This document shows, piece by piece, positions 1 through 64,000 of a stretch of DNA of 64,000 nt (position 1 is the first letter of the stretch; the number at the start of each line of letters is the position of its first letter). Origin of the DNA: Candidatus Lucifugimonas marina (lineage in GTDB: Bacteria > Chloroflexota > Dehalococcoidia > Lucifugimonadales > Lucifugimonadaceae); the NCBI GenBank assembly GCA_029593915.1, contig CP046147.1:1736001-1800000 (forward strand). The letters are read 5' to 3'. Under the pieces are notes generated by a model. That model searched no databases. It saw nothing but the letters and a program-made list of their open reading frames with translations, and had not been told where the DNA came from. Made by a program: the position numbers and the translations under genes.

Positions 1-2
1 CA

Positions 3-98
3 TCTGATTCTTCGTCTTCTTCAGACAGCAGCGGCGGAAGCTCGCACTCTCATGGCGGAGCAAGTCACTCCCACGGCGCTGGCAGCCACACTCACTAG
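3..98 (+). CDS. C-terminal end of an unidentified Ser/Gly/His-rich protein (partial)
   Basis: The third forward frame is open from the window edge to a TAG at 96-98 and encodes about 31 residues made almost only of Ser, Gly, His and Ala, ending in GAGSHTH. The low-complexity tail with regularly spaced His-Ser-His pairs resembles the disordered tails of FmdB-type zinc-ribbon proteins or other metal-binding proteins, but no folded domain is in view, so the function is not assigned. It ends 14 bases before dtd, which suggests co-transcription. Confidence 0.5.
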   Translation, partial: SDSSSSSDSSGGSSHSHGGASHSHGAGSHTH

Positions 99-112
99 AG
101 CCTCGAACGCCT

Positions 113-586
113 ATGCGTGCCGTAATTCAACGGGTCAACCGAGCCTCAGTTAGTGTTTCAGGCGAAATCACCGGATCTATCGACCGCGGACTTTGTTTGT
201 TAATCGGAATTACCCACGACGACACCGCCGATGATGTTAAGTACATCGTCGACAAGACGCTGAACATGAGGATATTTCCTGAGGAATCTGGCGACTCAGG
301 ATTCGATCAATCGGTGATCGACATTGAAGGTGGGCTGCTTCTAGTTAGCCAGTTCACGCTCTACGCCTCAACTCGCAAGGGTCGACGTCCCGGGTTTACC
401 GATGCAGCACGACCAGAGCAAGCGGAGCCGATGTTCAACGAACTTGTTGAGGCATTCCGTCTAAACAGCGGATTAAGGGTTCAGACGGGCGTGTTTGGCG
501 CTTCGATGAATGTCGAGATCGAAAACGCAGGTCCTGTGACGATCATCCTTGATTCGGAAGAGCGAAACACGCCACGCAGGGGCTAG
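113..586 (+). CDS. dtd: D-aminoacyl-tRNA deacylase
   Basis: The product hydrolyses D-aminoacyl-tRNA (and mischarged Gly-tRNA) in the cytosol, recycling tRNA. The 157-residue length is slightly over the usual 145-150. The N-terminus MRAVIQRVNRASVSV is typical of the family, and both signature motifs are visible: SQFTLY near residue 79 (the SQxTL active-site motif) and NAGPVT near residue 137 (the cross-subunit Gly-Pro motif). The ATG at 113 gives exactly the family N-terminus. The last ten residues are a short basic tail. It follows the Ser/His-rich gene at 3-98 closely, and converges with nadC. Confidence 0.96.
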   Translation: MRAVIQRVNRASVSVSGEITGSIDRGLCLLIGITHDDTADDVKYIVDKTLNMRIFPEESGDSGFDQSVIDIEGGLLLVSQFTLYASTRKGRRPGFTDAARPEQAEPMFNELVEAFRLNSGLRVQTGVFGASMNVEIENAGPVTIILDSEERNTPRRG

Positions 587-604
587 CTGCTCGTACCTGA
601 ATAA

Positions 605-1465
605 TTAGGCGTGCTTCGTCTCGTAGTCGAGAGAGATATCCAACGCACGAATTGAGTGCGTAAGCGCACCTATCGAAATGATATCGACGCCCGTTTGAGC
701 AACATCAGCGACGTTGTCGAGAGTGATATTGCCTGACGCTTCAACGATGCAATCGGCAGCGATTTGATCGACAGCAGTTCGCATTTCGTCGGGCGACATA
801 TTATCGAGCATGACAATGTCAGCGCCCGCAGCAACCGCCGCAAGAGCCGCTTCTACCGACTCAACTTCGACTTCGATCTTCACGGTGTGCGGGGCGCGTG
901 TACGCGCTCGCTTGATCGCTTGCCCAAGATCAATTCCTTCACCCTGAAGTGCGGCGAGATGATTGTCCTTGATCAACACTCCATCAGCTAGATTCATTCG
1001 ATGGTTTCGACCACCACCGATGCCGACAGCGTACTTGTCGAGTAGGCGCAGACCTGGAACCGTCTTACGGGTGTCAGTGATAGATGAGGTAGTTCCGTCG
1101 ACCGCTTGAACGTATCGATTGGTGAGGGTTGCGATTCCGCTCATTCGCTGAAGAAAATTCAAGGCGGTTCGTTCGGCAGTGAGAATCGACGCCATAGAGC
1201 CTGAGATTGTGGCGACTACTTCGCCGCCTTCGACTCGGTCGCCATCAAGAAGCTTTTGCGTGAAGACCAGATTGGGGTTAACCCTGCGAAACGAAGCTGC
1301 CGCAACGTCAAGCCCTGCAAGAATGCCAGGTTCTTTGGGAACTAGTGACGCTCGCGCCTCGAGATGAGGAGGAATAAGCGACGATGTGGTGACATCTGCC
1401 CCGACTGAGTCTTCCTCCAACGCACGGTCAATAAAAATATCGAGTTCACGAGGAGTTAAAAACAT
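605..1465 (-). CDS. nadC: Nicotinate-nucleotide pyrophosphorylase (carboxylating), quinolinate phosphoribosyltransferase
   Basis: This enzyme makes nicotinate mononucleotide from quinolinate and PRPP, with loss of CO2, the last committed step of de novo NAD synthesis. At 286 residues it has the normal size. Visible motifs are the TDTRKTVPGLR segment, GGGRNHRMNLADGVLIKDNH (substrate-binding Arg/His/Lys), the IEVEVES strand and the GADIVMLDNMSP phosphate-binding segment. It lies 49 bases downstream of nadA on the same strand, so nadA and nadC are probably one transcript with miaB. Confidence 0.96.
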   Translation of the reverse strand: MFLTPRELDIFIDRALEEDSVGADVTTSSLIPPHLEARASLVPKEPGILAGLDVAAASFRRVNPNLVFTQKLLDGDRVEGGEVVATISGSMASILTAERTALNFLQRMSGIATLTNRYVQAVDGTTSSITDTRKTVPGLRLLDKYAVGIGGGRNHRMNLADGVLIKDNHLAALQGEGIDLGQAIKRARTRAPHTVKIEVEVESVEAALAAVAAGADIVMLDNMSPDEMRTAVDQIAADCIVEASGNITLDNVADVAQTGVDIISIGALTHSIRALDISLDYETKHA

Positions 1466-1514
1466 TTATGTTCTCAGGAAGTTTTCGGGATTCGGAGATC
1501 GGCTAAAGTGATCG

Positions 1515-2729
1515 CTAACCAGCGATTTCCAGCATTCGTTGCAGAGCCACCGCAGCGTTTCGCTGCGTCTCGGGTTCAACTTCGATTCGGTTGATAGCCA
1601 GTCCTGCCATGATGCCTTCAAGAACCCACAACACGTATGCGGGGTGGATTCGGTACATCGTGGCACATGGGCAAACAACCGGATCAAGACAGAAAATATC
1701 TTTGTCAGGATTCTCGGCTGCAAGTCTCCGAACCATGCTGATCTCAGTTCCAACACCCCACGAGGTTCCCGCAGGCGCCTTCGCAATAGTGTCGAGAATC
1801 ATTTCGGTCGATCCGTACATATCCGCAGCCGCCACGACTTCCTGCGTGCACTCAGGGTGAACGATAATCGTCGTTTCGGAATTCTTCTCTCGAGCAGCGT
1901 CTATCTGATCGACAGTAAAGCGGGTGTGAACGGAACAGTGCCCCTGCCAGAGAATTACTTTGGCGTGCTTGATTTCTTCTTCTGAAAGTCCGCCCATAGG
2001 CAAGAACGGATTCCATACAGCCATATCGTCTTCCGATATGCCTTTAGCAATTGCGGTGTTTCGTCCGAGGTGCTGGTCGGGCAAGAAAAGAATCTTCTCG
2101 CCACGCTCGAGAGCCCAATCAAAAGCTTTATCGGCGTTTGAAGAAGTGCAAACTAGCCCGCCGTTCTTGCCACAGTGGGCTTTAATGGCGGCAGCAGAGT
2201 TCATATATGTTATTGGGATTACTTGATCGGTCGTACCGAGAACCGATTCGATATCGTCCCAGCAGTCGCTCACATCTGTCGCGGTAGCCATGTCCGCCAT
2301 AGAGCAACCAGCAGCCATGTTGGGCAGCAGCACGTTTTGGTCAGATGAGGTGAGGATATCGGCAGTTTCAGCCATGAAGTGAACACCGCAGAAGATGATC
2401 CACTTAGCATCCTTCGTCTCAGCTGCCATTTTCGACAATTTGTACGAGTCACCAGTGAAATCGGCGTACTGAATCACGTCGTCTCGCTGGTAATGGTGCC
2501 CAAGAAGAACTGCCTTTTCGCCGATCTCGTTTCGGGCAAATTCAATACCTTCAGCGATCTCCTCAGGAGTCAATTTCAGATAGCGGGTCGGCACTTTTTG
2601 CCACCGCACACCAGCGGCGAACTCCTCTTCGAGCGTTTTGGTTCGCAGATTGCCGTCTGTTTGACAGAAAGCCGACTGTTCCAATTCCGTAATAGGAATC
2701 GTGGTCTGCTTTGTGAACGCAGTCGTCAT
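1515..2729 (-). CDS. nadA: Quinolinate synthase
   Basis: NadA condenses iminoaspartate with dihydroxyacetone phosphate to quinolinate using a [4Fe-4S] cluster. The 404-residue protein is the long NadA type. The cluster cysteines are expected in MAAGCSMADM (about residue 141), HPECTQEV (about 293) and the C-terminal CPCATMYR (about 355). The motif LLGHHYQRDDV near residue 75 is the conserved substrate-binding segment. Its ATG overlaps the TGA of miaB by four bases (ATGA), so translation is probably coupled. Iminoaspartate would come from NadX, encoded divergently just upstream of miaB. Confidence 0.96.
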   Translation of the reverse strand: MTTAFTKQTTIPITELEQSAFCQTDGNLRTKTLEEEFAAGVRWQKVPTRYLKLTPEEIAEGIEFARNEIGEKAVLLGHHYQRDDVIQYADFTGDSYKLSKMAAETKDAKWIIFCGVHFMAETADILTSSDQNVLLPNMAAGCSMADMATATDVSDCWDDIESVLGTTDQVIPITYMNSAAAIKAHCGKNGGLVCTSSNADKAFDWALERGEKILFLPDQHLGRNTAIAKGISEDDMAVWNPFLPMGGLSEEEIKHAKVILWQGHCSVHTRFTVDQIDAAREKNSETTIIVHPECTQEVVAAADMYGSTEMILDTIAKAPAGTSWGVGTEISMVRRLAAENPDKDIFCLDPVVCPCATMYRIHPAYVLWVLEGIMAGLAINRIEVEPETQRNAAVALQRMLEIAG

Positions 2730-4069
2730 ACGACCGGTACCTTTTCCTTTTGCACTCTGGATTCAATTAGCTCTGCTTCGAGCGACCAGGGTGAACTATC
2801 TGTTATCTCAACTTGAACTGTCTGACCTGGTTGCGGTTCTACCGCTTCAGTTCCGACTGCCATGTTTAAGTAGATAAGTTTATCCCCTCTGTTACGACCG
2901 TGCAGTCTACCTCTCTTGCGACCTTCAACGAGTACATCGAAGTTCGATCCTATGAGAGTTGCATTGTTTTTGGTTTGAATTTCGTTCTGAAGCTGCTCAA
3001 CCGTGGCTTTCCTGGCCTTCTTGATAGCCCTCGGAATGTCGTCCGTCATCTTGCGAGAGGCGTACGTACCTTCTCGATACGAGTACTCCGAAGTGTGAAC
3101 TTTCGAGAATTCGACCGCCCGCAATACGTCCATCGACTTTTCGAACTGAGCGTCAGTTTCGCCTGAGAATCCGACGATGAGGTCGGTTGTGAGGGTGACA
3201 TTCGGGATCATCTGCTGAATCTGTTCGATTTTGTCTAGGAACTGACCACGGGTGTAGCCGCGCCGCATGTTCGCCAAAACTGTGTCGTCGCCAGCCTGGA
3301 ATGGTAGGTTGATCATTTCGCAGACTTTGGGCAAATCTCGGATAGCTTCGATAATCCGTACCGACATGTCGTTTGGGTGCGAGGTCATAAACCTGATTCG
3401 TTCGAGTCCGGGAATCTCGTGGACTTGCTCCATGAGATCAGCAAGATCCAGTCGAGGGCGGATATCGTGACCATACGAATCGACGTTCTGGCCCAAAAGC
3501 GTGATGTCTTTCACGCCCCGAGCGACCATCATTTCGGCTTCGTGAACGATATCGAACGCTGGTCGACTATTTTCCCGACCACGGCGATAAGGGATGATGC
3601 AGAACGTACAGAACTTGTCGCAGCCGTGGACAATCGGAATGAATGAAGCAACGTTGGGGTTTTCGGACACAGCTTCGACTAGGCATCCTTCTGGATCAAG
3701 CCCGTGTTTTATCCCTGCAGTTTCGAGAATCGGTTCGAATTCCTGAGGTCGTGCCCAAACGTCTACATATGGGAAGCGGCGTTTTAGCTCTGCTTGCTGT
3801 GGCCCCACCATGCAACCCATCACCGCAATCATGCGGTTCGTGTTGCCTTTCATTCTCTTGCCGAGTCGCCCGAGTATGCCGGTTGCGGTATCTTCTGCCG
3901 ATTGACGAACCACACACGTGTTCATAACGACAACGTCGGCATTCGCCATATCGTCGGTCGATTCGAACCCCATGTTGGTAAAACCGGCGGACAAACGTTC
4001 AGAGTCAGATGTGTTCATCTGACAACCGACGGTCCAAACGTGATAACTAGGCAATTTGTGGTTGGTCAC
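2726..4069 (-). CDS. miaB: tRNA-2-methylthio-N6-dimethylallyladenosine synthase
   Basis: A radical-SAM methylthiotransferase that adds the 2-methylthio group to i6A37 of tRNAs reading UNN codons. The N-terminal cluster cysteines are seen in TVGCQMN, MNTCVVR and VMGCMVG; the radical-SAM motif CDKFCTFC follows, and a C-terminal TRAM domain is present. The frame is open to 4219, but those extra 50 residues are not family-like and would run into the nadX frame. I prefer the GTG at 4069 (protein starts MTNHKLPSYHVWTVG, 447 residues, the normal length). The insertion of a tRNA-modification gene between NAD genes is probably incidental. Confidence 0.93.
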   Translation of the reverse strand: MTNHKLPSYHVWTVGCQMNTSDSERLSAGFTNMGFESTDDMANADVVVMNTCVVRQSAEDTATGILGRLGKRMKGNTNRMIAVMGCMVGPQQAELKRRFPYVDVWARPQEFEPILETAGIKHGLDPEGCLVEAVSENPNVASFIPIVHGCDKFCTFCIIPYRRGRENSRPAFDIVHEAEMMVARGVKDITLLGQNVDSYGHDIRPRLDLADLMEQVHEIPGLERIRFMTSHPNDMSVRIIEAIRDLPKVCEMINLPFQAGDDTVLANMRRGYTRGQFLDKIEQIQQMIPNVTLTTDLIVGFSGETDAQFEKSMDVLRAVEFSKVHTSEYSYREGTYASRKMTDDIPRAIKKARKATVEQLQNEIQTKNNATLIGSNFDVLVEGRKRGRLHGRNRGDKLIYLNMAVGTEAVEPQPGQTVQVEITDSSPWSLEAELIESRVQKEKVPVV

Positions 4070-4272
4070 CTGAGCTGCGGGTGAAACTCGGCGCAAAACC
4101 GCCAGCCCGAACTCTACTTCGTGAGAATATTTAATCCAGTTCCTAACTGTTAAGGATATCTCTACTCGCGACCGCGCACCATATTTGGCGCGGGAATACT
4201 TTGGCGCAGTTATCATCAACCGGCGAATTCGGCTTGAATTCTGATTTTTTCAATGATTTACGAGAGAGTGGA

Positions 4273-5124
4273 GTGCAAGAAGTAGTGCCTGAGCAAGTAA
4301 ATGTAGGACTAATTGGGTGTGGGTCGATGGGATCGGAACTGGCTCGAGCCGTCCAGCGAGGCGAAGCAGGGTCAGCCAAGATCATTGGCCTGTTCGACGA
4401 ATATCAGCCAGGACGAACTGCTCTAGCCAACGAACTCGGATCCAACGGAAATTCAAAGCCAGTCGAGGCTGAAACAGTTTCTGATCTTGTGAACCAACCG
4501 AATCTCGATTTAGTGATTGAATGTGCATCACAGGCAGCAGTTGTTGCTCACGCTGAAACAGTTCTTTCAGCCGGAAAATCGATGCTTGTGATGAGCTCGG
4601 GAGCAATGATTTCGCCAGACTTCATGCGAACGGTTTCTGCTATGGCAGAAAAATCAGGTGCTTCAATCTACATTCCTTCGGGTGCGGTTGGCGGAATCGA
4701 CGCCCTCAGAGCTTCGAAGGCACTGCTAAAAGAAGTGACAATCGTTTCGACAAAGAAACCGATCTCACTCACCGGCGCTCCGGGGTTTGCTGACTGGGAA
4801 GACAAAGAAATTACGCAAGCCACAGTAATTTATGAGGGCTCGGCTACCGAAGCGGTCGGTCTATTCCCCGCTAACGTTAATGTGGCGGCGACGGTGAGCA
4901 TGGCAGGGATTGGTCCTGACGCAACGAAAGTACGTGTTGTTGCCGATCCAAACTCTCCTGGCAATGTCCATGAGATTAACGCGGTAAGCAAAGCCGGTAA
5001 ATTCTCGTTCCGATTCGAGAATATGCCCCACGAAACCAACCCAAAGACGAGTTTCTTGGCGGTGCTGGCAGCAATAGAAACGCTGCGATCGATCTGTGAG
5101 CCGGGTCTACGGATCGGCACATAG
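4273..5124 (+). CDS. nadX: L-aspartate dehydrogenase
   Basis: This enzyme oxidises L-aspartate to iminoaspartate with NAD(P)+, feeding NadA in place of the flavoenzyme NadB. The N-terminal Rossmann motif VGLIGCGSMGSELARAV is clear, followed by the ECASQAAV segment and the central SGAVGGIDALRASK catalytic region; VNVAATVSMAGIGPDATKVRVVADP near the C-terminus is typical of NadX. The frame is open from a TTG at 4201, but this overlaps the miaB frame; the GTG at 4273, just after a GAGAGTGGA stretch, places the dinucleotide motif about 14 residues in, as expected. It is divergent from miaB-nadA-nadC. Confidence 0.9.
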   Translation: MQEVVPEQVNVGLIGCGSMGSELARAVQRGEAGSAKIIGLFDEYQPGRTALANELGSNGNSKPVEAETVSDLVNQPNLDLVIECASQAAVVAHAETVLSAGKSMLVMSSGAMISPDFMRTVSAMAEKSGASIYIPSGAVGGIDALRASKALLKEVTIVSTKKPISLTGAPGFADWEDKEITQATVIYEGSATEAVGLFPANVNVAATVSMAGIGPDATKVRVVADPNSPGNVHEINAVSKAGKFSFRFENMPHETNPKTSFLAVLAAIETLRSICEPGLRIGT

Positions 5125-5267
5125 ACAGTTCGTCACTGGCTAATTGAAGCGTTGTCGAACTTCTATAAATCACTAAGCCTAGGACGCTGGGGACTTGCTC
5201 TGGCGTGCCCGCGGAGCTAGCGCGGCGATCAAGCCGTTCGACGGCGCCCGGAGCGTAATGCAAAAAA

Positions 5268-5360
5268 TGGCGGAGGGTGCGGGATTCGAACCCGCGAGGA
5301 GGCTCAACACCCCCAACCCGCTTAGCAGGCGGGCGCACTAGGCCACTATGCGAACCCTCC
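5268..5360 (-). tRNA. tRNA-Ser (anticodon GCU)
   Basis: Read on the minus strand, the acceptor stem pairs GGAGGGT with ACCCTCC, followed by discriminator G and an encoded CCA. The anticodon stem is CCCGC/GCGGG with loop CTGCTAA, giving anticodon GCT (reads AGC and AGU). The T-arm is GCGGG-TTCGAAT-CCCGC. A long class II variable arm, as required for tRNA-Ser, lies between the anticodon and T stems. The gene sits alone between nadX and the ABC transporter genes. Confidence 0.95.
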
Positions 5361-5472
5361 GCGGAAGATGTGCCAGTGCGAACCTTCTAAATATAACTTC
5401 ACGTTTGCGTATCAGCAAAGGAGTTACGCATGATCTTTGAGGGTTTTAGCGTCACTCATCCCGAAGTGCCGA

Positions 5473-6258
5473 CTATTTGATCAGTCGACGTCTGAGCAAG
5501 AGGATCGCAATCGGCCAGATGATCGCTGTAAACACGATCATGTAAACAGCTGCCCACACGTGTGACATGTCAAAGCTCGCCAATGCGAATCCACGGGCGA
5601 TGTGTACAGCCGATGTGAGCGGCATTACCCATGCAATAGGTTCGACCCAATCCGGAAGAATCGAGATCGGGAAGAACGATCCTGAGAAGAAGAACATTGG
5701 CGACGCCACCAACGTGAATACCAGCGTCAGGAACGTTGTGTGTGGCGCAACTGCCGAGAACAGGAACCCAAGCGCACCGAACGTAATTCCAACCATCACT
5801 GCTGGAATCAATATTCCGATAGCTTCCCAACCGTTTAGCCAACCGAACATGGCGGCGACTATCGCCGTACCCACAACGGTCAAAATTGATCTGGTGACCG
5901 CCCATAAGATGTCGCCCATAGTGATTTCGGTGACAGTGATAGGTGTCGTTAACGCAGTCTCATACACGTCGTTATCGATGCGGTTGTAAGCGTTCCACGA
6001 AGTTTCAAACAACGCGTGGAACATTGCATTACCAATAATTAGTCCGGGCGTTACAAACTCTGCGTATGACACGCCGTCTTCAACGGAGCCGATCAATTTG
6101 CCGACACCGAATCCAACTGCAACCAAGATGATTACTGGCTCGATCAGAACCCATGTAATCACGAACTTCCAGTAACGCACGAACGAAACAGCGTGACGCA
6201 GCCAGAGACCAGTGACGCTTCTGCGCCGTATTCCAGGAGTTGGGATTGCGCGGTTCAT
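5473..6258 (-). CDS. ABC-2 type transporter permease (DrrB/NodJ-like)
   Basis: This 261-residue protein has about six hydrophobic segments and the ABC2_membrane architecture. The conserved region near residues 100-130 (FETSWNAYNRIDND followed by an ETALTTPITVTEI segment) is typical of export permeases that pair with DrrA-like ATPases. Its ATG overlaps the stop codon of the upstream ATPase gene (TAATG), so the two are translationally coupled and form one exporter. The substrate is not evident; the family includes drug, polysaccharide and lipid exporters. Confidence 0.9.
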   Translation of the reverse strand: MNRAIPTPGIRRRSVTGLWLRHAVSFVRYWKFVITWVLIEPVIILVAVGFGVGKLIGSVEDGVSYAEFVTPGLIIGNAMFHALFETSWNAYNRIDNDVYETALTTPITVTEITMGDILWAVTRSILTVVGTAIVAAMFGWLNGWEAIGILIPAVMVGITFGALGFLFSAVAPHTTFLTLVFTLVASPMFFFSGSFFPISILPDWVEPIAWVMPLTSAVHIARGFALASFDMSHVWAAVYMIVFTAIIWPIAILLLRRRLIK

Positions 6259-7226
6259 TATTCGTCTCTCAATTCTCGACCTGTGATCGAGAGAAATACG
6301 TCTTCAAGGTTTCCAGCACGGTAAGAAGTTCTTACGCCTTCAACCGATTCCAATCCTGATAAATCAGGCCTGTCGCCATTCACACCAGTGACGCTCACCA
6401 GTGCTCCCACTTCTCGGAAAGTAATAGATCGTTCGTCCAAATACTCTCTAACGGTTCTGAGAGATGCCGGGGTGACTCTAAGCTGCGCCACTTCTTTGGG
6501 GGCGTGACGTTCGATCATCTGATCGGGAGTGCCTTCGTCAAGAATCTTGCCGTGGTCCATGATCGATAGGCGATCACAGAGAATGGTTGCTTCTTCCATA
6601 TAGTGAGTCGAGAGCAGCACGGTTACGCCTGCATCCTTCAACACTGCCAGCTCTTCCCAGACACGGTTTCGACTTTGTGGGTCCAAACCCGTGGACGGCT
6701 CGTCCATGACGATCACAGTTGGACTGGTCATCATTGAGCGGGCGATTGCCAATCGGCGTTTCATTCCACCTGAAAGCTCGTACACATTGGCTTTTGAACG
6801 ATCTCTCAGGCCAAAGAACTCAAGCACCTCATGTGCCCGGTTTTTGGAACCTTTTCTCGAAAGACCTGCGAGAAATCCGTGGAGGAAAAGATTTTGAAAT
6901 ACGGTTAGACCGTTATCAAGACCATCATGCTGGGTAACAACTCCCATCACTTCTCGAACCGCGCGGTTGTCCTTGACCACGTCGATTCCAGCGACGTTGA
7001 TATCGCCCGAGTTGACTGGCGATAGACCACTCAGCATTCGCATTGTTGTCGTCTTACCGGCACCGTTTGGTCCCAGCAGACCGTACGTTTCGCCCGGCTC
7101 AACATTGAACGAAATCCCGTCGACCGCGGCGAAATCTCCGTAGAGCTTACGAATGTTTTCGGCTTGAATTACGGAGCCGTTCGAATTACGAACTGAATCG
7201 CGCTTCACTTGTGATTCGTTGGTCAA
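6258..7226 (-). CDS. ABC transporter ATP-binding protein (DrrA-like)
   Basis: The nucleotide-binding subunit of the exporter, 322 residues. The Walker A motif GPNGAGKTTTMRM lies near residue 53, the signature LSGGMKRRLAIARS near 152, and Walker B VIVMDEPSTGLD near 175, followed by the switch His in LLSTHYMEE. The C-terminal ~90 residues are the extension seen in DrrA/NatA-type export ATPases (DUF4162-like). It precedes the permease gene with a one-base overlap. Substrate unknown. Confidence 0.93.
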   Translation of the reverse strand: MTNESQVKRDSVRNSNGSVIQAENIRKLYGDFAAVDGISFNVEPGETYGLLGPNGAGKTTTMRMLSGLSPVNSGDINVAGIDVVKDNRAVREVMGVVTQHDGLDNGLTVFQNLFLHGFLAGLSRKGSKNRAHEVLEFFGLRDRSKANVYELSGGMKRRLAIARSMMTSPTVIVMDEPSTGLDPQSRNRVWEELAVLKDAGVTVLLSTHYMEEATILCDRLSIMDHGKILDEGTPDQMIERHAPKEVAQLRVTPASLRTVREYLDERSITFREVGALVSVTGVNGDRPDLSGLESVEGVRTSYRAGNLEDVFLSITGRELRDE

Positions 7227-7294
7227 GTTGCCTCGCTAAATCTGTAACGTCATGTTCTAAAACGACATTGACGACAGAAGAATGTCGTTCAGGG

Positions 7295-8032
7295 TTAGTC
7301 GCCAGAACTTGCTGGCGGTGGTATCTCGTTATTGGCGCCCGGTGTCTCGCCGATCCACACTTCCCCACCCTCGAAGATCTCTTTCTTCCAAATTGGCACG
7401 ATTTCTTTGAGTCGATCTACAAAATAGAGGGCCGACTCGAACGCGGGTCGCCTATGTGCCGATCCAACAGCGACGATCATGCTCGTTTCGCCGATATCGA
7501 CACGCCCCGTACGGTGGGCGATGGCAATCTTTCCCAACTCCCACTTGCTGCGCATTTCACCGATGATCTCGGCGATTTTGTTCTCAGCCATTGGCTGATA
7601 CGCCTCGTAAGTAAGGTAATCGACCACCCTGCCCTGATTGTTATCTCTGGTATTTCCCAAGAAAGTCACCGCAGCACCGTCGGCACCAGTCCTGACGAAC
7701 TCAGTCAGAGGCGCATCATCGAGCGAATCAGGAGTAACAAATACCCAATCGGAATCAGTCTTGATATCGCCTGAACCACCGCTTACAGGAGGAATGAGAG
7801 CGATCTCGTCGCCAGCTTTCACGGATTGATCGCCTTTTACGTATTCACCGTTCAGCGCCAGCATCACGCTTGTACCCGGCTTGGGATCGCTCGGGGCTGC
7901 CGAACGTGCGGCAACTACAGCATCGTCGACAGTCATGCCTGCTGTCGCAGAGATTTTCACGCTGCGTGTTCCGGCTCGCTCGTGTAAAACGGCGAAGAAC
8001 AGAACTTCGATTTGTTGATCGTTGGTGCTCAA
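7295..8032 (-). CDS. MoaD-MoaE fusion, molybdopterin synthase
   Basis: Both subunits of molybdopterin synthase are in one 245-residue chain. Residues 1-86 form a MoaD/ThiS ubiquitin-like fold (VLFFAVLHERAG at the start, IALIPPVSGG at the end). Residues about 97-235 are MoaE (VTFLGNTRDNNQGR, YEAYQPMAENKI, IAHRTGRVDIGETSMIVAVGSAHR, VPIWKKEIFEGGEVWIG). The MoaD Gly-Gly that must become a free C-terminal thiocarboxylate is internal, followed at once by SGD, so cleavage after the second Gly is likely, as known for mycobacterial MoaX. No other Mo-cofactor gene is in the window. Confidence 0.93.
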   Translation of the reverse strand: MSTNDQQIEVLFFAVLHERAGTRSVKISATAGMTVDDAVVAARSAAPSDPKPGTSVMLALNGEYVKGDQSVKAGDEIALIPPVSGGSGDIKTDSDWVFVTPDSLDDAPLTEFVRTGADGAAVTFLGNTRDNNQGRVVDYLTYEAYQPMAENKIAEIIGEMRSKWELGKIAIAHRTGRVDIGETSMIVAVGSAHRRPAFESALYFVDRLKEIVPIWKKEIFEGGEVWIGETPGANNEIPPPASSGD

Positions 8033-8202
8033 TACAAATACAGGAACTAGTGGTTTCTCAAATATTGAGATTCAGGTTACTGCTGAACAGATGTAACTGG
8101 GTACACATCATGTCACTAGAAGTTGTGATGTTTTGAGTGATGATTTTGTCCATGCAGTTATTGAAGCCGATAATCTTGAGTCTCAACCAATCAGGAGAAC
8201 CA

Positions 8203-8874
8203 ATGCCGGACGAAACAACACCGACTAACCCAAGAATGAAAGTAGTTCGAGTCCCCGAACGCGGTGCGTACGACCGCGAAACGGTCTACAAGACGTTCGA
8301 CGATGGCTATCTCTGCCACGTTGGCTACGAATCTGACAACGGACCAGTCGTCCTACCCACTCTTTATGGTCGTCACGAAGATTCTGTTTACTTTCACGGT
8401 TCGCCCGCGGCAGGAATGTTTCGCCGGGCTAAATCCGATGCAGAAGTGAGCCTCACCGTCACTCACGTTGATGGCTTCGTTCTCGCTCGTTCGTTATTTC
8501 ACCACTCAATGAACTATCGATCAGTTGTCGCAATCGGCAAACCAGAACGAGTGATCGATAAACAAGAAATCAATTTCGGTCTGGAAGTGATCACAGAAAA
8601 TTGCCTCCCCGGGCGATGGGCCGAAGCTCGAAAGCCCAACGAAGTGGAATTGCGCCAAACCGCTGTCTACAAAATTTCTATTACCGATGCTTCAGTGAAA
8701 GCGCGAGAGGGTGCTCCCGGTGACGATGAAGAAGATGTCGAACTAGACATCTGGGCCGGTGTGTTCCCTGTTGTTACAGGAATAGGCGCACCAATCCCTG
8801 CACCCGATTTCACAGCTGGAACTGATTTGCCATCTGCCATAAGCACATTTTCACGAGTTTCGGCTGACTCTTAA
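8203..8874 (+). CDS. Pyridoxamine 5'-phosphate oxidase family (FMN-binding split-barrel) protein
   Basis: The 223-residue product matches the Pyridox_ox_2 / flavin-nucleotide-binding group: YKTFDDGYLCHVGY near the start, LPTLYGRHEDSVYFHGS, and FVLARSLFHHSMNYRSVVAIG form the FMN-binding split barrel. The frame is open from 8137, but the ATG at 8203 is preceded by AGGAGA with a suitable spacer and removes an unrelated hydrophobic leader. The substrate is unknown; such proteins are often predicted flavin reductases or stress proteins. It stands alone between moaDE (divergent) and rpsP. Confidence 0.85.
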   Translation: MPDETTPTNPRMKVVRVPERGAYDRETVYKTFDDGYLCHVGYESDNGPVVLPTLYGRHEDSVYFHGSPAAGMFRRAKSDAEVSLTVTHVDGFVLARSLFHHSMNYRSVVAIGKPERVIDKQEINFGLEVITENCLPGRWAEARKPNEVELRQTAVYKISITDASVKAREGAPGDDEEDVELDIWAGVFPVVTGIGAPIPAPDFTAGTDLPSAISTFSRVSADS

Positions 8875-9078
8875 ACGTCTCGCACACCCGAATACGCCCC
8901 AGTATGTTCACCACCAGATTGCCATTCAATGCGTAATCGGTGTTCCTAGCCCTTTGACCTTGAACGTAATGGGCAATACAATTTTAGGTCGATTGTGTTG
9001 AACTCCCGCACTTTGCGTGAGTCTGACTTCTCCCTTTTCCCGCCGCATCCCTATTTACGGCATGGAGTGATTTCACGA

Positions 9079-9342
9079 ATGGTTCGAATCCGTCTTAAAC
9101 GCGTTGGTGGCAAGAAGCACCCGTTCTACCGAGTAGTTGTCGCTGACCAGCGAGCAGCCCGCGATGGTTCATTTATCGAACAGATCGGCACGTACGATCC
9201 CTTCCCAGACCCACCTGCGATCAAGCTCGATGAAGAGAAGGTCAACAAGTGGTTGAAGGATGGCGCACAGCCTTCTGATTCAGTCGCTAGCCTGCTCAAA
9301 ACTGCAGGAATCCTTCCTAAGGCAGCTGCTGCAAGTGGCTGA
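9079..9342 (+). CDS. rpsP: 30S ribosomal protein S16
   Basis: S16 binds 16S rRNA in the body of the small subunit. The N-terminus [20 protein letters not shown] is the family signature, and the 87-residue length is normal. The ATG at 9079 gives this N-terminus; the frame is open upstream to 8995 but that part is not family-like. It starts a small translation operon with khpA and rimM. Confidence 0.97.
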
Positions 9343-9358
9343 ACATGACGACGAAGTC

Positions 9359-9622
9359 ATGGTCGACGGTGACGACATGTCGCCGATCGACTCCATGCGG
9401 GAGATGATCGAATACATCGCCCGTGCGCTTGCCTCGAACCCGGATGCAGTTTCTGTAACGGAAGAGGACGATGGCGAACGCATCTTCCTACACCTGTCCG
9501 TCGACGATCAGGACAAGGGCAAAGTGATCGGTCGAGATGGCCGAGTTGCTCAGTCGATGCGCTCCCTCCTCAGGGTTGCTGCTGTGAAGGCCGACACTCG
9601 CGTCAGCCTCGAAATCGACTAA
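9359..9622 (+). CDS. khpA: KhpA-type KH-domain RNA-binding protein
   Basis: A single-KH-domain protein of about 87 residues. The motif IGRDGRVAQSMRSLLRVAA is the GxxG-containing KH core, following REMIEYIARALASNPDAVSV, which is typical of the YlqC/KhpA family that pairs with KhpB and binds RNA. The frame opens inside rpsP; possible starts are GTG 9335, ATG 9359 and ATG 9377, and I chose 9359 by length. The position between rpsP and rimM is the usual one. Confidence 0.9.
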   Translation: MVDGDDMSPIDSMREMIEYIARALASNPDAVSVTEEDDGERIFLHLSVDDQDKGKVIGRDGRVAQSMRSLLRVAAVKADTRVSLEID

Positions 9623-9661
9623 CTCGTCTAGCTTCCTAGACCTCCTGGAACTCTCGACACC

Positions 9662-10207
9662 ATGACCGATTCAACAAATCGTTCCGCCAGTTCGGACGAA
9701 AATTTGGTTGTGGTAGGTCGCGTCCGCCGTCCTACAGGCATCAAGGGCGCAGTTCTTGTAGAGGTCTATTCTGGCAATCCAGACCGATTCGATATCGGCG
9801 ACGTTGTTATCGCCAACGGACGGGAGTACGAAGTCGTCAACATCGGCAGATCCGGCGATTCCACAAAACTCACTTTTGCTTCGATTGATTCAATCGAAAA
9901 AGCCGATCATCTTCGAGATCTGGAGCTTTCGGTGCGTGCCGAAGATCTCCCCGAAAATCCGCCGGGCATCTACTACCACTACGAGATCATCGGAAACGAT
10001 GTATCGACCATTGATGGGCAACAGCTGGGAACTCTCACAGAGATTCTCGAAACAGGCAGTAACGATGTGCTCATCATCACACCAAAAACAGAATCGGGAA
10101 AAAAGAAGCCAGCCGAAATACTCGTGCCGGTTCTCGACGGTGTGATTGTCAACGTAGACAAAGAGAACAATGCAATGCTGATTGACCCACCCGACGGGAT
10201 TCTCTAA
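9662..10207 (+). CDS. rimM: Ribosome maturation factor RimM
   Basis: RimM binds S19 and assists 30S head assembly. The 181-residue protein has the N-terminal barrel (VVVGRVRRPTGIKGAVLVEVYSGNPDRF) and a C-terminal PRC-barrel (GTLTEILETGSNDVLIITP, AEILVPVLDGVIVNVDKEN). It follows khpA closely. The usual next genes, trmD and rplS, are not here; the downstream neighbour is a YebC-family gene about 100 bases away. Confidence 0.95.
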   Translation: MTDSTNRSASSDENLVVVGRVRRPTGIKGAVLVEVYSGNPDRFDIGDVVIANGREYEVVNIGRSGDSTKLTFASIDSIEKADHLRDLELSVRAEDLPENPPGIYYHYEIIGNDVSTIDGQQLGTLTEILETGSNDVLIITPKTESGKKKPAEILVPVLDGVIVNVDKENNAMLIDPPDGIL

Positions 10208-10308
10208 GCACGCAGTTTTCGGTAAACTGGGTTGCTCAGATTGGGCGATAGATTCTGAAGTCGTCCTGATCAGTTAGCGACAACGCACAGGCAATAGGAA
10301 AAATCTGA

Positions 10309-11070
10309 ATGTCAGGTCACTCTAAATGGAGCACCATCAAGCACAAGAAGGGCGCCGCCGACGCTAAGCGTGGTGCGTTGTTCACAAAGCTTGCTCGAGA
10401 AATTATGGTCGCAGCTAAGAGCGGCGATCCCAATCCCGAGATGAATTTCCGCCTTCGACTTGCGGTCGACAACGCTAAGTCGCAGAACATGCCTAAAGAC
10501 AACATCGATCGTGCCGTTGCTCGCGGATCAGGTGTCGGCGCCGATGCTGTTGTTCTCGAAGAGATTAGCTACGAGGCGTACGGTCCTGGCGGAGCCGGGA
10601 TCATCGTCCAAACTCTTACAGATAACAAGAACCGAACTGCTGCCGAAGTTCGAGCAAAGATCACCCGTGGGGGTGGCAATCTTGCGGGCTCTAATGCTGT
10701 CGCATGGAACTTCGAGAACAAGGGGCTCATTACCGTCGAAGTAAACGAAGGCGACCCTGAAGATATTGCTCTCGAAATCGTCGATGCCGGTGCCGAAGAT
10801 GTTGAAGTCGACGGTACAACAGTTCAGGTCACTGCCCCGTACGAGGATTTCGCAGAAGTGAAGTCGAGTGTCGAAGCCCTTGAGGGCATCACTGTTGAAA
10901 GCGGTGATGTTGCACTCGTGCCTACCACTTTGGTCCCTCTCGACGACAAGGGTGCGATGCAGACACTTCGATTGCTAGATCAGCTTGAAGAGCTTGATGA
11001 CGTATCGAAGGTCTACTCGAACGGTGATTTCTCGGATGAAGTACTCGAAAAGTACGCCGGCAACGACTAA
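10309..11070 (+). CDS. YebC/PmpR family protein (probable translation factor / regulator)
   Basis: The N-terminus SGHSKWSTIKHKKGAADAKRGALFTKL is the diagnostic YebC/TACO1 signature, and the acidic loops and EEISYEAYGPGGAGIIVQTLTDNKNRTAAEVR segment confirm it. The 253-residue length is normal. Members have been described as transcription regulators and more recently as factors that relieve ribosome stalling at proline-rich stretches; which applies here cannot be told from sequence. A hairpin terminator follows. Confidence 0.95.
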   Translation: MSGHSKWSTIKHKKGAADAKRGALFTKLAREIMVAAKSGDPNPEMNFRLRLAVDNAKSQNMPKDNIDRAVARGSGVGADAVVLEEISYEAYGPGGAGIIVQTLTDNKNRTAAEVRAKITRGGGNLAGSNAVAWNFENKGLITVEVNEGDPEDIALEIVDAGAEDVEVDGTTVQVTAPYEDFAEVKSSVEALEGITVESGDVALVPTTLVPLDDKGAMQTLRLLDQLEELDDVSKVYSNGDFSDEVLEKYAGND

Positions 11071-11114
11071 TTACAGTTCAACCTACACGAATAATTTAGT
11101 TTCGTAAGAAATCA

Positions 11115-11153
11115 GGCGGCAGTACAATTTTTGGATTGGATTGCCGCTTTTTT
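11115..11153 (+). terminator. Rho-independent terminator after the YebC-family gene
   Basis: GCGGCA (11116-11121) pairs with TGCCGC (11142-11147), with an inner CAAT/ATTG helix, and is followed by six T residues at 11148-11153. It lies 45 bases after the stop codon of the YebC-family gene. Confidence 0.7.
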
Positions 11154-11181
11154 ATTGGGACAGATCGGATGCGAGAACTAG

Positions 11182-11367
11182 ATGTGTAGAAGTACCGCAG
11201 GGCCTCTACTTGCAATGATGGGCGTTGCAGGAACGGCGGCCGGTGTCGGACTCGCAGTTATTCGAGAGCGTCTTGATCGCCGGGCTGACTCCCGCGCAGC
11301 CGCCGAGGCAGCCGAAGAGCAAGACCAAGAATCAGCCGATTCCGATGAAACTCCAAACAGTCGCTAG
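11182..11367 (+). CDS. Hypothetical small protein with N-terminal hydrophobic segment
   Basis: A 61-residue frame that just fits between the terminator and the convergent YyaL-type gene. Residues 6-27 (AGPLLAMMGVAGTAAGVGLAVI) could span the membrane; the remainder is a charged Arg/Ala/Glu/Asp-rich tail. I recognise no family. Support is only the composition and the fit in the gap, so it may not be real. Confidence 0.4.
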   Translation: MCRSTAGPLLAMMGVAGTAAGVGLAVIRERLDRRADSRAAAEAAEEQDQESADSDETPNSR

Positions 11368-11369
11368 GA

Positions 11370-13430
11370 CTAGCTGAGTAACTCGACCATCTCTGCAACG
11401 CTGGTCACTGGCAATTTACAAGCGTAGTTTTCACAGACGAAGGCTGTCGCTTTTCCGTTCACCTGTTCTCTCGATGCCAGCAATGGCGAGGCAGCATCCT
11501 CGCTAGCATCTCCGTTCGAACCGGCAAGTACCGTGTTGGGTGCGAACGAGCTTCTTAGCTCGCGCTTCATATCGGCTATGACAGGATCGGCGGCATCCCC
11601 AATCAGCACGACTTCCTGAGAATTCGATCGCAAGAAGTCGACGGCTGTTAGCCACGATGTAACGGCCGACGGAGCTTGTTCCATGTGCGGAATCAGTGCC
11701 TTCATGGAAGCCTCGGCTTTTGCGGCGTAGTCGGTTTGCCCGGTGATAACGCCAAGACGTTGAAGAGCGAGTGCTGCAACTGCGCCACCCGAAGGCACAG
11801 CGTTGTCGAGCACGTCACGTGGTCGTACAAGCAGCTTCGAATGTTCCAGCGAAGTGTCGTAGAAAACTTCCCAATCTTTGTCCCAGAAGCGTTCGATCAT
11901 CTGGTCGGCTAAGGCCCGTGCCTCGTCAATATATGAGAAATCAAATGTTGCTTCGTAGAGGACCAGCAAGGCTTCGATCAGATAAGCATGGTCGTCGAGG
12001 TAGCCAAGTAATCTTGCGTCGCCCTCCGTCGCACTGGTCGCCTTCCATGTGTGGAGCAGTCTTCCCTCTGAGTCACGAACCTGGTCCAAAAGCAATCGAG
12101 CATTTTTTTGTGCGATGTCGACCCACTCGGGATTTTCGAATACCGCTCCAGCCTCTGCGAACGCCTTGAGCATCAGAGAGTTCCAAGACACAAGGATTTT
12201 GTCGTCGATTCCGGGTGCGATGCGTTTAGAACGAGCCTCAAGCAATATTTCTCGAACTCGTTCGATGTCGGCAAGCAGTTCTAGGGGTTCTTGACCCGAA
12301 CGAGATAGGAATTCCGCCTGTGATATAGGTAGGTGAAGAATATTCGAACCTTCGAAATTACCTTCCTCAGATACGCCCCAGTACGCCTTGGCAAGTTCGG
12401 CATCGGACGGTTCGAGTACCTCATCTATTTCTGCGGGAGTCCAGACGAAGAACTTGCCTTCCACTCCTTCGGAATCAGCGTCAGACGCCGAGTAGAAGCC
12501 ACCGGCGGCATGGGTCATCTCACGGGTGACATATTCAAGCGTTTCTTCCACGATTCGTCGGTAGAGAGGCTTCTTGGTTGCCTGATAGGCGTGAAGGTAC
12601 AACGAAACTAACTGAGCGTTGTCGTAGAGCATTTTTTCGAAGTGAGGAACCAGCCAAGCGTCGTCGACCGAGTAACGCGCGAATCCACCACCGATCTGAT
12701 CGTAGATTCCACCGTGTGCCATCTTCTCAAGGGTCAGATTTACGATATCTAGGACTTGCGAGCTGCCAGTTCGTTTCCAGTAGCGAAGAAGCAGTTCGTA
12801 AACCATCGGCTGAGGGAATTTCGGAGCACCCTGTGACCCACCATTTTCCTGATCAGCGTTCCCGGCTAGATGAGTAAAACTGCCGAAAATTAGTGACTCG
12901 TCGACCGTGCCATCATTCTTTTGCGGCGTCGACTGCTCACGTATGGCATTTACCACTTGCTGAGAGTTTTCCAGTAGTTCACTGCGCTTGGTGGCATAAG
13001 CATCAGCAACGGCGGTCAAAACCCGAGGGAATCCTGCCATATTCGGTCGGTCTTCAGGTGGAAAGTAGGTCCCGCCATAGAACGGCTGTCCATCGGGTGT
13101 GATGAACACCGTGAGAGGCCAGCCGCCTGAGCCAGTCATCGCTTGAACCGCAGTCATATAGATCGAGTCAACGTCGGGCAGTTCTTCACGGTCGACCTTG
13201 ATGTTGACGAATCCGGTGTTCATCACCGCTGCAATCGATTCGTTCTCGAATGACTCGTGCGCCATTACGTGACACCAGTGGCATGACGAATAACCGATTG
13301 AGAGCAATATTGGCTTGTCGAGGAGTCTCGCTGCAGAAAGAGCTTCCTCACCCCAGGGATACCAGTCGACCGGGTTGTCCTTGTGCTGCAGCAGGTAGGG
13401 GCTTGTCTCGTTCGCCAGTCGGTTGGGCAT
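11370..13430 (-). CDS. Thioredoxin-domain protein of the YyaL / SPATA20 (DUF255) family
   Basis: A 686-residue protein with an N-terminal thioredoxin-like domain and a C-terminal (alpha/alpha)6-barrel. The start [29 protein letters not shown] and the redox motif [16 protein letters not shown] near residue 48 are the family hallmarks; CQC-like segments later resemble glycosidase-like barrels ([33 protein letters not shown]). Biochemical function is unknown. It is 93 bases downstream of the thioredoxin-NHL gene on the same strand, so two thioredoxin-fold proteins are probably co-expressed. Confidence 0.92.
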
Positions 13431-13523
13431 GTTTTCCTGTTTCAGATGTCGCTGTGAGCGAATTGATTCGATGGTGGTCGATTACGGCGATTTGATGCAC
13501 CAACATGCGTGGTCGATGCCGGT

Positions 13524-15032
13524 TTACAGACCCGTTAATTCAAGCGGGTAAACCTCGCCCGAATTGAGCTCGATAATTTTGATCTTATGATTGTTCGTAT
13601 CGGCGACGTATATTCGATCACCTGCAATGGCGATTCCAGCAGGTTCGTTGAACTGAGCGATGGTCGAAAATCCATTCATATCGCCAGATTTACCAGAACC
13701 AGCGACTGTTTTAACCTGCAGCGATCCGATGGCGACCGATTTGATTTTGTTGTTGTATGAATCGGCAACATAGATTGTGTCTTTGCTCACTGCCAACCCC
13801 TGCGGATGCTGAAACAGGGCTTCTTTACCAACACCGTCGTAATCGCCAAAATCGAACAGCCCTTTTCCTACAAGTGTTACCACCCTGCCCTCTTCGGCTA
13901 TCGCAGACACGCGAAGCGAGCTGGTTTCGCTATCGATGAAGAACACGGCGTTGTTCGACACCTCGATTCCATACGGCTGTGCCAAACGTGCCGCATCCTT
14001 GAGATCGTCGACTATGTCCTCGCCGCCGTCACCTGCGAACGGTGCAACAGTCCCCTCGGCTATATTCATCGACCAGAGTTGGTGGAATCCGGCCATTGCG
14101 ATATACAAAGTGCCATCGTTCAACGAAAGATCGTAAGGCGAGTTCAGAGGAGCGCTGAGAGCCTCTCCGCCCTTATGTCGGTACAGTGACTGCTCGCCGT
14201 TTCCCGCTATGGTCTCTGCGGTTCCAGCGACCATGCTAACTTTGACAATCGTGTGAGTGCCGGCATCGGCGACGTACAGTGTGTCGCCATCGATCACGAC
14301 TCCTTGCGGGTTGTCGAGAAGCGGATTATCAAATTCCAGTGCTTTGAGTACGCCAGAGGTATCGCCTGTCGCCAGCGGTGATTCACCGTTACCGATGATG
14401 CCTTCGACTTTTCCTTCAAGATCTGTTATCAGCAATCGGTGATTATTGGAATCTGAGATAACCAACAAATCGCGATCAGCATCTATGGAGATCTTCCCTG
14501 GAAAAGACAGATCGGAGTCGGATTGTGACTCCGGTTGAAGATCGAGTTTACCGCGCTTGAACAAACCAGAGGGTTCGTGTTCTTCGATCATCCCGTCGAT
14601 GACTTCATCGAGCGCATCCACTGGGAATTCCCCCTCATGGCGTCCAATCACCTTGCCTGAGGGATCGATAAACATCAGCGTTGGCCAGGCTCGCGCTGCG
14701 TACGATTGCCAAATCTCAAAATCGGCATCGTTCACAACGGGGTGACCAATTCCGTATCTGCGGACAGCCTCACGGACATTCTCAGACGATTTTTCCGACG
14801 TGAATTTCGCCGAGTGCACACCAACCACAGTAAGTATGTCGGCGTACTTTTCTTCCAGCTTCCGCAACTGCGGAAGTACGTGCATGCAGTTAATTCAGCA
14901 GTAGGTCCAGAAGTGAAGAATGACTAATCGGCCGTTGAGATCACCGAGGGTTAGCGGCGATTCCGTATTGAACCACTCAAGCCCATCAGGGAACTGAGGA
15001 GCGTAGATAGTGCCCTCATATCGTGTCGCCAA
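13524..15032 (-). CDS. Probable selenocysteine-containing thioredoxin / NHL-repeat protein (NHLRC2-like)
   Basis: The obvious frame starts at ATG 14885, but the same frame continues upstream across a single TGA at 14895-14897 and encodes the missing part of a thioredoxin fold: [17 protein letters not shown], then UGA, then [14 protein letters not shown]. Members of the family read [12 protein letters not shown], so UGA replaces the first Cys of the CxxC redox pair (giving Sec-Ile-Asn-Cys). After it come [34 protein letters not shown] and then about six NHL beta-propeller blades. A TTG at 15032, after GGGGG, gives a family-like N-terminus ([17 protein letters not shown]); the stop upstream is four to six codons further. 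Total about 502 residues. The start codon is uncertain; the UGA reading is strongly supported by the hairpin at 14859-14876. Confidence 0.85.
14859..14876 (-). promoter_or_regulatory. Bacterial SECIS-like hairpin directing UGA read-through
   Basis: On the minus-strand RNA, CUUCCGC (14876-14870) pairs perfectly with GCGGAAG (14865-14859) around a four-base loop AGUU. The loop begins 26 bases after the UGA, inside the 16-37 base range of known bacterial SECIS elements, and carries a G at its second position followed by U, as SelB-recognised loops do. It lies inside the coding frame. An outer CGUA/UACG pairing (14880-14877 with 14846-14843) may add to it. Confidence 0.75.
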
Positions 15033-15143
15033 CCGTTGCCCCCATAACTACCGTCGCCAGTAACGTTCAATAAAAAATTATCGCATGTGCCACAGCTGAT
15101 ACATGACGGATGTGCTCTCGTACGCACTGATTTACTTTGAAAA

Positions 15144-16076
15144 TTACTTATCGATAAATACTGGCTGGGTCCAAGCACGGGTACCGCGCGACGAGTAAAT
15201 CGTTGCCCGGACATAATCATCGAGCCTGGTTGGCCGATATGAAGGTGAATTACTGGTCGATTCGTGCAGCAGCCGACCGCCTGAGCCAGTGAACAAAGTT
15301 GTGTACTTCGCCTGAATTCCATCACTTGGCGTGGTCTCAGGGTCGATATCGATTTTTATTTCACGCTGGGTCGAAACCATGTCGCCAATGGTCACCCCTG
15401 TCGAGGCATAGAAATCGCCGTCTGACATCGCCTCATAAATATCCTGCTGAGCCAACTTCGCTGCTTTGACCTGCACCCAACCCCTGCCAGGATTCGATCG
15501 GTTGGCATTGAACTCGCCGGTGTAGTGATGTGAATCATCGACAGCGATTCCCCACACACGCCTACCGTTGGTGAGCAGTCTGTCCCAAATACCGTCAGTG
15601 CTGGCTTTTCCACCACCACCTGCATTGTGCGTTTCAGGATGTCCGTTAAAGACCTCCATAAACTTGTAGCCTTCGACCTGCATCATGGCTCCGTCATCGA
15701 ACGCCCAACGGAAATTTGGATGATTAATTGATGCCATTCCACCCGCAGCGATGATCGCCTCTACGTTCTCTCGCATGGCCGTGACGATATCGGTCGAATC
15801 GGAAGCTTCTACGACATGCTCAACGCCGTAGCCGTTTATATGAACCGGACCGTCGGCGTTTCGTGAAGTTACTTCTTCTCCAGCGACCAGCAGCGGCCAC
15901 TTTGCCTTCTCCGCGTCAGTACCTTCGAGAATGGTCAGATGATTATGATCTGACAGGCAAAGCCAATCATAGCCTTGCTCGTGATACCACTCGGCAACGT
16001 GCTCTGGAGATTCATCGCCGTCGCTGTTGGTCGTGTGGGTGTGAAGGTTGCCTTTTAGCCATGTTTTTGTAGTCAT
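15144..16076 (-). CDS. PHP-domain metal-dependent phosphoesterase-like protein (CehA/McbA-like)
   Basis: The 310-residue protein starts WLKGNLHTHTTNSDGDESPE, the HxH motif I of PHP hydrolases, followed by YDWLCLSDHNHLT (motif II DHN), SINHPNFRW (motif III) and VWGIAVDDSHHYTGEF (motif IV). This arrangement matches the CehA/McbA branch that binds metals and hydrolyses phospho- or ester bonds. No signal peptide is seen. It lies about 110 bases upstream of the thioredoxin-NHL gene in the same direction; the substrate is unknown. Confidence 0.85.
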   Translation of the reverse strand: MTTKTWLKGNLHTHTTNSDGDESPEHVAEWYHEQGYDWLCLSDHNHLTILEGTDAEKAKWPLLVAGEEVTSRNADGPVHINGYGVEHVVEASDSTDIVTAMRENVEAIIAAGGMASINHPNFRWAFDDGAMMQVEGYKFMEVFNGHPETHNAGGGGKASTDGIWDRLLTNGRRVWGIAVDDSHHYTGEFNANRSNPGRGWVQVKAAKLAQQDIYEAMSDGDFYASTGVTIGDMVSTQREIKIDIDPETTPSDGIQAKYTTLFTGSGGRLLHESTSNSPSYRPTRLDDYVRATIYSSRGTRAWTQPVFIDK

Positions 16077-16205
16077 AAGCAGATATTACAGTTCATTTGG
16101 CTCGCACGACTCGATCAACGACGTTGACATAGGCGATTCGTGGCGAGAGACTCCGCCGATATCGGGAATAGCACGATTTACTAACTAATCGAGGGAGCAA
16201 CGGAA

Positions 16206-17120
16206 ATGGCGAAGCGAAAAGTTCTAATGACGGGTGCGAGCGGATACATCGCCTCGTTGATGCTTCCAACGTTGCGAGACCGTTTCGACATGGTTCTTGC
16301 CGACGTTTCGGATACTGATCGTGACGGCAACAAGATCGAAGGTATCCAGATAGCCAACTTCATCGACACAGACCGTTCGAAATATGCCCACCTCTTTGAA
16401 GGGGTAGATGCTGTCATCCATCTCGCGTTCAAACCACACGTAACTCGTGGTGAAGTGTCAGAGAAAGCTCCGATCGACAGATTCGACAACGAGCATGAAA
16501 ACGTGCAGATGGCCAACAATATCTACCGTTCAGCGTACGACGCAGGAGTTCGGCGTCTCGCTATAGCCAGTTCGAACCATGCTGCTGATTGGTATGAGCA
16601 TTCGTTAATCCATGACCGCAAGATGGACATGGTTCGGCCAACCGATTTCCCTATTTCAGACAATTTCTATGGGTGGGCAAAGGCTGCCTACGAACTCCTC
16701 GCCTATCCTTACGCATGCGGCATTTTCGGTCGAAAACTTGAAACCGTGATGCTGCGAATCGGATTCACTCGCCCTATCGTTGCTTCTGATTACACATCGG
16801 CTAATTCGATGTCTGAAGAAACCGCTGGCGGATTAGCCGAGTTCAAGCGGAATCTTGGAGCTAGGATCAGTCCCCGCGACATCACACAGTTATTCACAAA
16901 AGCGGTAGAAGCTCCAAACATCGAGAACGAACACGGCGTGCCTTTCGTGGTTGCTTACGGTTGCAGCGACAATACTCGTCGATTCTGGTCGCTTGAAACT
17001 GCTAGGAAGTATCTCGACTACCAGCCCGAAGACGACACCGAGATCACTTATGCCAAAGAGATTGCAGAACTGATAACAGGTCCAGAAGCTAACGTCCGTG
17101 GCGGAAAAGTAGGGATTTAA
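16206..17120 (+). CDS. NAD-dependent epimerase/dehydratase family protein, uronate-dehydrogenase-like
   Basis: An extended SDR protein of 304 residues. GASGYIASLM near residue 10 is the cofactor-binding Gly motif, the ASSNHAADWYE region gives the Ser, and YGWAK near residue 157 is the catalytic YxxxK. The similarity in the middle region suggests uronate dehydrogenase (uronate to aldarolactone with NAD+), which fits the lactonase and glucarate-dehydratase-like genes elsewhere in the window, but sugar-nucleotide epimerases share the fold. GGGAGCAACGGAA precedes the ATG. Confidence 0.75.
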   Translation: MAKRKVLMTGASGYIASLMLPTLRDRFDMVLADVSDTDRDGNKIEGIQIANFIDTDRSKYAHLFEGVDAVIHLAFKPHVTRGEVSEKAPIDRFDNEHENVQMANNIYRSAYDAGVRRLAIASSNHAADWYEHSLIHDRKMDMVRPTDFPISDNFYGWAKAAYELLAYPYACGIFGRKLETVMLRIGFTRPIVASDYTSANSMSEETAGGLAEFKRNLGARISPRDITQLFTKAVEAPNIENEHGVPFVVAYGCSDNTRRFWSLETARKYLDYQPEDDTEITYAKEIAELITGPEANVRGGKVGI

Positions 17121-17222
17121 CCCAAAGCAGGTCCTCGCCCGGATAGGGGGAGCGAGAGGGGGAGACTGCGACGAGGAGCCGAGTCATCCGATGACGAGCG
17201 CGTCAACCGCCGCGTCCCAAGC

Positions 17223-18470
17223 CTAATAGAACGAGAACTGGCGCCTGATCATTTTGTCTTCACCGATTTTGGCGACGATCTGCTCGTGCAGTTCGAAGTC
17301 CCACTCACCGATGAAACTGACAGCCGTGCCACGTTTACCCATTCGAGCAGTCCGGCCAATTCGGTGAACGTACTCTTCGATGTTCTCAGGCATGTCGTAG
17401 TTGATGACGTGCGAGATGGTAGGGATATCCAATCCCCGAGCGGCAAGGTTCGTTGCCACAAGCATTTTCAGACTGCCGTCTCGGAACGAGTTCATCACTC
17501 GGTTTCGTTCAGATTGCGACATACCACCATGGATTCCCTTGATGGCAAATCCTTCGCCTGCAAGACCCTTTGACAGCCGATCAACTCCGACCTGCATCTT
17601 TCGGAAGATTAGAATTTGCGAGCCTTCTTCGATGTCATCAAGAATCTCCATGATGCCGTCGGCTTTATCCTGCGAAGCGACGTCATAGAAGATCTGGTCA
17701 ACCTCATCGACAGTCTCAAGACCCTTCGAGTCGTTCACCAACTGAATCCAGCGGGGGTCGTCGAGGTATCGACGAATTAGTCCACGAATGAATCCCGGTA
17801 TGGTTGCTGAGAACAGAGCCGTTTGGCGAGTGCTCGGGGTTCGTTTGAGAATGAACTCCATGTCATCGGCAAAGCCAATATCCAGCATCTCATCCGCTTC
17901 GTCAAGCACTGCGTTCCGAACGTATCCAAGATCGAGAATACGTCGGTTCATCAAGTCTTTCAGACGACCTGGAGTACCAACCACAATTGTCGCACCTTGT
18001 TCGAGTGCACGAATCTGCTTGGCAATCGGCTCTCCACCGTAGACAGCTACAACACTAATTCCACGGTCTCGACCTATCAGAGAGAGTTCCCTTTGAACCT
18101 GCTGCGCAAGTTCACGCGTTGGCACGAGAACAAGTCCCTGAACGTCTCGCGAATCGGCTTCGACAAGGTTACACATAGGGATACCGAACGATGCGGTCTT
18201 ACCTGATCCGGTTACCGCCTGAGCAACAACGTCTCGTCCTTCAAGCTGCCACGGAATCGACGCCTCTTGAATATCTGAAGGCTTCTCGTAACCCATGTTG
18301 AACAGGGAATTTACGATGGTCTTTTCGAGCTCGAGTCCACCCCAATCGGTGGTTCCCTGCAAGTCGGTGCGCACTTGCGTCAGAGCTTCCGCTGCTGGCT
18401 TTCGTACTTCCTCTCGATCACTCCGTCGTGTCGGTCGCCCTCGAACCGGTGTGCGTTCTTTCTTCGCCAC
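17223..18470 (-). CDS. DEAD-box ATP-dependent RNA helicase
   Basis: The helicase core is complete: Q motif (MGYEKPSDIQEASIP), motif I AQAVTGSGKTA, Ia PTRELAQQ, GG, TPGRL, motif II VLDEADEML, motif III SAT, then IFRKMQVGVDRL, motif V ATNLAARGLDI and motif VI HRIGRTARMG. It unwinds structured RNA in ribosome assembly or decay. The coordinates use the GTG at 18470, the first conventional start in frame; the reading frame in fact stays open about 800 bases further upstream (see the separate entry), so this is the minimum gene. Confidence 0.93.
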   Translation of the reverse strand: MAKKERTPVRGRPTRRSDREEVRKPAAEALTQVRTDLQGTTDWGGLELEKTIVNSLFNMGYEKPSDIQEASIPWQLEGRDVVAQAVTGSGKTASFGIPMCNLVEADSRDVQGLVLVPTRELAQQVQRELSLIGRDRGISVVAVYGGEPIAKQIRALEQGATIVVGTPGRLKDLMNRRILDLGYVRNAVLDEADEMLDIGFADDMEFILKRTPSTRQTALFSATIPGFIRGLIRRYLDDPRWIQLVNDSKGLETVDEVDQIFYDVASQDKADGIMEILDDIEEGSQILIFRKMQVGVDRLSKGLAGEGFAIKGIHGGMSQSERNRVMNSFRDGSLKMLVATNLAARGLDIPTISHVINYDMPENIEEYVHRIGRTARMGKRGTAVSFIGEWDFELHEQIVAKIGEDKMIRRQFSFY

Positions 18471-19220
18471 AGGCTCTCGAGTCTCTCGATACTCGTGCTT
18501 GGAATATCTATCTTCGTTCCGAGAGCGATTGCCTCGACGCGAGGTTGGAGCCTCGTCAGGTGATCGCCTTCCGGGTCGATCATCCCTACGGTCTCGGAAG
18601 TCGTCTCGTGGAGCCCGATCATCACGTCTTGAACTTTGGCGTCGATTGTCGCGGTCGGAATCTGCCCGTTGAGAACGTTGACGGTTCCCAGCACGCGGAC
18701 CTATCGCTCGAGAGTCACTGCGATCATCTCGATCTTCTCGTCGCTGTCGATGAGATCGACGGCGGTTATCGCCATCATTGCGTCGGTCTCGATCCCGATC
18801 TAAATCTCTATCACGATCTCGGTTTTGAGATTCGGGTTGCCGCTCATCACGGTCATATCGGCGAGATTCTGAACGTCGTGAACGAGGCGTTCGTGATTCA
18901 GATCGACGGTCGTCACGATCATTTCGATCGTTGCGTCGTGAATCGGAACGCCGTGATTCGCCCTGGCGAGAGTCAGAGCGTCGCGATTCATCGCGCTGTT
19001 CAGCGTTCTGATTGGAACGAGGTTTTCGCTTGCGAGATCGTGATGGAGCCGAATTGGCAGACGACGATCTTGCGGATTGCGAGCTAGTGGAGTCGGTTGA
19101 ATTTGGAGTGCGGTTAGCGGTTTTACGTTTGTTAGTTCGTGATTTCGATCCAGCTGAAGATTCTTCAGTGTTCTTGTCGCCGCGACCGATCAGACTTTTC
19201 AGTCGGCCTAGAGTGCCCAG
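18471..19220 (-). other. In-frame Arg/Asp/Ser-rich N-terminal extension of the DEAD-box helicase
   Basis: The helicase frame stays open, without a stop, back to a TAA at 19275-19277. The extension is dominated by Arg, Asp, Ser and Glu with runs such as RDRDRDLDRDRDRR, and starts with a more ordinary segment (LGRLKSLIGRGDKNTEE). The codons are the ones used elsewhere in this genome for Arg and Asp. There is no ATG, GTG or TTG between 18471 and the stop; a CTG at 19218-19220 preceded by AGAAGG is the best candidate start. A non-AUG start, a sequencing error, or a leaderless variant are all possible. The product would carry about 250 disordered residues. Confidence 0.6.
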
Positions 19221-19398
19221 TGTTCTGGTGCCCTTCTGATGGTAGGAGTAATTTTCAAAATTTTTCTGTATTTGTTACATCTAGTGTACGTCTTCATTGC
19301 CTACTTTCGACAGTCGACATTTACTCACATAGTTTCGATCAAACTCCGTTCAACCGTAAACAGGTAGCTCAACTCCGATTTTTAGTAGCGTGAGTTCC

Positions 19399-20595
19399 AT
19401 GACTTCATTTCTCTCCAACTCTTCAACTTTCGATTCAAATTCTGACACATCGGAAGCCACTAGCCAGTGGACCGATGCCCTTTCGGCGAATTGGAAGCGG
19501 TATTCCATTGCCGGAGTACTCGTGATAGCTATCGCTGCCGGTATAGGCGTGATCACAAGCTCTTTGCTAGTCCTAATCCCGATCACGGCGGCATTCGTAA
19601 TAGCAACCGCAATTGGGCATGCTCGATTGAAAGCACGAAACGTCGACGTTGAACAACAGCTAGCTGAGGCAAAAGAGCAGTTGGAGAGCGAAGCCAGTGC
19701 CAGTCGAATTCTCGGTGGGATTCGAGTTCTTCGAGGCAACAATGTGATGAGTCAGGACGCTCGTCTGGCAACCGCGGCACGAATGGCAACTGAGTATCCG
19801 GCAGCTGTGGTGTTCAACCTACGAGACGCACACGGCGTTTTATCGCCATCAAACTGGAGCTACGACGGTCAGCTTAGCCACATTCGAGATTCGTTCGAAC
19901 CCGTGGATGGTAATGACCCAGGAGCGACAGCTGCGCGCCAGGGATCTGCAATCGTTATATCTGCTGAAGAGAGCGGAGCGATGCCGCTTCCAGAATGGGC
20001 CGAACAGGCAGGGTTCCGCCAGGGAATCGTCACTCCAATTAGCCGAGGTTTAGATACGGTCGGAGTTGTTTACGTTCTCAATAAATCTGAAAACCTTCCA
20101 ACTCTGAAAGAGATCGAACAACTTGAGTTGATGGTCAGTTTCAGCTCACTTGACGGGTTGATTCCAGGCACTGAAATATCAAACTCCCAGTCCCAGCCAT
20201 TCCGAGTAGTTGAAAATACGGCGGCTACCAGTTCGGCGACGCAAACTATTGCTCCCATACGCATGGCCGGGTTCGCTTTAAACCCGGAATCGGAACGCAT
20301 GGAAATGGACGGTAGTCTAATTTCGCTTTCGCCAACAGAATTCATGCTGATGCACACTCTCGCATCGTCGCCTGATAAGCCCGTATCGGCCGTAGAGCTT
20401 ATGGATCGATGCTGGTCGAAAGATTCCCGACCCGCCGATAATGCTGTCGATGTTGCGATATTTCGCCTTCGTAAGAAGCTGAATAAATCGGCTTCGGGGA
20501 AAGGTCTGATCAAAACTGTTCGAGGAAGCGGATATATGTTCATTCCACCCGCCCCCGCCGTTAACGGCTCGCAAAGCACCATAATCGCCGACTAA
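19399..20595 (+). CDS. Membrane-anchored transcriptional regulator with C-terminal OmpR-type winged helix
   Basis: About 398 residues. Residues near 35-80 hold two close hydrophobic segments (IAGVLVIAIAAGIGVITSSL and LVLIPITAAFVIATAIG), then a coiled stretch, then a GAF-like sensor region (about 110-260), and a C-terminal Trans_reg_C domain (ISLSPTEFMLMHTLAS...DNAVDVAIFRLRKKL...GLIKTVRGSGYMF). The order is the reverse of ToxR/CadC, whose DNA-binding domain is N-terminal. No receiver domain or kinase partner is adjacent. A GTG at 19390 is an alternative start. The target is unknown; the convergent neighbour is the FtsZ-like gene. Confidence 0.85.
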   Translation: MTSFLSNSSTFDSNSDTSEATSQWTDALSANWKRYSIAGVLVIAIAAGIGVITSSLLVLIPITAAFVIATAIGHARLKARNVDVEQQLAEAKEQLESEASASRILGGIRVLRGNNVMSQDARLATAARMATEYPAAVVFNLRDAHGVLSPSNWSYDGQLSHIRDSFEPVDGNDPGATAARQGSAIVISAEESGAMPLPEWAEQAGFRQGIVTPISRGLDTVGVVYVLNKSENLPTLKEIEQLELMVSFSSLDGLIPGTEISNSQSQPFRVVENTAATSSATQTIAPIRMAGFALNPESERMEMDGSLISLSPTEFMLMHTLASSPDKPVSAVELMDRCWSKDSRPADNAVDVAIFRLRKKLNKSASGKGLIKTVRGSGYMFIPPAPAVNGSQSTIIAD

Positions 20596-20644
20596 CATCT
20601 CGGTACGCTGCATCCTATAAACCCGGCAATGCTTTTTAAAAGCG

Positions 20645-20675
20645 AACGCCGCACCGAGGCGTTTGGTGCGACGTT
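20645..20675 (-). terminator. Terminator hairpin after the FtsZ-like gene
   Basis: AACGCCGCACC (20645-20655) and GGTGCGACGTT (20665-20675) form a stem with one mismatch. On the minus strand it is followed by CGCTTTTAAAAAGC, giving a weak U tract. It lies between the convergent regulator and FtsZ-like genes. Confidence 0.5.
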
Positions 20676-20734
20676 CACGTCTGCCAGTCATGCGACCAGG
20701 CCTGCCAGCAAATAAATTCTCAACCAGCTAACGA

Positions 20735-21790
20735 CTAACCGGTTGGCAGTAGAACCGGACCACGAGTCCGCTTTGGAGCAGTCGTCTCGAATATCGAAAC
20801 TTGAGGAGCAGCTGCCGGGCGCTCTTTCACTCGTGTTGGCAATTCTTCAACTGTAGGTACAAACTCCACACCGGCGAGCAACATCGTTACTTTCATTTCC
20901 TGCCCCATGCCGATGAGTCGTTGACTCGACACATGAATCTCGGTGCGTCGCCCAAGCCTGGTTCGGATTTCTGTTACAGCCTCGGCAACTTGTCCAAGCG
21001 AAAGTCCAATGCCGCCTTCGACATTGATAACCACAGACGCAACCTGACCAAACTCGGTGCTCGTTGAATCGAACGCTGCCGATACTGCCGTTCTGCCGGC
21101 ATGCAGTCCGTCAGCAACACCCGATAGAACAACAGAGTCACCAGCCTGCGCAAGCGACTGCAATACAGCTGATCGACGTTCAGGCGATGATTCAAGTTCG
21201 GTAGTAATTGAACGTACAGCGTTGGCAATGTTCAGATCTGCGAGTTGGAACGCGCCGTTGAGCGAAGAACCAGCAGAGTCAAGCTTTGAAAGATCATCGT
21301 TGTTCATCGTTATCACGGCGTCGGCAGCACTCTTGAGTGCGGAGTGTGCAGCGACAGCCGATTGATTGCGGAAACGACCTTCGAATTCGAACGGCATATT
21401 CACTGCGGCGATAGTTAGTGCCCCAGCGTTTCGTGCAAGTTCTGCGATTCTTGGCGATAAGCCCGAACCAGTTCCTCGCCCAAGACCCGCAAGTATGATC
21501 ACAACATCGGCTTCCTCGACGAAGTCCTCCACTTCAATTTCCACTTCGGAAAATTGGTAGACCGCTGTTTCTGAATTCCCACCGCTACCGAAGCCATTTC
21601 CGATAGTGATCGACTCAACATCGACCGGAAGGTTCTGTGCTGCCGACCCGGTGTCGATGCCGAGCATGCTGAGATTATCGGAGCCGAATTCCTGCAAACG
21701 AATCAACGATGAGCATCCTGCTCCGCCGACGCCAATAACTCGTACATCGACACTCGTTGTCGTTGGGTGGGTTTCAGTTAGCTTCAACAT
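20735..21790 (-). CDS. Divergent FtsZ/tubulin-like GTP-binding protein
   Basis: The 351-residue product has an FtsZ N-terminal domain: VRVIGVGGAGCSSLIRL (T1 loop) near residue 18, LGIDTGSAAQNL (T2), and GLGRGTGSGLSPRIAELAR (T4, the tubulin signature with Arg replacing one Gly) near 105. The C-terminal domain follows (VASVVINVEGGIGLSLGQVAEAV). By eye alignment the T7 loop, NxDFxD in FtsZ, is replaced by a segment reading SSPERRSAVLQSL with no Asp pair, so polymer-stimulated GTP hydrolysis is doubtful. There is no typical FtsA/ZipA-binding tail; it ends TRGPVLLPTG. No cell-division genes flank it, so it is more likely a paralogue than the housekeeping FtsZ. Confidence 0.85.
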   Translation of the reverse strand: MLKLTETHPTTTSVDVRVIGVGGAGCSSLIRLQEFGSDNLSMLGIDTGSAAQNLPVDVESITIGNGFGSGGNSETAVYQFSEVEIEVEDFVEEADVVIILAGLGRGTGSGLSPRIAELARNAGALTIAAVNMPFEFEGRFRNQSAVAAHSALKSAADAVITMNNDDLSKLDSAGSSLNGAFQLADLNIANAVRSITTELESSPERRSAVLQSLAQAGDSVVLSGVADGLHAGRTAVSAAFDSTSTEFGQVASVVINVEGGIGLSLGQVAEAVTEIRTRLGRRTEIHVSSQRLIGMGQEMKVTMLLAGVEFVPTVEELPTRVKERPAAAPQVSIFETTAPKRTRGPVLLPTG

Positions 21791-21851
21791 GGTTCCTGCC
21801 TTGTGCGTTTTGGGGATGAATCGCTGTGTTCATTCCCGACCGGAACCATAA

Positions 21852-21916
21852 ATTAGCACGCCTGTTCTAATAATTTCTAGCTGTTTAGAACACTTTTTCG
21901 GAACACGCGTGCTAAT
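21852..21916. repeat. Nested inverted repeat upstream of the FtsZ-like gene
   Basis: ATTAGCACGCCTGTTC (21852-21867) and GAACACGCGTGCTAAT (21901-21916) are inverted copies matching at 15 of 16 positions. Inside lies another inverted pair, GTTCTAA (21864-21870) and TTAGAAC (21885-21891). GTTC/GAAC half-sites thus occur three times. It sits 62 bases upstream of the FtsZ-like start codon and before the small ORF on the other strand, consistent with an operator or a cruciform-forming site. Confidence 0.6.
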
Positions 21917-22011
21917 TCACCTGTTTGCAGGTAAGAACGGCGATTGTCATCCAATTTGGCGAATTCGATACGCAAAGACCAGCACGATGTAAACTGCCAC
22001 TGAAACAGGCA

Positions 22012-22218
22012 ATGACTTCAAGGGGCAAAGTTGTGGCTGGAGATGGAAAAGACAGGTTTCAGAATCGTACTTCGCAGGACAGGCTCCAGAGCGGTTCGGG
22101 TCTCAGCACACATCGACAGAGTGGAGCCAATGTTGGCCCCGGCTGGGTGTCTGAGAACTACCTAAAACTGATTGCACTAGGAATCGTGATCGTTGTGGTC
22201 GTTCTGGCAATCTGGTGA
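22012..22218 (+). CDS. Hypothetical small protein with C-terminal membrane anchor
   Basis: A frame of about 68 residues from ATG 22012 (open from 21925). The first 45 residues are polar and charged; the last 20 (YLKLIALGIVIVVVVLAIW) form one strongly hydrophobic segment ending at the stop codon, which suggests a tail-anchored membrane protein. No family is recognised. Support is the clear polar/hydrophobic layout and the same-strand lipoprotein gene 70 bases downstream. Confidence 0.45.
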   Translation: MTSRGKVVAGDGKDRFQNRTSQDRLQSGSGLSTHRQSGANVGPGWVSENYLKLIALGIVIVVVVLAIW

Positions 22219-22289
22219 TCAAGCAGACTCAGGCTGCTCACGTGAGATACAGTCCCGCTGACGCACTATGACATGGAGGGCTGGCACAC

Positions 22290-22874
22290 GTGATCAAACT
22301 GATTCGCATGACAGCAGGGCTCATGTTGCTGTTTGCCGTGGTCATTTCATGTTCAACAGAATCTGAGCCATCGTTACAAAGTCAACCATCAGCTACGCCT
22401 GAGCCAGAATTCGAGCGGGTGACAGTTACTCCCGTACCAATCGACACGCCAACTCCGGCACCTGTGGCCAAGACTCAATCACAGTTGACCTCAGAGCGGC
22501 TTGCAGACCCTGTATTCCCTGACTGGTTAGACCCTGATATTGCCACTGCGCAGCCAAGCGATGAGGAAATCATTCAGGGTTGGACTGAATTCCTGTCAAA
22601 TACAGAGGTTTCGGTGAGCAATTGGGGGCCACAGCATTTCTGTGCAGACGGCACCCACTTCTTTACCAACAACGAAACGGGTGAGTTAGCTGAGTCAAGT
22701 GACAAATGGAATCTTCGGGGCAATCCGGCAATCCCGTCTAGTAATTGGGGGGTCATAAAGATTTGGGACTGGTTGGATTTCGAACGGACTGGTGGACTGA
22801 TATGGCATTCAGGCTCAGGTTCCGAAGTTTTCGTTACACGAAGTGAAAAGTGCCTTGAGCATATTGCTGACTGA
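22290..22874 (+). CDS. Hypothetical lipoprotein
   Basis: The 194-residue product begins with a type II signal peptide: positive N-terminus, hydrophobic core LMLLFAVVIS and lipobox VISC, with Cys near residue 21. A Pro/Thr/Ser-rich linker follows (PTPAPVAKTQ), then a small folded domain of unknown family (EEIIQGWTEFLSNTEVSVSNWG, GTHFFTNNETGE, WGVIKIWDWLDFERTGGLIWHSGSG). Predicted to sit outside the cytoplasmic membrane. GGAGGG precedes the GTG start. Codon choice here is less rich in CGA/TCG than in neighbours, perhaps a sign of recent arrival. Confidence 0.75.
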   Translation: MIKLIRMTAGLMLLFAVVISCSTESEPSLQSQPSATPEPEFERVTVTPVPIDTPTPAPVAKTQSQLTSERLADPVFPDWLDPDIATAQPSDEEIIQGWTEFLSNTEVSVSNWGPQHFCADGTHFFTNNETGELAESSDKWNLRGNPAIPSSNWGVIKIWDWLDFERTGGLIWHSGSGSEVFVTRSEKCLEHIAD

Positions 22875-23107
22875 TCTGCGGGGGGAGTTCTCATATTCAA
22901 GCACCTCTCAACTCACGCAATCGTGAAATCGGAAAGCAGTTTTCTTACCGGCTGTCTACTCAGTTCGTGTTGAGTTCTTCGCCAGGTTGATTACTTTCAG
23001 GACTCAAGATGGATTGGGTTTGGTCCCGAAACGTAACGTGACAATCTGACTATGAAGTCAGAAGGTGCTTAAGCGATGATCCTGTTTCACACGAATCAGA
23101 GACTTCC

Positions 23108-23821
23108 ATGCCCACCACCATCGATCTACCCGCAGAATCCTCGGCCTTCACCAATTTCAAAAATGGCAACGAAACCGAGCTGACTTACGCCCTAAAATGG
23201 GCAGCATGGAAGTGGTTGTGGGAAGTAGCTCAGTGCCGAGTGATCGGTTATGAGGTTCGGCTCGAAGGTCCGTTCGGGCGAATTGCCGATGTAGTCGGGC
23301 TTGGTCCTGAGAACCGCGTGTTCTTGATCGAAGTGAAATCGAGTCGGGCGGATCTGAGCCGTGACGATAACAACGAGCGCACCAAGCAGAAACTCCTCCA
23401 GAAGGCGAATTCGCTAGATGAGGCAGCGGCACTGACCCGCAATATTTTGGCGGAAGCGAAAGTCCACGCAGCTAAATCGGAATCGGCTCGAGCGTTAGCA
23501 GTTGCCGAATCTGATGCGGCGAAGATAGCCAGTAAAACTGCTTCGACAAAGAAACGAATAGAAACATTGTCGACCAAATTTCACGATCCGGCTTATCTAC
23601 GATGCGCCGATTATCACTACATCATGGCTCCGCACCGAATGATTCGCACAACGGAGGCTCCTGAGCAGTGGGGGTTGCTCAACGAATACGCTGAAACAGT
23701 GGTCGAAGCACCGTTAAAACAGGTCAAGCGAGTCACACAGCACGTTCTTAGGGCAATCGCACGTGCGAACACACGCGATCTAATGAAGACGTGCGAAGTC
23801 GACGTTCAGCGAGTTAAGTAA
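23108..23821 (+). CDS. MmcB-like PD-(D/E)XK nuclease with coiled-coil insertion
   Basis: A 237-residue protein. Residues 20-85 carry the nuclease core: ELTYALKWAAWKWLWEV helix, then YEVRLEGPFGRIADVVGL (the catalytic Asp) and VFLIEVKSSRADLSRD (the E-x-K). A helical Ala/Lys/Glu-rich segment of about 90 residues (roughly 90-180) interrupts the domain before ADYHYIMAPHRMI, which resumes the MmcB-like C-terminal strand. MmcB family members are DNA-repair-associated nucleases, but this role is inferred. No operon partner is apparent. Confidence 0.75.
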   Translation: MPTTIDLPAESSAFTNFKNGNETELTYALKWAAWKWLWEVAQCRVIGYEVRLEGPFGRIADVVGLGPENRVFLIEVKSSRADLSRDDNNERTKQKLLQKANSLDEAAALTRNILAEAKVHAAKSESARALAVAESDAAKIASKTASTKKRIETLSTKFHDPAYLRCADYHYIMAPHRMIRTTEAPEQWGLLNEYAETVVEAPLKQVKRVTQHVLRAIARANTRDLMKTCEVDVQRVK

Positions 23822-23895
23822 CTTTTGGCGACAGCATCACGCCTAGTACGAGCTGTGTTTTTAGTCGTCGGATTAATAGCGCACTCGGAACCATC

Positions 23896-23966
23896 GTCAT
23901 CCCGACCTTGCCGGAGGGATCCTAGCGTTGATCAAGCCAGTCGTTATCGCTTCAGTCGAGATGACG
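23896..23966. repeat. REP-like palindromic intergenic element (copy A)
   Basis: GTCATCCCGAC-CTTG-CCGGAGGGATCC at 23896-23922 is followed at 23955-23966 by an inverted partner GTCGAGATGACG. The pattern TCCCGA(n)GGAGGGATC recurs in at least four other gaps of this window (27183, 42624, 47330, 47429), so this is a dispersed intergenic repeat rather than a gene. Confidence 0.6.
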
Positions 23967-24007
23967 GGGGGTAGGAACGGTGCGTAGATCAAGCAAAAAC
24001 ACTTCGT

Positions 24008-24042
24008 AAAAAAAAATAACTCCGTCGTCGCCGACGGAGTTA
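24008..24042 (-). terminator. Strong rho-independent terminator after the aminotransferase gene
   Basis: TAACTCCGTCG (24017-24027) pairs perfectly with CGACGGAGTTA (24032-24042) around a four-base loop. On the minus strand the stem is followed by nine U residues (A run 24008-24016). It ends transcription from the aminotransferase gene 33 bases upstream. Confidence 0.92.
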
Positions 24043-24075
24043 CAAATAGCCGCTATGGGGAGAACGTTGAACGAA

Positions 24076-25239
24076 CTAGAGAATCTTGCGGAGTCGCTCG
24101 ATGGCCTCTGTAAGGTTCTCGCGGGAGTTGGCGAACGAGACTCGAACGTATCCGTCGCCGTATACACCGAAAGCAGTACCTGAAAGCAGAGCAACTCCGC
24201 CTTCATACAACGCCTTTTCAGCAAACTCCTGTGAGGTCATACCCGTTCCTGTGATGTTCGGGAATGCGTAGAAAGCACCCTTCGGAGTCGGGCAAGAAAT
24301 ACCCGGCAGTGAATTCAAACCTTCAACTACCAAATCTCGCCGAATCGTGAACTCTTTCATCATGTCTTTGACTGATTCCTGAGAACCCTCAAGCGCTGCG
24401 ATGCCAGCCATCTGAGTGTGTACAGATGTGCAAGAAACACTGTTGGTCATCAATCGAGTCACAGGCTCCACCAGGAAGTCAGGGAACACTCCGTAGCCCA
24501 GGCGCCAGCCTGTCATTGCGTAGCTCTTGGAGAATCCGTCGAGAATCACCGTGCGTTCTCGCATACCCGGGAACTTAGTAATAGAAACATGCTCTACGTC
24601 GTCGCCGTAGTACATGTCCTTGTAGATTTCGTCTGCCATCACCGTGATGTCGTTCTCAACAGCCATCTTGGCGATTTCTTCTAGGTCAGCTTCAGGAATC
24701 ACGCTTCCGCACGGGTTATTCGGCGAGTTGACGATCATCAACTTTGTACGAGGCGTGATCAGCGAACGAAGCTTGTCGATGTCGGCGTTGTAGCCAGTCT
24801 CTTCGTTCAGCTGCATAGGAACGGCCGTGCCGCCCATGTACTCGATCATCGATTCGTAGATCGGGAAGCCGGGGTTCGGGTAGATAACCTCGTCACCCTC
24901 TTCAATCAACGCCATGATCGTGAAGAACATTACCGGCTTACCACCGGGAGTAACGATTACGTTGTCGGGAGATACGTCGTAGCCTTGTCGCTCAGTCTGG
25001 TGCTTTGCGATTGCCTCTCGGGTTTCGAGCTGACCAGCCGAAGCGCCGTAGTGAGTAAATCCATCGTCGAGCGCCTTCTTTGCGGCGTCGCGAATGTGCT
25101 CAGGAGTGTCGAAATCAGGTTCACCAATTTCGAGGTGAATGATCGATTTCCCCTGTCGTTCCAGTTCCTTAGCCTTGGCGAGGGTTTCGAACGCGGTTTC
25201 GGTACCCAGATTTGCCTGTCGAGATGCGAGCTGTGTCAC
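24076..25239 (-). CDS. Class I/II pyridoxal-phosphate aminotransferase (aspartate aminotransferase-like)
   Basis: A 387-residue fold-type I enzyme. Characteristic segments are IHLEIGEPDFDTPEHI, NSPNNPCGSVIPEADL (substrate carboxylate and PLP Asn), and the Schiff-base Lys in DGFSKSYAMTGWRLGY near residue 235; the C-terminal YVRVSFANSRENL carries the carboxylate-binding Arg. The subgroup (AspB / alanine-type) transfers amino groups between an amino acid and 2-oxoglutarate; exact substrate is not determined. It is a single-gene unit with its own strong terminator. Confidence 0.92.
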   Translation of the reverse strand: MTQLASRQANLGTETAFETLAKAKELERQGKSIIHLEIGEPDFDTPEHIRDAAKKALDDGFTHYGASAGQLETREAIAKHQTERQGYDVSPDNVIVTPGGKPVMFFTIMALIEEGDEVIYPNPGFPIYESMIEYMGGTAVPMQLNEETGYNADIDKLRSLITPRTKLMIVNSPNNPCGSVIPEADLEEIAKMAVENDITVMADEIYKDMYYGDDVEHVSITKFPGMRERTVILDGFSKSYAMTGWRLGYGVFPDFLVEPVTRLMTNSVSCTSVHTQMAGIAALEGSQESVKDMMKEFTIRRDLVVEGLNSLPGISCPTPKGAFYAFPNITGTGMTSQEFAEKALYEGGVALLSGTAFGVYGDGYVRVSFANSRENLTEAIERLRKIL

Positions 25240-25489
25240 TGTGGAGCGGCCTATTCAACTATGTCGTATTAAGAGCAGAAATGAATTCAACTCCCGATGA
25301 TCGCTAAGAAAAGTCGACCTCGGTTGTTACGAAATTCACAACAAGGTGAAAAGTTTCTTCCAGCACAGTTGGCATGTCAACATCTGATGAGACAATGTCA
25401 GGGCTAGCGAAGGGCGTTATTTACGATCATCATGACGTTTCAGCGAAATCTCAACACACAGTTGCCCTAATCAGGAGTTCGACAATCCA

Positions 25490-26260
25490 ATGGCTCAGCT
25501 TCAGCAAAACCGTATGAAGAACCTTATTAAGTCGGGAAAACCGGCGTATGGGGTATCGGTCCAATTCCCTTCGGCTGAAATTGTCGAAATGATCGGCGAA
25601 CTCGATTTCGACTGGGTGATGCTCGATGCCGAACACGGTTCGATTACTCCCGACAACATTGGGCCAATGATCATGGCGGCAGAAATCCGTGGAATCACAC
25701 CGATTGTTCGACCTGAGAAAAATGACCCAGCGGTAATCAACAAATACCTAGACCGCGGAGCGATGGGCGTTCAGGTTCCTCACGTGAACACTGCCGACGA
25801 AGCACGAGCAGTGGTTGAAGCGTGCTTGTACTACCCCGGTGGTATGCGCGGACTCGGTGGTGGGCGTATGGCAGATTTCGGTTGGGGTGCTCCGACCTCT
25901 GAGTATGTACAGGACGCAAATCGAGAGATGCTCGTTTGTGTTCAGATCGAAGACATCGCTGCTGTTGAAAACCTCGATGAAATATTAGAAGTTCCAGGAA
26001 TTGATGTTTTCTTCATCGGACCGACCGATCTGGCGCAGTCGATGGGTCACCCCGGCGATAACGGACATCCTGATGTTCAGAAAGTCGTCAAAGAAACGTT
26101 CGACCGAATTCATGCCGCAGGTCATGCCTCTGGTACGCCAAGTGCTGCCGAGCAGGCAATCAAGAACACCGAAGCCGGCATTCAATATCACTACACTCAC
26201 ATCCCAACCTTCATGAGCAGCTACGGTCGCCAGTTCATGGAAACTGTTGGACGAATTTAG
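25490..26260 (+). CDS. HpcH/HpaI family class II aldolase (2-keto-3-deoxy acid aldolase)
   Basis: This 256-residue metal-dependent aldolase cleaves 4-hydroxy-2-oxo acids such as 2-dehydro-3-deoxyglucarate into pyruvate and an aldehyde. Diagnostic segments are DFDWVMLDAEHGS (metal/base), GVQVPHVNTADEARAVVEACLYYPGGMRGLGGGR and VCVQIEDIAAVENLDEILEVPGIDVFFIGPTDLAQSMG (catalytic Glu and Asp). CAGGAG lies upstream of the ATG. It could act downstream of the glucarate-dehydratase-like enzyme at 43789-45024. Confidence 0.9.
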   Translation: MAQLQQNRMKNLIKSGKPAYGVSVQFPSAEIVEMIGELDFDWVMLDAEHGSITPDNIGPMIMAAEIRGITPIVRPEKNDPAVINKYLDRGAMGVQVPHVNTADEARAVVEACLYYPGGMRGLGGGRMADFGWGAPTSEYVQDANREMLVCVQIEDIAAVENLDEILEVPGIDVFFIGPTDLAQSMGHPGDNGHPDVQKVVKETFDRIHAAGHASGTPSAAEQAIKNTEAGIQYHYTHIPTFMSSYGRQFMETVGRI

Positions 26261-26280
26261 GAACTGATCGAACTGTGACA

Positions 26281-27048
26281 ATGGACTACGTGGCGTGGGC
26301 TGAGTGGTACGACATTTTCTACGCGGCTGCCGATCCCGGTGACCTGGATTTTTATCACGGGCTGTGCCGGGCTTCTGGTGGGCCAATCCTCGAGATTGGC
26401 GTCGGCACAGGGCGTATCGCGCTTCCACTCGCCAAAGACGGCATGGAGATCGTTGGAATCGATCTCTATGAACCGATGCTCAAAGTCGCCCAGCAACGTG
26501 CGCTCGATGTCGCTCCGCTCGATGGAAGCTTGAAGCTGATTCAGGCTGACATGCGGGATTTCGACCTCAAACGCAAGTTCCCGGTGGTCACTATCCCTGC
26601 ACGAACATTATTGCTGGCGACAACCGAAGAAGATCAAATCGACACGCTCTGCCGTGCGGTTCAGCATCTCGAAGAAGACGGAACGATGGCGTTCAACCTG
26701 TTCTACCCCGATCCAGAAATGTTGGCTGATGATCCCGACGAAGAATTCTTACTCGAAGTGGTCGAAAAGCCCGACGGCGGTCGTTACGTCTTAACAGCCA
26801 AGAATCATTTCGACCTTGATTCACAACTCAACCACGGTACCCAGATCGCTGAAGAGCTCGATCCTAAAGGCGAAGTACTTAGAAGGCAGGAGCTCGAGGT
26901 AGTGGTTCGCTACCTCTACCCTGAACAGGTGATCAGCATGTGCCAACGAGTCGGGCTAGATGTGATCGAGATGTGGGGTGATTATGAAGGCTCTGATCTC
27001 GACGAAGAAAGCGACGAAATCGTTGTGCTGGCTCGGCATTCAGACTGA
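26281..27048 (+). CDS. Class I SAM-dependent methyltransferase
   Basis: The product of about 255 residues starts with WAEWYDIFYAAADPGDLDFYHGL, a common lead-in of this group. Motif I is ILEIGVGTGRIALPLA near residue 38, followed by acidic VGIDLYEPML, motif II LIQADMRDFDL, and the end EMWGDYEGSDLDEESDEIVVLAR. The substrate cannot be inferred. It starts 20 bases after the aldolase gene (GTG at 26275 is an alternative), so both are probably one transcript. Confidence 0.85.
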   Translation: MDYVAWAEWYDIFYAAADPGDLDFYHGLCRASGGPILEIGVGTGRIALPLAKDGMEIVGIDLYEPMLKVAQQRALDVAPLDGSLKLIQADMRDFDLKRKFPVVTIPARTLLLATTEEDQIDTLCRAVQHLEEDGTMAFNLFYPDPEMLADDPDEEFLLEVVEKPDGGRYVLTAKNHFDLDSQLNHGTQIAEELDPKGEVLRRQELEVVVRYLYPEQVISMCQRVGLDVIEMWGDYEGSDLDEESDEIVVLARHSD

Positions 27049-27182
27049 CCCACCTTCGTACAGTCCTTAGCTGAGAGACAACCAACAGTCATTCCCCTCT
27101 TCTCGACCAGAGCGACAGCGTCGTGGAGAAACCTTGGGCTTGACCTCTACTCTCCATTTCTGAAGGAACACCCGTTATCTAC

Positions 27183-27222
27183 TGAGATCCCTCCGCTCCG
27201 CCAGCGCTGCGGTCGGGACGAG
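27183..27222 (-). repeat. REP-like intergenic element (copy B)
   Basis: On the minus strand the sequence reads CCTCGTCCCGACCGCAGC, then GCTGGCGGAGCGGAGGGATC. The TCCCGAC and GGAGGGATC blocks are the same as in copy A at 23896, with a longer spacer that forms its own GCAGCGCTGGC-type hairpin. Confidence 0.5.
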
Positions 27223-27252
27223 GGAGTAATACCCTCGCCGAAAAGACCGTCT

Positions 27253-28218
27253 CTAGAACCCTGCTGTCTTGTTGCAGATGTTGTTGAGTTCTTCACCAGC
27301 AGCGAACCTCTTCAAGTTCGCGGTAAACGCTTGTCGACGCATTTCATACAGCTCAGGAGTAAGAGCCGAAGAGTGAGGTGTGAGGATCACATTGTCGAGT
27401 GTCCACAAACGAGAATCGTCTTCGAGTGGTTCGATTGCGGTTGCGTCAAGTGCAGCACCTGCCAGATGTCCGGATTCCAGAGCGTCGCAGAGTGCATCTT
27501 CATCAACGATTTCGCCCCGAGAAATCACGATGATGTAGCTGCCTTTGGGCATCATGGCGATTCGTCGAGCATCGATTGAATTGCGAGTGGTGTCGAGAAC
27601 CGGAGCAGCGATAACTAAGAAATCCGAAACCTTCGCCAGATCGTCTAGCTGGTCCAGATCCCAGCATTCTTTAATGCTCGCTGGAACGTTGGAAGGTGCA
27701 GGGTCGATTGCGTAAATTGTAGTGCCGAAAGCAGATACCCGATCAGCCACAGCTCGACCGATCGCACCTAGACCAAATATGCCTACGTTAGTGCCGGTGA
27801 TCTCGGTAATCCGTGAAGCGTACTTTTCCGTATCCCACGTCTTCTTCTTGCGATCTTCAAAAGCTTCTTGGAAGCGGTGAGTCAGACCGACCATCGCGCC
27901 AATAACGTGATCACCCATCGAAGTAACGTGAGTTCCTGGTGCGTTAGTAATCGGGACATCAGAATCGACGATGTTCTGGTAGGCAACGATCTTGTCGATT
28001 CCCATCCCCGGACACGCAATCCACTTGAGCTGTTCAGCTGCTGCAAAAGCATCACCATTCGGCCATCCAAAGAAAGCGTCGGCGTCTCGAATCGCCTCAA
28101 TGTGGCCTGCAGGATCGTAAGCCACCACAAAATCGATCTCGGGAAATGAATCGATCAATTCATCAGCGTAGTGGGTGCCTACGTGGTCGGTGCCGATTAC
28201 AACTTTCAAGTTCGCCAT
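27253..28218 (-). CDS. D-isomer-specific 2-hydroxyacid dehydrogenase
   Basis: A 321-residue NAD(P)-dependent dehydrogenase. The nucleotide motif GTNVGIFGLGAIGRAVADRV lies near residue 145. The catalytic triad is in VISRGEIVDEDAL (Arg), DATAIEPLEDDS (Glu) and VILTPHSSALT (His). The N-terminal substrate domain carries DADAFFGWPNGDAF. Such enzymes reduce or oxidise 2-keto/2-hydroxy acids such as glyoxylate, hydroxypyruvate or phosphoglycerate; which one is not clear. It is transcribed away from the DUF402 gene. Confidence 0.9.
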   Translation of the reverse strand: MANLKVVIGTDHVGTHYADELIDSFPEIDFVVAYDPAGHIEAIRDADAFFGWPNGDAFAAAEQLKWIACPGMGIDKIVAYQNIVDSDVPITNAPGTHVTSMGDHVIGAMVGLTHRFQEAFEDRKKKTWDTEKYASRITEITGTNVGIFGLGAIGRAVADRVSAFGTTIYAIDPAPSNVPASIKECWDLDQLDDLAKVSDFLVIAAPVLDTTRNSIDARRIAMMPKGSYIIVISRGEIVDEDALCDALESGHLAGAALDATAIEPLEDDSRLWTLDNVILTPHSSALTPELYEMRRQAFTANLKRFAAGEELNNICNKTAGF

Positions 28219-28325
28219 CTCTAAACTCCGCTATTTTTTATGCAGGTGCGAATAGTGTCACAACAGGCATAATGCGCCAATGGGTTATCTCGCAAAAACT
28301 GGCAAGCAAAAATATTTGGAAAGTC

Positions 28326-28976
28326 ATGATTCCACCGACCAGATTTGAACCCGGAGACCACATCACGCTGCGCAACGTATTCCGCGGGCGAGTACAAACT
28401 GTGTTTCCGTCAATAGTCGTCCTCGACACACCTGAGCTGGTAGGAACTTGGTTGCCACTGGATACGCCGATCTTGAACGGTGTCACCGATCCGACTGCTC
28501 CGAATGACGGTGGAAAAGGGCATCTGAGTGCCGAGACCATGGCTGCTAAAGAATGGTCTATGGCCCAGCGAAACTGGCACACAGCCGGTACTTTGCGCCT
28601 GAAGAACCCACGATTGATGTGGTCGCTCTGGGTGTTCTGGGAGCCTGGTATGACCGCACTTCGTGGTTGGTATATCAACATCGACGCGCCGTACAAACGG
28701 ACCAGGCTCGGTTTTGACACTTGGGACATGTTCCTCGACGTTGTAGTTCAGCCTGATCGCAAGAGGTGGCGATACAAAGATGAAGACGAGTTTGCTGAAG
28801 CTATCGATGCAGGAATATTCGATGAGTTCGAGGCACAGGAAGTACGAGATACAGCAGCACAGGCGCTCCAAATCATTGCCGAAAATCGCAAGCCATTTAA
28901 TTCAGTCTGGGGCACCTGGCGACCTGATCCTTCATGGACGATTCCACAAATACCTCGCGATTGGGAAGACGTTTAG
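28326..28976 (+). CDS. DUF402 / FomD-Ntdp-like protein
   Basis: A protein of 216 residues from ATG 28326 (MIPPTRFEPGDHITLRNVFRGR). The segments RLKNPRLMWSLWVFWEPG, GWYINIDAPYKRTRLGFDTWDMFLDVVVQPDRKRWRYKDEDEF and EAIDAGIFDEFEAQEV are the DUF402 fold seen in nucleoside diphosphate/triphosphate hydrolases of the Ntdp type and in FomD. The frame is open to 28146 but that overlaps the divergent dehydrogenase. Function is inferred only at family level: hydrolysis of a nucleotide ester. Confidence 0.8.
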   Translation: MIPPTRFEPGDHITLRNVFRGRVQTVFPSIVVLDTPELVGTWLPLDTPILNGVTDPTAPNDGGKGHLSAETMAAKEWSMAQRNWHTAGTLRLKNPRLMWSLWVFWEPGMTALRGWYINIDAPYKRTRLGFDTWDMFLDVVVQPDRKRWRYKDEDEFAEAIDAGIFDEFEAQEVRDTAAQALQIIAENRKPFNSVWGTWRPDPSWTIPQIPRDWEDV

Positions 28977-29068
28977 CTAGGTACGCTCGGACAAGCTGCG
29001 ATTTATCAAGTTCCACGAACGCTGACATTCGACGGTTAGATAATCCTCTCACGCGGTAGAATTCATCT

Positions 29069-31159
29069 ATGTCTAACGCACGAAACGAAGGTCGATTTGA
29101 AATAGAAGCTGGCTTTGAGCCTACTGGCGATCAGCCGGCGGCGATTCGCACGCTTTCTGGCGGGCTGAATGAAAGCCTCAAGCACCAGACCTTGCTCGGT
29201 GTAACAGGATCCGGAAAAACCTTCACGATGGCGAAGATCATCGAGGAAGTTCAGCGCCCAACCCTCGTGATCGCCCACAACAAGACTTTGGCTGCCCAGC
29301 TATCAGCTGAATTTCAAGATTTCTTCCCGAACAACTCGGTGCAGTATTTCGTCAGCTACTACGACTATTACCAGCCAGAAGCCTATATCCCGCAGTCGGA
29401 CACCTACATAGAGAAAGAATCCGACGTTAACGAAGAGATTGACCGTCTTCGTCACGCAGCGACACGGGCTCTGCTCACCCGCCGAGACACATTGATCGTC
29501 GCTTCGGTTTCGTGCATATACGGTCTGGGTTCACCCGAAGAATATCGTTCTGTCGTGCTAAGCCTGCGTAAAGGTGAAGAGCCCGGACTTCGCAAAGTGG
29601 TTCGCAAGCTCATTGATATGTACTACGAACGGAACGACATGGAGATGGTGCGAGGGCGATTCCGTTTACGCGGCGATACGTTAGAAATCATGCCTGCGTA
29701 CGAAGAACTAGCAGTTCGGGTGCAGTTTTTTGGTGACGAAATAGAACGCATTATCGAGCTCGATCCACTCACGGGAGAAGTACTCGCTGAACTTGATCAC
29801 ATCGATATTTTTCCGGGCAAGCACTTCGTAACGCCGGAAGAAGAACTCAAGGAAGCACTCAAGGATATTGAGGACGAACTTGGTGAGCGACTTGATTCGC
29901 TTCGTTCAAGCGGAAAACTGCTCGAAGCTCAGCGGTTAGAGCAGCGCACCAACTTCGATCTAGAGATGCTCAAAGAGACTGGTTCTTGCCCGGGTATCGA
30001 GAACTACTCTCGACCGCTCGGACGGCGACCTGCCGGATCGGCTCCGTGGACATTGCTGGATTACTTCCCAGATGATTTCCTGATTTTCATTGATGAGTCG
30101 CACATCACCCTGCCGCAGATCAACGGCATGTACAAAGGCGACTTCGCTCGCAAGACCAGCTTGGTTGATTATGGGTTCAGGCTGCCTTCGGCTATCGACA
30201 ACCGACCGCTTGCATTTGAAGAGTTCGAAGATCGCGTAAATCAGATCGTTTACGTCTCGGCGACGCCCGGTCCTTACGAAGAAGAACACGAGGAACGTCG
30301 GGTTGAGCAGGTAATTCGACCAACCGGATTGATCGACCCCGAAATAATTCTCGAACCAACAGAGGGTCAGATCGACAACCTGCTGGAGCGGATTCAATCG
30401 ACCATCGCCAAGCATGAACGAGTTCTGGTGACAACTCTCACCAAGCGCATGGCGGAAGAACTATCCGACTATTTACGCGAACTCGGGATTCGGGTTCAGT
30501 ACCTTCACTCCGATATTCAAACCCTCGAAAGAACCGAGATTCTGAGAGATTTGAGACTGGGCGTTTACGACGTGGTGGTCGGTATCAACTTGCTTCGAGA
30601 GGGTCTCGATCTACCGGAAGTTTCTCTCGTCGCTATCCTCGACGCCGATAAAGAGGGTTATCTCCGTTCGAGCACTTCGCTGGTTCAGACTATCGGTCGA
30701 GCGGCCCGCCACGTCGAAGGCAAGGTTGTGATGTACGCCGACCGCATTACCAAATCGATGAAATACGCGATGGATGAAACGGCAAGACGTCGAGAGATTC
30801 AGCAGGCGCACAACGATGCCAATTCGATCACGCCTACTTCTATCTTCAAAGAAGTTCGAGATATCACCACGCAGGTCAGGCAGGTTGCAGAAACCAAAAC
30901 GCCATACGTCACTCCGGCGGCGCTCCCTAAGAACGATCTTGTCCGCCTCGTGAAAGATCTCGAGAAGCAGATGAAGAAGGCGGCCCGAGACCTAGAGTTC
31001 GAAAAGGCTGCATTACTGCGTGATCAGGTCGTTGATCTAAGGAAGGTCCTTGTGTATCAGGGCGATTCCGACTCCATTGATCCTGAACCCGGCAAAACAG
31101 CCGACCTAGCCCCGACTGCCGAAGATGGCGTGCCGGAAGAACTAGTCGGAGCTGACTAA
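29069..31159 (+). CDS. uvrB: Excinuclease ABC subunit B
   Basis: The damage-verifying helicase of nucleotide excision repair, 696 residues. Walker [14 protein letters not shown] lies near residue 45, the beta-hairpin [20 protein letters not shown] near 95, motif [13 protein letters not shown] near 340, the helicase C-terminal segment with [30 protein letters not shown] near 510, and the UVR domain ([28 protein letters not shown]) near 630. A Pro/Asp-rich tail of about 40 residues follows. Confidence 0.98.
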
Positions 31160-31300
31160 ATATTCCTGATCTCCTCACGAATATCTTTGGCAACAATTCC
31201 TTACCTCTCTGGTAGACTAAAGAAATCTTCTTTTTGAACTTGATTGGTGACCGCAAAAAACGTCAAACAACATGACGAATAGCGGTTCACGGAGACGACA

Positions 31301-31615
31301 ATGGCCGAAGCTGAAGTACTAGAATCAGGAACTGTTCTTGAGGCGCTGCGAGACGTATACGACCCGGAAATTCCGGTGAACGTTGTCGACCTTGGACTCA
31401 TTTACACAGTAGAAGTCGCTGACGGCGACGTGCATGTAGAAATGACACTCACGGCTCCCGGTTGTGGCATGGGACCTTACATCGCACAGCAAGCGGAATG
31501 GCGCATCGCTGAAATCGATGATGTCGAAGATGTTCAGGTCGACGTAGTGTTCGATCCTCCATGGACTCCCGACATGATTACCGAAGATGGCAAACGCCTT
31601 CTCGGTATCGACTAA
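31301..31615 (+). CDS. MIP18/SufT-like (DUF59) iron-sulfur assembly protein
   Basis: The 104-residue protein contains the DUF59 core: LEALRDVYDPEIPVNVVDLGLIYTVEV and VEMTLTAPGCGMGPYIAQQAEWRIAEIDDVEDVQVDVVFDPPWTPDMI. The reactive Cys is in APGCGMG. Family members (SufT, PaaD, CIA2) help mature Fe-S proteins. It directly precedes an Mrp-type ATPase; in many bacteria these two are one fused protein, so a joint role is likely. Confidence 0.92.
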   Translation: MAEAEVLESGTVLEALRDVYDPEIPVNVVDLGLIYTVEVADGDVHVEMTLTAPGCGMGPYIAQQAEWRIAEIDDVEDVQVDVVFDPPWTPDMITEDGKRLLGID

Positions 31616-31683
31616 CCCCGTTCAATTTTTCTTAGTAACTAACGGCTAAACGCCGTTATCAAAAGTTCCAGCAGCCTAAAAAT

Positions 31684-32499
31684 ATGTCGTCTCCCCGAAA
31701 ACTGACACCGCAAGAAGAAGCCCGTCTCGCTCAAGTACGAGCGAACTTTCAGGAACGACGACGAGTCTCTGAATCTCTCGAAGGCATCGGCACCCGAATC
31801 GGTGTTTACTCTGGCAAGGGCGGAGTCGGCAAAACGACTGTCGCAACCAACTTGGCTGTCACGCTCGCCGCGCAAGAAAAAGAAGTGTCGCTCTTCGACT
31901 GCGACATCGATTGCCCGAATGTGACTCGGGTTCTTCGCATTTCAGAGGGCCCGGTACAGAACGGTGAAAAACTTGTTCCACCATCACGTTTCGGCGTGAA
32001 GGTTATGTCGATGGCGTTCTTCCAAGACAACGAAGACGAGGCGATTGTTTGGCGCGGACCTATGATCCACAACGCTATCAACCAGTTCCTCCACTCGACG
32101 GAATGGGGAAATCCCGACTACATGATCGTCGACCTTCCCCCTGGAACTTCTGACGCCCCTTTGACGGTGATGCAGACTCTGAATCTGGACGGATTTGTAA
32201 TCGTAACGACGCCGCACGAACTGGCAGTTCTCGATGCGAAGCGTTCGATCAATATGATCAAGAAGATGAACTTGAAGGTCTACGGCGTAGTCGAAAACCT
32301 CTCGGGCGGAGTCTTTGGTACAGGCGGCGGTAAGGCTCTTGCTGAGGAAATGGGCATCCCCTTCCTCGGAGCATTGACCATGAGTGCCGACTACACGAAT
32401 TCTCAGAAGCCAGCCGCTCTCGAATCGGAACTTGCTGGCGGTGAATTCGGTGCGATCTCAGAAGCCTTGAAAGCTCAGATCGAAGCTAACAAGTCGTAA
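31684..32499 (+). CDS. Mrp/NBP35-type P-loop ATPase (Fe-S carrier-like)
   Basis: The 271-residue protein has a deviant Walker A, VYSGKGGVGKTTVATNLA, near residue 40, an acidic DCDIDCPNVTRVL segment, YMIVDLPPGTSDAPLTVMQTL (Walker B/switch), and PHELAVLDAKRSINMIKKMNLKVYGVVENLSG. In Mrp proteins this last motif is followed by the CxxC that bridges an Fe-S cluster; here it reads GGVFGTGGGKAL with no Cys. It follows the SufT-like gene after 68 bases. The role in Fe-S assembly is inferred. Confidence 0.88.
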   Translation: MSSPRKLTPQEEARLAQVRANFQERRRVSESLEGIGTRIGVYSGKGGVGKTTVATNLAVTLAAQEKEVSLFDCDIDCPNVTRVLRISEGPVQNGEKLVPPSRFGVKVMSMAFFQDNEDEAIVWRGPMIHNAINQFLHSTEWGNPDYMIVDLPPGTSDAPLTVMQTLNLDGFVIVTTPHELAVLDAKRSINMIKKMNLKVYGVVENLSGGVFGTGGGKALAEEMGIPFLGALTMSADYTNSQKPAALESELAGGEFGAISEALKAQIEANKS

Positions 32500-32535
32500 C
32501 ACTAAATTAGCTGCGGGTTTGTTCACGCACTAGAG

Positions 32536-33249
32536 TTACGGGATTTCGACTCGGAAACGAGCTTCACAAACGTCGCATTCGTACGTCTGTTCTTCATCAA
32601 GAGAGATTCCCGAAGCACCACAATTGAGACAAATCGTCGGCAGTTGGTCCATGTAGATTCGCTCGTATTCCGATGCGAGTAGTGCTTCCGTTTGCTCATC
32701 TTCTGATCGGCTGAGGCGGTGCAATACTGGAATCGAAACTGTAGCCGCTGCCAGCAGTATCGAAATTACTCCCATCACCCGCATCCAGATACGGTCGGAA
32801 GGTTCGCCCCAGATAGCGCTGACTATCAGTATCGAGAGAACGGCAGCCAGACCGTAAGCCGCTCGAACTACAAACTCGTACTTAGGGCGAACAGTTGCCA
32901 GCGCTATCAACGATGCGTAGCCGGCTGCGACGGCAAACGTTAATACAGACCCAACGATGCGGGCCAGTGAATCTTCCTGGAACTCTGTCCAAACCAGAAT
33001 TACTAGCAGCCCAAAGCCGGCAATAGACAACGCAATTCCAGCGTCAGGAACAATCCCGAGCAGTCCTCGCTCACGCGCCGGGAACATCGCAAGCGACATA
33101 ACACTTGCGGCAGAAACGCTAAGCGAAGTCATCAGGACCTTGCCCTGTACCTCTCCAAAATCGCCAACAAGAAGCGCGATTATTCCTAGAATGGCGTTTA
33201 TCGCAACCGACGCGAAAAATACGCTAAGAGCAAGTTTTCGAGGCGTCAA
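32536..33249 (-). CDS. Integral membrane protein with C-terminal zinc ribbon
   Basis: A 237-residue protein with about six hydrophobic segments (for example LALSVFFASVAINAILGIIALLVG and LSIAGFGLLVILVW) between residues 5 and 180, then a cytosolic tail ending in a zinc ribbon: ICLNCGASGISLDEEQTYECDVCEARFRV (CxxC...CxxC). No family is recognised. It is 9 bases downstream of the dehydrogenase gene at 33259, probably in one operon. Confidence 0.75.
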   Translation of the reverse strand: MTPRKLALSVFFASVAINAILGIIALLVGDFGEVQGKVLMTSLSVSAASVMSLAMFPARERGLLGIVPDAGIALSIAGFGLLVILVWTEFQEDSLARIVGSVLTFAVAAGYASLIALATVRPKYEFVVRAAYGLAAVLSILIVSAIWGEPSDRIWMRVMGVISILLAAATVSIPVLHRLSRSEDEQTEALLASEYERIYMDQLPTICLNCGASGISLDEEQTYECDVCEARFRVEIP

Positions 33250-33258
33250 AGAACTCTC

Positions 33259-34134
33259 CTAATCAGCCGATTTGAGCATAGCCGCAATTGAATCTTCGAG
33301 CGACCGTGACGTGTCCACCGAATCGACTCGTTCGTGTCCTATCGAGGAATCTGCAATCTGCTGGAACGTTTCAGCCGCGCCTGTGTGGGTAGCGGGGCTC
33401 GTTCCTGCATCTGCGAACGTTGCAGCAATCTCTTCCATCTCACCGATCCATCGGAACGCCTGTGCAGAAACTGTTTTGACTCGCTCCATTGCAGCGAGCG
33501 TTCCTGTCTGGCTAAGCTCCATTTCCTCGATTAATTCTTCATATAGACCAAGTGATTTGGCTGTCATAAGAGTCGAGGCATACAAAGCAGCGGTGCCTTT
33601 GGTGAGCGATGCGTAAACCATCTTCAATCCCGAAGCCTGACCAATCGGTCCCGACATCACCGGCACTTCGATTCCCTTGCCATCTAGCTCGCCCAAGATC
33701 GGAGCGTATTCGCCAGATGCGTAAAACCTCGGTGTAGCTCCTCTTCTTGGAGTGCCACCAATAATCCCAGCATCGATAAATTTGCCGCCCGCCGCAGTGA
33801 TTACATCGCCGATCTGCTTGCCTGTAGCTGGTGAGACAGCGTTGCAATCAGCGACAGCTACTTGTGAGTCTGTTCTCACGATAGCTTCCGCAACATCTTG
33901 GGCGAAAGACAGTGCTTCAGATGGTACGAGGATCGAAAGAATCAGATCGCTCTGCCGGACGAGATCGTCAAGGGATCCTACGTCTTCAAACCCCTCGTCA
34001 GAAGCGCGCTGCTTTGAAGCATCACTTCGGCCATCCAAAGCAGTGATGACTCGCAAGCCGCTCTTTTTCAGTGCGCCACCGACGCCGCTGCCCATGTCAC
34101 CGGGACTCATCACTCCAACAGTCTCAACCGTCAA
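33259..34134 (-). CDS. NAD(P)-dependent beta-hydroxyacid dehydrogenase-like protein (DUF1932)
   Basis: The 291-residue protein starts with a 6PGDH-type Rossmann domain (VGVMSPGDMGSGVGGALKKSGLRV), followed by DLILSILVPSEAL, then the substrate segment FIDAGIIGGTPRRGATPRFYASG. The C-terminal half is helical with GLKMVYASLTKGTAALYASTLMTAKSLGL, carrying the conserved Lys, and fits the DUF1932 branch of 3-hydroxyisobutyrate-dehydrogenase-like proteins. The physiological substrate is not known. Confidence 0.85.
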   Translation of the reverse strand: MTVETVGVMSPGDMGSGVGGALKKSGLRVITALDGRSDASKQRASDEGFEDVGSLDDLVRQSDLILSILVPSEALSFAQDVAEAIVRTDSQVAVADCNAVSPATGKQIGDVITAAGGKFIDAGIIGGTPRRGATPRFYASGEYAPILGELDGKGIEVPVMSGPIGQASGLKMVYASLTKGTAALYASTLMTAKSLGLYEELIEEMELSQTGTLAAMERVKTVSAQAFRWIGEMEEIAATFADAGTSPATHTGAAETFQQIADSSIGHERVDSVDTSRSLEDSIAAMLKSAD

Positions 34135-34210
34135 TACATTTCTCCTAAAACTCTTATTGCATACAGTCTGAAGCTCGCGACATTGATTGTCACTTCAGCT
34201 CTACAAATAC

Positions 34211-34234
34211 GCCCAGCCTTTTTACAGGCTGGGC
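34211..34234. other. Perfect stem-loop between two minus-strand genes
   Basis: GCCCAGCC (34211-34218) and GGCTGGGC (34227-34234) form an eight-pair stem with an eight-base loop. Neither strand has a clear T run after it, so it may be a weak or factor-dependent terminator, or a processing signal, after the SelA-like gene. Confidence 0.5.
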
Positions 34235-34283
34235 GATGCGCAAATCTTCATCCTGAATCAGATTCAGAATGCTTTATTTGTGG

Positions 34284-35450
34284 TTATCCCTTCACGAGGG
34301 CAGCGATTGCGTTCCCGACTAATTCGGGTTCGCCTTCTCCCATTCCAAAGACATGCAGTTCGATCTGAGGGGCATCGAGAGAGACTCTGGCCCAGATCGA
34401 AGGTTCACCGTCCCGGAGTTTTTCGACCAAATCATCGTTAGTAAATCCAACGATATCTGGATCGAGCGCCACGATGGCTCCAAATGGCTGGTGTCCCATG
34501 ATGTTGGTGTTGAGCTCTGCTCGAACACCGGGGATGCCTTGAAGCGGCTTTAGAATCGCCTGCGACTGAGATTCAGCGAAGGACAATCGGTCTTCGTGGT
34601 TCAGTGTTAGCCATCGCTTTACAGCAGCAACCACACCCATAATTTCTTGACGGTCGATCTTCTGCGGACGACCGATTCCACGAATTCGCCTTCCTTCATA
34701 ACCAACGAAAGAATGTCGGCTGATGGCGTCGATTACTTCCTTCGTACCTAGTGCGAATCCCGTTGAGTGCGGAGCTCCCATGTACTTGGCAGCGATGCAC
34801 TGGAAATCGGCGCCCATCTTGATGTACTTGCCGAAATTCTCGAGCGGGTAGACCTGTCCTGCAGCATCAACCGATACAGGCTTGCCAGCAGCGTGAGTGA
34901 TCTCGATGACTTGCTCAAGAGTTAGAACATTGGGGTCGGTCGGCTTCTGTTCGTAAACGACATAGTGAACCGCAGCGGTCTTCTCATTGATAGCGTTACG
35001 AAGGTCTTCTTCGCTCGTGCCGTTCTCGTCACCAATCTCGACAAGCTTCGCACCTGCCAATTCCAAACACCGGTCGTACCAGTAACGCTGTCGCTTCTGG
35101 ATCAGAATCTCGTTTGGCATTCCTGTGGTGTCGGGAAGCTGTTGAACTTTGTCGTCGTCTGTACCGGCCATGAAGGCAGCGGTAGCTAGAGTGAGAGCCG
35201 AACCAGCGCCAGAAGTGACGTATGCAGCCGGAACTCCAAGCATTTCTGCAATGTGGTCGCCGGCGACCTGTTCCAACTCGATTAGTGGAATGTAAGCAGA
35301 ATCGGCTGCGTCCATTGCAGCTTTTACTTCAGGAACCGGGGTCGAACCACCCAGCAGTGTGACGCTTCCGGTCGCGTTCACGACTGGCTTCGCGCCCATC
35401 TCTTTGTAAATCGCTCCCCAGTCTTTGGTTGTCACGTCGGCTTCCTTCAT
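34284..35450 (-). CDS. SelA-like PLP-dependent lyase/aldolase family enzyme
   Basis: About 388 residues of the SelA / D-glucosaminate-6-phosphate ammonia-lyase superfamily. Segments are KPVVNATGSVTLLGGS near the start, AAYVTSGAGSALTLATAAFMAG, GKPVSVDAAGQVYPLENF and the probable Schiff-base Lys in CIAAKYMGAPHSTGFALG. The N-terminal tRNA-binding domain of true SelA is missing, so a catabolic role on an amino-sugar acid or hydroxy-amino acid is more likely than selenocysteine synthesis. The frame is open to ATG 35489; the ATG at 35450 matches the family better. Confidence 0.8.
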   Translation of the reverse strand: MKEADVTTKDWGAIYKEMGAKPVVNATGSVTLLGGSTPVPEVKAAMDAADSAYIPLIELEQVAGDHIAEMLGVPAAYVTSGAGSALTLATAAFMAGTDDDKVQQLPDTTGMPNEILIQKRQRYWYDRCLELAGAKLVEIGDENGTSEEDLRNAINEKTAAVHYVVYEQKPTDPNVLTLEQVIEITHAAGKPVSVDAAGQVYPLENFGKYIKMGADFQCIAAKYMGAPHSTGFALGTKEVIDAISRHSFVGYEGRRIRGIGRPQKIDRQEIMGVVAAVKRWLTLNHEDRLSFAESQSQAILKPLQGIPGVRAELNTNIMGHQPFGAIVALDPDIVGFTNDDLVEKLRDGEPSIWARVSLDAPQIELHVFGMGEGEPELVGNAIAALVKG

Positions 35451-35662
35451 GTGTTTGAAAATGCGTTCGGTCGTTTGTTTGACACACAAACATCACTGAA
35501 CGTTGATCGGTTGCGGAGCCAATATACATACGACAGCGGTTACTCGCACCCATTAGCGGAGTATTCATCGGTTTTAGGTAGATTGATCCGGAACAGGCGA
35601 GATACTATTCCTTTCATCAAATTTCCGATCATCCTCTAGAACGATTTGGCAGCGAACCAGAC

Positions 35663-36262
35663 ATGGCCGACTTCGAAGAAGTCATAGTGACATTGCAGAC
35701 ATCAACCGAAGTGGAAATTCATTCTTGGGCAGGGAATGACGATGCGCTGCCATTGATAATCGTCGCGCCCGACACTTCGCCCCGAGATTGGGATGAATTT
35801 GTTTCCTACCTGAGTCCTTCGCACTCACCTCTGCTCGCACGAGTCACTTCTCCACTCGAGCTGTTGATGCTCATTTGGGAGATTGGCGAGCCGGTCCTTC
35901 TTCTTGCGCAAGGGCCAGAAGCGACGGAGATTGCCAGCGAAACAGTTGCCACCGCTGCAGGTTCAATCAGCTCGCTGATTATTTGTGATGGCGAGCTAAG
36001 CGATGGTCAACTAGACAGCATGCATGAAATCGCGACTCTGATATTACGAGGTCGACAGAACGACGTGCTCTCGCACGAGAGCGCAGTTTGCATGCACGAT
36101 GCGCTCCGGCATTCGATATTAATTGAGCCCGAAAACTGCGCTAATTTTCCTGCCAAAGACAATCCAGATGCTGCGGCATCGGCTGTCAACTGGTTTATCG
36201 CTGGACCAGGTAATGATTCGCCTGAATTTGACGAAGCCGAGCCGGTCGACCCAAAAGCGTAG
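35663..36262 (+). CDS. Degenerate alpha/beta-hydrolase-like protein
   Basis: The 199-residue protein has the layout of a small alpha/beta hydrolase: LIIVAPDTSPRDWDEFVSYLS (oxyanion region), LLLAQGPEATEIASETVATAAGSISSLIICDGE where a GxSxG elbow would be (AQGPEA, no Ser), and IEPENCANFPAKDNPDAAASAVNWFI at the His position. The nucleophile is missing, so it may be a pseudo-enzyme. It is convergent with the lactonase gene, whose stop lies next to its own. Confidence 0.55.
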   Translation: MADFEEVIVTLQTSTEVEIHSWAGNDDALPLIIVAPDTSPRDWDEFVSYLSPSHSPLLARVTSPLELLMLIWEIGEPVLLLAQGPEATEIASETVATAAGSISSLIICDGELSDGQLDSMHEIATLILRGRQNDVLSHESAVCMHDALRHSILIEPENCANFPAKDNPDAAASAVNWFIAGPGNDSPEFDEAEPVDPKA

Positions 36263-37150
36263 CTACTTCGAAGGCAGCAGCATTAGACCGTCGACACCAA
36301 CGTGATGCCGCTCTAACGTCCCAGCGTCCTTGACCGTGACATAAATATCGCCACTACCTCTGGGTCCAAAGGCGACGTTTGTTGGCTGCACGCCGCCCAC
36401 CGGGATACGCTCCACTAATTCACCATCAGTGTCGATAACCGTCACATCGCCCTGCCCGACCACTGCGCAATAGAGAAATCCGTTCTCGCCGACAGCAAGC
36501 CCGTCTCCCCCCTTGAATCCAGGTGGCTGCGAGCGGTCGACCAGATCAGCAAAATCTTGTCTGGGTCCCAATGTGCCATCAGAATTCCATTCGTATCGAT
36601 ACACAAGACCTGTGACGGTTGCCGTCACGTAAAGGGCATGATCGATTCCGAAAGCCAGACCGTTGGCGAACTGCAGACTGTCGTCGAGCATGGACACCGA
36701 CTTACTTTCGAGATCTATACGGAATAGTTTTCCGTCAATCGGATAATCGGTGCGTCCCTCTTCACGCGCTTTTACGAACGGTGCACGATGAACACCTGAA
36801 TCGGTCATGTACAACGCACCATCGGGACCGAAAGCAAGATCGTTAGGGAACAGAAATTCGTGTCCTTCGCCTTCAGTGAGTACGATCTCGCAAGCACCAT
36901 CTAGTCCAACTTTTAGAAGCGATGGCGGGTTCATCGATTCGGCGACCCAGAGCGTCCCTTCAGCATCCTGAACCATGCCGTTAGGTCGCCCGGTCTTCAC
37001 TACCACTCGCTTAGACGATCCATCGGTGGAGATCACAGACACACAACCCGTTTGCGGGGTCATTTCCACAACGCCCCAACTGCCGTCAGGAAGTAGAACC
37101 GGCCCTTCGGGATCGCCTAACCCTGCGTGAAATATCTTTTCGGAGGTCAT
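36263..37150 (-). CDS. SMP-30/gluconolactonase-like beta-propeller lactonase
   Basis: A 295-residue six-bladed propeller. Motifs include GDPEGPVLLPDGSWGVVEM (metal-binding Glu of EGP), GRPNGMVQDAEGTLWVAE, EFLFPNDLAFGPDGALYMTDSG (metal-binding Asn/Asp) and FANGLAFGIDHALYVT. Family enzymes open gluconolactone or related sugar lactones with a divalent metal. It is one of three lactonase-like genes in the window (others at 51122 and 52071). Confidence 0.88.
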   Translation of the reverse strand: MTSEKIFHAGLGDPEGPVLLPDGSWGVVEMTPQTGCVSVISTDGSSKRVVVKTGRPNGMVQDAEGTLWVAESMNPPSLLKVGLDGACEIVLTEGEGHEFLFPNDLAFGPDGALYMTDSGVHRAPFVKAREEGRTDYPIDGKLFRIDLESKSVSMLDDSLQFANGLAFGIDHALYVTATVTGLVYRYEWNSDGTLGPRQDFADLVDRSQPPGFKGGDGLAVGENGFLYCAVVGQGDVTVIDTDGELVERIPVGGVQPTNVAFGPRGSGDIYVTVKDAGTLERHHVGVDGLMLLPSK

Positions 37151-37494
37151 TACTCAACACTGATTCTTACTGGTGGGATTTTCTATTTAGAAACTGCCGA
37201 GAGGAATATAAAGCAAAGCTTTGATTCAATTAGCCAATTTCATCCACATCTCAAGTTCAATTGCATGTGTGGAACTCAGCCGGAACTGGGTAGCCGTGAA
37301 CTAACGCTTGTTGTACTTTTAATAGGTTGGCTCGCGGACATACGAGTCCAGACTCGAATTGATTTGTTCGCATAACCAACATTTAGCACAGTGAGTGTGA
37401 CGGCAGTCGCGTAACTAATACGAGGCTGGGTCGGCATGCCGATCCGCTGTTTGTCAGCGCAAAACCTACCGTCGGATTCCAAGGTGATGACATA
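37151..37494. other. Intergenic region upstream of rplI
   Basis: This 344-base AT-rich gap holds no convincing gene. A perfect 12-base palindrome TCGGCATGCCGA lies at 37431-37442, 53 bases before the rplI start, and might be a regulatory site. It must contain promoters for the lactonase gene (minus) and rplI (plus), but I cannot single out hexamers with confidence. Confidence 0.4.
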
Positions 37495-38160
37495 GTGAAA
37501 GTTCTATTCCTGCAGGATGTACGTCCTACCGCTCGAGCCGGTGACGTCAAGGAAGTCAAAAACGGCTTCGCACGCAATTTCCTGCTTCCACAGAAACTCG
37601 CAGTTCAGGCTACAGAGCACGAACTCCGACGAGCATCTGCACTCCGAGCGCAAGCTGAAGACCGACGACTCGCCGAGGCCAAAGAATGGCAAGAAGTGGC
37701 CGACACTCTTAAGGATCAGAAGGTTCGAATCGAAGTACGAACTGGCCCAACTGGCCGACTCTACGGTTCAGTTACAAACACGATGATCGCTGCGAAGCTT
37801 AGTGAAATGACTGAGCGGGAGATCGACCGTCGTGGAATTCAGATTCCAGCGCCGATTCGCACAGTTGGTGATTTCAAGATTCCGGCTCGATTCGTTGAAG
37901 GTGTATCCGCAACAGTTGTTGTTGAGGTTGTAGCTGACGAAGCATCCATCGAACTGAACAAGCAGATGGAAGAAGCTCAGGCTCAGATGACGGAAGAGGA
38001 CACCAATGTTCTTGACCCATCATTCGAGGACGTTCTGGCAGCCGCTGAAGCCAAGATTGACGAAACTCCTAGCGAAGGTGAATCGGAAGATTCTGACGAC
38101 GCAAGTGAAGAGTCGACCGAAGAGGCAAGCGACGATTCAGAAGAAAAGTCTGAAGAGTAA
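37495..38160 (+). CDS. rplI: 50S ribosomal protein L9 with acidic C-terminal extension
   Basis: L9 binds 23S rRNA near the L1 stalk. The N-terminus MKVLFLQDVRPTARAGDVKEVKNGFARNFLLP and the C-domain GPTGRLYGSVTNTMIA are typical. Normal L9 is about 150 residues; this one has 221, with a tail of some 60 residues made of Glu, Ser and Asp (ESEDSDDASEESTEEASDD). The start is GTG, preceded by AAGGTGATG. A hairpin terminator follows. Confidence 0.96.
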   Translation: MKVLFLQDVRPTARAGDVKEVKNGFARNFLLPQKLAVQATEHELRRASALRAQAEDRRLAEAKEWQEVADTLKDQKVRIEVRTGPTGRLYGSVTNTMIAAKLSEMTEREIDRRGIQIPAPIRTVGDFKIPARFVEGVSATVVVEVVADEASIELNKQMEEAQAQMTEEDTNVLDPSFEDVLAAAEAKIDETPSEGESEDSDDASEESTEEASDDSEEKSEE

Positions 38161-38185
38161 GCAAGCCGTCTCATAGAGATTGATC

Positions 38186-38216
38186 AAGGACCCGGAGATA
38201 TCTTCCCCGGGTCCTT
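38186..38216 (+). terminator. Terminator hairpin after rplI
   Basis: AAGGACCCGG (38186-38195) pairs with CCGGGTCCTT (38207-38216) over ten bases. It starts 25 bases after the rplI stop codon; only a short, imperfect T stretch follows, so efficiency is uncertain. Confidence 0.65.
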
Positions 38217-38264
38217 GTCATTTAACCGACATTGCGACTTCCAAGTTGTGAGGTTGAACTGGGA

Positions 38265-38294
38265 TGTGGATAACCTGTGGACGGTTGTTGATAA
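38265..38294. promoter_or_regulatory. Two DnaA-box-like sites upstream of dnaB
   Basis: TGTGGATAA at 38265-38273 is a perfect DnaA box (complement TTATCCACA). TGTTGATAA at 38286-38294 differs at one position. The starts are 21 bases apart, two helical turns, in the same orientation, and lie about 115-145 bases before the dnaB start codon. They may mediate DnaA control of dnaB. Confidence 0.55.
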
Positions 38295-38409
38295 CTTGAC
38301 CCACTTTTAGTCACGTTTTGAGAGCGTTCCGGGTTCCATATACCCGGCGTAAATGTATATTTCCCAGACACTTCAACGACCAACGAACATCTCCAGGCGC
38401 CCCCTCTAA

Positions 38410-39822
38410 ATGCAAGCTGATCGACTCCCACCACATGACCTAAGCGCCGAAGAATCAGTTCTCGGATCAATATTGATCGATGGCATGAGCCTCACGCAGG
38501 TCACCGGCTTCCTCGCAGCCGATGATTTCTACCGTGAAATTAATCGCCAAGTATTCGAAGCCTGCTACGAGCTCACCCAGCGTGACGAAGCTATCAACCA
38601 GGTCACGGTCACTCACGAGCTTGAGAACAAAGACCAACTCGAGGCTGTCGGTGGCGCTGCGTATCTTTCGCACCTCGTCGAAGTAACACCTACTTCTGTA
38701 CATATTGAGCATTACGCAAATCTTGTTCATCGCACCGCAACGATGCGCCGACTTATCGCTGCAGCTGGCGACATTGCCGACATCGGTTACAACAACGATC
38801 CTGACGTCGATATCGCGCTTTCCGCGGCTGAAGACGCACTGTTCGGAATCAGGCAAGGATCGCAGAACCGAGACTTCGTCCCACTCTCGGACACGCTCAA
38901 CACATATCTGGAAAGTTCAGGCGGGCTGGATGAGGACGAAGACGGTAAACCGACCACTCCGATCACCACCGGTTATACCCGGCTGAACGAAATCATGGTT
39001 GGTGGTCTTCAGCGATCCGACATGGTCGTGCTGGCAGCTCGACCATCGGTCGGTAAGTCGATGATGGGTTTGAACTTCACGCTGGCAGCAGCACTAGCTG
39101 GAAAGGCTGTCGGCATCTTCTCGCTGGAAATGGGTCGAGAGCAGATTGCTCTGAGAATGCTCGCTGCTCAATCGACAGTGAACATGCAGCGACTTCGAAC
39201 CGGATTGCTAAGCCCCGACGAAGAAACCAAACGAGTGAACTCGATTGGTTTGCTGTCTGACCTATCGATATATGTCGACGATACCCCGTTCCAAACTGTC
39301 GCCGAAATGCGTGGAAAAGCACGACGACTGCAGATGACACACGGTCTTGATTTCTTGATCGTCGACTATATGCAGCTCATCAACGGCGGATCAGCTGGTG
39401 GTCGTGAAGGTAACCGTGCTCAAGAGGTGTCGGAAATTTCTCGACAGATGAAGGGAATGGCGCGTGATTTGCACATTCCAGTTCTCGCCATCTCACAGCT
39501 AAGTCGTGCTGTTGAGCACCGCACGTCTCACCGTCCAATGCTTTCTGACCTTCGTGAATCAGGTTCGATTGAACAGGATGCCGACGTCGTGATGTTCATT
39601 CACAGAGAAGATAAGTTCACCACCGAAGACGAATGGACGAAGGCGAACCCAACTGAGCCGTACCCGCGTGATCGCGCATCGCTGATAATCGCAAAGCACA
39701 GGAACGGTCCTACTGACGAAGTCGAAATGCGAGTTCGTGATTCGATTGGAGTGTTCGAAGAGCTGTCGTTCCAGACACAGCCAGCACAACAGTTCGCACC
39801 TAGACCCGGAGCGGTTCGGTGA
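38410..39822 (+). CDS. dnaB: Replicative DNA helicase DnaB
   Basis: The hexameric 5'-3' helicase of the replication fork, 470 residues. The N-terminus (PPHDLSAEESVLGSILIDGMSL) is the DnaB helical domain; the RecA-like C-terminal domain has Walker A AARPSVGKSMMGLNF near residue 210, GIFSLEMGREQIALRML, Walker B FLIVDYMQLI near 330 and SQLSRAVEHR, LRESGSIEQDADVVMFIHRED near 385. It starts an overlapping run of replication genes: the next gene begins inside its stop codon (GTGA). Confidence 0.97.
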   Translation: MQADRLPPHDLSAEESVLGSILIDGMSLTQVTGFLAADDFYREINRQVFEACYELTQRDEAINQVTVTHELENKDQLEAVGGAAYLSHLVEVTPTSVHIEHYANLVHRTATMRRLIAAAGDIADIGYNNDPDVDIALSAAEDALFGIRQGSQNRDFVPLSDTLNTYLESSGGLDEDEDGKPTTPITTGYTRLNEIMVGGLQRSDMVVLAARPSVGKSMMGLNFTLAAALAGKAVGIFSLEMGREQIALRMLAAQSTVNMQRLRTGLLSPDEETKRVNSIGLLSDLSIYVDDTPFQTVAEMRGKARRLQMTHGLDFLIVDYMQLINGGSAGGREGNRAQEVSEISRQMKGMARDLHIPVLAISQLSRAVEHRTSHRPMLSDLRESGSIEQDADVVMFIHREDKFTTEDEWTKANPTEPYPRDRASLIIAKHRNGPTDEVEMRVRDSIGVFEELSFQTQPAQQFAPRPGAVR

Positions 39823-40565
39823 AGGACGGATTCCCACGCGGGGTTCAGTTCACACCAGTTCCAAATCCACTCCTAGCCTCGCTTCTGGAAGAAATCGATT
39901 CCCTCGATGAGCTAAAAGTGGTGCTTCGAACGATTCACGGGCTGCACCGTCAGCGCAAAGTCCCCGCATCGATAGCTTTCGATGAGCTGTACTCCGACCG
40001 AACGGTCGCAGCAATGCTAAATGCCGCCGGCGATGAGCTTGAGAACGCGGTCAATTCGGCAATTGATTCAGCCGTAGATCGTGGAATATTGCTACTAATC
40101 GATGACGGAAACGGACAACGAAAAATATGTCTGAACACTGAACCAGTTCGTCGGGCGCTTGTTCGGCAAGGCATCGAAGTCGCTAGCAAATCTCTTAAAT
40201 CAGCAGATCGTAAACATGCCGAAACTTGGGCTGACGCCGAATCTGCTCATCCAAAACAGGATGCGATAACGTTCTACGAACGGAATATTGCCCCAGTAAC
40301 TGCGGTAGTAGCTGAAAACATCCATGCTGCGTTAGAAGAACATCCCGAAGATGAGGTTGTTCTGGCGATACGCAAAGCATCGGAAGCGAACGCACGCAGT
40401 TGGAACTATATAGCCGCAATCCTTCGCCGCTGGGCGACGGAAGGCAGACCTGAGGAGCTTGACGATGGACCGGATGGAACCGCTGAACGAGATCTTCAAG
40501 AGGATCGGTCAGACCAGTTCTACGAGGAATACCTTAAGCGACAGCGAGCTAGAGGAGCTAACTAG
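39819..40565 (+). CDS. DnaD-domain primosomal protein
   Basis: A 248-residue protein. The N-terminal half looks like a winged-helix region (LKVVLRTIHGLHRQRKVPASIAFDELYSDRTVAAML), and residues about 145-210 match the DnaD/DnaB_2 C-terminal domain (ITFYERNIAPVTAVVAENIHAAL, EVVLAIRKASEANARSWNYIAAILRRWATEG). DnaD-type proteins work with helicase loaders in replication initiation or restart. The GTG start overlaps the dnaB stop by four bases, and the gene overlaps the following loader gene by 101 bases. Confidence 0.82.
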   Translation: MKDGFPRGVQFTPVPNPLLASLLEEIDSLDELKVVLRTIHGLHRQRKVPASIAFDELYSDRTVAAMLNAAGDELENAVNSAIDSAVDRGILLLIDDGNGQRKICLNTEPVRRALVRQGIEVASKSLKSADRKHAETWADAESAHPKQDAITFYERNIAPVTAVVAENIHAALEEHPEDEVVLAIRKASEANARSWNYIAAILRRWATEGRPEELDDGPDGTAERDLQEDRSDQFYEEYLKRQRARGAN

Positions 40566-41913
40566 CAGCGAAGAGCCCCACTGCGATGTCTGTAACGACA
40601 CGCGATGGTTCGTTGTCGCACCGAACGAAAATGCTCCGGCTTCCGCCCGGAAGGTCATTCCATGCCAGTGTCAGGAACGAGTTTGGGGTGTCAAACCTAC
40701 CGACCGAATGCGTCAGTACTCCGATCTAGGCCCTCTCGAACGCCTCACATTCGACACTGTCGAACTCGGAACCCGCGATACCTTCTCGGAGCCGTCTAGC
40801 TTCCGCGAGGCGTACCACGCTGCACAGAGATTCGTGACCGACCAACAGGGTTGGCTTGTTATTTGCGGTCCATCAGGAACAGGCAAGACGCACCTCGCAG
40901 CAGCGGTTGGAAACGCACTCGTCGAATCAGATCAACCCGTTCGCTATGTATCAGTTCCTGATCTGCTTGACCATCTACGCTCGGCGTTTGACCCTGCAGT
41001 GGGTGCTCAATACGACGATGTATTTCTTCAAGCCATCGAAGCTCCCACTCTGATTCTCGATGATCTGGGTGCGCAATCATCAACCGCTTGGGCCGACGAG
41101 AAGATCGATCAGATATTTACTCATCGATACAACCGTCGGCTTCCGACTCTTGTCACTACCGGCATGCGATTTGAAGAACTGGGCGACCGACTGCGCACAC
41201 GTCTGGGTGACCCCTATTTCTCGACAGTGGTGAATATCAAAGCTGGTAGCGGCAAACCAGATATTCGTGATTCAGGGCTTGAAAGTCGACTATCTGAGGC
41301 GATGACGTTCGATTCGTTCACGACCAAAGGTGCCGCCGGTGCAAGCGCAGCCCAACAAAGGTCGTTGTCGGAAGCGCACGCAGCCGCAAAAGTATTTGCC
41401 GAGCATCCATCCGGCTGGCTCTATTTGGCAGGCCCTACGGGCGTCGGCAAGACTCACCTTGCGGCAGCGATAGTTGGCGAAAGCATTGCTCAAGGTCGAG
41501 ATGTACTGTTCCGGTTCGTCCCCGATCTACTCGACGATCTCAGGCGTTCGTACGGACCATCCGGCGGAAAATCGTTCGATCACACGTTTAGCCAGGTTCG
41601 CGATGTAGAAATTCTGGTCCTCGACGATCTGGGTGCCGAGGCTTCTACCGCCTGGGCCGAAGAGAAGCTCTACCAATTGATCGTTCACCGGCATGACTCA
41701 ATGATGCCTACGGTCTTCACAAGCAGAACTGCACTGGAAACCATCGGCGATTCTGAAAGCCGAATCACATCACGTTACTCCGACGCCATTGTTTCTCGAC
41801 TAAGCGATGCCAATGTTGTTGCTGAACGATACTTGTCGGCACCTGATTTCCGACATCGTGGTGCAGCACCTCGTCCACGCTCAACAGGTGGGCGGAAGTC
41901 TTCTCGCAAGTGA
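40465..41913 (+). CDS. Tandem DnaC/IstB-type AAA+ helicase loader
   Basis: One 482-residue chain holds two complete AAA+ ATPase domains. An N-terminal zinc-ribbon-like segment (CDVCNDTRWFV...IPCQCQE) is followed by domain 1 (Walker A GPSGTGKTHLAAAV near residue 133; Walker B LILDDLG near 194) and domain 2 (GPTGVGKTHLAAAI near 328; LVLDDLG near 388). Both share the DnaC-like segments VPDLLDxLRxx and STAWAxEKxxQ, pointing to internal duplication. The ATG at 40465 follows GAGGAG with a seven-base spacer. DnaC/DnaI proteins load DnaB; the gene order dnaB-DnaD-like-loader supports that role. Confidence 0.9.
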   Translation: MDRMEPLNEIFKRIGQTSSTRNTLSDSELEELTSSEEPHCDVCNDTRWFVVAPNENAPASARKVIPCQCQERVWGVKPTDRMRQYSDLGPLERLTFDTVELGTRDTFSEPSSFREAYHAAQRFVTDQQGWLVICGPSGTGKTHLAAAVGNALVESDQPVRYVSVPDLLDHLRSAFDPAVGAQYDDVFLQAIEAPTLILDDLGAQSSTAWADEKIDQIFTHRYNRRLPTLVTTGMRFEELGDRLRTRLGDPYFSTVVNIKAGSGKPDIRDSGLESRLSEAMTFDSFTTKGAAGASAAQQRSLSEAHAAAKVFAEHPSGWLYLAGPTGVGKTHLAAAIVGESIAQGRDVLFRFVPDLLDDLRRSYGPSGGKSFDHTFSQVRDVEILVLDDLGAEASTAWAEEKLYQLIVHRHDSMMPTVFTSRTALETIGDSESRITSRYSDAIVSRLSDANVVAERYLSAPDFRHRGAAPRPRSTGGRKSSRK

Positions 41914-42572
41914 GTTACGAGCTTCCTGATTCAGGATTCGAAGATTGCATCTTCTGCAAAATCGTTTCTGGCGATGCAGAGGCAAGCTGGGAATCGCGCC
42001 CAACTGGTGATTCAAGAGTCGTCTGCTTTCACAATCGCCTGAAGTGGGCAAGGGTGATGCTTTTGATCATTCCAGCTACTCACATGAGCCAGACAGAACT
42101 TTGGGAATCAGATGTGCTCGCTGATGCAGCACGACTCACCGTGGAGATGGGCGACAAGCATTGCGGTGACGAAGGTTACAGGGCAATCTCGAATTTCGGT
42201 CTTCAAGCCCATCAAAGTCAACCACATGGGCATATACATGTGGTTTCTGGCATTTCACGTCAAATTCAATCGGCACGACGGATTTATCGCATAAGCGATG
42301 TCGATAGCGTCAACGTTGATGAGTTCGAGGTGGAAGATTCTCCCTTCGCCGCCGGCATATCACCAGCGGAACCGACTACCCAGCGAGAAATGTGGCAATC
42401 GGGGCAGATTCTCGATGCATCACGAGCAGCCCTAGATACATCCAAACAACACTCGCCAAACGGTTTTCGATTGATGTCGAGCTTCGAGCCTTCAGGTTTA
42501 GGTAATCTCGCCGGAGAAAATCAAGCGAGTTTGTTCCTGCTTGGCGGCGGTCAACTCGGTCTGTACGTGTAG
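41910..42572 (+). CDS. HIT-family protein with a second, degenerate HIT-like half
   Basis: A 220-residue protein. The first half is a HIT domain: DCIFCKIVSGDAEASWES, VMLLIIPATHMSQTELW, then QPHGHIHVVSG (the His-x-His-x-His catalytic motif). The second half (residues 135-220) repeats the lead-in (REMWQSGQILDASRAALD, GFRLMSSFEPSGLGNLAGENQASLFLLGG) but lacks the His triad. HIT enzymes hydrolyse or transfer nucleotide phosphates. The GTG start overlaps the stop of the loader gene, so it ends the dnaB operon. Confidence 0.82.
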   Translation: MSYELPDSGFEDCIFCKIVSGDAEASWESRPTGDSRVVCFHNRLKWARVMLLIIPATHMSQTELWESDVLADAARLTVEMGDKHCGDEGYRAISNFGLQAHQSQPHGHIHVVSGISRQIQSARRIYRISDVDSVNVDEFEVEDSPFAAGISPAEPTTQREMWQSGQILDASRAALDTSKQHSPNGFRLMSSFEPSGLGNLAGENQASLFLLGGGQLGLYV

Positions 42573-42623
42573 CAGCCAGCTCACATCGAACGTGACTACT
42601 CAGGAGAACAAGGTGTTCGGGAG

Positions 42624-42650
42624 AGATCCCTCGGATGCACTCGGGAAGTC
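42624..42650 (-). repeat. REP-like intergenic element (copy C)
   Basis: Read on the minus strand: GACTTCCCGAGTGCATCCG followed by AGGGATCT. It matches copy D at 47330-47357 at most positions, including GACTTCCCGAGTGC and CCGAGGGATC. It lies in the gap after the HIT gene. Confidence 0.5.
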
Positions 42651-42709
42651 TGATGATTCATATTGAACAACAGTTCCGTTGCACCAGACAAAACCAAGCG
42701 GCGACGAAT

Positions 42710-43195
42710 CTAGGCGTAACGCGCTGAAGCCATTGTGGCGACGGCGATGATCACCAGTGCGGCATTCAAGTAGCCAAGTATCGAAAGCCCTCGCCGGTAT
42801 GACGCAAGCTGCTCTTCGCTAGCTTCACCCGATTCCAAACCGCGCCGTAGCTTCGCCGTAAACGCCCCAGCGCCCCCCGACACAAGGAACGCTGCGACTG
42901 TTGCGATAATTCCGATAAGAATCATCGTGCCCCAACCACCCGATCCGAGATCCGAGAAACTCCGACCGGGAGTAGTCGAAACCAGAGCCATCCCCGTGAG
43001 CATCGTCACGACTGCCGCACCGGTGATCCAAAGGCTATTGAGCTTGCTTGTCCGATTCAGAAGTTGGCGTTCCAGATCGGCAGATGTCGATCTCACGCGA
43101 GGTTCGAGCAAGACTGCGAGATAGATCGCCGCACCCACCCAAAACGAGCTTGCCAAGATGTGGATGATTCGCGTGATTACTAAGCCGAAGTCCAA
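42710..43195 (-). CDS. Four-helix integral membrane protein (CopD/DUF2269-like)
   Basis: About 161 residues with four hydrophobic segments. The first reads VITRIIHILASSFWVGAAIYLAV, with a His and a WVG motif that also occur in the neighbouring gene at 43228 (RLLHIVPGVVWVGTAIF). This pattern is seen in CopD-like and related heme- or copper-associated membrane proteins. The frame is open to 43255, overlapping the upstream gene; I chose TTG 43195 because it removes the overlap, but the start is uncertain. Function unknown. Confidence 0.7.
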   Translation of the reverse strand: MDFGLVITRIIHILASSFWVGAAIYLAVLLEPRVRSTSADLERQLLNRTSKLNSLWITGAAVVTMLTGMALVSTTPGRSFSDLGSGGWGTMILIGIIATVAAFLVSGGAGAFTAKLRRGLESGEASEEQLASYRRGLSILGYLNAALVIIAVATMASARYA

Positions 43196-43227
43196 TTCGA
43201 TCTTTCTGTTACTCGCTAAGTGGTGAG

Positions 43228-43731
43228 CTAAACGTGTTGGGCAAGAGCCATGCAAACAACCGCAACTAGGACGATGACCGAAGCAACTTTAGTCATCATT
43301 GCGGCACTGCTTCGCAAAGCTGCCATTTCAGCACCCTGTTCAGGTGATGGTGGACCTTGAAGGCTCTCGCCGATGGCCATCATCTTCTTCATTTTCATTC
43401 CACCGAATGTGCCGATTCCGTACCCGACTACAGCTAATAAAGCGCCGAGCCAGATCATCGTTCCCCAAGGGGTTGACCAGAGAACATCGAACAGACCGTT
43501 CGGTCGGACTCTGAAAGCCATGATCAAGCCAAAGACAATTGTCAGAACCGCAGATGAGTGGAGCAAGATAACCATCGGCTTGACCATGATCTTCATCACC
43601 ACGGCCGAGTGAGGTGGCCCAGCTTTTGCAATCGCCGGTGACATAACCCAAGCCGTGAAGATTGCAGTTCCTACCCAAACAACTCCCGGAACAATGTGCA
43701 GCAGTCTTAAAACTACGATTTCCGCGTCCAT
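43228..43731 (-). CDS. Four-helix integral membrane protein (CopD/DUF2269-like), paralogue of the next gene
   Basis: The 167-residue protein has four hydrophobic segments; helix 1 has RLLHIVPGVVWVGTAIFTAWV and helix 3 has GTMIWLGALLAVVGYGIGTFGG. A cytosolic loop contains GPPSPEQGAEMAALR. The layout equals that of the downstream gene, including the loop before the last helix, so the pair arose by tandem duplication and may form a heterodimer. Function unknown. Confidence 0.72.
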   Translation of the reverse strand: MDAEIVVLRLLHIVPGVVWVGTAIFTAWVMSPAIAKAGPPHSAVVMKIMVKPMVILLHSSAVLTIVFGLIMAFRVRPNGLFDVLWSTPWGTMIWLGALLAVVGYGIGTFGGMKMKKMMAIGESLQGPPSPEQGAEMAALRSSAAMMTKVASVIVLVAVVCMALAQHV

Positions 43732-43788
43732 AGCTAGCCCCTTATTTCGATATGAAATTTCTTAAGACGATCAAATCTAGAGCAAAGA

Positions 43789-45024
43789 TTACCATCTTGG
43801 CTTTGCGTAATTGGGGAAGTTATAGCCCGTCCACGATCCATCTCGGGGAACAGCAGTGGGATCGATATCAAGAATCATTTCTTTTCGGTTGCTCGGAGGT
43901 CCCATTTTCAACGCCTCAGCCAGTGTGCCGAGAGCGTCCTCGTCTATCTCAACTCCGAGTCCAGGTTTGTCAGGCACTTCCATCACACCATCTTTGAATT
44001 GCAGCTTGCCGCCCTTGATGATGTCGCCATCTGTATCGGTCCATGGATAGTGGGTGTCAGGCTGGTAGTTCAGTTCGGGCGTAGCAGCGCACGAATGCAG
44101 CATCGCTGCCTGCGATATTCCAAGCGAGTTGTTTGAGTGACCAGAAAGTCCCCAGCCCATCACTCGGCACAACACACCTGTTTCCTTGTAGGCGAGAATT
44201 CCGCCCCAGTGATGATGATCGCCCAAGATCACATCAATACCTTCTAGCTGAGCGTTTGGCTTCACGTGGGAGAACGCCGAAACGCACATGTTTGAAGCGG
44301 TTGGAATGTCAGTGTGCTTCTTCACCTCGGCGTGATCTGCAATCGAATCGGTGGGATCTTCGAGATACTGCGGATCGTACTGTTCAAGTTCCTTCGCTAC
44401 CCGAATCGAAGTATCGATGGTCCACACCGCATTCGGGTCGATTCGAATCTCGTAACCGTCTTGCTTTGGGAACCGCTTGCGCAAGAGACGGAACGTCTCG
44501 ATATCTACGTCAGGTTCGAAGAATCCACCTTTGATCTTCAATGCCTTGAAGCCGTATCGCTCAACAAAATCTTCGGCTTGTTTTACGAATCCCTCTGGGT
44601 CTAGAGCAGCGCCAGTGGCGATTTCACCCTGCCCATTTTCGTCGGCAAATTTGTAGAAGAGATACGCAGCCCATTCGACGCTGTCCCGAGCACGACCACC
44701 AATGTAGTCGCACAGCGGCATTTCTGCCTTCTTGGCAGCCGCATCGAGCATTGCCGTTTCGACAGCCGACCAGCCCTGCGGCGTGCCCTTCCACAGCAAA
44801 CGAGCCTGAGTCATCTGCTGCGGATCGTGCCCGACTATCCAATCACGATTTGCTTCAATTTCCTGTGCCTTGTACGCGTGAGTTTCCCCCGCACCGGTGT
44901 AGCCATCGTCCGTTTCGATCTGAACGATTGTTCGTTCTCGAAATGACTCATGGACGCCTGTGCTGTTGAGTAGCGGCTGATCGTGAGTGGCAACTGGCGT
45001 GACGGTTAGCTTAGAAATTTTCAT
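43789..45024 (-). CDS. Enolase-superfamily dehydratase, glucarate-dehydratase-like
   Basis: A 411-residue protein of the mandelate racemase/muconate lactonizing group. It has the KxK base (FKALKIKGG near residue 165), metal ligands in RIDPNAVWTID, YLEDPTD and ASNMCVSAF, and SGHSNNSLGIS with the His base; these segments resemble glucarate dehydratase more than mandelate racemase. The predicted reaction is dehydration of D-glucarate or a similar aldarate to 5-keto-4-deoxyglucarate. The substrate needs testing. It is divergent from the enolase-superfamily gene at 45212. Confidence 0.85.
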   Translation of the reverse strand: MKISKLTVTPVATHDQPLLNSTGVHESFRERTIVQIETDDGYTGAGETHAYKAQEIEANRDWIVGHDPQQMTQARLLWKGTPQGWSAVETAMLDAAAKKAEMPLCDYIGGRARDSVEWAAYLFYKFADENGQGEIATGAALDPEGFVKQAEDFVERYGFKALKIKGGFFEPDVDIETFRLLRKRFPKQDGYEIRIDPNAVWTIDTSIRVAKELEQYDPQYLEDPTDSIADHAEVKKHTDIPTASNMCVSAFSHVKPNAQLEGIDVILGDHHHWGGILAYKETGVLCRVMGWGLSGHSNNSLGISQAAMLHSCAATPELNYQPDTHYPWTDTDGDIIKGGKLQFKDGVMEVPDKPGLGVEIDEDALGTLAEALKMGPPSNRKEMILDIDPTAVPRDGSWTGYNFPNYAKPRW

Positions 45025-45119
45025 GTTGAGTTATCTCGATGTGGACTAAACTTGGCGATGCCAAATTCTGACAGCAAGTGCGTATATGTCAATTCGGTGC
45101 AGCAACGGACCATTCAGTC

Positions 45120-45155
45120 CAATGCATTGACACTTAATTCAGACCAGCGCAGTAT
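45120..45155 (+). promoter_or_regulatory. Candidate sigma-70-type promoter with overlapping palindrome
   Basis: TTGACA at 45127-45132 and CAGTAT at 45150-45155 are 17 bases apart, upstream of the gene at 45212. A perfect palindrome CAATGCATTG (45120-45129) overlaps the -35 hexamer, and TTGGCGATGCCAA at 45052-45064 is a second dyad in the same divergent gap. The -10 match is weak, so this is tentative. Confidence 0.35.
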
Positions 45156-45211
45156 CTGCCAAATAACAAAGATTTCAATCGCTTAACGCTCAACCGCAGT
45201 ACTAAATAAAC

Positions 45212-46363
45212 ATGAAAATCACGAACGTAACTGTCTTTCCACTAACCAGCCAACGACCTGAGTTGAAGGTGGGTAAGCCTATTCACCCAAGCTGGTGGGG
45301 CTACGACCAAACGCTGATCAGGATCGACACTGAAGGCGGAATCTCGGGTTGGGGATGCACGGGTGTTCGTTGGGAAATGGCCGAGGCGACCATGAAGGTG
45401 CTCTGGCCACACCTGATTGGGCAGGACGCTTTACAGCCAGAGTCGGTCACAGAGCGTTTGCACCAGTGGACATTCTGGTACGGCAGAGGCGGAGCTGTCA
45501 CGAGCTATATCGGGGCTGTGAACCACGCTCTTTGGGACATTTTAGGTAAGCACACAGGTCTTTCGATTTCTCGATTGTTTGGTGGTCGCTATGTCGAGAA
45601 AGTAAAGCCTTACGCTTCGATGCTGTTCTCATGGCCAGTCGACGAAATGGTCGAAAGCCTTGAATCAGGACTCGAAAAGAACTTCCGTGCGTTCAAACTC
45701 GGCTGGGGTACGTTCGGTCGTGAGCGCGATCTGCGGCACGATGAAGAGCTTGTCAAAGTGGCCCGAGAGACTATTGGTGACGATTGTGAACTGATGGTCG
45801 ACCCGGGTGGATCAGACGTCTTCTGGCACGGCGATCTCAAATGGGCAATCGAAGCCGCAAAGATGCTCAAGGACTACAACGTTTCGTGGTTCGAAGAGCC
45901 GCTACGCGCTGACGATATTGATGGTTACAAACGACTCACCGAAGTTTCACCAGTACGAATAGCTACGGGTGAAGTAATTCGCGGTCGTCTGAATTTCGAC
46001 CCGTTCATCGATGAAAAAGCGTGCGACATTCTGCAACCCGATCAAACTATCTGCGGCGGCCTAAGCGAGTCGCGAAAAATCTGGCAAAGGGCTTACGACA
46101 ATAACGTTCAGGTCGTAATGCACGGCTGGAACACTGCTGTTGGCGCAGCTGCCGATTTACAGCTTTCAGCTTCAATGCCGAACGGTCGCTATCTCGAGTA
46201 CTGGCACCCTGCCCCATATGTAAACGGAATTCTCGCAGAGCCAATGCTTCTTGATGAAGACGGCATGCTTCCGATTCCTGACGGTCCAGGCCTCGGTATC
46301 GAACTCGATGAAGACGCAGTAATCGCTCACGGAAAAGGCTCCGAAGATTACGGAGCGCTTTAG
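45212..46363 (+). CDS. Enolase-superfamily enzyme (mandelate racemase/muconate lactonizing type)
   Basis: The 383-residue protein has the N-terminal capping domain and a TIM barrel. Metal ligands appear in LMVDPGGSDVF, WFEEPLRADDIDGY and IATGEVIRGR; the second-half base is His in VVMHGWNTAVG. At the KxK position it reads RAFKLGWGTFGR, so the second Lys is replaced by Gly. Such enzymes dehydrate sugar acids; substrate unknown. A 54-base gap separates it from the creatininase-family gene, probably the same transcript. Confidence 0.85.
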   Translation: MKITNVTVFPLTSQRPELKVGKPIHPSWWGYDQTLIRIDTEGGISGWGCTGVRWEMAEATMKVLWPHLIGQDALQPESVTERLHQWTFWYGRGGAVTSYIGAVNHALWDILGKHTGLSISRLFGGRYVEKVKPYASMLFSWPVDEMVESLESGLEKNFRAFKLGWGTFGRERDLRHDEELVKVARETIGDDCELMVDPGGSDVFWHGDLKWAIEAAKMLKDYNVSWFEEPLRADDIDGYKRLTEVSPVRIATGEVIRGRLNFDPFIDEKACDILQPDQTICGGLSESRKIWQRAYDNNVQVVMHGWNTAVGAAADLQLSASMPNGRYLEYWHPAPYVNGILAEPMLLDEDGMLPIPDGPGLGIELDEDAVIAHGKGSEDYGAL

Positions 46364-46417
46364 TTCGTCAGCCCCTCAATTATTTAAATCAGTTCAAATT
46401 TCACACGGAGAATCTAA

Positions 46418-47269
46418 ATGGCAATCAATGGCAAGTGGCGATATGAAGACCTAACCTGGCCAGAAATGAATCAGGCGGTCGAGGCCGGTCTTATCCCGGT
46501 TTTGCCCGTCGGAACGATGGAGCAACACGGACCTCACCTGCCGGTGAAAATGGACCGATGGACTGCTACGGAAGTAGCGAGGGTGGCTGCAGAACAGCAT
46601 CAGGATCGGCTACTGTTCATGCCTCCGGTTTCTTACGGATACACGACTCACGTGATGGATTTTCCGGGTTCGATCACCATTCACAACGAGACGTTCAGCC
46701 GGTACATCGTCGATATTTTGAAGTCACTCGCCTACCACGGCTTCAGCCGAATTATCGTGATCAACGGTCACGGTTCGAACATGCCTCCTCTCGATCTGGC
46801 ATGCCGCCGTGCGAACATCGAAACCGATGCGAATATCGCTCTTACCTCGTGGTGGAACCTCACAGCGACCGATCCCGAGTTCATGAAGACTTGGCGCGAG
46901 TCTGAATTCCCAGGTGGCTGTGCTCACTCCGGTGAAGCTGAAACTTCTATGGCTCTACACATGGATGCCGACCTGATTCAGATGGATAAGGCAGTGAATG
47001 AGGACATCAAATTCCACGAGCACAAGTCGCCGTACCAGTGGGTCGACCTGTGGGGTGCGGGTCCTGTGAACGTTATTTCATGGACCAGCGAGTACACAGA
47101 TTCCGGAATCTGTGGAGATGCGATGACCGCGTCTCCTGAAAAAGGAAAGATGCTGTTCGATGAAGCGGTGAAAAATTTGATCGGCTGGTCGGACGAGTTT
47201 TACTCACGCGAAGTGATGGTTCGCAAAGATCACCACACATCCAAGCCGTTGTCTGACTTGCCGGGCTAG
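46418..47269 (+). CDS. Creatininase-family amidohydrolase
   Basis: The 283-residue product shows the family pattern: GLIPVLPVGTMEQHGPHLPVKMDRWTATEVARVAA (metal ligands Glu/His/Asp), GYTTHVMDFPGSITI, ARIIVINGHGSNMPPLDLACR (His), and CAHSGEAETSMAL (Glu). Members hydrolyse creatinine, lactams or formylated pterin intermediates. Here it follows an enolase-superfamily gene, so a sugar-acid lactam or amide is a possible substrate. GGAGAATCTAA precedes the ATG. Confidence 0.9.
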   Translation: MAINGKWRYEDLTWPEMNQAVEAGLIPVLPVGTMEQHGPHLPVKMDRWTATEVARVAAEQHQDRLLFMPPVSYGYTTHVMDFPGSITIHNETFSRYIVDILKSLAYHGFSRIIVINGHGSNMPPLDLACRRANIETDANIALTSWWNLTATDPEFMKTWRESEFPGGCAHSGEAETSMALHMDADLIQMDKAVNEDIKFHEHKSPYQWVDLWGAGPVNVISWTSEYTDSGICGDAMTASPEKGKMLFDEAVKNLIGWSDEFYSREVMVRKDHHTSKPLSDLPG

Positions 47270-47329
47270 GGCTCTCTCAAAGAGTTGCCCTCTCTCCCAG
47301 AGCGAGAGGACTCCGCAGCGCCTACAACA

Positions 47330-47448
47330 GACTTCCCGAGTGCTGCCGAGGGATCAACGTGATCGGCATTAGATTTACTTCTTAGCTGAGATCAGGCAAT
47401 GCTTCGGTAGTTCCGGGCATTCGACAATGATCCCTCCTGCCGTCGGGA
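47330..47448. repeat. Inverted pair of REP-like elements (copies D and E)
   Basis: Copy D (47330-47357, plus) reads GACTTCCCGAGTGC-TGCCGAGGGATC; copy E (47429-47448, minus) reads TCCCGACGGCAGGAGGGATC. They face each other across about 70 bases in the gap between two convergent genes. The same two blocks occur at 23896, 27183 and 42624. No gene is seen in this 233-base gap. Confidence 0.55.
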
Positions 47449-47502
47449 AATCTATTTGGTGAGACTTGGTATCACGCGGCTGCAGAGCGACGTGCCTCTC
47501 AC

Positions 47503-48507
47503 CTAATCGAACGTAATTCCGATCTTGACCGCACAGTCGATACGTTCGTTGGCTATGTTGAACGCCTTGTCGATTTCAGAAATGTTCACGCGGTGTGAGA
47601 TTATCGGCTCCACGTCGATTTCGCCGGAACTAATCAGTTTTGCAGCCTCAGAGTAGCTGGTTAGTCCGGGCTCATCCTGCGATCCAAGAACAGTGAATAC
47701 GTCTGCTCGACTCTTGAACATTTGCGAATAATCGAAAGGAACGGGTTCTTCCGATTCAGGAAGACCAAACAGCACGACCCGACCTTCGTTTCTCACTATA
47801 TGGAATGCCTGCGAAAGCGTTGGAGTCGACCCCACCGCCTCGATCACGAGATCAGCACCAGCGCCATTCGTAAGATCGCGAACAGCTTCAACCGCGGCAT
47901 CGCCAGTCACGTCAATTGCCTGGTCAACACCATAGGAAACACCAAGCTCGCGCCGCCATTTCAACGGTTCAACCGAGATGATTTTCTCAGCACCAAGTCT
48001 CCGAAGAGTGAAATCCCAGAACAGTCCGGCGCTGCCCTGCCCGACTACGAGACAAGTTTGCCCCGCAAGGGACGTGGGCAACCGTTTAGCGGCGTAAACG
48101 GCCGTACCCAGCTGTTGAGCGAGGGTGACTGTATCGAGATCGACAGACGGGTCGAGCTTCAACACATGAGCGTCGTCGACAACCTGGTAGTCGGCAAAGC
48201 AGCGTGAGTTCCAGATGTGCGGTGTAGTAAGGACTATGTCCCCTTCACTGAAGCGATCCGAACGAGATTCAACGACCTCACCGACAGCTTCGTGACCGGG
48301 ATGCCCTGCCATTGCCGGGAATGCGTGCATAGCCCAACCGGTATTTACCATGTGAAGATCACTGCCACATATCGAAGCTGCTCGGGTGCGAACTAGCACC
48401 TCACCAGCCGCTGGAACCGGTATCTCGACCTCGTCGCACCGAACTACGCCTTTTTCGACTGCTATTGCCGCTCGCATCTTTTCGGAGCTACCTGAACCAG
48501 TCGACAT
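47503..48507 (-). CDS. Zinc-type medium-chain alcohol dehydrogenase
   Basis: A 334-residue MDR protein. The catalytic zinc ligands are expected in RAASICGSDLHMV (Cys) and AGHPGHEAVGEVVE (His-Glu); the cofactor motif CLVVGQGSAGLFWDFTLRRLGA lies near residue 150. The four-Cys structural zinc loop of typical members is absent. Likely substrate is a sugar alcohol or polyol. Its ATG overlaps the stop codon of the upstream GH4 gene (TAATG), so both are coupled, suggesting that it handles the released sugar. Confidence 0.88.
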   Translation of the reverse strand: MSTGSGSSEKMRAAIAVEKGVVRCDEVEIPVPAAGEVLVRTRAASICGSDLHMVNTGWAMHAFPAMAGHPGHEAVGEVVESRSDRFSEGDIVLTTPHIWNSRCFADYQVVDDAHVLKLDPSVDLDTVTLAQQLGTAVYAAKRLPTSLAGQTCLVVGQGSAGLFWDFTLRRLGAEKIISVEPLKWRRELGVSYGVDQAIDVTGDAAVEAVRDLTNGAGADLVIEAVGSTPTLSQAFHIVRNEGRVVLFGLPESEEPVPFDYSQMFKSRADVFTVLGSQDEPGLTSYSEAAKLISSGEIDVEPIISHRVNISEIDKAFNIANERIDCAVKIGITFD

Positions 48508-49793
48508 TACGAGTAAGCAGCCAGTTCAGTGCCGTGGGCAGTCCACATCTCGTCAAACATCTCCCTAATCTCACCCAGAGAAAGCACCGCTGAAGTGAGT
48601 GGGTCAAGCGCTATTGCGTGGAACGCAGCCTCTTTGTCGCCATCGAGAATTGCCTGCGTAGCCAGCTGATGCACGCCCTGATTCGAACGGCTCAGTGCTG
48701 CGAGTTGCCCTGGAAGTTCGCCAACAGCCATCGGGTGAAAACCTAGCTTGTCGATAAGAATTGGTACTTCGACGCTGCTTAGATCGATGAGATTGTCGAT
48801 CAGGCCTTCATTCGGAACATTTCCGTTGATCACGGTCGGGCGATCAGATTCCATCGCCTCGATAATTCGGCATGCATATTCTTCTGAACGCTCAGCGGTA
48901 AGCCGTCGATCAGTGTTCGCATCCTCAAGTAGCTGCGTGTAGTGGTCGTCAACACGGGTTGTGCGTCGCTGCAAATCCTGTCGGATCTGATTCAGATTGA
49001 ACTCTTCAATCGTTTCTTCGTTCGTTCGGAAGTACGGTGTGTACTCCGACATGTGACGAGTAGATTCAGTTACAAAATAACCGAACTGTTTCATCACTTC
49101 AAAGCGAACGGTATCTCGGGAGAAAATCTCGGGATTTTCCATGGCTTCGAAAAGCTGTGGGTAGGCGTCTTGTCCGTCAACCTCGAATCGCAAGAACCAT
49201 GCGAGGTGATTGATTCCTGCAACCCAGCCTTTAACCCGGTCTTTCGATACGCCGATGTAGTCGGCGAGATCAGCTGTTGTGTGTTGAACGCTGTGGCAGA
49301 GTCCAATCGTAGGAACGTCAGTTGCTTCAGCAATCGCCCAGCAAGCAATCGCCATTGGGTTTGTGTAGTTCAACAGGGTAGCGTTCGGAGCAACATCCTC
49401 TATGTCTTCACAGATATCCATCAACACTGGAGCCGTTCGAAGAGCCTTGAAGACTCCACCCGGGCCGACGGTGTCGCCAACCGATTGATCAACGCCGTAC
49501 TTCAGCGGAATTTCGATATCACGTTCGTAGCTGTCGCCAACGCGAATAGTCGTAAGCACATAGTCCGAACCATCGAGTGCTTCGCGACGATCCGGAGTGG
49601 CCTCGACCTTGATATTGGTCCCAGTATCTCGGGCAAGTTTGTTGGCGAACTTATTCATCAAAGCGAGTCGTTCGGGATCAGTATCCATCAACGAAACGGT
49701 CGAATCGGAAAGTTCTGGAACGCAAACTATGTCTTGAAGTAGGCGACGTGCGAATACGACGCTGCCCGCACCGATCAGAGAAATCTTTGCCAC
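48507..49793 (-). CDS. Glycoside hydrolase family 4 (alpha-galactosidase/alpha-glucosidase-like)
   Basis: A 428-residue NAD+- and Mn2+-dependent glycosidase. The Rossmann motif KISLIGAGSVVFARRLLQDIV is at the start; NYTNPMAIACWA, GLCHSVQHTTADLA (metal-binding Cys and His) and GWVAGINHLAWFLRF (Asn-His) are the family motifs. GH4 enzymes cleave glycosides by oxidation at C3. The linkage and sugar are not evident. Cytosolic; a transporter would be needed but none is adjacent. Confidence 0.92.
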   Translation of the reverse strand: MAKISLIGAGSVVFARRLLQDIVCVPELSDSTVSLMDTDPERLALMNKFANKLARDTGTNIKVEATPDRREALDGSDYVLTTIRVGDSYERDIEIPLKYGVDQSVGDTVGPGGVFKALRTAPVLMDICEDIEDVAPNATLLNYTNPMAIACWAIAEATDVPTIGLCHSVQHTTADLADYIGVSKDRVKGWVAGINHLAWFLRFEVDGQDAYPQLFEAMENPEIFSRDTVRFEVMKQFGYFVTESTRHMSEYTPYFRTNEETIEEFNLNQIRQDLQRRTTRVDDHYTQLLEDANTDRRLTAERSEEYACRIIEAMESDRPTVINGNVPNEGLIDNLIDLSSVEVPILIDKLGFHPMAVGELPGQLAALSRSNQGVHQLATQAILDGDKEAAFHAIALDPLTSAVLSLGEIREMFDEMWTAHGTELAAYS

Positions 49794-49885
49794 GTTTTTG
49801 TCCCTCGTGTTGCCCTATGAATTAAAAATGCCCGAATCAATACGGCAAGCTAGCACACGGAACGAATCAAATACAGAGCCAGCGA

Positions 49886-50956
49886 CTAACTGGCGCCGAG
49901 CTCTTTCAAGATTGCCGTACCACGCTTGATTGCCCGTGCATCGAACGTCGCCTTGTCATCGAACATCCCGCCTGAAAGATTCGCAGCAACGAATGTGTTC
50001 GAGTGTGGCAGATCGCGCCTGAAACGTCGGGCAAACTTGTTTGGTTGCGGCTTATCGGTCGAAACGAAATAAGCGTCGCCAATCTGCATCACCTGAATGC
50101 CAGCCTCTTCATCAGTTCGAATTTCCACTTCAACATTTCGACGCTGAGTCGTATCGGCAGCACCATTTGCTGCCTGGGTTGCCAGTAGAAGCCCCATCGC
50201 ATGCACATCTTGCGGCACTCGTTCGGGGTGTGAAGGTTCGGCGTTATCATCCCACCAGTCATACGGGCGAATATCGTGTGATGGAGCCTGTGAAAACAGA
50301 GTGAGCCCGCCACCATTTTGCTCTAACGCCCACGAGGCGTATCCAGGGTAATCAGCGGTCCATTGAGTCGATGACCCGAGGATCGAGGCAGGGCATGCAA
50401 AGTTCAACAACCTTGCGATTCCGCTGCCATCGGCTCGGTCGATAGCCATCACGAATAGTGCGGCATTTCCGGGTCGACCGGGGCCTTCTACGAACGTAGA
50501 TACGTCAGGCAGCAGTGTTCCTGTCGAACCCATCGAGGCTGGTTCTAGCGAGCCGACAGCAGCCGTAACCGCGCCTGCGACCTGATCGGGAAGGTACGCA
50601 GCATATGTAGCGTATTGCGGATCGTCTCGCCAAAGCGGAGGGCTCGTGGCATTACCAGTCGCTGTGAGCCAAACCGAAGTAGCGGCGACGCCAGCCGCTT
50701 TACCAGCCGACGTTTTGATAGCAGTGCTGAGTGCTGGAGATATTCCCCAAACATCAAGGCTCACCAGCACAACCCGAGTGCCTTTAGATTCTAGAACTAT
50801 TGCCCGCACGAGAAGATCGTCGAGAATGCCCGTAGAGACTCGGGAACCATGTTCTGGCCCGTCGATAACGAAGCCGATAGGTGGAGTGATTACCGCCCGG
50901 CCGACCCCAGCCTTAAACAACCCGGGATCGGTCTTGCCAGCCATTTCCAGAACCAT
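49886..50956 (-). CDS. Neutral/alkaline ceramidase-like protein, probably inactive
   Basis: A 356-residue protein with the N-terminal ceramidase-type fold: FKAGVGRAVITPPIGFV, VLESKGTRVVLVSLDVWGIS, and LNFACPASILGSSTQWTADYPGYASWALEQ. Ceramidases bind zinc with His in a THTHSGPG motif and in NFACH; here these read LTATGNATSPPLW and NFACPAS, so both His are missing. No signal peptide is seen. It may be a non-zinc hydrolase or a binding protein. Start ATG 50944 is an alternative. Confidence 0.75.
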   Translation of the reverse strand: MVLEMAGKTDPGLFKAGVGRAVITPPIGFVIDGPEHGSRVSTGILDDLLVRAIVLESKGTRVVLVSLDVWGISPALSTAIKTSAGKAAGVAATSVWLTATGNATSPPLWRDDPQYATYAAYLPDQVAGAVTAAVGSLEPASMGSTGTLLPDVSTFVEGPGRPGNAALFVMAIDRADGSGIARLLNFACPASILGSSTQWTADYPGYASWALEQNGGGLTLFSQAPSHDIRPYDWWDDNAEPSHPERVPQDVHAMGLLLATQAANGAADTTQRRNVEVEIRTDEEAGIQVMQIGDAYFVSTDKPQPNKFARRFRRDLPHSNTFVAANLSGGMFDDKATFDARAIKRGTAILKELGAS

Positions 50957-51121
50957 TCAAATCCCCGCCATGTATCGTCGCTTTTGCAGCGACTCAGAAA
51001 TATCAGGCTTTGATATTAGCTGTTAGCTGACCTAAAACGAGTGTCAATATGGCTATCGAGTGGTAGGCTCCGCAACATTCTTAATGCACTCGATCTCTAC
51101 GCAATCCTCAGGAGAATCAAA

Positions 51122-52036
51122 TTGAATAACGATCAGTTCGAAATCTTCGATGACGAATTTCAATCGATACTCGGTTCAAATCCAACTCTTACGCAGCTTG
51201 CCGATGGTTTGGCGTTCGCCGAGGGTGTGTGCTGGTTCCCACGACTCAACAAAGTGATCGTTAGCGACATTCCGAACAATCGCATCGTTAGCTGGAGCGA
51301 ATCAGAAGGGTTTGGAATTTATCGAGAGCCATCGGGGTGTTCCAACGGGAATACTGTCGACCGCGAAGGCAGAGTGATCTCCTGCCTCACTCGGGGAAGA
51401 ACTGTTGTTAGAGAAGAACTCGACGGCAGTCTCACCACCATCGCCGATTCGTACGACGGTGGAAAGCTGACGTCACCCAACGACGTTGCTGTGAAATCAG
51501 ACGGTTCGATCTGGTTCACAGATCCCGACTACGGCTTCCTTCACCCGGAACTTGGTCACGGCGAAATGCCTGAGCAAGATCGAAATAGAGTATTCAGAGT
51601 CAATGGTGAGACTCTCGATATAACGATGGTCAATGAAGATTTCGACAAGCCGAACGGCATCACATTCTCACCTGACGAATCTGTTCTATACGTCGGCGAT
51701 ACAGGTCGCACACACGGCGAGTTCCGCCCCCACAATCTGATGGCATTCGATGTGAACGGCGACAAGCTTGAAAACCCAAGATTATTTGCTGACGTTGAGC
51801 CGCACGTCCCAGACGGATTTCGTGCCGACGTAAACGGCAATATTTGGGTAGCGGCCGGCGATGGCGTTCAGGCATTCAACCCACAAGGTGAATTGCTCGG
51901 TAAAATCCACACTCCCGAGGTTGCAGCCAACCTGTCGTTCGGCATGTCCGACAACCAGACGCTCTTCATCGGAGCAACAAGTTCAATCTGGAGCATCGAA
52001 CTCAATACAGCCGGTGCTTCACGACCCTCAAACTAG
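51122..52036 (+). CDS. SMP-30/gluconolactonase-like protein (first of tandem pair)
   Basis: A protein of 304 residues. FAEGVCWFPRLNKVIVSDIPNNRIVSWSE, GCSNGNTVDREGRVISCLTRGRTV, LTSPNDVAVKSDGSIWFTDPDYGF and KPNGITFSPDESVLYVGDTG are propeller blades with the metal ligands Glu, Asn and Asp. The frame is open from 51041; the TTG at 51122 is preceded by AGGAG at seven bases and fits the family N-terminus. The next gene is a close paralogue, 34 bases downstream. Confidence 0.87.
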   Translation: MNNDQFEIFDDEFQSILGSNPTLTQLADGLAFAEGVCWFPRLNKVIVSDIPNNRIVSWSESEGFGIYREPSGCSNGNTVDREGRVISCLTRGRTVVREELDGSLTTIADSYDGGKLTSPNDVAVKSDGSIWFTDPDYGFLHPELGHGEMPEQDRNRVFRVNGETLDITMVNEDFDKPNGITFSPDESVLYVGDTGRTHGEFRPHNLMAFDVNGDKLENPRLFADVEPHVPDGFRADVNGNIWVAAGDGVQAFNPQGELLGKIHTPEVAANLSFGMSDNQTLFIGATSSIWSIELNTAGASRPSN

Positions 52037-52070
52037 CAATACCAATTACATCGACGAATCGAAACGACTC

Positions 52071-53030
52071 ATGACAGCTGAAAACAAAACGTTCGCCAAT
52101 CACCGTTCGCAAACTCCGCCAGAAGAGCTTCTGGAGGGAATAGAAGTTATCGATGATCGCTTCTTAGGATTGATCGATGCGAATGCAGAAATTTCGAAGC
52201 ATTTCACGGGCTGCGAGTGGGCCGAAGGTCCGGTCTACTTCCCAGAGGGCGACTATGTGTTGTGGTCGGACATCCCAAACAACCGGATTCTCAAATTCGA
52301 CGCTAACACGAACGACACAACCGTGTTCAGAGAGCCATGCAACAACACCAATGGGCACTTCCGTGATCAACAGGGTCGACTCGTTTCGTGTGAGCATGCA
52401 GCCAATCGAATATCCCGTACCGAGGCCGACGGCACTGTAAAAACTCTGGTAGACAATCTCGAAGGAAAACGACTGAATTCGCCGAACGATTTGGTTGTGA
52501 AGTCAGACGGCACGATCTGGTTTACCGATCCACCTTATGGAATTCTTTCTGATCGTGAAGGCAACCAGCGAGAATCAGAACTCGATGGAAACTTCACGTA
52601 CCGATTCGACCCAGAATCGAACAAACTTTCAGTGGTCGATAACATCGGCGACCGCCCTAACGGTCTCGCATTTTCTCCTGACGAGAAGCTCTTCTACCTC
52701 GCCGACACTGGTGAACCTCGTGACATCACGGTGTTCGATGTTTCTGAAGACGGAAAAACTCTTTCGAATCGGCGACTGTTTGCGGAAGTGCGTCCCGGTG
52801 CGTCAGATGGCTTCCGAGTCGACGAGCAAGGCAACATCTGGACCAGTGCTCGTGACGGTGTTCAGTGCTATTCAGCTGACGGAACGCTTCTTGGAAAAAT
52901 CCTAATCCCTGAACAGGCGACAGCGAACCTTGTATTCGGCGACAAAGACGGCAAGCGCATCTACATCTGCGGCGACACCTCGCTCTACTCGGTGCGAGTA
53001 AAAGTCGCTGGAGCAGCTCGCTACTGGTAA
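52071..53030 (+). CDS. SMP-30/gluconolactonase-like protein (second of tandem pair)
   Basis: A 319-residue lactonase-like propeller, clearly related to the gene before it: CEWAEGPVYFPEGDYVLWSDIPNNRILKFDA, RLVSCEHAANRISRTE, LNSPNDLVVKSDGTIWFTDPPYGI, RPNGLAFSPDEKLFYLADTG. The ATG at 52071 gives a plausible N-terminus; the frame is open to 51861 but that overlaps the paralogue. The pair and the gene at 36263 supply lactonase capacity for sugar-acid catabolism. Confidence 0.9.
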   Translation: MTAENKTFANHRSQTPPEELLEGIEVIDDRFLGLIDANAEISKHFTGCEWAEGPVYFPEGDYVLWSDIPNNRILKFDANTNDTTVFREPCNNTNGHFRDQQGRLVSCEHAANRISRTEADGTVKTLVDNLEGKRLNSPNDLVVKSDGTIWFTDPPYGILSDREGNQRESELDGNFTYRFDPESNKLSVVDNIGDRPNGLAFSPDEKLFYLADTGEPRDITVFDVSEDGKTLSNRRLFAEVRPGASDGFRVDEQGNIWTSARDGVQCYSADGTLLGKILIPEQATANLVFGDKDGKRIYICGDTSLYSVRVKVAGAARYW

Positions 53031-53165
53031 CCCTTCGATAACGAACCGACACCGAAACTAAGCAGATATTCTCGGCTATCTGGTGGCAATCCCATCGGAA
53101 TAGACCGAGAATGTCTTGTATTAGCTAACAAACGAACCTGATTCTCCTGAATAGGCTGGAATGAA

Positions 53166-53630
53166 ATGAAAGTGGCAATCGGTGCCGACCACGGCGGATA
53201 CGAGCTGAAAGCAGATCTAACCAAAGTTCTCGAGTCGCTCGGCCATGAAGTGCTTGATAAAGGCGCGCACCAGTACGACGCGGAAGACGATTTTCCGGAT
53301 TTCGCAGCACCCGTGGCAGCCGCAGTTCAGGCAGGTGAAGTCGACCGCGGAATCGTTCTTTGCGGTAGTGGAGTTGGTGCTGCAATAGCAGCCAACAAGT
53401 ACCCCGGCGTGCGAGCTGGACTTTGCCACGACACATATTCCGCTGGCCAAGGAGTCCGACACGACGATATGAACGTTCTATGTATGGGCGCTCGTGTCGT
53501 GGGAATCGCACTAGCCGAGGATCTGGTGAAATCGTTTATGGCTGCGAATCTCGAAGCCGACGAACCGCGATTCCAGCGTCGCCTCGATAAAGTAACTGCT
53601 ATCGAAAACGATCAAATCTCAAAAAGTTAG
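53166..53630 (+). CDS. rpiB: Ribose-5-phosphate isomerase B
   Basis: The enzyme interconverts ribose 5-phosphate and ribulose 5-phosphate. The 154-residue sequence begins MKVAIGADHGGYELKADLTKVLESLGHEVLDKG, with the active-site Cys in GIVLCGSGVGAAIAANKYPGVRAGLCHD and the HDDMNVLCMGARVVG segment. It is the first gene of a pentose-phosphate operon (tal and pgi follow). Confidence 0.96.
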   Translation: MKVAIGADHGGYELKADLTKVLESLGHEVLDKGAHQYDAEDDFPDFAAPVAAAVQAGEVDRGIVLCGSGVGAAIAANKYPGVRAGLCHDTYSAGQGVRHDDMNVLCMGARVVGIALAEDLVKSFMAANLEADEPRFQRRLDKVTAIENDQISKS

Positions 53631-53693
53631 CGCCCGATAGTCCTCAATAAATTAATTCGTAGCCGTACTCTCCGGCGTGCCTGCAGGAAATAA

Positions 53694-54794
53694 ATGAACA
53701 ACATTGAAAAGGCTCTCGAAAACGGTCAATCGATCTGGCTCGATTCGATAAGCCGAGACATGCTTCGATCTGGTGAGCTTCAAAAGTTCATCGACTCGGG
53801 TATCACCGGTGTCACGTCGAACCCGTCCATCTTCGACAAAGCTATCGGCGACAGCGATATTTACGACGAAGCGCTGAAGGAATATGCGAAAGACGGTGCA
53901 GATCGCCAGACGATCTTCGAACGACTCGCTGTTGACGACATTCGAGATGCTGCGGACGTCCTACGCCCCGTCTACGACAACTCCGGTCGCAAAGACGGTT
54001 ACGTAAGCATCGAGGTTTCACCAACACTGGCAAACGATACTGACGGCACGGTTACTGAAGCTCGTCGATTGTGGGAATCGATCGACCGCCCTAACGTGAT
54101 GATCAAAGTTCCTGGCACTCCAGCCGGTGTTCCAGCGATTAAGACGCTCATCTCAGAAGGCATCAATGTAAACGTCACACTGTTGTTCTCACTCGACGCA
54201 TACAAAGCGGCAGCAAACGCATATATCGAAGGTTTGAGTGAGTTTGCGAAGGCCGGACGCGGAATGACCTCCGGAATCGCTTCGGTGGCTTCCTTCTTCG
54301 TAAGCCGAGTCGACACATCGGTCGACAATGCGCTGCCTGACGGTCACGAACTGAAAGGCAAGATAGGTATAGCTAACGCCAAGCTCGCCTACGCAGCATT
54401 TGGCGAACTCTTTGACCGCAAGCTGGGCGGCGGAGGCAACTTCTTCCCGCTCCACTCGACCGGAGCGCAGGTTCAACGGCCGCTCTGGGCGTCGACCGGA
54501 GTGAAGAACCCTAACTACTCAGACACCATGTATGTCGATGGTCTGATGGGTCCCGACACTGTCGATACGATTCCTGAGGCAACGCTCGCCGCTTACAGCG
54601 ATCACGGTAACCCAGGTTCGGACCTAACAAGCGGTCTCGACGAAGCACAGGCCCAGATGAAGGCGCTGGCAGATGCGGGCGTATCGCTCGATTCGATTAC
54701 GGATGATCTGCTTGAAGCTGGTGTCGCAGCATTCGCAGATTCATATGAATCCTTGCTTGGTCGCATCGAAGAAAAGTTGAAAAAACTCAGCTAA
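53694..54794 (+). CDS. tal: Transaldolase
   Basis: A 366-residue transaldolase of the long (cyanobacterial/actinobacterial) type. It transfers dihydroxyacetone units between sugar phosphates. SIWLDSISRDMLRSGELQKFIDSGITGVTSNPSIFDKAI at the start, the Schiff-base Lys in NVMIKVPGTPAGVPAI near residue 138, and SLDAYKAAANAYIEGL are diagnostic. It precedes pgi by 22 bases. Confidence 0.96.
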   Translation: MNNIEKALENGQSIWLDSISRDMLRSGELQKFIDSGITGVTSNPSIFDKAIGDSDIYDEALKEYAKDGADRQTIFERLAVDDIRDAADVLRPVYDNSGRKDGYVSIEVSPTLANDTDGTVTEARRLWESIDRPNVMIKVPGTPAGVPAIKTLISEGINVNVTLLFSLDAYKAAANAYIEGLSEFAKAGRGMTSGIASVASFFVSRVDTSVDNALPDGHELKGKIGIANAKLAYAAFGELFDRKLGGGGNFFPLHSTGAQVQRPLWASTGVKNPNYSDTMYVDGLMGPDTVDTIPEATLAAYSDHGNPGSDLTSGLDEAQAQMKALADAGVSLDSITDDLLEAGVAAFADSYESLLGRIEEKLKKLS

Positions 54795-54816
54795 CTATCG
54801 GACCGAAGGGGAGCAG

Positions 54817-56436
54817 ATGGGAATCGACCAGAACGATGCCGTAGCTGAAGCACTACGACGTCTGGTGTCAGATTCATTCGCAACTCGATTGTGGCAGAGA
54901 GATGCGTCTCTCTGGCCAGAGCCATCACCCGGTGGTGACCCCGCATCTAATACTCTCGGCTGGCTTGATCTCCCTATGCGGTTGTCGATGTTGGGGCAGC
55001 AGTTCGCTGATCTGAATTCTCAGCTTGTCGCAGACGGCTTCACCGATGTCGTAGTACTTGGCATGGGCGGCAGCAGCATGACTCCGCTCGCGCTGAGCAA
55101 TCTTTTCGAAGACTCCATAGCGAACGGATCGTCGCGAATTCGGCTCCACGCGCTCGACACGGTCAACCCGACGACTGTTTCGAAAATCACCGAAAATCTC
55201 GATCTCAGCAAGACCTTGGTCTTCGTTTCCAGCAAGTCGGGCACGACAATCGAACCGCTCACTCTTGAGTCGCACTTCAGGGCAGCGATGGAATCATCGC
55301 CCTCCTCGTCGATGAATCGCAAAAATTTCGTAGCACTCACCGATCCTGACACACCACTTTCCGAACGAGCTCGAGCAGGCGAATTCGGTACATGGGTCGC
55401 AACACCCGAAGATGTCGGCGGAAGATTTTCTGCACTGTGTGCGTTCGGCATGATGCCAGCAGCGGCAACCGGTATAAACGTCCGATTGTTTGCTGAATCA
55501 GCGGCGCGGATGGCACAACGTTGCTCGGTGGATTCAGAAGAAAATCCCGGTCTGGCGCTTGGTGCTTTCATGGCGAGCAACGCATTGGACGGCCGAGACA
55601 AAGTCACTCTCATAACGAGTTCTGAATATTCAATGTTCGGAGCGTGGGTAGATCAACTCCTCGCCGAATCAACGGGAAAAAACGGAAAAGGACTTATCCC
55701 GGTCACGGGTGAACCAGTCCTCAAGCTCGATGATTTCGATTCAGATAGGCAGTTCATCGTCTTCAAGACCGGCGAAGACACGGACAGGCTGAGCCACGCA
55801 ATATTTGCGCTCAGATCATCCGATCATCCGGTGTTTGTCATTGAACCTCAAAGTGCCGATAAACACGAAATCGCCGGGGAATTCTTCAGGTGGCAAATCG
55901 CGACAGCGGCCGCTTCCTCACTCATGGATATTTATCCGTTCGACCAGCCAGATGTCGAATCGGCCAAAGTCAAATCGAGAGAGCTTCTCACTGATCTCAG
56001 AACAGCTATAGATTCTGTCGATCTGAATGAAGCGCTCGCTGAAACAACAATTCACAGAGCGCCGAAATACGTGGCAATCACCGCATTCCTCCCAGAGTCC
56101 GAAGAACTAACGGCAGCTTTCGCTGATCTCCGGAAGGCAATATCCCAGAAGACAGGAATGGCGACTACGTTCGGCTACGGTCCCCGATACCTACATTCAA
56201 CCGGTCAGCTCTATAAAGGCGGCCCGCAGAACGCAATTGTGTTGGGATTCGTATCAGGGATATACGATCATCTTGCCGTACCGGACGAGTCATACACATT
56301 TGGTCAGTTGACTGAAGCTCAAGCCGGTGGCGATTTCATGGTGATGGCGGAAGGTGGTCAGAAGGTTCTTCCAGTAAAACTGGGCGTCGACCCTGCTGCA
56401 GAACTTTCGACCGCTACGCAACAACTAATCGAATAG
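54817..56436 (+). CDS. pgi: Glucose-6-phosphate isomerase
   Basis: A 539-residue isomerase of the type found fused to transaldolase in cyanobacteria, here separate. VVLGMGGSSMTPLALSN, VFVSSKSGTTIEPLTLESHFR (phosphate binding), TWVATPEDVGGRFSALCAFGMMPAA and FGYGPRYLHSTGQLYKGGPQNAIVLGF (catalytic region) are visible. AAGGGGAG precedes the ATG. It lies between tal and an aldolase-like gene. Confidence 0.95.
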   Translation: MGIDQNDAVAEALRRLVSDSFATRLWQRDASLWPEPSPGGDPASNTLGWLDLPMRLSMLGQQFADLNSQLVADGFTDVVVLGMGGSSMTPLALSNLFEDSIANGSSRIRLHALDTVNPTTVSKITENLDLSKTLVFVSSKSGTTIEPLTLESHFRAAMESSPSSSMNRKNFVALTDPDTPLSERARAGEFGTWVATPEDVGGRFSALCAFGMMPAAATGINVRLFAESAARMAQRCSVDSEENPGLALGAFMASNALDGRDKVTLITSSEYSMFGAWVDQLLAESTGKNGKGLIPVTGEPVLKLDDFDSDRQFIVFKTGEDTDRLSHAIFALRSSDHPVFVIEPQSADKHEIAGEFFRWQIATAAASSLMDIYPFDQPDVESAKVKSRELLTDLRTAIDSVDLNEALAETTIHRAPKYVAITAFLPESEELTAAFADLRKAISQKTGMATTFGYGPRYLHSTGQLYKGGPQNAIVLGFVSGIYDHLAVPDESYTFGQLTEAQAGGDFMVMAEGGQKVLPVKLGVDPAAELSTATQQLIE

Positions 56437-56468
56437 AACGGCCCCCCCAAACAAGCGGAGACCTTCAA

Positions 56469-57371
56469 ATGGCTAGCTCGATATACAACTCAAATCTCCA
56501 CTACATCGTTGCACTCGATGATCGAGTTGATCTGTGTGCCGACGTACTCGCATCGTCAGGCGAGCCTACCGCCGCTGATCGGGAGCAAGCTGCCAAGCTA
56601 AAACGAATCGTCTTCGATGGCATGACCACCGCCGTAGAAAATGGCCTAGCTAAGTCGAGTATCGGCGTGTGGGCTGACAGTGACATCGGCGAATCGGTAT
56701 TGCTCCGTGCAAAAGCAATGTCGATGGCGACCGCCTCTTCGCCTGGAAATGGCACGAGTTCTCTCGGTCGATTGAATCTCGACTACACAGCGGTTCAACT
56801 CACTCTCAATCCTGATGGACCGACTGAAGCACGAAAAGAACTTCTTAAACGACTGAAGGTCGTCTCTGACAAAGCTCGGGAGGAGTCCACTCCTCTGATG
56901 ATCGAAATCGATTCTGTACCTACGGCAACGCAGATTCAGATGTACGGCGGATTCTCCGATGCTAGGTCGATGCTGATACTGATGGCTATCCAACAGCTTC
57001 AAGATGCCGGTGTAGATCCTGCAATCTGGTCGTTCGAGCCGGAAAACGATCCGACATTTGTTGAGACTATTGCTGCGCAGGCGCAACTCGATGACCGCGA
57101 GGTAAGCGTTTTTCTATCAATCGCTGGTGAGCTTTCTCCGATAGACGCAGAAAAATCACCAATAGAAAATGACCGAGCAACTGTCAAAATGGCCGCCACA
57201 ACGCCTGGTATAACCGGGGTCTTCATTGGCCCAAGAGCGTACTTTGGGCACCTGGTTCAGTTCAACGAAGGCAACATCAAACGTGATGAAGCTGTTGAAG
57301 TTATTGCGAATCATTTGAACGATATCGGTGGTATCTTCGAGAAGTCTTACACCCCAACTGAGGCTATATAA
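56469..57371 (+). CDS. DUF2090/IolC-like TIM-barrel protein, putative aldolase
   Basis: The 300-residue protein reads as a TIM barrel without strong motifs I can name with certainty: LHYIVALDDRVDL at the start, TPLMIEIDSVPT, MAIQQLQDAGVDPAIWSFEP, GVFIGPRAYFGHLVQFNEGNIKRDEAVEVIANHLNDI at the end. The last segment resembles DUF2090 / 2-deoxy-5-keto-gluconate-6-phosphate aldolase-like proteins. Its place between pgi and gnd suggests a sugar-phosphate reaction. The function is inferred from the neighbours. Confidence 0.6.
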   Translation: MASSIYNSNLHYIVALDDRVDLCADVLASSGEPTAADREQAAKLKRIVFDGMTTAVENGLAKSSIGVWADSDIGESVLLRAKAMSMATASSPGNGTSSLGRLNLDYTAVQLTLNPDGPTEARKELLKRLKVVSDKAREESTPLMIEIDSVPTATQIQMYGGFSDARSMLILMAIQQLQDAGVDPAIWSFEPENDPTFVETIAAQAQLDDREVSVFLSIAGELSPIDAEKSPIENDRATVKMAATTPGITGVFIGPRAYFGHLVQFNEGNIKRDEAVEVIANHLNDIGGIFEKSYTPTEAI

Positions 57372-57380
57372 ACTTCTCCG

Positions 57381-58136
57381 ATGCCCGATTCGTCCGCTTC
57401 CAACAGCCGTGTTCGCGCGTTCATTTTTGACCTCGATGGAACCCTCGTCGAAACCGAACGCCTCAAAGCAAAATCGTATGCAACCGTAGTGGGTCGACTC
57501 ACCGGAGCCAACTCGCCCGACCGACGCGCCATCGAGCTGTACGAACGAATTGTTGGTTCGACCGACGAGATGGTCTGCCGACAAATGATCGATGAGTTTG
57601 GGATAGCCGATTCGCTCGAAGAAGTGGAAGGCGAACTCTGGAAACATCTTCACCAGATTCGTATGGATGAGTACAGGGTCACAGATGGCGCACCTAATCA
57701 GCTTCTCGGCAGGGTGTACCAGCACAACATCGATCTATTGCGCAATCAAAAAGCCAATGGACGAACAGTTTCGGTTGCCACTTCATCGTTCAGCGATGAG
57801 GCAAAACGCGTGCTTGAGGTTCTGGGTGTGCGAGTGCTGCTCGATGACATCGTCGGCCGTGAATCTGTAACAAATCCGAAGCCTGATCCTGAAATTTATC
57901 TGCTGGCTATGGAACGTCTCGGGCTCGAGCCTGAACAAGTTGTGATCGTTGAAGATTCACCAATCGGAACCAAAGCAGCGATGGCATCGGGTGCTTCGTG
58001 GATTTGCGTGAGCACTCCATTTTCTTATCAAGCAATTGAAGCAAGTTCATGGCTCGATCCGATGTGGGTAGTGCACGATCCAGCTAAACTCACTGAAACA
58101 GTAAATCGAAGAATTGAATCGATAGATCAGAGCTAA
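57381..58136 (+). CDS. HAD-superfamily phosphatase/phosphomutase (beta-phosphoglucomutase-like)
   Basis: A 251-residue HAD protein. The catalytic motif I FIFDLDGTLVETERLKAKSYA, motif II VSVATSSFSDEAKRVLE, motif III NPKPDPEIYLLAMERL and motif IV VIVEDSPIGTKAAMASGA are all present, with a helical type-I cap. It starts ten bases after the previous gene. A sugar-phosphate phosphatase or mutase is likely; the exact substrate is not known. Confidence 0.9.
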   Translation: MPDSSASNSRVRAFIFDLDGTLVETERLKAKSYATVVGRLTGANSPDRRAIELYERIVGSTDEMVCRQMIDEFGIADSLEEVEGELWKHLHQIRMDEYRVTDGAPNQLLGRVYQHNIDLLRNQKANGRTVSVATSSFSDEAKRVLEVLGVRVLLDDIVGRESVTNPKPDPEIYLLAMERLGLEPEQVVIVEDSPIGTKAAMASGASWICVSTPFSYQAIEASSWLDPMWVVHDPAKLTETVNRRIESIDQS

Positions 58137-58212
58137 CTGCCCGACCCATGAATCCATGGGCAAATTAGACGCAGCGATAGCCGTTACTGATCTACGAAAC
58201 TGGAGCATTTGA

Positions 58213-59124
58213 ATGAAACTCGGGATGGTTGGTCTGGGTCGCATGGGCGGCAACATGACGGAACGACTTCTGAACGATGGACACGAAGTAGTCGCCTTTG
58301 ATCCCGATTCAACGGCGGTCGCCTCTCTCGCCGACAAGGGCGCTTCATCAGCGACTTCACCCGCTGATGTCGTCAGCCAACTTGAGGCCCCTCGAACCGT
58401 GTGGGTTATGGTTCCCGCCGGCGATATTACCGAGAGCACAGTGAACGAGCTTGTAGAACTGCTCGACGAAGGCGACACGCTGATCGACGGTGGAAATTCG
58501 AACTACAAGGAATCTCAGCGTCGAGCAGAACATGCTGCTTTGAGCGGCGTCGATTTCCTCGACTCTGGTACGAGCGGCGGTGTTTGGGGACTTGCAAACG
58601 GCTACTGTCTGACAGTTGGTGGGAACCGATCAGCTTACGACCGAAACCGTCCTATCTTCAAAACACTCGCACCAGACGATTCTGATGGCAATCTATACGT
58701 CGGACCAAGTGGTTCAGGGCACTACGTAAAGATGATCCACAACGGCATCGAATACGGCATGATGCAGGCATATGCCGAGGGCTTCGAGCTTCTCGCCGCG
58801 AAAGAAGATTTCAATCTCGACCTGGGAGCTATCGCCGAAAACTGGACTCGCGGAAGTGTGATTCGATCTTGGCTGCTCGATCTCACAGTCGACGAACTGG
58901 AGAAAGACCCCAGACTCGACGAACTAAGCTCATATGTAGAAGATTCAGGCGAGGGACGCTGGACGGTGGACGCATCGGTAGAACTTGCCGTACCAGCCCC
59001 AGTAATCACCGCCGCACTTCAGATGCGATTCAGGTCGAGGCAAGGTGACCCGCTTGGTGGCAAGATGCTGGCAGCCATGCGCAACGGCTTCGGCGGTCAC
59101 GCTGTAAAGAAAGCTTCCGACTAG
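58213..59124 (+). CDS. gnd: 6-phosphogluconate dehydrogenase (decarboxylating), short type
   Basis: The 303-residue enzyme makes ribulose 5-phosphate, CO2 and NAD(P)H from 6-phosphogluconate. Rossmann motif LGMVGLGRMGGNMTERL at the start; GGNSNYKESQRRAEH, FLDSGTSGGVWGLANGYCLTVGG and the catalytic Lys in SGHYVKMIHNGIEYGMMQAYAEGF follow. Glucose-6-phosphate dehydrogenase, the usual partner, is not in the window, but the gluconokinase-like gene at 59402 could supply the substrate. Confidence 0.95.
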   Translation: MKLGMVGLGRMGGNMTERLLNDGHEVVAFDPDSTAVASLADKGASSATSPADVVSQLEAPRTVWVMVPAGDITESTVNELVELLDEGDTLIDGGNSNYKESQRRAEHAALSGVDFLDSGTSGGVWGLANGYCLTVGGNRSAYDRNRPIFKTLAPDDSDGNLYVGPSGSGHYVKMIHNGIEYGMMQAYAEGFELLAAKEDFNLDLGAIAENWTRGSVIRSWLLDLTVDELEKDPRLDELSSYVEDSGEGRWTVDASVELAVPAPVITAALQMRFRSRQGDPLGGKMLAAMRNGFGGHAVKKASD

Positions 59125-59136
59125 ACGAGACTGACA

Positions 59137-59379
59137 ATGACTAACAGCGAATACCCGTCACCGCCCCACTATCCGTTCATCAATACCCAGATGATGACGG
59201 CACGCGAACTCCGAGAGATGCTCGAAGATCTCTGGGAGTGGGTTCACGAAGCAGAGATGGCTCATGAAGATATCGCGCCAAGCGACGAACTGATTCAAGA
59301 GGTTCGGCACCAAATGGCAGTGATTATCGAAGAACGTGTTGAACGTCATTCCGACGAACCGGGCCGAAGCGCCGAGTAA
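59137..59379 (+). CDS. Hypothetical small acidic protein
   Basis: An 80-residue protein starting 12 bases after gnd. It is mostly helical and acidic (MTARELREMLEDLWEWVHEAEMAHEDIAPSDELIQEVRHQMAVIIEERVERH), with no recognisable family. The close spacing and codon usage support it as a real gene at the end of the pentose-phosphate operon. Confidence 0.65.
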   Translation: MTNSEYPSPPHYPFINTQMMTARELREMLEDLWEWVHEAEMAHEDIAPSDELIQEVRHQMAVIIEERVERHSDEPGRSAE

Positions 59380-59401
59380 CGATTTCACTTAGACCCAAGC
59401 T

Positions 59402-60898
59402 TTACCCGAGCAGGTGTGAGTACAGTTCGCTTTGGCGTTCTCTGGCAGTAGCGTAAATATCGGCTCGATCATGGTTAGGTTCGTAGGTCTCGGCGATGTG
59501 CGCCTTGTGCGAATCAAGAGAATCCCAAACGCCCAACGCATTCAGCGCCAGAATAGCTGTACCTCGGCTGGTGTCTTGCTCCTCGGCTGAAACGCCGACA
59601 GGCACTCCCAGAACGTCAGACATCGTCTGCAGCCACCAGGGGGAGTTCTGTATCGCTCCACCGCTTGCGATCATCTGATAGCCAGATTTCACACCGGGGA
59701 GTAGCAGATCAGCGACCATGGCGAATCGATACGCAACCGATTCGAGCATTGCCTGAAGAATTTCTATAGGCGTTGTCGAGATTTTTATACCCTCGAGAAC
59801 ACCAGTTGCAGCAGTCGACCAGCCGGTTGCTCTTTCGCCAGCGATAAATGGAAGAACGTGAATTCCATGTGCAGCAGGTGCCGTTTTCTGTAGTTCAGAA
59901 TTCAGATCCTCGATCGCAGGTAGCTTCAGATTTTCTAGCGCCCATTGAACGACGTTGCCGCCTTCCGAGAACGAACCACCAAGTAGCGTTCGTTCGCTAC
60001 CTAGCCGATACGCCCAAAGCCCGGTCGGTACATCTGGCGCAGGCCCTTCGCTTAGAACTCGCATCGCCCCGGTTGTGCCAACCGTCAGAGCCACCTTTGT
60101 GCCATCGACACAACCTGTGCCGACGTTCACAGCAGCTCCATCTCCGACAGCGAGCATGAACGGTAGTTCGGCAAGTGCTGGCCACCGCTTGGCAAATTCA
60201 GGCGCAAGACCAGATTCGGCATCGCTCCAGGGCGCTAGTTCAGGGAGATTGCTTCGGTCGATGCCAAGCCTGCCCAGCAGACCGTGATCCCATTCGAGTT
60301 CGTGCCGGTTCAGCAAGCCGCTCCACGACGATACGCAGTAGCTAGCTTTGACATCACGACGACCAAACCATTTCGTGAATATGTAGGTCGAGACATCGAC
60401 GTAACGATCCACGCGTTCAGCAAGTTCAGGCTGCGTTCTACGCATCCACCTGATTCGTCCCGGCAGGTACGAGGTGTGTTGCATCACGCCAGTTCGGTCG
60501 TAAATGATCGGAACGTTTAGCTCTTCTTTGAGCCGATCAACGTCTTCGCCCGAACGAGTGTCAGCATAGGTGTAGACGGGAGTTATGGCATTGCCTGATG
60601 AATCGACTCCAAGAACCGTGCTCGACATGCAATCGAATCCAACGCCAATTACCTCGCCCGCCAGTGCACCGGCTTTCTCAAGCACGGAATCAATGGCTTG
60701 TTCGGTCGCGATTCGGATATCGTCTGCGGATTCTTCCGACGTCCCATCCGATGCGACTATTTGGGTATGGGCAATCGTCGCCTCAATGCCAACTACGCTC
60801 CGGGCGAGCGCGTCGAACAAGCCCGCCTTCACTGACGAGCTTCCGATATCGACTGCCAGTACGTACGGTGACTCGTAGTCGGTCAAAACCCCACTCAT
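59402..60898 (-). CDS. FGGY-family sugar kinase, gluconokinase-like
   Basis: A 498-residue ATP-dependent sugar kinase. YVLAVDIGSSSVKAGLFDA is the N-terminal phosphate motif, GVGFDCMSSTVLGVD follows, then the VALTVGTTGAMRV ATPase motif and SGGAIQNSPWWLQTMSDVLGVPV of the FGGY signature region. Similarity is to gluconokinase and xylulokinase; the adjacent convergent gnd makes gluconate the best guess. It is transcribed with or after the enolase-superfamily gene at 60933. Confidence 0.88.
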   Translation of the reverse strand: MSGVLTDYESPYVLAVDIGSSSVKAGLFDALARSVVGIEATIAHTQIVASDGTSEESADDIRIATEQAIDSVLEKAGALAGEVIGVGFDCMSSTVLGVDSSGNAITPVYTYADTRSGEDVDRLKEELNVPIIYDRTGVMQHTSYLPGRIRWMRRTQPELAERVDRYVDVSTYIFTKWFGRRDVKASYCVSSWSGLLNRHELEWDHGLLGRLGIDRSNLPELAPWSDAESGLAPEFAKRWPALAELPFMLAVGDGAAVNVGTGCVDGTKVALTVGTTGAMRVLSEGPAPDVPTGLWAYRLGSERTLLGGSFSEGGNVVQWALENLKLPAIEDLNSELQKTAPAAHGIHVLPFIAGERATGWSTAATGVLEGIKISTTPIEILQAMLESVAYRFAMVADLLLPGVKSGYQMIASGGAIQNSPWWLQTMSDVLGVPVGVSAEEQDTSRGTAILALNALGVWDSLDSHKAHIAETYEPNHDRADIYATARERQSELYSHLLG

Positions 60899-60932
60899 TT
60901 CGTCATCCGCCAGTAGTTCGACTAATTAGCAA

Positions 60933-62093
60933 CTAAGAAACGACGTATTTCTCAACCAACGATTGGTCGATCTCTATTCCGAGGCCAGGTTTGTCGGTCA
61001 CTTCGAAATACCCATTGCTCGGTTCGTAGTTCTCAGCCGTAATAGCGTTTTTGAACGAATTAGCGTGATGGCTGTGTTCCATGATCATGAAGTTCGAACA
61101 CGAAGCCGAATACTCAACTGTCGACGCCACTGAAAGAATCCCGCCGCCGCCAACGTGTGGTGCAACCGGGATGCTGTAGGTATCGGCGATTGTGCCAATT
61201 CGGTGACCTTCAGTGATGCCGGTTCGAGCGATGTCGTGCATGACGATGTCGTAAGCACGGCGTTCGAACGCTTCACGCATTTCGTATCGGGTTCGACTCC
61301 ACTCGCCAATAGCAACTGCCATATCGAGAGATTCGGCAAGCGCAACAGCCCCCGGAATATCATCAGGAACAAGCGGTGATTCAAGCCAGGTGAAATCGAG
61401 CTTTTCTAGTTCACGCCCTAGTTTTGTTGCACTTGTAACTGACTGCCGCATGTGTACGTCGCACATCAGCATGATTTTCGGACCAACTCGTTTTCGAACG
61501 GCTCTGGCGATCTCCGCGACACCTTCAGCATCGAGCAATAGGTGAAGCTTGAGCGCCTGGTAGCCATAACCAACATGCTCTTCAGCGGTATCGGCTACTT
61601 TTTCCGGGTCGGTTCCACCCATGCCCGCATACAGCTTGACCTTGTCGCGGTAACGCCCGCCAGCGAGCTTGTGAACAGGCATGCCCGTTGCCTTACCCAC
61701 AATGTCCCACAGTGCGATGTCTGTGCCGCCAATGGCATCGATGTAGAAGCCTGTTGGGTGACCTCGTTCTCGCATGGCGCCGAAATTACGAGTCCAAATT
61801 GCTTCGATGTCAAAGGGATCCCGCCCCATGATCAACGGCCGAACCAGATCTTCGATGATCACCTGCGTTGTTCTAGGTGAAACTGGCGATTGCGCCTCGC
61901 CCCAACCGACAATCCCAGTGTCGGTCTCTATCTTGATTACCGTGGTTTCGTGATGCTTCGAGTAGATCGAGGTGAATGCTTGCTCATCCACAAAGTAGTC
62001 GCCGAAATCGATTACGGCTGGACGATCTTTGCCTTCCGATTCATCTCCGTGAGGTATTCGAACTGGAAAGGCTGTTATTTCTTTAATCTTCAA
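60933..62093 (-). CDS. Enolase-superfamily dehydratase (gluconate/galactonate/mannonate-type)
   Basis: A 386-residue member of the mandelate racemase/muconate lactonizing group. Base Lys in YQALKLHLLLDAEG (KxH), metal ligands in LMCDVHMRQS (Asp), WLESPLVPDD (Glu) and AIGEWSRTRYE (Glu), and His in VAPHVGGGG are visible. The DVHxR and KxH patterns fit aldonate dehydratases (producing 2-keto-3-deoxy aldonates) rather than the KxK racemases. It lies 34 bases upstream of the kinase gene. Confidence 0.86.
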   Translation of the reverse strand: MKIKEITAFPVRIPHGDESEGKDRPAVIDFGDYFVDEQAFTSIYSKHHETTVIKIETDTGIVGWGEAQSPVSPRTTQVIIEDLVRPLIMGRDPFDIEAIWTRNFGAMRERGHPTGFYIDAIGGTDIALWDIVGKATGMPVHKLAGGRYRDKVKLYAGMGGTDPEKVADTAEEHVGYGYQALKLHLLLDAEGVAEIARAVRKRVGPKIMLMCDVHMRQSVTSATKLGRELEKLDFTWLESPLVPDDIPGAVALAESLDMAVAIGEWSRTRYEMREAFERRAYDIVMHDIARTGITEGHRIGTIADTYSIPVAPHVGGGGILSVASTVEYSASCSNFMIMEHSHHANSFKNAITAENYEPSNGYFEVTDKPGLGIEIDQSLVEKYVVS

Positions 62094-62143
62094 AGCTACC
62101 GAGCATCTTTCAAACTATTTTTCTAAACTGACACAGAGTTGAT

Positions 62144-62467
62144 TTAGTCTTCTTGCATCTTCGCAGGAATCATCTTCTCGAAGAATTCGATTCGGCTGCT
62201 GATTACGTGCTCTCGAGTCTTTGCACCAATTGCCATAGCTTCAGGAGCCAATGTCAGGCCTTCACGGTACGGAGAATCGATGGTGTCGTCTTCCCACTGC
62301 ATGTAAACCCTATTGTTTTCGCCGGGTACCGTTCCACCGTTGAAGTAGACAGTCACTTTTCCACGTTGCCCCGCATCTGAATATGCATCACCCTGCTGCT
62401 GGAGAAGGGTTGCCACTTTTCGAGCCATTCCGGGCTTCACGTCATACACGCGTCGAATTACATACAT
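62144..62467 (-). CDS. Small dimeric alpha/beta-barrel (NIPSNAP/ABM-like) protein
   Basis: A 107-residue protein: MYVIRRVYDVKPGMARKVATLLQQQGDAYSDAGQRGKVTVYFNGGTVPG and NRVYMQWEDD have the ferredoxin-like strand-helix layout of NIPSNAP and antibiotic-biosynthesis-monooxygenase domains. Such proteins bind or isomerise small acids or act as domain partners. It is 50 bases upstream of the enolase-superfamily gene and probably co-transcribed. Confidence 0.65.
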   Translation of the reverse strand: MYVIRRVYDVKPGMARKVATLLQQQGDAYSDAGQRGKVTVYFNGGTVPGENNRVYMQWEDDTIDSPYREGLTLAPEAMAIGAKTREHVISSRIEFFEKMIPAKMQED

Positions 62468-62733
62468 GATTAGCTCCTAAGCTTCTCAATGTTCCCAAGC
62501 AGTTAAAAACGCAATAAAGCTGGGATATTTTTCTACAAATACTGTTTGGTCTTTTTGGAGTCAAAAATAACCGAACGTGCACAAAGTACACCCTGAACTA
62601 GCACTCAGTAAATGCTCGCACACCAGTTTCATTGTATTTTCACATCGTCTCAACGAATTTCAGAGATATCATGAACAAGTTGTCGCCAAACTAATTCAGA
62701 ACAGGTGCGAAGCTTGTTCGACTGGAGCAGTGA

Positions 62734-63852
62734 ATGAAGATCGGCGCCCCCCGGGAGTCAGATCCCAACGAGAATCGCGTGGCGCTTGTGCCCGAGACGG
62801 TTGAACGTCTCGTAAAAGCTGGCCACGAGATATTTATTGAACAAGGAGCTGGGACAGCCGCAGGCTTTCCCGATTCAGCATATGCAGAGGCTGGCGCAAA
62901 AACCGCTTCCGCAACCGAAATGGCTGGCTCCGTCGACATTTTTGTCCATGTTCAGCCACCAACCGACGATGAAGTCGGAGCCCTGAAAACGGGCAGCATT
63001 GTTGTCAGCACACTGAACGCTCGTACGAACGGTCCGGGTGTTTCGGGACTAGCTTCAGCCGGTGCAACAGCACTGGCAATGGAGCTGGTTCCACGAATCG
63101 CCCGTGCACAGCGCATGGACGTTTTGTCGTCTCAGGCTTCTATCGCCGGATACAAGGCGGCGCTCTTGGCAGCCAACTCGCTTGGCAAATACCTACCAAT
63201 GATGATGACCGCTGCAGGAACTATTCCTCCAGCCAAAATCCTTGTTCTAGGTGCAGGTGTTGCCGGACTTCAGGCAATCGCAACTGCGGGTCGATTAGGC
63301 GCCGTGGTTGAAGCGTTTGACGTTCGAGCAGCCGCTGGTGAGCAGGTCGAAAGTCTGGGTGCGAAATTCATACAGCCACCTGCCGCAGAAGACGCTGAAG
63401 GTGCTGGCGGTTACGCCCGCGAGCAGACTGAAGACGAACAGGCAAAACAGCGAGAGTTTCTAAAAGGACACATTGCTGAAGCTGACGCAGTTATTACAAC
63501 AGCTGCGATCCCCGGACGCCCTGCCCCATTACTGATGACTGAAGACATGGTCGACGTCATGAAACCCGGCAGCGTGGTTATCGACCTCGCTGCGGAATCG
63601 GGCGGAAACGTTGCGGGCACGGTAGCTGGCGAAATCATCGATAAGAACGGTGTTTCGATCAACGGACCTATCAATGTCCCAAGTTCGATGCCGTTTCACG
63701 CAAGCCAGCTCTACTCACGAAACGTAATGGCGCTCTTCGATCTCATCATCGATAAGAAAGAAGGAACGCTGAATCTCGACTTTGAAGATGAAGTGATCGA
63801 CACCATGTGTGTTGCTCACGAAGGCGAAGCTCGACACGGGTTAGGTGAATAA
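62734..63852 (+). CDS. pntAA: NAD(P) transhydrogenase subunit alpha part 1
   Basis: The NAD(H)-binding domain I of proton-translocating transhydrogenase, 372 residues. MKIGAPRESDPNENRVALVPETVERLVKAGHEI is the alanine-dehydrogenase-like start, and KILVLGAGVAGLQAIATAGRLGAVVEAFDVR near residue 167 is the NAD motif; GSVVIDLAAESGGNVAGTVAGE follows. The enzyme moves hydride between NADH and NADP+ and pumps protons. The gene is split from the membrane part, as in many non-enteric bacteria. No promoter was assigned in the 266-base AT-rich gap upstream. Confidence 0.95.
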   Translation: MKIGAPRESDPNENRVALVPETVERLVKAGHEIFIEQGAGTAAGFPDSAYAEAGAKTASATEMAGSVDIFVHVQPPTDDEVGALKTGSIVVSTLNARTNGPGVSGLASAGATALAMELVPRIARAQRMDVLSSQASIAGYKAALLAANSLGKYLPMMMTAAGTIPPAKILVLGAGVAGLQAIATAGRLGAVVEAFDVRAAAGEQVESLGAKFIQPPAAEDAEGAGGYAREQTEDEQAKQREFLKGHIAEADAVITTAAIPGRPAPLLMTEDMVDVMKPGSVVIDLAAESGGNVAGTVAGEIIDKNGVSINGPINVPSSMPFHASQLYSRNVMALFDLIIDKKEGTLNLDFEDEVIDTMCVAHEGEARHGLGE

Positions 63853-64000
63853 ATGTTTGACGCCGAAGCGCTAATTATTGCGCTAACAGTGTTCGTACTC
63901 GCGATTTTCATCGGGTACGAGGTAATTACGAAAGTACCGCCAACACTGCACACACCACTGATGTCGGGGTCAAATGCGATCTCAGGCATCGTGATCGTGG
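63853..64000 (+). CDS. pntAB: NAD(P) transhydrogenase subunit alpha part 2 (partial)
   Basis: The frame begins directly after the stop of the previous gene and runs off the window. The 49 visible residues ([49 protein letters not shown]) are the first membrane helix and conserved [14 protein letters not shown] segment of the small transmembrane alpha subunit. Confidence 0.95.

Follow-up and report, generated by a model that had tools for sequence, protein, structure and literature searches.

A probable selenocysteine form of the NHLRC2/SOQ1 family in Chloroflexota, with a UGA codon in the thioredoxin-like active site

Introduction

Human NHLRC2 (PDB 6gc1) consists of a thioredoxin-like domain and a six-bladed NHL propeller, with a CCINC motif in the cleft between them that faces the propeller; its function is given as unknown in a 2018 paper on the protein (PMC6107167). 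According to that paper, NHLRC2 is essential in mammals and is mutated in FINCA disease, and its plant relative SOQ1 regulates photoprotection (PMC6107167). The paper also reports that insulin-reductase activity was not seen for human NHLRC2, and that DTT did not reverse the change in plastid lipocalin in plants that lack SOQ1 (PMC6107167). The lumenal domains of SOQ1 (7djj, 7djk) have the same two-domain arrangement, and the thioredoxin domain of DipZ (2hyx, 5cyy) is related to the thioredoxin part of these proteins.

The gene described here lies in a 64,000-nucleotide stretch of the Candidatus Lucifugimonas marina genome (contig CP046147.1, positions 1,736,001 to 1,800,000), referred to as the window. 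Its product is very likely a selenoprotein made by SECIS/SelB decoding, a member of the NHLRC2/SOQ1 family with a thioredoxin-like domain and an NHL propeller, in which Sec46 and Cys49 form a redox pair of the UxxC type.

Reading Frame and Parts of the Gene

An earlier note on this DNA, made from the sequence alone, had proposed that the obvious open reading frame lacks the first part of a thioredoxin fold and that reading through one UGA restores the domain. This was confirmed at the coordinates listed in Table 1, the obvious frame being the one found with translation table 11. When TGA is translated as a residue, the frame from the TTG at 15032 yields 502 amino acids with exactly one TGA, at residue 46. 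The codon 45 triplets 5′ of the TGA is TTG, ATG, or GTG in 10/10 loci (the window locus and nine close relatives), and a G-rich stretch lies directly 5′ of the start codon in the same 10 loci; by this comparison, the TTG start appears conserved and supported. Pfam matches of the 502-residue protein are Thioredoxin_8 (PF13905), AhpC-TSA, Redoxin (PF08534), and NHL repeats. A search of the protein against NCBIfam returned nothing above a curated cut-off; WAxxUGC (NF041054), the only model named with a U, scored 16.7 bits against a cut-off of 300.

Table 1. Features of the selenoprotein gene, in window coordinates.
Feature	Coordinates	Strand	Details and basis
Whole selenoprotein gene	13524..15032	-	TTG start 15032-15030, stop TAA 13526-13524; 502 residues with Sec46
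Truncated table-11 ORF, product of ordinary annotation	13524..14885	-	453 aa from ATG 14885
Thioredoxin-like domain, approximately residues 19-155	14568..14978	-	Pfam Thioredoxin_8 34-128 and secondary structure of the model; domain interrupted by the UGA under table 11
NHL-repeat beta-propeller, approximately residues 172-501	13530..14519	-	Pfam NHL, model, and PDB matches
UGC for Cys49, putative resolving Cys of UINC	14886..14888	-	INC 3′ of the site in 163/163 loci
In-frame UGA, very likely read as Sec, residue 46, first position of UxxC	14895..14897	-	TGA 68 and TGC-TGT 95 among 163 loci
Bacterial SECIS-like hairpin, 7 pairs, loop AGUU at 14869-14866	14859..14876	-	Pairing counts, folding, covariation

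Fold and Family Membership

An AlphaFold model computed with 32 sequences has a mean pLDDT of 93.1 and places residue 46 immediately before a helix spanning residues 47-62. In thioredoxins the nucleophile classically sits directly before the first helix. Pro117 occupies the cis-Pro position of the thioredoxin fold and does not vary among the 32 aligned sequences. The best PDB matches of the model are SOQ1 (7djk, TM 0.93) and NHLRC2 (6gc1, TM 0.92). Both the model and the domain matches argue for membership of the NHLRC2/SOQ1 family, with a thioredoxin-like domain of the Trx8 type followed by an NHL propeller. The family motif CC(I/V)NC (PMC6107167) is present as CUINC, with Sec for the second Cys. 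The relatives have CCINC, and the UGA thus replaces the nucleophile Cys of the CxxC pair.

Compared with human NHLRC2, the window protein shows 38% identity (phmmer E 1.9e-97), but its Sec stands where NHLRC2 has the second Cys of CCINC, and it ends at residue 502, without the C-terminal beta-stranded domain of NHLRC2 (PMC6107167). Plant SOQ1 provides the best solved match (E 1.2e-104 for 7djj); in contrast to it, the window protein is bacterial and has Sec. SOQ1 proper is further marked by a HAD phosphatase domain and a transmembrane helix; the window protein gave no Pfam HAD match, and only 45 residues precede its Sec. The DipZ thioredoxin domain is related at E 1.7e-20 (2hyx) and 1.8e-20 (5cyy), but the match spans the thioredoxin part only (residues 10-154) and the DipZ motif is SCINC (PMC6107167).

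Cysteine at the UGA Site Among Relatives

In total, 164 loci were gathered: the window gene, 80 from a contig scan with one genome per species (the best 80 of 454 matches), and 83 from 400 genomes of the phylum. One locus falls short of the codon site, and in the 163 that reach it the codon is TGA (68), TGC (68), or TGT (27), and never any other. The earlier note had placed the UGA at the first Cys of the redox pair and had proposed an alignment for Cys/Sec swaps; both are borne out, with swaps at exactly this codon (TGA in 68 loci, TGC or TGT in 95). The site is followed by INC in all 163 loci, which gives UINC in 68/68 TGA loci. The residue before it is Cys in 63/68 TGA loci and Ala or Gly in the other 5, and is Gly in 6/95 Cys loci. 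Because this preceding residue varies while INC follows throughout, the alignment indicates that the first Cys of CCINC is dispensable and that the UxxC pair is kept.

The search of the phylum (E ≤ 1e-40) found matches in 88 of the 400 genomes, comprising 58 with TGA, 26 with Cys, and 4 whose match misses the site. The TGA genomes are spread over 18 families of this Chloroflexota sample, and at 58/400 sampled genomes the Sec form is not rare in the phylum. Outside Chloroflexota, where sampling is thin (the best 80 of 454 contig-scan matches), only Cys forms were seen. A search of plasmids had distant relatives among its matches.

Selection was estimated against nine close loci. The ratio dN/dS is 0.055-0.112 before the UGA (7/9 comparisons computable) and 0.018-0.065 after it (5/9 computable), the remaining comparisons being saturated at synonymous sites. 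Purifying selection acts on the gene both before and after the UGA. These data bear on the simplest objection, that the UGA is a nonsense mutation or a sequencing error in a decaying gene from which the 453-residue ORF, or nothing, is made. Table 11 does yield an interrupted frame, and TGC and TGT are each one base away from TGA. However, TGA occurs in 68 loci whose proteins are non-identical, 58 of them in the phylum sample; the site holds only TGA, TGC, or TGT; and selection is strong both upstream and downstream. Decay or error is therefore scarcely credible as an explanation.

A SECIS-Like Hairpin Downstream of the UGA

In the RNA of the window gene, the hairpin at 14876-14859 pairs CUUCCGC with GCGGAAG around the loop AGUU, with 7 pairs and a G at loop position 2, and the gap from the UGA to the loop is 25 bases. 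This agrees with the claim of the earlier note that the hairpin follows the bacterial SECIS pattern (loop 16-37 bases from the UGA, G in the first two loop positions). The hairpin is the minimum-free-energy fold, at -11.5 kcal/mol. The further claim that loss of the Cys codon together with a hairpin is very unlikely by chance could not be justified from one sequence, as the energy of the single hairpin is ordinary for its composition (z -1.19; 26/200 shuffles fold as well). The significance of the hairpin was settled by the comparison across loci, not by the energy of one sequence.

Among distinct sequences, the full 7 pairs in the register of the window hairpin form in 40/50 with TGA and 0/91 with Cys. 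The incomplete stems among the TGA sequences comprise 6 with 6 pairs and 4 with 3 pairs, and 6/91 Cys sequences are one pair short of the full stem. When the TGA set was shuffled among synonymous codons, 7/7 pairs arose in 1.4%. Under relaxed criteria, which accept every SECIS-like stem of at least 7 pairs with a G in the first two loop bases, such a stem was found in 45/50 TGA and 5/91 Cys sequences. The loop motif CAGTTG occurs in 46 of the 50 TGA sequences. The four exceptions (L163, L169, L170, and L175) are the sequences with 3 pairs; they represent one genus of family f67 and have CGTTG instead. These four could form an 8-pair stem with the loop GUU in another register, which is not the predicted best fold of any of them.

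Covariation was assessed in an alignment of 46 TGA sequences, from which these four were left out. In it, 98.1% of cells are paired, and sliding the partners by 1-3 columns lowers the pairing to 39-71%. Cells changed on both sides of a pair number 24, compared with 5.4 in shuffles. For four of five covariation measures, none of the 500 shuffles, which take no account of relatedness, reaches the observed value; for the fifth, the number of pairs changed on both sides (4 observed, shuffle mean 2.7), 50/500 shuffles do. All 12 loci of the nearest clade share an identical 18-nt stem-loop, and dS around it is at least 1.27 in every unsaturated comparison (12/18, against nine nearest-clade loci). 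Across loci, these patterns indicate that the hairpin is under selection.

Selenocysteine Machinery

The earlier note had stated that selA, selB, selC, and selD were needed elsewhere in the genome. The genome is a single contig of 3,094,136 bases, 93.3% complete, and all four components lie on it: a tRNA-Sec with anticodon TCA (66.4 bits, gathering score 47), SelA (513.6 bits, cut-off 268), SelB (343.9 bits, cut-off 242), and SelD (365.5 bits, cut-off 125). The SelD gene (L030:1501-2430; G000:C1:287363-288292, minus strand) carries one in-frame TGA with a stable hairpin, loop GGUCU, downstream of it, and SelD of this genome is itself a probable selenoprotein. An Rfam search of the window found only a tRNA. 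A tRNA-Ser (GCT) at window positions 5268-5360 reaches 52.3 bits on the tRNA-Sec model, so the gathering score alone can mislead.

Among the TGA genomes, SelB is found in 55/58. The three without it are 77-83% complete, and two of them have a tRNA-Sec; the third (G129, 82% complete) has neither a SelB nor a tRNA-Sec match at the thresholds used. SelB was considered as a discriminator between Sec and Cys genomes and was rejected. Because it is also present in 23/26 Cys genomes and in 310/400 overall, its distribution shows compatibility with Sec insertion rather than association. The three Cys genomes that lack SelB nevertheless have matches to the tRNA-Sec model that reach its cut-off, narrowly in two cases (48.9 and 47.0 bits), and these matches may be false, like that of the window tRNA-Ser.

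It might still be proposed that read-through places an ordinary residue (near-cognate Trp or Cys) at the UGA, or that a shorter protein starts at the ATG at 14885, nine bases 3′ of the UGA, with the hairpin serving merely in read-through or regulation; a hairpin could conceivably slow ribosomes. Such an account sits poorly with a full Sec system in the genome, with Cys as the swap partner in 95/95 non-TGA loci, and with a hairpin whose geometry fits a bacterial SECIS. A product of the internal start would also be missing the catalytic residue and the first strand of the thioredoxin fold, whereas purifying selection acts on the 44 codons 5′ of the UGA. This account is very improbable, and Sec insertion is retained as the preferred reading.

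Proposed Mechanism

The UGA, the conserved hairpin, the machinery, the selection, and the predicted fold were computed, and from them we infer the insertion of selenium at residue 46. SelB carrying Sec-tRNA(Sec) would bind the hairpin just 3′ of the UGA, and the ribosome would insert selenocysteine at residue 46 instead of terminating. Sec46, which would lie in the cleft facing the propeller, where the first helix of the thioredoxin fold begins, may then act as the attacking nucleophile, with Cys49 resolving the resulting adduct. In this way the protein could reduce a disulfide, or some other oxidised group, of a partner bound to the propeller.

A kept resolving Cys and cis-Pro are expected for thiol/selenol exchange. 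Both are present here (UINC in every TGA locus, Pro117 in every aligned sequence), and they weigh against an alternative that agrees on Sec insertion and differs on the chemistry only, namely that Sec46 is not a disulfide-exchange nucleophile and that the thioredoxin-like domain is a binding site or acts on some other substrate. The observations that NHLRC2 did not reduce insulin and that DTT did not reverse the plastid-lipocalin change without SOQ1 (PMC6107167) speak for this alternative, which is unlikely but deserves serious weight. By analogy with NHLRC2 and its reported lack of insulin-reductase activity (PMC6107167), a disulfide reductase function is not assured, and exchange at the Sec46-Cys49 pair is favoured as the probable chemistry.

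Genomic Neighborhood and Paralogues

The selenoprotein gene is flanked by a DUF255/DsbH-type thioredoxin-like gene (window 11370-13430) and by a PHP-domain gene (window 15144-16076), the latter with a weak domain match (23.3 bits, below the cut-off of 26.4). Both are also near the gene in nine close relatives. Among the 108 loci longer than 3 kb, the PHP gene was found in 10 and DUF255 in 11, the latter being 10 Sec loci (that of the window included) plus one Cys locus, L058. No DUF255 match was found in Sec locus L042, which covers 4 kb downstream. A general operon partner was considered, and none is supported by these counts; this is a weak negative, as many loci have flanks of about 1.5 kb.

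The genome also holds two Cys paralogues of the thioredoxin-like domain, L002 (G000:C1:1814928-1815323) and L003 (2760696-2761109), which have the motif TYTCVNC and no in-frame TGA. In six genomes of families f72 and f86 (G294, G252, G245, G141, G301, and G273), the matches are split in two near residue 305, a sign that the NHL propeller of these Sec members may contain an insertion.

Evolutionary History

A tree was built from 157 of the 163 loci (at least 350 aa, non-identical) by a quick search with SH-aLRT support only. All Sec forms fall on one side of a single branch (SH-aLRT 99), in a group of 86 rows (68 Sec and 18 Cys) that all belong to Chloroflexota; other Chloroflexota Cys members lie outside it. 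Mapping the Sec/Cys label onto the tree takes 6 changes, of which at least 4 are forced by starred branches. The simplest story suggested by the tree is one Sec gain followed by several losses, with repeated gains as a possible alternative.

The family f44 may preserve such a loss. Four of its eight Cys members in the tree (L127, L132, L134, and L159) have 6 of the 7 SECIS pairs, three of them with the CAGTTG loop, and all four group with two Sec members. These stems look as expected for a SECIS that is decaying after a Sec-to-Cys reversion. L064 and L067, the remaining Cys sequences with 6 pairs, also lie within the Sec-containing group.

Comparison With Described Selenoproteins

A 2026 inventory describes 119 prokaryotic selenoprotein families (PMC13188914). 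Neither "NHL" nor "Chloroflex" occurs in its text, and its family table has no row that combines thioredoxin with NHL. The selenoproteome literature compared besides it comprised a 2025 deep-Sep paper, a 2022 review, a 2008 ocean paper, a 2005 Sargasso paper, and a 2016 survey; "NHL" is absent from the main text of PMC12013277, PMC9312934, PMC2398784, PMC1088965, and PMC5029168. Chloroflexota are likewise not mentioned in the main text of those papers or of PMC13188914. Literature on individual Chloroflexi genomes does mention selenoproteins, and literature searches on selenoproteins with NHL repeat, NHLRC2, SAR202, Sphaerobacter, or Chloroflexota brought up no NHL-type selenoprotein among the matches listed.

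The nearest described entries are two generic ones, "Thiol-disulfide isomerase-like" (cd02966 in PMC13188914, pfam13905 in PMC9312934) and "Redoxin family protein" (PF08534). Both share with the window protein a thioredoxin fold and Sec in the first position of UxxC, and the window protein itself matches Thioredoxin_8 (PF13905) and Redoxin (PF08534). No listed family is named as having an NHL propeller, and the two rows of PMC13188914, with the example accessions MGB1650493.1 and HEU0032618.1 respectively, might contain the window protein. The selenoprotein family is probably undescribed, with the standard bacterial mechanism of insertion.

Significance

Taken jointly, the evidence makes it reasonably likely that this is an undescribed Sec form of the NHLRC2/SOQ1 family, probably with a single origin at the base of a large Chloroflexota clade and several reversions to Cys, one of which left a family with a damaged SECIS. 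On the same joint reading, the Sec form would be evidence from nature that catalysis throughout the family, human NHLRC2 and plant SOQ1 included, uses the second Cys of CCINC as its nucleophile. Sec is generally retained where it does redox chemistry. Because it is retained here across 18 bacterial families, it marks the exact atom to test in the NHLRC2/SOQ1 family, and the Sec form would be a more reactive natural variant for trapping substrates.

When the UGA is annotated as a stop, the N-terminal part of the protein and its active site are lost from annotation. Ultimately, the finding would add a widespread selenoprotein for Chloroflexota, and it points to the atom that may do the chemistry in a poorly understood family that includes one protein linked to human disease and another to light protection in plants.
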